Shown piece after piece: positions 1-21,542 of a stretch of DNA of 21,542 nt (positions within the stretch are counted from its first letter, which is position 1; each line of letters begins with the position of its first letter). The notes beneath the pieces were generated by a model that was not told the DNA's origin, did no database searches, and worked only from the letters and a program-made list of their open reading frames with translations. The DNA is from a virus. Where the stretch lies: IMG/VR virus record IMGVR_UViG_3300020202_000220, positions 1 through 21,542 of that record; one strand, 5' to 3'. A program made the translations under genes and the position numbers.

Positions 1-148
1 TCAGGCGACGTGCCTCGACCGCTTCGGAGATGAGGTTCTCCGCTGCTTCGCTCGCGTTGCGCCCGGCACCGTGGGCCTGCTCTTCTGCGACAAGCTGCTT
101 AATCCGTGGATTGCGAATCTGGATTGCCGACTGAACAGCCTCAGGCAT
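1..148 (-). CDS. VapB/RHH-type antitoxin, N-terminal part (runs off left edge)
   Basis: Reading leftwards from the ATG at 148 gives 49 codons that stay open to the window edge. The product begins MPEAVQSAIQIRNPRIKQLV, followed by a charged helical stretch (AEEQAHGAGRNASEAAENLI). A short beta segment of the type 'IQIRNPRI', then two helices, is the pattern of small ribbon-helix-helix antitoxins of the VapB type, which neutralise a PIN-domain RNase encoded just downstream; that toxin would lie outside this window. The start is well supported: AAGGAG sits five bases before the ATG, and a promoter-like TTGCAA/TAGGAT pair lies further upstream. A longer reading in another frame (1-204) is Arg/Ser-rich and has no ribosome site, so it was set aside. 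The family is inferred from pattern only. Confidence 0.6.
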   Translation of the reverse strand, partial: MPEAVQSAIQIRNPRIKQLVAEEQAHGAGRNASEAAENLISEAVEARRL

Positions 149-175
149 AGCAACTCCTTAAATCGTCTGTGAATC

Positions 176-204
176 ATCCTATCGTCATTCGTGCATCGTT
201 GCAA
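176..204 (-). promoter_or_regulatory. Promoter for the antitoxin-like gene
   Basis: On the minus strand a -35-like TTGCAA (204-199) is followed after exactly 17 bases by a -10-like TAGGAT (181-176). A transcript would start near 170 and carry AAGGAG before the ATG at 148. The region also lies between divergent genes (148 minus, 232 plus). Assigned by eye from the sigma70-type consensus. Confidence 0.4.
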
Positions 205-231
205 CAGTAATAAATCATCGGCAACTCAAAT

Positions 232-663
232 ATGACGCATGCCCTTGGCATTTGTGGCGAATGGGGTTACGAATCGCCCGTGCGCCCGGTGGCGAAAATT
301 CTTCAAAAATTGATGTGCGAAAAGAAGGTCGGAATCAAAGACCTGATGCGCCTAACAGGCACTTCCCGGCCAACCGTGTCGCGGCATGTCAACGACGTGA
401 CCGAACCCGACCTCGAACAACGAGAGGCGTACGCCAAGGCCCTTGGCTTGGCACCTGCGGAATTTGAGCGGCTATGGCAGCAGGAGCAGGCCGGTGCTTC
501 TGATGGTCGGCTGAGTCCTGAAGTGTACGCGATTCTAAAGCGTCGGGCAGATAAGCTGGCGTTGTCGGTGGATGATTACGTCAAGCGGCTCATACGTCCA
601 AGTTCGCAAGCTGCTCGACGCCGTGGCCGGAGAGCGAAAGGCGACCAAGAACCGGAGGACTAA
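232..663 (+). CDS. HTH (XRE-type) transcriptional regulator with possible C-terminal RHH segment
   Basis: A 143-residue protein. Residues about 20-82 form a helix-turn-helix domain: VGIKDLMRLTGTSRPTVSRH is a clear recognition-helix region, followed by the 'YAKALGLAPAEFERLW' type of helix common in phage and TA repressors. Residues about 94-123 (SPEVYAILKRRADKLALSVD and onward) resemble a ribbon-helix-helix or CopG segment, and the tail is very basic. It probably binds operators in this island. The start is uncertain: the ATG at 232 has no ribosome site, and an in-frame GTG at 280 would keep the whole HTH. The gene ends tail-to-tail with the ImmA-like gene, overlapping it by 74 bases. HTH repressor plus ImmA/IrrE metallopeptidase is the regulator/antirepressor pairing known from mobile elements, though there the two genes are normally co-oriented. 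Confidence 0.7.
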   Translation: MTHALGICGEWGYESPVRPVAKILQKLMCEKKVGIKDLMRLTGTSRPTVSRHVNDVTEPDLEQREAYAKALGLAPAEFERLWQQEQAGASDGRLSPEVYAILKRRADKLALSVDDYVKRLIRPSSQAARRRGRRAKGDQEPED

Positions 664-1207
664 GAATCTCACCCGTGGGAATGCCCAAGGTGGTAACGGC
701 CTCGCGCCAGACCACGTCATGACCGCAGAAGTCGCATCCTCCCTTTCGCCACGCCGCCAGCCTCTGGTGCTCGGCATCAAACTCAGCGGGACCGGTTTGG
801 AGCGGGTGATTGAGATATCCGTTGCAGCGCGGGCACTGCGCCGATCTCGGTGGCGACGGCGACTGGCGAGGCGCAGCAGCCGTAAAGTTGACTACGCCAT
901 CCTCGTCCAAGCGCATCAACGCGGCCTCCCCACCATTGCGCTCAATCTGCCGCCACACGTCGATCGTGAAGGTCGCCACTTGGTTGGCATCAGCTTCGTC
1001 GTCGACAGGCCGGCCCATGTCGTGTTGCCAGGCGTGGCGCAGCTCATGAACCAGCAGGAAGAGTCGTCTGCGAAGCTGTACGCTGGAGTCAATCCAGATA
1101 GATCGGTCTGCCCAGTCGCACAACCCGTCGCACGCCACACCGTCGGCGTCCACCAGTCCACGCTTAATTCTCAGCCGATATTCCCAGGGACCCACCTTGA
1201 AGCGCAT
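590..1207 (-). CDS. ImmA/IrrE-like zinc metallopeptidase with zinc ribbon
   Basis: A 205-residue protein. HELRH at residues 54-58 is an HExxH zinc-protease motif inside a hydrophobic helix (FLLVHELRHAWQ), and E71 or nearby Asp residues are plausible third ligands, as in ImmA/IrrE peptidases that cleave phage-type repressors. The C-terminal half carries two Cys pairs, CPRC at 125-128 and CDFC at 158-161, that look like one zinc ribbon; this addition is not part of the minimal ImmA fold. The ATG at 1207 has a GGAG eight bases upstream. The gene converges on the HTH regulator at 232-663, which is a natural candidate substrate. Catalytic class is likely; the target is inference. A SprT-like or other metallopeptidase is the main alternative. 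Confidence 0.65.
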   Translation of the reverse strand: MRFKVGPWEYRLRIKRGLVDADGVACDGLCDWADRSIWIDSSVQLRRRLFLLVHELRHAWQHDMGRPVDDEADANQVATFTIDVWRQIERNGGEAALMRLDEDGVVNFTAAAPRQSPSPPRSAQCPRCNGYLNHPLQTGPAEFDAEHQRLAAWRKGGCDFCGHDVVWREAVTTLGIPTGEILSPPVLGRLSLSGHGVEQLANLDV

Positions 1208-1221
1208 CGGAGTGTCTCCGA
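1207..1221. promoter_or_regulatory. Inverted repeat over the metallopeptidase ribosome-binding site
   Basis: TCGGAG-TGT-CTCCGA is a perfect 6-bp inverted repeat that begins at the first base of the ATG on the minus strand and contains the GGAG ribosome site. It could act as an operator half-site pair or as an RNA hairpin hiding the ribosome site. Only the symmetry is seen; the role is inferred. Confidence 0.3.
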
Positions 1222-1350
1222 CGTTGCCTCCCTCCCTGAAGTGTTTGAGGCGATCGCCCTACCGCCCGATCCGTTCGGCGCGACAGTCTACCCGCCCCAA
1301 GACCCGATACCAAACATAAACCGTACTCTTACGTTTAACGGACGGCGAAC

Positions 1351-1971
1351 ATGAGCGACAAGCCACCGCAGCCCAGCCCCGGTCCATCGGCTACTACCTG
1401 GATCATCGACGGCGCCGATGAGCGGACGGGTGAGGACGTGCGGGTGCGGGTGTCGGCCGAGAGTCGCTCAGCCGCGCTGCGGGAGGCACAGAAGCGGCGC
1501 ATCCTCGTAGCGTCCATCTCCCCGGCTGTGGACGATACCCTGAGCTACGCCGCGCAAGCCGATCTGCACCAGCGCCGACGTCGCGCCCCGCCGTCCTACG
1601 GCGGACTAACGATTGCCTCCACGGTCATAGGGATTATCGCCGGGCTCTATTACGGGGGCGGTGCCGTGCTGCTGGTGTTGTCGCTGATCAGGATGGCGCG
1701 GTTGCCGATAGAGAGATCGCCCGAGGACACGGTAATGGCACTTGGTTCCCTGATGTTCGGCATAGTTTCGTTTGGCGCGGGCGCGGTGTTTCATGGCATA
1801 GCAGCCGCATGCGTCGCTTTGCGCGACATGGCACGCAATTCCTGGCGCGACGCCGATGCGTCAGAGCACAGCGCCGACGCGAGCACTCGGATGCTTGAGC
1901 AGCTTGCGTGGGCAAACCAGGCCAGCGCGTCGTCGGCCACACCGAAGGGCCGCAGCGTCGCCAGTCGATGA
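1351..1971 (+). CDS. Membrane protein with N-terminal GspF/T2SS-like cytosolic domain
   Basis: A 206-residue protein. Residues about 15-58 (WIIDGADERTGEDVRVRV, then ESRSAALREAQKRRILVASI) follow the 'modified molecule, A-x-S-x-x-A-A-x-x-L-x-x-x-G-I' pattern seen at the N-terminus of type II secretion GspF proteins and in many stand-alone membrane proteins. Two hydrophobic segments follow, at about 84-112 and 128-156, with a basic loop between them (RMARLPIER) and an Arg-rich stretch before the first. The C-terminus is polar, Ala/Ser-rich and probably disordered. No catalytic motif is visible and I do not assign a function. The next gene starts 19 bases downstream on the same strand, so the two are probably cotranscribed. 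The ATG at 1351 has no strong ribosome site. Confidence 0.55.
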   Translation: MSDKPPQPSPGPSATTWIIDGADERTGEDVRVRVSAESRSAALREAQKRRILVASISPAVDDTLSYAAQADLHQRRRRAPPSYGGLTIASTVIGIIAGLYYGGGAVLLVLSLIRMARLPIERSPEDTVMALGSLMFGIVSFGAGAVFHGIAAACVALRDMARNSWRDADASEHSADASTRMLEQLAWANQASASSATPKGRSVASR

Positions 1972-1990
1972 CAGCGCGGAGGTCATCCCC

Positions 1991-2227
1991 ATGACAGACA
2001 TGGATAAGTTCATCTGGATGATCGGCATTTTGCTGGCCATAGGCCACTCCGTCGTGCAGGTGCTTCTGGTCATCGCGATCTTTGCCATCCAGCGGAACAC
2101 CCGCCGCACCGCCGAAGCGCTTGAATATCTCGTTGACGCTCACGAAGACGCCCGCACCGGCGCTCAGCCTGCGGCGTCACGGCGAGCATCGCGGCGGGCT
2201 GCGGACTGGCCGGGGATCGTCGAATGA
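1991..2227 (+). CDS. Small single-TM protein
   Basis: A 78-residue protein starting MTDMDKFIWMIGILLAIGHS. The ATG at 1991 was chosen because GGAGGT lies about seven bases upstream; the longer reading starting at 1856 overlaps the preceding gene and is Arg-rich. One hydrophobic helix (about residues 7-34) is followed by a charged segment (NTRRTAEALEYLVDAHEDAR) and a basic tail. It sits directly behind the membrane protein at 1351-1971 and overlaps the minus-strand SLATT-like gene tail-to-tail by 51 bases. A holin-like role is possible from size alone, but nothing in the sequence proves it and no endolysin is near. Confidence 0.5.
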   Translation: MTDMDKFIWMIGILLAIGHSVVQVLLVIAIFAIQRNTRRTAEALEYLVDAHEDARTGAQPAASRRASRRAADWPGIVE

Positions 2228-2569
2228 GGGCGTGGGGGGCGAAAGCGAATCGGCAGCCCAGAGCTTGCTGTAGTGCTCGATCTTCTTCGACCAGTTGAGG
2301 ATCGGCTTGAGGACGCCAAGCACGGCAGCTATCAGGGCGAGCGTGGCGATGACCACCTTGCCGAACCCGGTGTTCCAGATCGGAAGCGCCAGCAACGTGG
2401 CCGAGGTGCCGAGGGCAATGCCGACCTCCATTGCCAGGTTCCGACGCTGGTAGGACGCGAGGCGGGACCCGTAATACTTCATGTGCATCCGCACGTCCCG
2501 GTGGGTGTCGTAAACCGACCGGACCTCCGCGAATTCATCCTGTGGTAGCGGCCCTTCAACGTTGGTCAT
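2177..2569 (-). CDS. SLATT-like two-TM protein
   Basis: A 130-residue protein. A charged N-terminal helix (about 10-45, ending KYYGSRLASYQRRNLA) is followed by two transmembrane helices with a short turn (46-64 and 71-90), then a polar helix (LNWSKKIEHYSKLWAADSL). This helix-TM-TM-helix plan is that of SLATT domains, two-TM membrane effectors predicted to pair with SLOG/SMODS nucleotide-signalling proteins; a SLOG-family (DprA/Smf) gene lies 2.6 kb away. The C-terminal helix stops early in a Pro/Ser/Arg-rich tail, so the copy may be truncated. The ATG at 2569 has a GAGG upstream; a longer start reaching 2665 adds an Arg-rich stretch and was not used. Family assignment is by topology only; a generic small phage membrane protein is the alternative. 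Confidence 0.4.
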   Translation of the reverse strand: MTNVEGPLPQDEFAEVRSVYDTHRDVRMHMKYYGSRLASYQRRNLAMEVGIALGTSATLLALPIWNTGFGKVVIATLALIAAVLGVLKPILNWSKKIEHYSKLWAADSLSPPTPSFDDPRPVRSPPRCSP

Positions 2570-2665
2570 GGTGAGCAACCTCAGCGCCGGCGTCATTGTA
2601 CCCCGGCTTGGTCGATGGGTGCGACTTCGCGCTGTCGAGGCGGCAAAGAGATTCAAGCCCGACAC

Positions 2666-2911
2666 TCACTGGCTCTTTCTGTCTGTCCTGGCCGTCCTGC
2701 CGACGCCAGAGCCAACGGCGAGGTAATGCAGCTCGACGCTGAGGGCGTGCGTGGCGTCGTGCGCTTCCTTGACGAGCCGGTATACAGAATCGACCGACGC
2801 GAATCCCCGCAGGTCCATTCGACCACGCAGCAGGCCAAGGAAGCGAAGATAGCGTCCAACGACGGCCTGGAGGGCGCGGACCTGCTCGGGCGTGAGGTCG
2901 TCGCTGGTCAT
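2666..2911 (-). CDS. Small conserved hypothetical protein (planctomycete-type)
   Basis: An 81-residue, mostly helical soluble protein starting MTSDDLTPEQVRALQAVVGR and containing LRFLGLLRGRMDLRGF and VYRLVKEAHDATHALSVELH. From memory this resembles small proteins common in planctomycete genomes ('LTPEQ...Y...L..RM..RGF..D..Y..V..A.DA.HAL.VELHY'); no function is known to me. No convincing ribosome site precedes the ATG, and a TTG twelve bases earlier (2923) is the alternative start. It lies 96 bases ahead of the SLATT-like gene on the same strand and could be cotranscribed with it. Confidence 0.5.
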   Translation of the reverse strand: MTSDDLTPEQVRALQAVVGRYLRFLGLLRGRMDLRGFASVDSVYRLVKEAHDATHALSVELHYLAVGSGVGRTARTDRKSQ

Positions 2912-3039
2912 CGGGGGCAGCAAGGTAGGACGCGGACGTGGGTTTGAGGAAGCCCATGCCGCTGCGGATTCGATTGCTCGTCATCAGACCGAAGCGTTTG
3001 TTCCCGGTCCCACTCACCCAACGACGCTAAAGGACTTGC

Positions 3040-3064
3040 GCATCTTCGATTAAATCGAAGATGC
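3040..3064. repeat. Hairpin repeat unit 1
   Basis: Perfect inverted repeat with arms GCATCTTCGAT / ATCGAAGATGC and a 3-base loop. It is preceded by the box GACTTGCG at 3033-3040. Shares its 10-base arm core GCATCTTCGA with units 2 and 3. Confidence 0.75.
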
Positions 3065-3118
3065 CTAGTGCCGTCAGCACAACGACTTACGAATTTGGGG
3101 GCGCGCGCCCGTCGATTG

Positions 3119-3147
3119 GCGCATCTTCGAGAAAATCGAAGATGCGC
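3119..3147. repeat. Hairpin repeat unit 2
   Basis: Perfect inverted repeat with arms GCGCATCTTCGA / TCGAAGATGCGC and loop GAAAA. Its GACTTACG box lies further upstream (3084-3091), separated by a spacer containing the palindrome GGGCGCGCGCCC (3099-3110). Confidence 0.75.
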
Positions 3148-3170
3148 GGTGTGCATTTACGAGACTTACG

Positions 3171-3198
3171 TCGCATCTTCGACCAGTCGAAGATGCGA
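3171..3198. repeat. Hairpin repeat unit 3
   Basis: Perfect inverted repeat with 12-base arms TCGCATCTTCGA / TCGAAGATGCGA and loop CCAG. Its GACTTACG box (3163-3170) directly abuts the hairpin. The loop and flanks differ from units 1 and 2 while the stem is kept, which indicates selection on pairing or common origin. Confidence 0.75.
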
Positions 3199-3224
3199 AC
3201 TATTGGCGGAGTCAACACTTAGTA

Positions 3225-3248
3225 AAAAACGACCTGTTTTTGGTCGTT
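3225..3248 (-). terminator. Possible Rho-independent terminator of the TA operon
   Basis: On the minus strand AACGACC pairs with GGTCGTT across a 7-base A-rich loop (arms 3248-3242 and 3234-3228) and runs into a T-tract (the stem's last two T plus TTTT... to about 3224). It would terminate transcripts of the minus-strand operon ending at 3649, although 400 bases downstream of the last stop codon. It is a rather AT-moderate stem, so efficiency is uncertain. Confidence 0.45.
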
Positions 3249-3300
3249 CGTAAGTCACAGAGCCGAGACGTCATTTCAGTCTGCTAAAGCACGTCGGGAG

Positions 3301-3332
3301 CTGTTTCGGTCTGCCGCGCCAGACTGAAACAG
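3301..3332. repeat. Long hairpin with 13-bp arms
   Basis: CTGTTTCGGTCTG pairs with CAGACTGAAACAG around a 6-base loop; the only mismatch is G-T, which is a G-U wobble in one RNA sense. A direct copy of the arm core, TTTCAGTCTG, occurs just upstream at about 3274-3283. No T-tract follows, so it is not a standard terminator. Confidence 0.55.
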
Positions 3333-3648
3333 GCGGTTGTACGCGCCGAAGCTGGTGCCATAAGTCGTTTGCCTGTCATGACTACGCGTCTGCACGTGCT
3401 TAGGCGCTTCGTGCTACGCGCCTGCTACGGATAGCAAGGGGAAGGGAAGCCCCAATATGGCTCGCAGAATGATCAGGCACCGTCCGATTGTCTCGCCCAC
3501 CTCATGGCCGCGCGGCCCGCCAACCGCCCGTTGCACGGGGGGCATGCGCTCGAGGACCAAGCCCAGATTGACAAGTGACTTAAGCGGTCCAACCCCCGGA
3601 TATTCCTCAAAACGCGTAGCGCGACCGGAGACAAATCCTTCGAGTCGG

Positions 3649-4005
3649 CTATTCGGTCTCGTCCTCTGGCTTGGGGTAGTGATTGATCGCCTTGGACATT
3701 GCATCAATCAGGCTGCGGACATGGCTTTCCGCCGTCTGAATCCGGCATGCCTCCAGCAATGCGGTGGCGGTGCTCGTATAAAACCGAATCATCACAACTG
3801 CCGGGTCACTCCTAACGAAGATACTTGCGGTGTCTACCCAGACCGTTGGCAGTGCCGGGTTGTCCATCGGTGGCAGTTTGCTCGTTTCGACTCGGATCGT
3901 ACCCCTAAGCAAACCGCGCTGACGGTACGCCGGGGCCGGAGCTGGCCGTGTAGGTGTGGAATCCCGCGCCGCCCGTTGAAAATACCTTGATTTCTTGTTT
4001 GCCAT
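3649..4005 (-). CDS. DUF3467-like small protein, third gene of the TA operon
   Basis: A 118-residue protein with a basic, Pro-rich N-terminal 45 residues and a compact C-terminal domain (TVWVDTASIFVRSDPAVVMI, then ALLEACRIQTAESHVRSLID and AMSKAINHYP). This order of beta strands followed by 'A-x-x-H-x-x-x-L-x-x-A-x-x-x-x-I-x-x-Y' resembles DUF3467 proteins, whose role is unknown. The ATG at 4005 has AGGAAG seven bases before it. It overlaps the 3' end of the antitoxin gene by 101 bases in another frame, so the region codes twice and translation is very likely coupled. It could be a third TA component or simply a passenger. Confidence 0.5.
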   Translation of the reverse strand: MANKKSRYFQRAARDSTPTRPAPAPAYRQRGLLRGTIRVETSKLPPMDNPALPTVWVDTASIFVRSDPAVVMIRFYTSTATALLEACRIQTAESHVRSLIDAMSKAINHYPKPEDETE

Positions 4006-4336
4006 TGCTGACTTCCTGATTCGTGATCTTGCCGGGACTCGTTACCGTGAAAATGATCCCGTTCGCAGGCACTTCCACCAGCTTCGCCTTGATCCCCAGT
4101 GCGTGAAGGATTCGTCCCGCACTCTCAAATGTGCAGTTCTGAGCAGCATGGGTTATCCTCGTCAGGAATGGACTCTTCATGCCGGCTGCAGCGGCAAGTC
4201 GCGTCTGGGTCCAGTTCTTTCCGTCAAGATGCCGGAGAATGATCTCTGCTAGGTCTAAGCGGAGATCAAGCCCGACACTCTCCGGTTGCTTTTCCAGCTC
4301 TGCCAAGTCATTGAGAAAGTCTTGGAAACCCGTCAT
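3905..4336 (-). CDS. HigA-like antitoxin (XRE HTH)
   Basis: A 143-residue protein. Residues about 24-83 form an XRE helix-turn-helix (LAEIILRHLDGKNWTQTRLA, then AAAGMKSPFLTRITHAAQNC, then 'ESAGRILHALGI'), the DNA-binding half of HigA/HipB-type antitoxins. The C-terminal part (about 85-143) is beta-rich and Gly/Ser-rich; its last third is dual-coding with the next gene. It starts 29 bases inside the end of the toxin gene, in the toxin-first order typical of higBA operons. It should bind the toxin and repress the shared promoter, where a 16-bp palindrome overlaps the -10 box. An unlinked XRE regulator is the alternative. Confidence 0.72.
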   Translation of the reverse strand: MTGFQDFLNDLAELEKQPESVGLDLRLDLAEIILRHLDGKNWTQTRLAAAAGMKSPFLTRITHAAQNCTFESAGRILHALGIKAKLVEVPANGIIFTVTSPGKITNQEVSNGKQEIKVFSTGGAGFHTYTASSGPGVPSARFA

Positions 4337-4733
4337 CGGTTACCTTCCTCCAATCATGCTCCTGCTTCACGCGGGCCACCTCGTTAATCCGCGCTCGTTC
4401 CTTCGCGGACAACCCTTGACCGGACTTGTGAAAGGCGTCAATCGCGATGAACTCTGTTGTGCCTTTGCCGTCCTCGTAAAACCCGATGATCCTGAACTTA
4501 CTATCCACAAAGCCGATCCTATAAACGCCGTTCCATTCGTGTCTCACCGGCGGGTGGTCGCCCCGCTCGTGCAACGCAAACCCGTTTGCCACCAGTCGCT
4601 TCATTTTCTTCCAGAACGCCCCGTTCGGGTCACCGCGCCGCCGAAAGCGAGCCAGCTCTCTAGCCGTCTGATCAGACAACCAGAGTCGCGTCTTGGGCGC
4701 GACCTCGAACCGGATTTCCCGGACTCGGTGCAT
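4308..4733 (-). CDS. HigB/RelE-like toxin (phage Gp49-like family)
   Basis: A 141-residue basic protein. Residues about 20-105 carry the RelE-fold pattern of the HigB/Gp49 branch: FWKKMKRLVANGFALHERGD, then 'VRHEWNGVYRIGFVDSKFRI', then 'EFIAIDAFHKSGQGLSAKER' with the characteristic F-x-K-x-x-Q-x-x-x-x-x-E/K helix. Such toxins cleave mRNA on the ribosome. The C-terminal tail (about 112-141) is polar. The ATG at 4733 is the first possible start, because a TAA lies two codons upstream in frame, and it sits about eight bases after a good -10 box, so the mRNA may be leaderless. First gene of a three-gene operon with the antitoxin and the DUF3467-like protein. Confidence 0.72.
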   Translation of the reverse strand: MHRVREIRFEVAPKTRLWLSDQTARELARFRRRGDPNGAFWKKMKRLVANGFALHERGDHPPVRHEWNGVYRIGFVDSKFRIIGFYEDGKGTTEFIAIDAFHKSGQGLSAKERARINEVARVKQEHDWRKVTDDGFPRLSQ

Positions 4734-4736
4734 AGC

Positions 4737-4769
4737 TTAACTTATAAGTTAATTCTCGTCAAATGCAAA
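4737..4769 (-). promoter_or_regulatory. TA promoter with 16-bp palindromic operator
   Basis: TTAACTTATAAGTTAA (4737-4752) is a perfect 16-bp palindrome ending four bases before the toxin ATG. On the minus strand it contains TATAAG (4746-4741), one base from a consensus -10, and 17 bases upstream is TTTGCA (4769-4764) as a -35. Initiation would fall at about 4734, right at the start codon. An operator over the -10 box fits antitoxin autorepression. Confidence 0.6.
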
Positions 4770-4825
4770 GCGCGGCGTGCAGACTGTCAGACTCAACCAG
4801 TACGCCAGCTGACGAGGAAGCGACG

Positions 4826-5095
4826 GTGACTCGTGAAGACTCCTGGCAGGTCGATGGCGTGACGCGGGCGCTGCTGCGGCAGGTGTCGAGCCTTGGCTAC
4901 ACCGTGAGCGTATTCCGCTTCCCACGGTCATTGCTCGGCGCACTTGGCAGCGTTGAGATGCACGCGCTTGACCTTTCGACCGACCCGCCGACGCAGCATG
5001 TGGCGCGCGTGGTCGAGGGGGAGGCGGGGGACCCGGAGTATCGGTGTGCGTGCCTGCTGGCCAGGATGGTCGGGATCGAGCTGCGGGACGGGTGA
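4826..5095 (+). CDS. Small conserved hypothetical protein
   Basis: An 89-residue protein starting at GTG 4826, which has GAGGAAG about six bases upstream; the ATG at 4763 lies in frame but has no ribosome site and adds a low-complexity Ser/Thr stretch. The sequence (ALLRQVSSLGYTVSVFRF, then GSVEMHALDLSTDPPTQHVA, then 'RCACLLARMVGIELRDG') looks like a small alpha/beta fold. From memory similar short proteins with 'EMHAVDLS-DPP-QHVARV' occur in planctomycetes without known function. It lies 102 bases ahead of the DprA-like gene on the same strand, so cotranscription is possible. Confidence 0.55.
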   Translation: MTREDSWQVDGVTRALLRQVSSLGYTVSVFRFPRSLLGALGSVEMHALDLSTDPPTQHVARVVEGEAGDPEYRCACLLARMVGIELRDG

Positions 5096-5197
5096 GGATG
5101 GCCTGCCTGACGCTTCCAAAGAAACTTGCGAAGCTCCCGGTGCTTGGAAAGTTTTGGCCCTGAATGTTGGGAAGCGCCTCCGGCGGATACACTTTCA

Positions 5198-5893
5198 ATG
5201 GCGATGGAGTTCATCCAACTCACACCCGAAGACCTGATCGGCCCATTGAACGACGTTGAGGCCAAGAATGCGCCCAAGGTGCTTTTCGCCGCCGGCCGGG
5301 TGGACATGTTCCGTGGCGCGCCGCGCGTGTCCATCGTAGGTTCACGCAAGGCATCAGCGGATGGGCTGCGGCGGGCTCGTCGCCTCAGCGGCCTATTGGC
5401 GGCTCGTGGCGTGGTCGTGGTGAGCGGGCTGGCCGAGGGTATCGATACCGCCGCCCACACAGCAGCGCTCGAAGCTGGGGGCAACACGGTCGCCGTGCTG
5501 GGCACGCCGCTGGACCAGGTGTATCCCAGGAGCAACGCCGCGCTTCAGGAGCGATTGATGCACGAACAGCTCGTCATCTCGCAGTTTCCTGTCGGGCGTC
5601 CGGTGCAGAAAGGCAATTTTCCAACGCGCAACCGAACAATGGCGCTGATCTCCGATGCCACCGTTATCGTCGAAGCCAGCGATTCAAGCGGGTCGCTGTC
5701 GCAGGGGTGGGAGGCGCTGAGACTGGGACGACCCCTCTTCATCGCCAACTCCGTTGTGGAGAATCCGCAGCTGTCCTGGCCGGAGAAGATGCTTGGGTAC
5801 GGGGCGCTTGTGCTGTCGGACGAAACACTCGAAGAGCTGTTAGCGCTCTTGCCAGAGCAGAGCACTGAATCGAATGGTGCCATCCTCTTCTAG
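5198..5893 (+). CDS. dprA: DprA/Smf-family (SLOG) protein, short form
   Basis: A 231-residue Rossmann-like protein of the DprA/Smf branch of the SLOG superfamily. Motifs in order from the chosen ATG at 5198: VSIVGSRKASADG (44-56), VVVSGLAEGIDTAAH (73-87), NTVAVLGTPLDQVYP (96-110), NFPTRNRTMALISDATVIVE (140-159) and SDSSGSLSQGWEALRLGRPL (161-180). Housekeeping DprA is longer, with an N-terminal SAM-like domain and often a C-terminal winged helix; here both are short or missing. It overlaps a phosphoribosyltransferase gene by 20 bases, so the two are coupled. That points to a nucleotide-based conflict cassette rather than competence, in which DprA loads RecA on single-stranded DNA. I recall DprA-PRTase pairs being listed among defence-associated systems but could not check. 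No clear ribosome site; a second ATG follows two codons later. Confidence 0.85.
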   Translation: MAMEFIQLTPEDLIGPLNDVEAKNAPKVLFAAGRVDMFRGAPRVSIVGSRKASADGLRRARRLSGLLAARGVVVVSGLAEGIDTAAHTAALEAGGNTVAVLGTPLDQVYPRSNAALQERLMHEQLVISQFPVGRPVQKGNFPTRNRTMALISDATVIVEASDSSGSLSQGWEALRLGRPLFIANSVVENPQLSWPEKMLGYGALVLSDETLEELLALLPEQSTESNGAILF

Positions 5894-6380
5894 GATCGGC
5901 TTCACGTCGTTCCTGCAATATTCCCCGCATGGCGAGCAGCCGACATCCAGGTCATCGAAGGACCTGATTCGGGCGATCAAGAATGACCACCCTTACGGCG
6001 ATAAGCCGGCGATCCCATATAGCGTGAAACGCCTTGCCGAAGAGCTGGTCAAGTATCCTGTTTTGCAGGAGTGCTTTGCAGTCACAAAGTCGGCAACCGC
6101 AGCACCCGGGCAGCGGCCGAGCCCGGATGAGCATTACGACTCACTGGCCGTGATGCCAAAGCTGCTGCCGTCTGGCGCCAAGATCGTGATCGTCGATGAC
6201 GTGGTAACTCGTGGTGCCACTTTTCTGGCGTGCTATTTCCGTCTCAAGCAAGCGCATCCCGATATCCAGGTCGTTTGCTTTGCGCTCGTCCGGACCATGC
6301 GACAAGAAATCGATTCGATGCTGGCGCCGATCGCCGGAGAAATTACCTGCCTGCATGGATATCCCAATCGAACCCCATAG
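5874..6380 (+). CDS. Phosphoribosyltransferase-family protein (ComF-like)
   Basis: A 168-residue protein. IVIVDDVVTRGATF (104-117) is the PRPP-binding signature of type I phosphoribosyltransferases: a hydrophobic strand, two Asp, then the TRGAT phosphate loop. The N-terminus has FLQYSPHGEQ and 'SSKDLIRAIKND', the opening I associate with DprA-linked PRTases. The usual pyrophosphate-loop region is not obvious between 45 and 95, so the active site may be reduced. The start overlaps the end of the DprA-like gene by 20 bases in another frame, the sign of a two-gene functional unit. It may make or sense a nucleotide ligand that the SLOG protein handles; this is inference. The next gene is convergent, 195 bases downstream, with no clear terminator between. 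Confidence 0.75.
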   Translation: MVPSSSRIGFTSFLQYSPHGEQPTSRSSKDLIRAIKNDHPYGDKPAIPYSVKRLAEELVKYPVLQECFAVTKSATAAPGQRPSPDEHYDSLAVMPKLLPSGAKIVIVDDVVTRGATFLACYFRLKQAHPDIQVVCFALVRTMRQEIDSMLAPIAGEITCLHGYPNRTP

Positions 6381-6466
6381 CCACTCGCGCGTTCCCTCGA
6401 CCGGCGCTGGTGACGCCTAAACCCGCTCGATTTTTTCAAGTGTGCCGCCTGGCGGTCAACGGGAAT

Positions 6467-6522
6467 GTTGATCAACTTTGGCGCCGGAGTTGATCATCTT
6501 TTGGGCCAACTCTTGTACAAGA
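6467..6522. promoter_or_regulatory. Cluster of short palindromes between convergent operons
   Basis: GTTGATCAAC (6467-6476, perfect), a repeated GTTGATCA (6489-6496) and TCTTGTACAAGA (6511-6522, perfect 12-bp palindrome) lie in the 195 bases between the PRTase gene and the phage tail operon. No T-tract follows any of them. They could be operator sites; the function is unknown. Confidence 0.35.
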
Positions 6523-6575
6523 ACGAATCAACACTTGAGCAGGAATCTGGCCTCCGGCCTAAAAAAGCCTTGCGC

Positions 6576-7664
6576 TTAGATGTCGTTGGTCGTCTTCTTC
6601 GGCCCGGCATTGGCGGAAACGTGGACCTGGAACTCGGAGACAAATGCCGTCACGTTCAGGACGATGCTGCCGTTGGTCGAAGAGATGTAGACGCTGAAAT
6701 CGCCGTAGCTCGGATCGGTGAAGGTGCCGATCACGACGTTGCTGGCGACGGCAGGATAAATTTTGCCGATTTCATACGGTCCGCCCTTCCAATGCTGCGA
6801 CAGCCCACCAGCCGTACCGGCCTGTGACTCGGCGACCGTGCCATAGTAAAAGGTGATCCACATGTGGAACGAGTTGCGTCCCCGCCAGTCGTCGGCGCTG
6901 ATAGTGTGGGTCCCGGTGGCTGTCACCCGCTTCCAGACGTCACACGAAACGTTTGCGGACACTCCGTTGGGCTTGACTGTCACCTCAGTGCCAGAGGTGG
7001 ACGTCGTGCTATTCGGAATGACGATCGTGAGGTCGGGCCAGGTGATGTGCACGTTGGGCGCGGTCGTGGTGACCGTCGGCCCGCCCACGACCACGCTGCC
7101 CAGCTCCGGCCCGATCTTGAAACAGCGCCCACCGGCATCCAGCGTCAGCAATCTTTGATTGAGCGTGCTGCCGGTTCCCGGCGTCACAAACGCGCACGAC
7201 ACAGGATCATCGCCATACGTGGTGCCGGCGGTTTCTTCGTCGCGGTGCCATTTCTTCCCGTCGCCGGCGGTCAAGGCGCGCGGGGAATCGACGCGGTAGT
7301 ACCCGCCGTCGCACATCATGAGGACCTGCTTGCCGTCGTCGTCGTCGATGTTGACACACTGCGCCCACTGAAACGCGCCCGTCTTTATCCAGTGCGTCGG
7401 CAACCCCGTTTCTTCCGGGTTGATCAGGATGCAGTCGTCCGCCTCGACCATCGTCTCCGGCAGTGCCAGGTCGCCGGCGTCTTCGGCGCTCGAGGCGGGA
7501 GGCAAGAATATCTTGCCGTCGTAGAACCCGCCGCCATCGCCCTGGCCGGTGATCTTGACCGGCACGAGGCCGCTGGCGTCCTGCGGACCGGGCGCGCGCA
7601 TGCCCATGGCGTCGCCGGTGTGGCGCGCCGCCTTCATGCGCTTGATGAGTTCGTAGAGGGTCAC
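6576..7664 (-). CDS. Putative phage tail-tip or fibre protein
   Basis: A 362-residue protein, the last gene of the morphogenesis operon. The N-terminal third mixes helical (MTLYELIKRMKAARHTGDAM) and Gly/Asp-rich segments. The C-terminal half is Thr/Ser/Val-rich and beta-predicted (PNVHITWPDLTIVIPNSTTS, then VYISSTNGSIVLNVTAFVSE), as in receptor-binding or fibre proteins. I recognise no family. The start is a GTG at 7664 overlapping the TGA of the upstream gene (GTGA), which indicates translational coupling. Place in the operon (after the tape measure) and composition suggest a distal tail component; the exact role is inferred. Confidence 0.55.
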   Translation of the reverse strand: MTLYELIKRMKAARHTGDAMGMRAPGPQDASGLVPVKITGQGDGGGFYDGKIFLPPASSAEDAGDLALPETMVEADDCILINPEETGLPTHWIKTGAFQWAQCVNIDDDDGKQVLMMCDGGYYRVDSPRALTAGDGKKWHRDEETAGTTYGDDPVSCAFVTPGTGSTLNQRLLTLDAGGRCFKIGPELGSVVVGGPTVTTTAPNVHITWPDLTIVIPNSTTSTSGTEVTVKPNGVSANVSCDVWKRVTATGTHTISADDWRGRNSFHMWITFYYGTVAESQAGTAGGLSQHWKGGPYEIGKIYPAVASNVVIGTFTDPSYGDFSVYISSTNGSIVLNVTAFVSEFQVHVSANAGPKKTTNDI

Positions 7665-8611
7665 AGGCCAAGGCCGGAGAAGTCGGCGTCGGGGATCATG
7701 TCGAACAGAATCCAGACCGCGTCCGGCCCGGAGTCCGGATCGAAGTCCAGGGCGGGCAGGTTTTGGGCGGGCGCGGCTTCGGGATTGGCGGTTGTCTTCG
7801 AGGTGCCTTGGACCAGCACCTTGAGCTTGGTGTTGATGGGCTTGCCTTCCTTGTCCAAGCGCACTGGTCCGGTGATCGGCTCGCCGGCGGCGTTGCAGAT
7901 GCGCCCCAGGGCAATGGGCCGCGTGCCGTGGCGGTACCAGGCGTTGAAGCCGGTATTGAGTACGCGGCGCTTGAACGTCTCGCGGAACTCAAAGCGGTAG
8001 GTCACGGGCACCGTGCGGGTCGTGCTGCGGTACGGCTGCGCCGGGCGAATCGAATGGCAAAGCATCTGGCCGGGGAGGATGAGCAGGTCGCCGGCCAGGG
8101 TGTGGATGGATAGGCGGTTGCTGTTCTTGGTCCCCATGTATCGCATGGCGACCTGCACGTCATAGGCCGATTCCCAGCGCGTGAAGTTCAGGAACATCGA
8201 CGGGACCAGCTTGCTGAGCGGCGGGTCGAACACGTCGCCAACAGAGTTCACTATTGGCTTTTTCGTCGCCGTGCGGTCGGCCTGTTCTTCGCTCAGGTTC
8301 GGTTCCCACTCGAAGATCGGCCGCCGGTCCACGCCGCCGTTCTGCTCTTCGCCCGGCGAAAGCTGCTCGCGCGGCTTGTAGTGCCAGAGCACGTGATAGA
8401 GCGCAGGCCCATCGGGCGTGGAAACGTCCGGCGCATCGGCGATCAGGTCGCGGTCGCGCAGGTACGAGGCACCGCGCGAGGCGTTGAGCGCGGCGCAGGC
8501 CATGATCGCCTGATCGACGTTGGTCGCGCCGGTGACGAGCATCCCACGCTGCGCGGAGACGCCGGGCTTGTACTGGTGCTCAGACCAGAGTTCTGTTGCT
8601 TCGATTGGCAT
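7661..8611 (-). CDS. Conserved phage tail protein of unknown function
   Basis: A 316-residue protein. A central block (PIVNSVGDVFDPPLSKLVPS, then 'DVQVAMRYMGTKNSNR', then 'LPGQMLCHSIRPAQPY', then 'VPVTYRFEFRETFKRRVLNT' and 'GFNAWY') matches, from memory, a phage family with 'NS.G..FDPP', 'VNSD', 'PGT' and 'YEFRFR...R..LD.GF' blocks; I know no established function. The C-terminal part ends with 'GPVRLDKEGKP' and a Pro-rich segment. Its position two genes after the tape measure is the distal tail or baseplate slot occupied in lambda by M/L/K/I/J. The ATG at 8611 has no clear ribosome site. The last base of its TGA overlaps the next gene's GTG. Confidence 0.6.
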   Translation of the reverse strand: MPIEATELWSEHQYKPGVSAQRGMLVTGATNVDQAIMACAALNASRGASYLRDRDLIADAPDVSTPDGPALYHVLWHYKPREQLSPGEEQNGGVDRRPIFEWEPNLSEEQADRTATKKPIVNSVGDVFDPPLSKLVPSMFLNFTRWESAYDVQVAMRYMGTKNSNRLSIHTLAGDLLILPGQMLCHSIRPAQPYRSTTRTVPVTYRFEFRETFKRRVLNTGFNAWYRHGTRPIALGRICNAAGEPITGPVRLDKEGKPINTKLKVLVQGTSKTTANPEAAPAQNLPALDFDPDSGPDAVWILFDMIPDADFSGLGL

Positions 8612-8626
8612 TGGATGAACCGCGCG

Positions 8627-8986
8627 TTACTGGCTCGCCTGGCCCAGTAGTGCTGCCAGCCTCTGGACTGCGGCGGCAAGGGTCCGGGCGGTCTCCGCTT
8701 GCAGCGCAGCTATGCGGTGTTGCTCGGCAACAAGCGCCTCCTGCCTGGCGAGCAGCGCTCTTTCGCGGGCAAGAGGTCGGTCAGCGAGTGGTGACGGTGG
8801 AGTGGAGCCGTCAACGCCGATCCTCCCCATCGCGCGCTGCGACTCGGACATCATCTTGAGAAGTTCTTCGCGATGCCTCTCGCTTCCATCCTTGCGCAGC
8901 GCCATGAGGTAATCGCGGGGGTCAGGGGCTTTCCCGGTCTGTGCATTGCGCTTGACGCCAAGGACGATATCGATTTTTCTTTCCAC
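8627..8986 (-). CDS. Short tape-measure paralogue
   Basis: A 119-residue protein. Its opening, MERKIDIVLGVKRNAQTGKA, copies that of the tape measure protein (MPERKLDIVLGVKGAAQASK). After a polar middle it ends in a heptad-rich coiled coil (RERALLARQEALVAEQHRIA, then ALQAETARTLAAAVQRLAAL). It reads like a tape measure gene with the centre removed. The start is GTG at 8986 with GGAG seven bases upstream, as in the tape measure gene. The two are separated by the plus-strand gene 9016-9699. It may modify tail length or assembly, or be a degenerate duplicate; the frame is intact. Confidence 0.6.
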   Translation of the reverse strand: MERKIDIVLGVKRNAQTGKAPDPRDYLMALRKDGSERHREELLKMMSESQRAMGRIGVDGSTPPSPLADRPLARERALLARQEALVAEQHRIAALQAETARTLAAAVQRLAALLGQASQ

Positions 8987-9015
8987 GGGGCTACTCCTTC
9001 TGTGAGGGATGGCAA

Positions 9016-9699
9016 ATGGGCACTCAACTCAGTGACGGCAAAATCGTGGGGATCGTGATCGGCGTGTCCGTAGTCGCCCTCGCAGTCGCACTGCCGTTTG
9101 TTCTCAACCGTCGTCCTTCGCAGGCCATGCCGTCATCGCTGCCAGGGACAACGCCTCCGGCAACTGCGCCGGTGTTGGCACCGCCTGCCACCGCGCCGCT
9201 GCTGGCAAAGACGAAGTCACCGCCGCGATGGACAATCACCACCGTGGCCGATTCCGTGCCTGCCACAGCTTCTTCGAACGTGACCGACCTGGTGAAAGAG
9301 GAGGACTACGTCCGTTGGTACACCAAGCTGGCAGATCGCGAGATGACAGTGGTCGGCAATGCCAAGCTGGTGACCAGCGATACGAGAAAGATGGCCGAGG
9401 AATGGGAGGTCGTTGCCTCCCTCGTAGAGCGAGAGGGGAAGGCGCAGGTGTTGGTGTTGCTTTACGACAACGAAGGCACTGATTCGACGGGCCTGCGTCC
9501 GGTAAACACCACCGCCTATTGCTTGTTTCCGGAGCGGTCTAAGCGCGATCTATTGGGCGTGAGGCCGATGGCCCGACTCAAGGTCAACGGGATAATCGTG
9601 TTCATCGATGCGACTCGCGAGCGGATGCATTGGAAGGGCGAGATACGCGCTGGCCTGAGACTGACGGTCATCCTGAAAGACTGCGCGCTGACCGAGTAG
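9016..9699 (+). CDS. Membrane-anchored protein, moron-like (possible OB-fold domain)
   Basis: A 227-residue protein on the strand opposite to all surrounding tail genes. One N-terminal transmembrane helix (about 9-31, IVGIVIGVSVVALAVALPFV) is followed by a Pro/Ala/Thr linker (about 33-75) and a soluble domain (about 90-227) with alternating strands such as MTVVGNAKLV, WEVVASLV, AQVLVLLYDN, 'ARLKVNGIIVFIDATRERM' and 'RLTVILKDCALTE', the last reminiscent of tRNA_anti-like OB folds. It would face outside the cytoplasmic membrane. AGGG lies seven bases before the ATG. Position, strand and self-contained layout fit a moron, a prophage gene expressed on its own to benefit the host, for example by superinfection exclusion. 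I see no convincing promoter; TTGACG at 8953-8958 lacks a good -10. Confidence 0.6.
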   Translation: MGTQLSDGKIVGIVIGVSVVALAVALPFVLNRRPSQAMPSSLPGTTPPATAPVLAPPATAPLLAKTKSPPRWTITTVADSVPATASSNVTDLVKEEDYVRWYTKLADREMTVVGNAKLVTSDTRKMAEEWEVVASLVEREGKAQVLVLLYDNEGTDSTGLRPVNTTAYCLFPERSKRDLLGVRPMARLKVNGIIVFIDATRERMHWKGEIRAGLRLTVILKDCALTE

Positions 9700-9704
9700 C
9701 ACGC

Positions 9705-10940
9705 TCAATTGAGGATGCCGACGCCAAACGTGTCCTTCAGAGCATCCGCCGCCTCCTGGAAGGCTCTGGCGGCAGCAGACTGTTCGCGGGCGGCGTCCTT
9801 CAGCGAGGCGGCCGCTTCAGCGTTTTCCTTTGCCGCCTGGGCGGCACCGCTGAGGAATCGCGATTCGATGGTCGGGGCAATGCGATCGACGCCACTGCCC
9901 TGATTGATGGACGTGGCAAGCTCCAATTCATTGCGCTCGCGTCGGCGCAGTTTTGACAGAAGGTTGGACGCCTGCGCGCGTTGCACGTCTGTGGCGTCAG
10001 CGTCATTCAGAATCCCTTCGAGCGCCCGCTTCTGCCCGATGTACTTTTCCTCGACCTCAAGTTGGGCCAGACGCACAGCGGCGGCTTCACTGCCGCCACG
10101 GGCTGCCTCCTCAAACTCCGCCTTTTGTGCCTGACGCAGTTCGCGCGACAACTCGATCTGCCGCTGGCTGCGTTCTTCTGCCTCCTTGGCCATCTCCATC
10201 CGCTGCCTTTCTTGTGGCAGCAGGGCGCGTGAAAGAAGGTCTCCGCCGAACTCTCGCAAGGACTCCATCGCACGGCCGCCCGCCCTGGAAAAGAAGTTGT
10301 TTGCCAGCCAGCTTTTCTCCTTTTCCATCTGGTCTAGTGGACCGCGCTGTTTCTTCAGCAGGTCCCATTGCGACTTTTTCCACTCATCGAACAGCCTTCC
10401 AGATAGCCTGCCCTCAGTTACGGCCTTGAGCATGTCGGCTTCACGTTCGAGCAGTGCCTTTTCCTTCTCTGCGAACTCCTGCCGCATGCGCTCCAATTCA
10501 GACATTCCGGATTTATCGCGCCGGGCCGCCTTGATTTCTTCCCGTATTGATGGAGTCATGTCCTTTGAGACTCGCTTCATCTCCATGTCTCGCAGAGCGT
10601 TCTCGCGCCTCTCCACCGCCTCCATGGGTGACGCAATCATCTTCCCGAGGCCACCCAGAACTGGGGTGCTTTTTAACATGTCGATCGTTACCGCGCGCCA
10701 CTCCTTCGTTTTGTCGCCAATGGTGCCGATGGCCTCGCTGATTCTGGTGAGGCTACGTTCAAGGATTGCAAACGCGCCCAGAAAGCCGGCGCCACTAACT
10801 AGCTTGCCGAGGTCATCCATGCCCCTGATCATCGAGGTGTCACGAAGAGCCCTGAGGCGGTCGCTAAAGCCGCTGAGTTCCTTGCTCGCTTGGGCCGCCC
10901 CCTTTACCCCGAGAACAATGTCGAGTTTACGCTCTGGCAC
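9705..10940 (-). CDS. Tail tape measure protein
   Basis: A 411-residue protein that is nearly all helix: Glu/Lys/Arg/Ala-rich coiled-coil stretches (MRQEFAEKEKALLEREADML, MEMAKEAEERSQRQIELSRE, LASLKDAAREQSAAARAF-type) around a moderately hydrophobic segment near 45-60. It directly follows the tail assembly chaperone with its frameshift extension, the position of the tape measure gene in siphoviruses. It is short; at about 1.5 angstrom per residue a tail near 60 nm would be expected, assuming the whole chain spans the tube. The start is GTG at 10940 with AGGAG seven bases upstream, overlapping the end of the extension ORF by 14 bases. Its N-terminus is repeated in the gene at 8627-8986. Confidence 0.75.
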   Translation of the reverse strand: MPERKLDIVLGVKGAAQASKELSGFSDRLRALRDTSMIRGMDDLGKLVSGAGFLGAFAILERSLTRISEAIGTIGDKTKEWRAVTIDMLKSTPVLGGLGKMIASPMEAVERRENALRDMEMKRVSKDMTPSIREEIKAARRDKSGMSELERMRQEFAEKEKALLEREADMLKAVTEGRLSGRLFDEWKKSQWDLLKKQRGPLDQMEKEKSWLANNFFSRAGGRAMESLREFGGDLLSRALLPQERQRMEMAKEAEERSQRQIELSRELRQAQKAEFEEAARGGSEAAAVRLAQLEVEEKYIGQKRALEGILNDADATDVQRAQASNLLSKLRRRERNELELATSINQGSGVDRIAPTIESRFLSGAAQAAKENAEAAASLKDAAREQSAAARAFQEAADALKDTFGVGILN

Positions 10941-11304
10941 TTATGCTCCTGTCTTCGCGTACGACGGCGTCTTCTCGTTTGCACATTCGGTAAATGTCCA
11001 GGAACTGGCGCGTCTGGTCGAACACGCCGCCGGCCATCGGCCAGACCCCGTTGTCGGCAAACTCAACAAGCCGCAGAGCCTGCCGCACGTCGGCGGGTAT
11101 TTCCCTTTGCGGGCACTGCGTGATGCGCGCAATGCCAGTGTGTCGGCAGTCCGCGCATCCCGCGCCGTCGCAGTGTTCGCAGTTGATCCCTTCGAGCCTC
11201 AGTCCGGATTCCGGCGTTGGCGGCCTGTCGCATTTGCCGCCAGCGCAGTGACGGCAGAGCCGGCCGTGCGCGATCAGGTAGGCGAGCCGGATGCGCCTAC
11301 GGTA
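10927..11304 (-). CDS. Tail chaperone frameshift extension (gpT-like, Cys-rich)
   Basis: A 125-residue ORF without any ATG, GTG or TTG start, opened only by a -1 frameshift at the CCCTTTT of the preceding gene. It begins YRRRIRLAYLIAHGRLCRHC and has eight clustered cysteines (extension residues 17, 20, 25, 42, 45, 50, 53, 64) suited to two zinc-binding sites. It ends with ALRLVEFADNGVWPMAGGVF and 'DQTRQFLDIYRMCKRED', matching the 'W-P-x-x-G-G-x-x-D-Q' helical region I associate with T-type tail chaperone extensions. The stop (10929-10927) lies past the GTG of the tape measure gene. The fusion would be 239 residues, made in minor amount beside the 123-residue short form, as lambda gpGT is to gpG. 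Confidence 0.85.
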   Translation of the reverse strand, partial: YRRRIRLAYLIAHGRLCRHCAGGKCDRPPTPESGLRLEGINCEHCDGAGCADCRHTGIARITQCPQREIPADVRQALRLVEFADNGVWPMAGGVFDQTRQFLDIYRMCKREDAVVREDRSISARA

Positions 11305-11645
11305 AAAGGGCCGTTAGCCGCCACGTAGTAGACGATCGCTCGCTGCAGCTCGCCCAGCTCCTGCACGGTCAGGCACCCAAGAGAGTCCGCGCCAGCGTAT
11401 GCTCCAGCTTCGGGCGGCATGTTTCGCCAGCCTGTAACAGCGGTCGCCAGCGCCGCGCGCATGCGCTGCGTGGCGGCGGCGGTGTCATTCATTTTGATGG
11501 CTTCGCGGAACTCGGTTTCGATGTCGTCAGCCTCCGCCTCGGTAATCCCCCGGCAGAGAAACGCCGGACGCTGTGCCTCATCGATATCGCTGTCGATGGC
11601 CAGGCTCACGGCCTGGGTTTTGTCCTTCCGAAAAAGTAGCGGCAT
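11274..11645 (-). CDS. Tail assembly chaperone (gpG-like)
   Basis: A 123-residue acidic helical protein starting MPLLFRKDKTQAVSLAIDSD at an ATG with GAGGAG four to five bases upstream. It lies between the tail tube gene and the tape measure gene, the lambda G position. Codons 113-114 (CCT TTT) sit on the slip site CCCTTTT; non-slipped ribosomes add nine residues and stop at TGA 11276-11274, slipped ones continue into the Cys-rich extension. gpG/gpGT bind the tape measure protein and bring it to the tail tube subunits. The fold itself is not recognised from sequence; the call rests on position, size and the frameshift. Confidence 0.8.
   Translation of the reverse strand: MPLLFRKDKTQAVSLAIDSDIDEAQRPAFLCRGITEAEADDIETEFREAIKMNDTAAATQRMRAALATAVTGWRNMPPEAGAYAGADSLGCLTVQELGELQRAIVYYVAANGPFTVGASGSPT
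11278..11310 (-). promoter_or_regulatory. -1 programmed frameshift site with downstream stem-loop
   Basis: On the minus strand the heptamer C-CCT-TTT (11310-11304) is in the correct X-XXY-YYZ register for the upstream gene. Three bases later GTAGGCG (11300-11294) pairs perfectly with CGCCTAC (11284-11278) across a 9-base loop. The zero-frame stop follows directly (11276-11274), and the -1 frame stays open for 125 codons. Confidence 0.85.
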
Positions 11646-11646
11646 G

Positions 11647-11823
11647 TCACTCCTCTTGTGTGGGTTCAATGACAACGACCTGCGTGGCCTTGTAGGCGGC
11701 GATCGCCGTCTTGCAGTGCGCGTCCAGCCGGTCGGGGTCCAGGTTTCCAGCCTCGATGGAATCCAGCACGCTCTTGCCGAACGCCACGAGGTCGCGGTGA
11801 ATCTGTTCCTCTGCGGGGGTCAT
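11647..11823 (-). CDS. Small phage protein between tail tube and chaperone
   Basis: A 58-residue acidic helical protein starting MTPAEEQIHRDLVAFGKSVL. The ATG at 11823 has AAGGGA upstream. It starts 8 bases after the tail tube stop and ends 1 base before the chaperone ATG, so it is tightly packed in the operon. No function is recognised. Confidence 0.6.
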   Translation of the reverse strand: MTPAEEQIHRDLVAFGKSVLDSIEAGNLDPDRLDAHCKTAIAAYKATQVVVIEPTQEE

Positions 11824-11831
11824 GTAGTCCC

Positions 11832-12743
11832 TTACGTAAATGCGATGGTGAACGGACTGGTTCCGCTCTGGCCGGTCCAGGCGTAGCGCAGCTCCAGCTG
11901 GCGGGTAACAATCCCATCGCGGTTGCCGGTGGAGGTGCCGACCACATACGTCGCGCTGGTATTGGCCACCGTGATCGTGTTGTTCGACGCCGTGCCCAGG
12001 ACGAGCGACAGCGAGCCGGCGGTGCCGGCGAACTGCAGCGCCTGCCAATCCTTGGTCGCTATGAGATCGGCTTCGACGGCGACCCTGGCGGTGGGGTTGA
12101 TGTTGGTGATGACGCCATGCTTGAACCCGGTGACGTCGGTGGGGTCTTCCAGCAGCTTGACCGTCCCGCCCAGGTCCAGCTCGAATTGGTCGGTGCGCAG
12201 CGCCGTCCCGCCGAGCGTGCAGGTCCCCGCCGCAAACCGTGGCGGCTGCACCGACTCATAGGTCGGTGCCAGCATCGTGGCGTCAGCATCCACGGCCAGC
12301 TTCCCGGTAAACGTAAACCGCCCGCGCACGATCTGGCCGACGGTGAACGGGATGGTGAACGTGCCCACCGCGCCCACGAGCTTGCGGACGATCCCGTCGG
12401 CGTACATGGCGATCGTGGACGGAGTGCCGCCCAGGCCGAAGCTGTAGGTGCGGCTGGAGAGGGTGGCACCGCAGGCGGGCAGCAGCGCCGACGCCCAGAA
12501 CGGCACGGTGGCGGCGCCGACCAGGTCCACGTCGAAGGTGATCTGGCCCTGCCGCGCACCCAGCGACGGCGCGTGGTGGCCACCATCCATCGAGGGTCGC
12601 TCGATGACCGGCACATCGTCGGTGAATTGTGAGGGGTCGAAGGTGGCGAAGAGCTTGGCCTCGGCGGCCGTCAGGGTCTCGGCTGTGCCTGGCGTGCCCT
12701 CGGCTTTCACGGCGATAACGCATTCGCGACTCAGGAGAGGCAT
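11832..12743 (-). CDS. Major tail tube protein
   Basis: A 303-residue beta-rich protein. The opening SRECVIAVKAEGTPGTAETL is typical of phage tail tube subunits, which polymerise around the tape measure to make the siphovirus tail. Thr/Val/Gly-rich strands follow throughout, including 'QITFDVDLVGAATVPFWASA' and 'FELDLGGTVKLLEDPTDVTG', and the C-terminus ends 'VTRQLELRYAWTGQSGTSPF'. It lies between the tail terminator and the chaperone, the lambda V position. Translation starts at the ATG at 12743 after GGAG; a hairpin sits two bases before that GGAG. At 303 residues it is somewhat longer than lambda gpV (about 246), so an extra surface domain is possible. Confidence 0.82.
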   Translation of the reverse strand: MPLLSRECVIAVKAEGTPGTAETLTAAEAKLFATFDPSQFTDDVPVIERPSMDGGHHAPSLGARQGQITFDVDLVGAATVPFWASALLPACGATLSSRTYSFGLGGTPSTIAMYADGIVRKLVGAVGTFTIPFTVGQIVRGRFTFTGKLAVDADATMLAPTYESVQPPRFAAGTCTLGGTALRTDQFELDLGGTVKLLEDPTDVTGFKHGVITNINPTARVAVEADLIATKDWQALQFAGTAGSLSLVLGTASNNTITVANTSATYVVGTSTGNRDGIVTRQLELRYAWTGQSGTSPFTIAFT

Positions 12744-12756
12744 AGGGATGCTCCAT

Positions 12757-12770
12757 GCCCCAGGCGGGGC
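12757..12770 (-). promoter_or_regulatory. Hairpin next to tail tube ribosome site
   Basis: GCCCC pairs with GGGGC across a 4-base loop; on the minus strand GGAG (12754-12751) follows after two bases. Same layout as the hairpins before the decoration and capsid genes. Confidence 0.5.
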
Positions 12771-12778
12771 GGATTGAC

Positions 12779-13216
12779 TTAAGTCTGGCTGAAAGGATTC
12801 CCGAACGTGTGCCGGAAGCGGATCGTGAACGGCACAGCTACGCCGTTCTCGGTGGTTTCGTGTGTGCCTGGCTGCGTCCAGATGGCCAGGCCCCCGCGCG
12901 TCTCGTCTTCGAGCAGAGCCCGGTAAACGTCGGCTATGGCGCTGTTGATGCGCGTCTCATGCGTGTCGCCGTCATAGCTCTCGGCGGTGATGATGCCCAC
13001 GCTGACGGTGATGGGCATATCCCACGTCTGAAAGCCCAGGATGCCCTCGACCGGCACGAGGTCGCCCTTGGCCACGACGGCGCCCAGGTCCGACCAGGGA
13101 TTGACCACCTGGTCCGGACGCGATGCCTCCAGGTCGTTGCCGTACCCGCCGCTGGTGGAGACGAGGTCGAGCGTCGCCTTCACATTCTCCAGGATTTGTT
13201 CGGCGATGCTGGTCAT
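12779..13216 (-). CDS. Tail terminator-like protein
   Basis: A 145-residue alpha/beta protein. The N-terminal helix (AEQILENVKATLDLVSTSGG), then 'VEGILGFQTWDMPITVSVGI' and 'THETRINSAIADVYRALLED', ending in 'VAVPFTIRFRHTFGNPF', follow the plan of tail terminator proteins (lambda gpU, DUF3168-like): an early helix, central strands, a helix and a last strand pair containing R-x-R-H. Such proteins cap the tail tube and join it to the head. Start ATG at 13216 overlaps the gpZ-like stop by 4 bases. Position between gpZ-like and tail tube genes supports the call. Confidence 0.65.
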   Translation of the reverse strand: MTSIAEQILENVKATLDLVSTSGGYGNDLEASRPDQVVNPWSDLGAVVAKGDLVPVEGILGFQTWDMPITVSVGIITAESYDGDTHETRINSAIADVYRALLEDETRGGLAIWTQPGTHETTENGVAVPFTIRFRHTFGNPFSQT

Positions 13217-13827
13217 TGGCCCTGGAAGCGAGCGAGCTGTGAGAGCGCGTTTTTCATGAGCAGCGCCTGCGCCTCGTTTGAAAGCTCTGTGCCGAGGGGA
13301 GTCAGCGTGCCCGAGTGTTCCTTGAGCGTATTGAGCACGGCCACGCCGCTGATGAGCCGGATGGGGAAGCGCCGAGCGCGGCCGGACTTGGCGACCCGGC
13401 CCTCAAAGTCCTTGCCCTTTACGCGCTCCCAGATATCTGTGCGGCCCTTGTAGGTCGCCTTGAATGCGTGCGGAAAATGCTGTGGTCCCCGGTCCTTGCG
13501 GAGGTGGACCGTGACCCCTCGTTTCTTCGAGACGCGCGTGCCCTTGAAGCCGAGCACGGAAAGGTTGTGATGTTTGATGCGTACGATGCCGACGGGGTTA
13601 TCGCCGCTGGTGACACTGGCGAAGATGGCGTCGCGGATGTGTTTCTTGTTCTTGACGTTGAGCACAGACGCGATGCGGTCGGCCACGATGGTCTTGAGCG
13701 AGTTGGTGGTCCGCTTGATCGTCTGGAAGATCGCCTTCCGGTACTGACCTGGGTCCAGCACCGACAGAATCTCCTGGACCTGCCGGGTGTTGGCGGAGAC
13801 GTTGAGGACGGGTGTGGTGACAGCCAT
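13213..13827 (-). CDS. Minor tail protein Z-like
   Basis: A 204-residue basic protein. Residues about 20-60 (VLDPGQYRKAIFQTIKRTTN, then 'SLKTIVADRIASVLNVKNKK') and the later 'RIKHHNLSVLGFKGTRVSKK', 'GVTVHLRKDRGPQHFPHAFK' and 'TDIWERV' follow the block order of prophage minor tail protein Z (lambda gpZ family): N-terminal helices, an 'I-x-x-x-x-L-x-x-L-x-F' strand, then 'GV-x-V' and 'FP-x-A-F'. In lambda, gpZ is needed for a functional head-tail joint. It overlaps the tail terminator gene by 4 bases and precedes it, as lambda Z precedes U. Confidence 0.75.
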   Translation of the reverse strand: MAVTTPVLNVSANTRQVQEILSVLDPGQYRKAIFQTIKRTTNSLKTIVADRIASVLNVKNKKHIRDAIFASVTSGDNPVGIVRIKHHNLSVLGFKGTRVSKKRGVTVHLRKDRGPQHFPHAFKATYKGRTDIWERVKGKDFEGRVAKSGRARRFPIRLISGVAVLNTLKEHSGTLTPLGTELSNEAQALLMKNALSQLARFQGQ

Positions 13828-13839
13828 TTTGTGGTTGTC

Positions 13840-14787
13840 CTATGCGATGGCCACCAGCGTGCCCTTGACGTAGGCCGGCGTGATGAGCTTCCCGGCGGAC
13901 AGGCCGTCGGGGTACTGAATCGCGTTCGTAAAGATGATCCCGCCCGGGACGCCGTTATCGACGTTGAGCGTGTAGCCGGCTTCGCAGGTGCAGTCGGTGA
14001 CGGTCTTGCCGCGCGGGTCGCGGCTGAAGTCGAGTGTGCCCGCCTTGACGGTCGCGGCGGTGATGGTGCCGGTGCCGCTGTAGTAGCACACGCCAGCGTC
14101 GATGATCAGCGTGGTCGTCGCGCCGGTGCCGGCATAGTCGTACGTGGCCCCACCCACGCGGATGGTCGGCGCGGTGGTGTCGCGCTTGTCGTAGATGATC
14201 CCGTGCTCGAACACCGCCGCCGAGAGTGTTACGCCCGGCGCCAGGAACACGATGGGCGTCCCACCGGCACCAGCGCTGGTGCGCAGGCTGGTGAGGGTCG
14301 TCGTCTCACCCGGTCGCATGGCAAAGCCCACCACGCTGTTGCCGGTGACCGTGCCGGTGATGCCGCCGCTGCCGCCGCGAATCATCACCGGCGGGTAGAA
14401 CGTCTCGGTGCCGGTGCTGTTGGTTTCCTCGATGACGACGGTTCCGGCCACCGAGCCCGTGCCGTCCGACTTGTCGAAGCGGACGAGCACGCGCGGCGAG
14501 CCACTCGACCGCGATCCGGAGGCGGCGCGCGGCATCTTCAGCGTCCCGCCGTCCAGCGCCAGGTACGTAGCGGCGCCGGTGGCTACGGCGCCGATCTCGC
14601 CGGTGTAGCCTGGCTCGACGATGACCGTAACGGTGGTCAGGTTCGCGCCGAGGTTCGTCGAGCAATTGGCTGTGCCCGCGCCGTTGAAGACGAGCACGTC
14701 GCCATTTGCAGGCGCAATACCATCGCTCCAGTTGGCCGCTGTGTTAAAGCTCGTTGAGGATGTACTGATCCAATATTTCGTAGCCAC
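13840..14787 (-). CDS. Beta-rich surface protein in the connector cluster
   Basis: A 315-residue Gly/Thr/Val-rich protein, very low in charged residues. The opening (MATKYWISTSSTSFNTAANW, then 'PANGDVLVFNGAGTANCSTN') is a pattern I know from planctomycete beta-helix or adhesin-like proteins: an S-x-x-W-S motif, then GD-x-L-V-F-N-G, then repeated short strands. Strand turns recur about every 20-25 residues through the middle. GTG start at 14787 with GAGG upstream. It lies between a head-tail joining gene and the gpZ-like gene, where no large surface protein is usual. It may decorate the capsid or tail or act as an adhesin; no family is assigned. Confidence 0.55.
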   Translation of the reverse strand: MATKYWISTSSTSFNTAANWSDGIAPANGDVLVFNGAGTANCSTNLGANLTTVTVIVEPGYTGEIGAVATGAATYLALDGGTLKMPRAASGSRSSGSPRVLVRFDKSDGTGSVAGTVVIEETNSTGTETFYPPVMIRGGSGGITGTVTGNSVVGFAMRPGETTTLTSLRTSAGAGGTPIVFLAPGVTLSAAVFEHGIIYDKRDTTAPTIRVGGATYDYAGTGATTTLIIDAGVCYYSGTGTITAATVKAGTLDFSRDPRGKTVTDCTCEAGYTLNVDNGVPGGIIFTNAIQYPDGLSAGKLITPAYVKGTLVAIA

Positions 14788-14815
14788 AGGAAACCTCGGT
14801 AAACCGTTTCGTCCG

Positions 14816-15178
14816 TCACGCTCGCGGCCAGCGCAGCAGCACGGCGCCCGCGTCGGCGCGCAGGTTGTGCGCGGCGATCGTGAGCAGCTCCGTGTCCGTC
14901 GTCCCCGGCCGGCGCTTGATGCTCACCGTCCCGCCGATGACGTCCGTACGGCTGGCGTCGATGCCCCTGGTGTTGTGGTTCTCGACCAATATCGAGAACA
15001 CCGGGCGCAGAACCCCGTCGTCGTCCGGCTCGGCCGGGTCGCGGTCTACCAGCCCGTAGATCGTGCGGCTGGTCGATGAGCCCTTGGCGGTGTACGTAAT
15101 CGCTTCGGCGCCCATTGCATCGGCGTCACAAAAGGCGAATCGCGCATCGTCGGCGGCGACGGAATCAAAGATGCCCAT
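14816..15178 (-). CDS. Head-tail joining-type protein
   Basis: A 120-residue protein starting MGIFDSVAADDARFAFCDAD. Small beta-rich proteins of this size with 'A-E-A-I-T-Y' followed by 'V-D-R' and a terminal strand cluster occupy the head-closure or attachment position of lambdoid phages (lambda gpFII type). 'AITYTAKGSSTSRTIYGLVD' and 'GGTVSIKRRPGTTDTELLTI' are the main strands. It overlaps the upstream gene by 14 bases. The role is inferred from position and size; the match to gpFII is weak. Confidence 0.5.
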   Translation of the reverse strand: MGIFDSVAADDARFAFCDADAMGAEAITYTAKGSSTSRTIYGLVDRDPAEPDDDGVLRPVFSILVENHNTRGIDASRTDVIGGTVSIKRRPGTTDTELLTIAAHNLRADAGAVLLRWPRA

Positions 15179-15497
15179 CGGTGCAGCACTCCGGCATGTT
15201 GCCCTGCGGATCGGCGACCATCAGCGTCGCCCACGTCGGCGCGCCCTGCCCGATGACCTGGATGGGCGTGCAGCGCACACGCCGGCGGCGGCGAATGCAC
15301 ATGCGCTTGAGGCGGCTGGCGTTGACGGCGTGGATGGTCCAGACGAACGCGACGCCCCAATCGAGCACCTGACGGATCAGCATCCACTCCGCGCCCAGCA
15401 CGAACGCCAGGCGTGGGTCGGTGGCGACAAACGCGCCGTCGTCGATGTCGAATGGCTCGATGAGCTGGGGAGCGTCGTCGCGGTCGGTGTCGCTCAT
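15165..15497 (-). CDS. Hypothetical phage protein, connector region
   Basis: A 110-residue protein starting MSDTDRDDAPQLIEPFDIDD. Its centre (ATDPRLAFVLGAEWMLIRQV, then 'AVNASRLKRMCIRRRR') recalls small proteins from planctomycete prophages with 'DPR-x-x-F-x-L-G-x-E-W-x-x-F' and a basic helix; no function is known to me. The start ATG at 15497 follows the previous stop by 5 bases and lacks a ribosome site, so it is probably translated by coupling. The last 14 bases overlap the joining gene. Confidence 0.5.
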   Translation of the reverse strand: MSDTDRDDAPQLIEPFDIDDGAFVATDPRLAFVLGAEWMLIRQVLDWGVAFVWTIHAVNASRLKRMCIRRRRRVRCTPIQVIGQGAPTWATLMVADPQGNMPECCTDGHL

Positions 15498-15502
15498 TGC
15501 GG

Positions 15503-16291
15503 TTAGACCGTGGTGAGCGATGCGCCGTCGTTGGACACCACTGACCACCGCAGATTCGCTCCGTTCTGCTTGGCCACCAGCAGCACGGCGTCACCCGCGT
15601 CGTTGAGCGTGATGGTGTTGTTGCCGGTCTGGTTGACCGTGGTCGAGACCGTTATCACCGCGTCGCCGCCGTCGGTCTTCATGGTGATAAGGAGCTGCTG
15701 ACCCAAGATGGTCGGAGCCGCCAGCGTCCGCGTCTCGGCGCCGGCGGTGACGATCTGCACCGTTCCGCTGTCGGTCACGGGGATCGCACCGGCGTTGCCG
15801 GGATCGGTGATGTCGTTCTCCAGCCCGCCGCGGCTGACGGAGGGAACGCCGCCGTTGGCGACCACCCTCCACCGCAGGTTGTTGCCGCTGTTGACGCCGA
15901 CCAGCAGCACGAAGTCCATCACGTCGCCGAGGACGATGGAGGTGTCCCCGTTGGCGTTGATCGCCTGCGCCACGGTGATGGTGCAGTCGCCGCCGTCCGT
16001 TTTCATGTGGATCAGCAGCAACTGCCCGGCGAACGACGGCACCGCGAGCGTGCGGGTTTCGGCTCCCGCCGTCACGATGGGCACATGCCCGCTGGTCGTG
16101 ACGGGGATCGCCCCGGCGTCACCGGGGTCGGTCAGGGCCGTCCGCAGCGCCAGCGTGTTCATCGCCGTCGCGAGGTTGGCGAAGTTCTGCTCGTGACGAC
16201 GGTCAACGTGCGGCGTCGTTGACGGCACGTTGCTGATGCCGCGGTGGTAGACGGCCGAGCCGTCGTGGAGCGTGACGGTAGTGGTTGCCAT
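15503..16291 (-). CDS. Duplicated-domain virion protein
   Basis: A 262-residue protein starting at ATG 16291 (MATTTVTLHDGSAVYHRGIS), with GAGGAA nine bases upstream. After an about 52-residue N-terminal segment it consists of two copies of a roughly 100-residue beta domain (residues 53-152 and 161-262) with the blocks 'TDPGDAGAIPVT', 'VTAGAETRTLA', 'MKTDGGD' and 'NNLRWRVV/ANLRWSVV'. It is rich in Thr/Val/Gly and probably a surface (decoration or fibre-like) protein. A longer open frame to 16855 upstream has no ribosome site and overlaps the basic protein gene. It sits between the basic protein and the connector cluster; the role is unassigned. Confidence 0.62.
   Translation of the reverse strand: MATTTVTLHDGSAVYHRGISNVPSTTPHVDRRHEQNFANLATAMNTLALRTALTDPGDAGAIPVTTSGHVPIVTAGAETRTLAVPSFAGQLLLIHMKTDGGDCTITVAQAINANGDTSIVLGDVMDFVLLVGVNSGNNLRWRVVANGGVPSVSRGGLENDITDPGNAGAIPVTDSGTVQIVTAGAETRTLAAPTILGQQLLITMKTDGGDAVITVSTTVNQTGNNTITLNDAGDAVLLVAKQNGANLRWSVVSNDGASLTTV
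15506..16135 (-). repeat. Tandem duplication of a 100-residue domain inside the gene
   Basis: The two copies (16135-15836 and 15811-15506) share long identical protein blocks (VTAGAETRTLA, MKTDGGD) and similar strand spacing but differ at many positions, so the duplication is not recent. An 8-residue linker (SRGGLEND) separates them. Confidence 0.7.
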
Positions 16292-16320
16292 TGGGGGATT
16301 CCTCGAAGCGTTACGGAGCG

Positions 16321-16638
16321 TTACTTGCCGAGAAGCCGGCGGCTGTGATGCTTGGCGAGGGTGGTGACCTCTTCCTTGCCGCCACGGCCGACGATGCGGA
16401 CCGGGGTCTTGGCGTCGAAGCGGCGCACGTACTCTTCCTGGAGCGAACGCTTGGCGTGGGTCTCGATCCGGGTCCCGTCGCGGCGCAGCACGACTCCAGA
16501 ACGGGCGGCATCCCGCTCGATGCTCCTGATTTCGTTCATCGCCTTGGCCTTGTCGGCGCGGGCCTGCGCATCCCCGCTCAGCGCCTTCTTGGCCAGAGCG
16601 TTGTAGGCATCGACGGCTTTCTTGTACTCGCTGTTCAT
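16321..16638 (-). CDS. Small basic phage protein
   Basis: A 105-residue, mostly helical basic protein starting MNSEYKKAVDAYNALAKKAL at an ATG with AAAGGA upstream. It has Arg/Lys-rich helices (IRSIERDAARSGVVLRRDGT and 'AKRSLQEEYVRRFDAK'). It lies between the capsid gene (past a large hairpin) and the duplicated-domain protein. Basic composition could suit DNA or capsid-interior contact, but no family is recognised. Confidence 0.5.
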   Translation of the reverse strand: MNSEYKKAVDAYNALAKKALSGDAQARADKAKAMNEIRSIERDAARSGVVLRRDGTRIETHAKRSLQEEYVRRFDAKTPVRIVGRGGKEEVTTLAKHHSRRLLGK

Positions 16639-16678
16639 GTGATTCCTTTTGTTGTGTGAGGTTTACTTCGAGAAACAG

Positions 16679-16723
16679 CACAGAGGACGGCGCCGGGTGT
16701 CTGGCCGGCGCCGCTCCTCTGTG
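16679..16723. terminator. Large stem-loop after the capsid gene
   Basis: CACAGAGGA-CGGCGCCGG pairs with CCGGCGCCG-(C)-TCCTCTGTG around an 8-base loop: 18 pairs with one bulged C. It lies 23 bases beyond the capsid stop codon. The minus-strand run after it is short (CTGTTTC), so it may be an attenuator or an mRNA 3'-end protector rather than a full terminator. Confidence 0.6.
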
Positions 16724-16745
16724 TTCATGGTTAGGGAAATGGGGT

Positions 16746-17723
16746 TTACGACAGCGCGACGAACGCCGCCTTCTGCCACTGGCCATAGCCAACGCCGCGG
16801 CGGGCGCTGACGCCAAACACGTGCCGCCCCTTGTAAAAGGCGTCAGGGCTACCATCGCCCTGGAGTTCGGTCATGACGTCCCGCTCGTTCTGCCGGATGA
16901 GCGGCGTGGCACCCATCGACGGGTTGCCGAAGAAGAAGCGGATGTTGTTCTCGGCGGTCAGGCGGGTGGAAAACACCACTTCGAACGACCAGCCGGCGCC
17001 GGCCAGACCGCGCACGGGGTTGTCTACCGTGCTCGTCAGGTTGTTGAGCGTGACGGCGTTGTTGAACGCCGCCCAGTGCGCTGCCTTGCTGACCATGATG
17101 AGTACATGGGTGGGCGACTGGTTGATCGGCTCGCCCTTGTCGTCGGTCAGGCTCATCATGTGCCCGACCGTCTCGGTGATGATGTTCGCCGCTTCGGTGG
17201 CGGTCGGGGCGTTGGCGTCGGCCACGTTGGCCGCCGGAACTTCCGTGCTGGTCAGGTCGTTGCTCTGGTTCGTCCCCGACTCGTTGTGGTCCGTGTCGAA
17301 GAAGAACTGGCCGTCGTAAGCCAGCGCCGATGTGCCGGCCTCACCGTTGTCGATGAAGGTGGCAAGCAGCTCGTTCCAGTGCGTGGCCGTCCGCAGGGCG
17401 AGGTCCGACACGCGCTGGCGAAGCTGGCCAGTCTTGTCGCGGTCGAGGTCCGCCAGCGAGATCGGCAGCGTCGCTTCATAGGGGAAGTTGCGGATCGTCA
17501 GGGAGTACTTGTTGAGCGTCTCTTCCTGGCGCTCGCCGACCCACTCGCGCATGACCGGGACCTGGCCGAGCCAGTTGTACTCCTCGGTTTCGCGGTCGGA
17601 GGGGATTTCGATGCTGACGCGCGGAGCCCAGATCGTCTCCATCGCGGCTTCCAGCCGGGGGTAGAAGTCCGCGATGATGTCGCGGCTGTCGAGGTGTGGG
17701 GTGTAAAGATTTCCTGAGGGCAT
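16746..17723 (-). CDS. Major capsid protein, Mu gpT-like
   Basis: A 325-residue protein. The N-terminal part (DIIADFYPRLEAAMETIWAP, then 'RETEEYNWLGQVPVMREWVG', then 'LTIRNFPYEATLPISLADLD') is the signature of the Mu-like major head protein family (gpT): Y-P-x-L-E near the start, E-Y-x-W-L-G-x-x-P-x-M-R-E-W and a conserved Y-x-L-x-I-x-N-x-x-x-E segment. The rest includes 'FFFGNPSMGATPLIRQNERD' and a terminal 'FGVSARRGVGYGQWQKAAFV', compatible with a HK97-type fold. It assembles the head around the scaffold encoded upstream. Expression is probably high: CAGGAG nine bases before the ATG with a hairpin directly in front, and a large hairpin after the stop. Confidence 0.85.
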   Translation of the reverse strand: MPSGNLYTPHLDSRDIIADFYPRLEAAMETIWAPRVSIEIPSDRETEEYNWLGQVPVMREWVGERQEETLNKYSLTIRNFPYEATLPISLADLDRDKTGQLRQRVSDLALRTATHWNELLATFIDNGEAGTSALAYDGQFFFDTDHNESGTNQSNDLTSTEVPAANVADANAPTATEAANIITETVGHMMSLTDDKGEPINQSPTHVLIMVSKAAHWAAFNNAVTLNNLTSTVDNPVRGLAGAGWSFEVVFSTRLTAENNIRFFFGNPSMGATPLIRQNERDVMTELQGDGSPDAFYKGRHVFGVSARRGVGYGQWQKAAFVALS

Positions 17724-17732
17724 GTGAATTTA

Positions 17733-17754
17733 CTCCTGGCCGGCCTTAGCCGGC
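17733..17754 (-). promoter_or_regulatory. Hairpin abutting the capsid ribosome site
   Basis: GCCGGC pairs with GCCGGC across a 4-base loop (17739-17754); on the minus strand CAGGAG (17738-17733) follows with no gap and the ATG is nine bases on. Matches the arrangement before the decoration gene. Confidence 0.6.
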
Positions 17755-17786
17755 ATAGGGGTTGATGGTGTTGGTCAACTGAACGA

Positions 17787-18581
17787 TTACAGCGGGATGA
17801 GCCGCGCCGAGACGCTGATGCCCGCCGACGACTGAATGGCGTTGGCAAAGTCCAGCGCCAGACGGTCGCCCGCGTTGAGCTTCCGCAGCCCGGCGGTCGT
17901 GGCGATGGCGCCGTTCTGTACGGTATTGGCGGTCGCGTTGAGGTCGAAGGCCGTGGTGAGCAGATCGGTGCCGGCGCCCGGGGCGTTGGTCGAGGTGTCC
18001 TTGACCACCTGGAGCGTCGAGGTGCCGCCTGCAGCGACCGAGTGAATCTGGTCGATGGCCTGGATGTAGTAGGGGCGGGTGGCCAGGAAGAACACGCGGT
18101 CCGTCGCCGCTTCCGTGGTCTGACCGAAGAAGTGGGCTTCGACCGCCTGACGCAGATTGAACGCGCGGAACTCAACGACGCAGTTGGTGCCGCTGATGTG
18201 CTTGGCGATCCTGCCGATCTCCACGGCGCCGGCGGCGTAGGTCAGCGTGAAGGCGTTGTCGTCCGTCGCCCAGACGGTCTTTTCCACGTCGGTAACGGCG
18301 GTGACGCCGGTGACGCTGAGGACGACGCGGCCCGACTGGCGGACCTTCACCTGCTTGTCTCCGGCTGCGCCGGAGCTGTTGTCGCACTTCTCGACGCAGA
18401 AGCCGGCGAACTTGTCCACCGTCGAGCCGGTTCCCAGCGGCTGATAAGTGCCGGTGTCGTTCAGTTCGCCGACGGCAGCGCCGGCGTAAATGATGTCCGA
18501 CGCCACGATGGGCAGTTCATTGAAACGGTCGTCGTGACCGCTCTCAAACTTCCGAGGGGTGTCCTTGGTAAGCGTAGCCAT
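17787..18581 (-). CDS. Capsid decoration (cement) protein, two-part
   Basis: A 264-residue protein. The N-terminal half (about 1-150; IVASDIIYAGAAVGELNDTG, 'FAGFCVEKCDNSSGAAGDKQ', 'VRQSGRVVLSVTGVTAVT') resembles DUF2190-type cement proteins with the 'I-x-x-G-x-A-V' opening and 'G-D-x-x-V-x-V-x-x-x-G' repeats. The second half (about 155-264; 'RVFFLATRPYYIQAIDQIHS', 'DRLALDFANAIQSSAGISVS') is a different beta-rich segment, so it may be a fusion of a cement domain with a further surface domain. The ATG at 18581 is eight bases past CAGGAG, with a hairpin directly before. It lies between the scaffold/protease and capsid genes, as lambda D does. Confidence 0.68.
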   Translation of the reverse strand: MATLTKDTPRKFESGHDDRFNELPIVASDIIYAGAAVGELNDTGTYQPLGTGSTVDKFAGFCVEKCDNSSGAAGDKQVKVRQSGRVVLSVTGVTAVTDVEKTVWATDDNAFTLTYAAGAVEIGRIAKHISGTNCVVEFRAFNLRQAVEAHFFGQTTEAATDRVFFLATRPYYIQAIDQIHSVAAGGTSTLQVVKDTSTNAPGAGTDLLTTAFDLNATANTVQNGAIATTAGLRKLNAGDRLALDFANAIQSSAGISVSARLIPL

Positions 18582-18589
18582 GAAAGATT

Positions 18590-18611
18590 CTCCTGCCCGG
18601 TCTCAACCGGG
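18590..18611 (-). promoter_or_regulatory. Hairpin abutting the decoration gene ribosome site
   Basis: CCCGGT pairs with ACCGGG across a 4-base loop (18596-18611); on the minus strand CAGGAG (18595-18590) follows with no gap and the ATG is eight bases on. Confidence 0.6.
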
Positions 18612-18646
18612 AATGGATGGTTAAACGGTTCTGTTGTTGAGTGGGG

Positions 18647-19240
18647 TTACTTGGCGGGCTGGGGAGCGGGGACGTTCATGCGAAACCGTCCCTTGAGCTG
18701 GGCGGTGCGCCAGTTGACGTAGTTCTCCTTCTTGGAGAACCCGGCCCGCACCTCGGGCTTGGTGTCCCACTCCCAGGCCGCATGGGCCTTGGGATCGGTC
18801 TCGGCGTCGGGAGCTTCCTTGTTCTCCTGCGCCTTCTGCTCATCCGCCTGGCGCTGTGCACCGGCGGCGTTGACGCCACGATTGCCCGACGCGAGAAACG
18901 CCGCCTTCTCCTCGGCGAGCCGCAGTTTTTCCTGCACCTCGGCGAGCTGCTTGGACTGCGCTTCGGCTGCAGCCCGCGCCGCCTCGGCGTCGGCCTTGGC
19001 CTTGGCTTCAACGTCTGCCGCGGCCTTCACTGCCAGGGCAGCGTCATCCGCGTCCTTGCCGGCGAGGAAAATGTCGAGGGCCAGGGAATCGCGCCCGGCG
19101 CACGCCTCGCGTACCGCCGCGGCGCGCTCGCGCTCCGCCTTGGTGGCTTCGGCGACTCCGGCCTTGCGCCCCTCTTCACGGAAACCAGCGATCGCGTCGG
19201 GGTGCTCGGCCGCGAAAGCCTTGAACTGATCAAGGTTCAT
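18647..19240 (-). CDS. Scaffolding protein from nested in-frame start (Nu3-like)
   Basis: A 197-residue protein produced from the ATG at 19240 (residue 308 of the protease), beginning MNLDQFKAFAAEHPDAIAGF. The start is strongly supported: AGGAG lies seven bases upstream inside the protease coding sequence. The product is the Ala/Glu/Lys-rich coiled coil that ends in 'YVNWRTAQLKGRFRMNVPAP'. In lambda the corresponding Nu3 protein is made in excess over gpC, builds the prohead core and is then degraded. Confidence 0.8.
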   Translation of the reverse strand: MNLDQFKAFAAEHPDAIAGFREEGRKAGVAEATKAERERAAAVREACAGRDSLALDIFLAGKDADDAALAVKAAADVEAKAKADAEAARAAAEAQSKQLAEVQEKLRLAEEKAAFLASGNRGVNAAGAQRQADEQKAQENKEAPDAETDPKAHAAWEWDTKPEVRAGFSKKENYVNWRTAQLKGRFRMNVPAPQPAK

Positions 19241-20161
19241 AAAAGGACTCCTATCAGAAATGGCCCCGATCGCGGCATCGAGCGATGCAATCTCATCGAT
19301 CAGGCCGAGTTGTTGCGCTTGCGCCGACACGTAGGCGCGGCCGTCCGAAACGGTCGCCATGTCGGATATCCTCTTGCCGCGCCCAGCAGCCACTGCCGCC
19401 AGGAACGGCGCATTGAGTTCGTCGATCTCCCGCTGCACGTCGGAGCGCAGCTTGTCGGTCACCTTCCCGTCCGCGCCCAGGCCCTTGTATTCGCCGGTGC
19501 TGATCACCTCCCACTTGATGCCGATCTGTTCCTGCAGGCCCGTATCGTCCTGCAGCACCACGTAGGTCCCGATGCAGCCGACCAGTGCGGTGGTGTTGGC
19601 GTAGATCGTCTGGCACTGGCTGGCCACCCAGTAGCCGGCCGAGCAGCACATGTCGGCCACGTAGGCATAGACCGGCTTTTTCTTCCGCGTGGCCACCACC
19701 TCCTCGGCCAGGTCCGACGTGCCGGCCACCGTCCCGCCGGGTGTGCAGATGTGCAGCACGATGGCGCGAACGTGAACATCATCGCGAGCCGTGCGCAGCG
19801 CGTCGCGCACCCGGACCGTCGAGCAGCCGCCGAAGCTGCTGCCCTTTTTGGTCATCTGCCCGTCGATGGTGATGATGGCCACGCCGTCCCGCACCACGTA
19901 CTTGGGTTCATCCTCGTCGCCATCGTCCTCGTCGAAGGCCACTGCCACCGGCTGCAGCGTGCCGTTGCGCACCGATACCAGGGCGCCGTGGAACCACTTG
20001 GGCTCGACGGCCCAGGCGCCAAAGTGCTGGCCAGCGCAGGATCGGTCGCGCATGGACCTGGCGAAGGGGAGCGCGACGCGCGGACTGTCGCTGCGCATCG
20101 ATCGCAAGACTGGCTCGATCGCCGCTGTAATCGCCGCGGTGGTTTTGGTGGCATGGCTCAT
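18647..20161 (-). CDS. S49 head-maturation protease with scaffold domain (gpC-like)
   Basis: A 504-residue protein. Residues about 90-300 form an S49 (SppA/ClpP-fold) serine protease: GVAIITIDGQM strand, 'VLHICTPGGTVAG', then the nucleophile S174 in MCCSAGYWVAS, and the Lys base K226 in STGEYKGLG, 52 residues apart as in bacterial SppA (S147/K199). Its job is to remove scaffold and trim head proteins. Residues about 308-504 are a coiled-coil, Ala/Glu/Lys-rich scaffold domain (KADAEAARAAAEAQSKQLAE and 'LRLAEEKAAFLASG'). A separate start inside the gene makes that part alone (next entry), as in lambda C/Nu3. The ATG at 20161 has no good ribosome site and follows the portal stop by 20 bases, which suggests coupling. 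Confidence 0.85.
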   Translation of the reverse strand: MSHATKTTAAITAAIEPVLRSMRSDSPRVALPFARSMRDRSCAGQHFGAWAVEPKWFHGALVSVRNGTLQPVAVAFDEDDGDEDEPKYVVRDGVAIITIDGQMTKKGSSFGGCSTVRVRDALRTARDDVHVRAIVLHICTPGGTVAGTSDLAEEVVATRKKKPVYAYVADMCCSAGYWVASQCQTIYANTTALVGCIGTYVVLQDDTGLQEQIGIKWEVISTGEYKGLGADGKVTDKLRSDVQREIDELNAPFLAAVAAGRGKRISDMATVSDGRAYVSAQAQQLGLIDEIASLDAAIGAISDRSPFMNLDQFKAFAAEHPDAIAGFREEGRKAGVAEATKAERERAAAVREACAGRDSLALDIFLAGKDADDAALAVKAAADVEAKAKADAEAARAAAEAQSKQLAEVQEKLRLAEEKAAFLASGNRGVNAAGAQRQADEQKAQENKEAPDAETDPKAHAAWEWDTKPEVRAGFSKKENYVNWRTAQLKGRFRMNVPAPQPAK

Positions 20162-20181
20162 ATGGATGTTTCTCTATTGGC

Positions 20182-21542
20182 TTACGTCGCTTCTGGGTTG
20201 CCGCCCGGCGGCATGTTGCGCCCCGCCTCTTCCGCAGGCAGCGTGTTCTCGACGTCCCCGCCCACGACGTCGCCGTCGGGATCGGTGATCGTCGCCCCGC
20301 TCACCAGCGGACCAGACCCCGCGACTACCGGGATGAACGGCGCTTCGTACCCCTTCTCCGGGGTAAGCCCCGCCTGCGTTACCAAGTCCTCGATATTCGT
20401 GGCGTTGTAGACCGCCTCTCGTGCGGCCGGCACCGCCAGCAGCGACTTGAGGATGTCGCGCTTGAAGCTGGCCTCGTCGTTGGCCACGGGGTTCCCGTTG
20501 GCGTCCACCGCCGTGACCTTGGCCGTCTCGTCGCGCGTGCTGTTGCTGAGGACGTTCGGGATGCCGTCTGCGGCGTTCCTTTCCCGCCATTCCTTCATCA
20601 GCCGCCGCACTTCTTCTGGGTCACGGCCTCGCGCCATGATGGCCTGTTGTGGCGCCTTCCACCCAGCCGAGATTTCGATGAGGTCGGCGTTGGCCTCGCT
20701 CACCGGGTCCGTGTAGTCCCACTCGCGGCAAAGGAACGTGTGCACCGCATAGTCCGCCGGGAACCTGTTCCGGAAGGCGGTTGCGAAACCAAACTCCTGG
20801 CGCTTGCGCTCTCGCGACACCCACCACCGAAAGACCCGCGACCAGCACCGCGACATCAGATACTCCTGCTTCACGCGGCAGGAGCGGTAATAGCCCAGCA
20901 GGCCGATGCGCCCGCCGCTGAAGTTGACCTGGCTCAGGTCCTTCATGCCGATTTCCAATGGCATGTCGAACGGAACGCAGATCAATCGGAAGATGGCGCG
21001 GATGAAGTTGTCGGCGCCCTGGATCGGCTGCGTCGGCGTGACCGTCGCCACCTCATCCTCGGGCGCGACGTACTTGATCATCCCGCTCTCGATCGTCACC
21101 GCGCGCCGGTCGCTGCCCTGGCTGTCCTTCTGCGTCCCCAGCAGCCCACCGATGGGCAGGCTGTTGTATTCCTTCGAGGCGCTGCGGCTCTTGAATATCA
21201 GGCCAAACGCCGCGTGCATCCGTGCCGCCACCACCGCCGCGTCGATATATCCTTCGAGCTGGTCGAGCAGGCTGAAGATCGTGGCAAAGCACGTCGCCCC
21301 GCGCACCTGCAGCGGGTCGTCGGCCATGTGCGGCAGGTAGACGAAGTCCTCCGCCGGGATCGGCGTGAACTTGCGCTTGCCGAACTCATCCTCATCGCGC
21401 ACGTGAAACGTGATGGGCACGCCGGCCAAGTCGGTCTCGACGCCGTCGAAGAGGTACGTGCCGCGCTTGGTGCGGCCGGAGGTCTGGCCCCATGGCGAGC
21501 AAATCCAGTCTGACGGGACGTATTGCAGGCGGCTCTGGCCGA
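20182..21542 (-). CDS. Portal protein, lambda type (N-terminus beyond right edge)
   Basis: Open from the right edge on the minus strand, 453 codons long. The visible part includes EDFVYLPHMADDPLQVRGAT, 'GYIDAAVVAARMHAAFGLIF', 'MPLEIGMKDLSQVNFSGGRI', 'GLLGYYRSCRVKQEYLMSRC' and 'WKAPQQAIMARGRDPEEVRR', the block order of lambda-family portal proteins (gpB, Phage_portal_2). The portal is the 12-subunit ring through which DNA enters the head. A longer Pro/Gly-rich C-terminus (VVGGDVENTLPAEEAGRNMP) is polar. The frame is open through all codons to the edge, so the true start and the terminase genes should lie further right. TTG at 21429 is not a start: coding similarity continues upstream. Confidence 0.88.
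   Translation of the reverse strand, partial: GQSRLQYVPSDWICSPWGQTSGRTKRGTYLFDGVETDLAGVPITFHVRDEDEFGKRKFTPIPAEDFVYLPHMADDPLQVRGATCFATIFSLLDQLEGYIDAAVVAARMHAAFGLIFKSRSASKEYNSLPIGGLLGTQKDSQGSDRRAVTIESGMIKYVAPEDEVATVTPTQPIQGADNFIRAIFRLICVPFDMPLEIGMKDLSQVNFSGGRIGLLGYYRSCRVKQEYLMSRCWSRVFRWWVSRERKRQEFGFATAFRNRFPADYAVHTFLCREWDYTDPVSEANADLIEISAGWKAPQQAIMARGRDPEEVRRLMKEWRERNAADGIPNVLSNSTRDETAKVTAVDANGNPVANDEASFKRDILKSLLAVPAAREAVYNATNIEDLVTQAGLTPEKGYEAPFIPVVAGSGPLVSGATITDPDGDVVGGDVENTLPAEEAGRNMPPGGNPEAT

Follow-up and report, generated by a model that had tools for sequence, protein, structure and literature searches.

A putative lambda-type -1 frameshift gene pair with a Cys-rich extension among the tail genes of a virus record

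Genomic setting and anatomy of the gene pair

The window, that is, the whole stretch of DNA analyzed here, is a 21.5-kb virus record. Its minus strand carries genes for a portal, an S49 head protease, a head protein, a Mu gpT-like major head protein, a neck protein, a tail terminator and a tail tube, followed by an overlapping G/T gene pair and a 411-aa gene (Table 1). The pair lies between a tail tube identified by Pfam and a tape measure identified by position, which is the placement of a lambda-type pair. The presumed tape measure gene starts at a GTG (10940) behind CAGGAGCATAA and shares 14 nt with the end of the extension; no family match in Pfam or PHROGs was obtained for it or for the 58-aa ORF. 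A tape measure of 411 aa would predict a short tail. On the plus strand, a Cro/C1-type HTH protein (232-663, PF13443, E = 2.1e-8) suggests a temperate phage. A DprA-like protein (5126-5893; PF02481, E = 5.5e-55; PADLOC ShosA, E = 2.1e-72) and an overlapping gene for a phosphoribosyltransferase-domain protein (5874-6380; PADLOC ShosT, E = 4.5e-18), also on the plus strand, make up a phage-borne ShosTA-like toxin-antitoxin/defence pair.

Table 1. Coordinates of the frameshift gene pair, its elements and its neighbors in the window
Feature	Coordinates	Strand	Basis
Tail tube gene, 303 aa	11832..12743	-	Pfam Phage_tube_2 PF18906, E = 5.2e-14; 19 phage records with distant tubes
Small ORF, 58 aa, between tube and zero-frame ORF	11647..11823	-	Sequence; small ORF at this place in several relatives too
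Zero-frame 'G' ORF, 123 aa, presumed tail assembly chaperone	11274..11645	-	ORF and Shine-Dalgarno; role by position only
Slippery heptamer C_CCT_TTT	11304..11310	-	X_XXY_YYZ register checked in sequence
7-bp hairpin, stimulator role doubtful	11278..11300	-	Sequence; starts 3 nt past heptamer
Zero-frame stop TGA	11274..11276	-	9 codons past heptamer
-1 frame extension ('T' domain), 128 codons stop to stop	10927..11313	-	Homology to phage -1 extensions
Cys cluster of extension: family Cys C20, C23, C28, C67 (Pro)	11113..11256	-	CxxC...C...CP columns in alignment A1
Window-specific Cys4 insertion CEHCDGAGCADC (C45, C48, C53, C56), DnaJ-like CxxCxGxGCxxC spelling	11146..11181	-	Sequence and alignments
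Presumed tape measure gene, 411 aa	9705..10940	-	Position and Shine-Dalgarno

The zero-frame ORF starts at an ATG (11645) with AAGAGGAGTGAC, a Shine-Dalgarno sequence, just ahead. Its product had no match in Pfam or PHROGs and was not found by an HMM built from the zero-frame proteins of relatives, so the name 'chaperone' rests on position; the tail chaperone identity given in the original prediction fits the location, with no sequence family to match it. The rest of the predicted anatomy was largely reproduced. The zero-frame stop follows the slip site, and the -1 frame stays open between 11313 and 10930, closed by a TAA (10929-10927) and bounded upstream by another TAA (11316-11314) one codon ahead of the slip site. 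About 124 residues would be gained after the slip, giving the 239-residue fusion originally calculated. G+C by codon position, read in the -1 frame, was 0.67/0.53/0.75 and resembled that of neighboring genes, which was counted in favor, as the -1 frame behaves like a real gene. Comparable -1 overlaps extending at least 100 codons numbered 32 per 110 ORFs of at least 75 aa in this G+C-rich DNA, so openness by itself is weak evidence.

Slip site and downstream hairpin

The heptamer C-CCT-TTT was verified on the minus strand in the predicted X-XXY-YYZ register, and it is the sole heptamer of this type in the 37-nt overlap. Across the other minus-strand genes, 5 of 2905 codons carried an in-register X_XXY_YYZ heptamer, which was never CCCTTTT; this gives a chance expectation of about 0.02 (about 2%) per 12-codon overlap. 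A 7-bp hairpin within 9 nt was present at 1.7% of positions. Neither the heptamer alone nor the hairpin alone is decisive; homology is.

C_CC.U_UU.U belongs to the efficient group of slip motifs measured in E. coli reporters, and bacterial -1 sites can have Shine-Dalgarno-like stimulators (PMC4066793). The CCCTTTT of the window likely works as a slip site. GAGG located 11 nt upstream of the heptamer, the position expected of such stimulators, was conserved in one clade of relatives, and no such element was found about 11 nt upstream in the window. The downstream stem-loop was confirmed as a structure, with a perfect stem (11300-11294 paired with 11284-11278) and a 9-nt loop. The stimulatory role ascribed to it did not hold up in the folding test: the spacer is 3 nt, the hairpin was absent from the minimum free energy (MFE) structure predicted for the 60 nt downstream, and this stretch did not exceed shuffled versions of itself in stability (z = 0.03). 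The hairpin could be incidental.

Slippage by RNA polymerase along the T run, in place of ribosome slippage, could also yield a fusion, as homopolymer runs can cause transcriptional slippage (reviewed in PMC5009743). Such slippage does not require the exact X_XXY_YYZ register, yet all relatives keep it (see below). The T run of CCCTTTT is only four bases, which is too short for efficient transcriptional slippage, and we regard this as the least probable of the explanations weighed here.

Homology of the -1 extension

Nineteen phage records contain related tail tubes (26-32% identity). In 10 of them the sequence behind the tube was inspected, and all 10 had a -1 overlap with a slippery heptamer. 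Five carry DUF1799-type extensions (S-LBS1, S-CBS1, vB_ThpS-P1, RcWaterboi and RcapMu; PF08809 matched in 3/3 tested), and five carry Cys-rich extensions (Alteromonas phage P24, JP1, RcDurkin, RHph_I4 and RcZahn). The corresponding place in RcapMu is annotated 'potential -1 frameshift'. The DUF1799 (PF08809) T extensions of RcapMu, S-LBS1, S-CBS1 and vB_ThpS-P1 share gene position, -1 slip and related tail tubes with the window, but differ from the Cys-rich family in having no Cys cluster. A link between the two types was tried and rejected, as profile comparison with the Cys-rich family was insignificant (probability 0.3%), and neither a DUF1799 profile match nor its motif (W..N.......F....QWR....GLDY) was found in the window extension.

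An HMM of the five Cys-rich phage extensions, window excluded, identified the window -1 frame among 385 ORFs (E = 1.9e-6; runner-up 0.37), a result that is partly circular in that the members, though taken from fixed positions, were picked with the Cys-rich frame of the window in mind. Further relatives were gathered from three sources. A bacterial-genome scan using the head protein gave 78 loci; many have a -1 overlap behind the tube, mostly with AAAAAAC or GGGAAAC, and two (L017, L018) hold family members. Profile searches of about 1150 genomes gave additional members, using a profile that included the window. An IMG/VR scan with a nine-sequence alignment, window excluded, gave ten more. The IMG/VR peptide patterns were KKL[IT]xGFR, which covers the heptamer, and RLYECP, which does not; AAAAAAC was present in 10/10 of these relatives, heptamer context being unasked beyond the KKL start or ECP motif. 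The alignment of distant extensions was too variable for use in scanning.

A 19-member HMM, again excluding the window, matched the -1 frame at E = 5.7e-11 among the 385 window ORFs (runner-up 0.098); it scored 36.9 bits, and 5000 shuffles reached 13.2 at most. Applied to 18,939 ORFs of other loci, it matched family members exclusively. All invariant columns of alignment A1 (CxxC, C, G, CP, G, G, Q) are present in the window; these columns and a significant profile score, which together define the Cys-rich T-extension family, were thus both found. By sequence comparison, the window -1 frame encodes a homologue of extensions that follow slippery heptamers in another 29 phages or prophages.

An in-register heptamer occupied the corresponding place in all 29 tabulated relatives (AAAAAAC in 25, AAAAAAG in two, AAAAAAA and GGGAAAC in one each), often right at the zero-frame stop. 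Conservation of CCCTTTT, which had been proposed as a check, was not borne out: none of the 29 carries it. The architecture is conserved in relatives, whereas the heptamer itself differs in the window. Close relatives were sought in viral contigs by extension, zero-frame protein and tail tube, and by a degenerate DNA motif scan, and none was found. Counting against a frameshift are a heptamer unlike that of any relative, the lack of a close relative to show CCCTTTT conserved, the missing GAGG element, the unconvincing hairpin, and a zero-frame protein and a tape measure that match no family.

Separate production of the extension, by termination-reinitiation or from a weak internal start, was weighed against these data. 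The original description of the -1 frame as start-less held for ATG, GTG and TTG, the earliest of which is at codon 76 (GTG 11088), past all Cys but one; it overlooked a CTG at 11277, which sits exactly at the zero-frame stop (CTGA, 11277-11274). Overlapping stop/start pairs are a common means of gene coupling. CTG is, however, a rare start, no Shine-Dalgarno was found for it here, and the predicted N-terminal helix (residues 2-15) is for the most part encoded ahead of it (it is codon 13); starting at GTG 11088 would omit the Cys region. The relatives also have slippery heptamers, and those from IMG/VR have no standard start codon over at least the first 47 residues in five of ten and over 66-98 codons in four of ten. 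We consider separate initiation very unlikely.

An assembly or sequencing error at CCCTTTT, with one base wrongly added or lost, would mean that the true gene is one fused ORF or that there are two normal genes; this is slightly less credible still. The slip site is a short homopolymer pair in a metagenomic virus record, for which a close relative to compare with is lacking; however, a like -1 overlap occurs in complete phage genomes and in many independent contigs, and the stop codons of both frames closely bracket the slip site, as they do in RcZahn. Given the homology and the slippery heptamers of relatives, -1 frameshifting is far likelier than either.

The Cys-rich extension as a protein

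The extension contains nine Cys, where eight had been counted. On sequence grounds it belongs to a Cys-rich T-domain family (CxxC...C...CP...G...Q) that has no database model; no covering model was found in Pfam, PHROGs or NCBIfam. The Cys richness, put forward as a notable variation, is therefore a family trait and not a single oddity, and what is specific here is the extra Cys4 block. RcZahn, RcDurkin, RHph_I4, JP1, P24, Desulfobacterota-type prophages and the IMG/VR contigs have the same layout (CxxC...C...CP...GxLPxxGGxxDQ) as the window, with every A1 invariant column present and the extension reached by a -1 slip; they differ in their heptamers and in having no CEHCDGAGCADC block, which is absent from the other 19 aligned extensions and from the IMG/VR extensions. 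The block was taken as an insertion because the first CxxC (C20, C23) lies at the family's distance from the RRIRL/KKLR start, an assignment that is not certain, as MAFFT placement varied between alignments. Its spelling (CEHCDGAG-CADC) is like that of DnaJ-type CxxCxGxG zinc repeats, a resemblance only, as no Pfam match to the DnaJ zinc domain was found in the window. Homology to DnaJ or to retroviral knuckles was rejected, since PDB sequence matches were at chance level only.

Single-sequence structure prediction of the extension was uninformative (pLDDT 45). An AlphaFold2 model from 11 sequences (72 pLDDT) gave a confident N-terminal helix and two confident C-terminal helices (block means mostly 85-95), with low confidence at residues 32-60, where the extra Cys4 block lies. 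A fold search with this model in BFVD and PDB returned no match at E <= 0.001.

Three alphaproteobacterial loci (L097, L098 and L099) matched the profile without the CxxC...CP cluster, while retaining LPDAGGxxDQ together with the AAAAAAC site; the cluster is thus not found throughout and can be lost or gained. Other Cys-rich -1 extensions lie behind AAAAAAC or GGGAAAC in L023, L025 and L029 (CPGEEGC..., GCQPHCQPEC..., SCPGC...); they were unmatched by the family profile and are possibly separate Cys-rich T types. Among deposited phage genomes, an internal start is annotated in L013 (3127-3384), L012 (3034-3399) and L009 (6534-6779), with the N-terminus lost and sometimes the Cys cluster too. 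Some Rhodobacter phage records already label such ORFs 'tail assembly chaperone'.

Proposed mechanism

The lambda gpG/gpGT pair is made by -1 programmed frameshifting (Levin 1993; Xu 2004, 2013, 2014, reviewed in PMC5009743). The window shares with it the place between tail tube and tape measure, a start-less overlapping -1 frame and an X_XXY_YYZ heptamer, and would share a short chaperone and a long fusion. It differs in its heptamer (CCCTTTT versus GGGAAAG in lambda) and its Cys-rich extension, and neither part matches a Pfam tail-chaperone family. The lambda-type assignment originally made is supported by position, the start-less open frame, the heptamer and, decisively, homology. The pair is a functional-looking lambda-type frameshift pair; the mechanism is known, and the extension family and heptamer are variants.

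It is highly probable that a -1 frameshift produces two proteins from one start, a 123-aa short form and a 239-aa fusion with a Cys-rich T domain. From the sequence anatomy, a -1 frame coding for a family protein and an overlap with slippery heptamer shared by relatives, we infer an actual slip of some frequency and two products in some ratio. Most ribosomes would make the zero-frame protein, while a minority would slip back one base at C_CCU_UUU, as the tRNAs for Pro and Phe re-pair with CCC and UUU, to complete the fusion.

From analogy with lambda (PMC5009743), we infer binding to tape measure and tube: the short protein would coat the tape measure protein, and the rare long copies would use their extension to bind the tail tube protein and start its polymerization around the tape measure. 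Both forms would leave afterwards, as in lambda. The T domain would consist of the N-terminal helix, the CxxC...C...CP cluster and the two C-terminal helices. Judged from sequence, the Cys cluster very likely binds zinc, which would hold the domain together. A bolder reading, in which the tube-recruiting arm is a metal-dependent module, zinc or a Cys redox switch gates the start of tail polymerization by the long form, and a second metal site has been added here, is improbable; if true, metal or redox state would control tail assembly. A text search found no paper on zinc or Cys in such extensions, subscription journals being mostly outside its reach.

Implications

The family spreads over phages of Rhizobium, Agrobacterium, Rhodobacter and Alteromonas and over contigs of Desulfobacterota-type and other environmental bacteria. 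Deposited genomes usually omit the extension or assign it a false internal start, and a family model would correct many annotations. The CCCTTTT site points to a heptamer that can vary with the architecture unchanged, and the Cys cluster provides a testable prediction on how the T domain is constructed.
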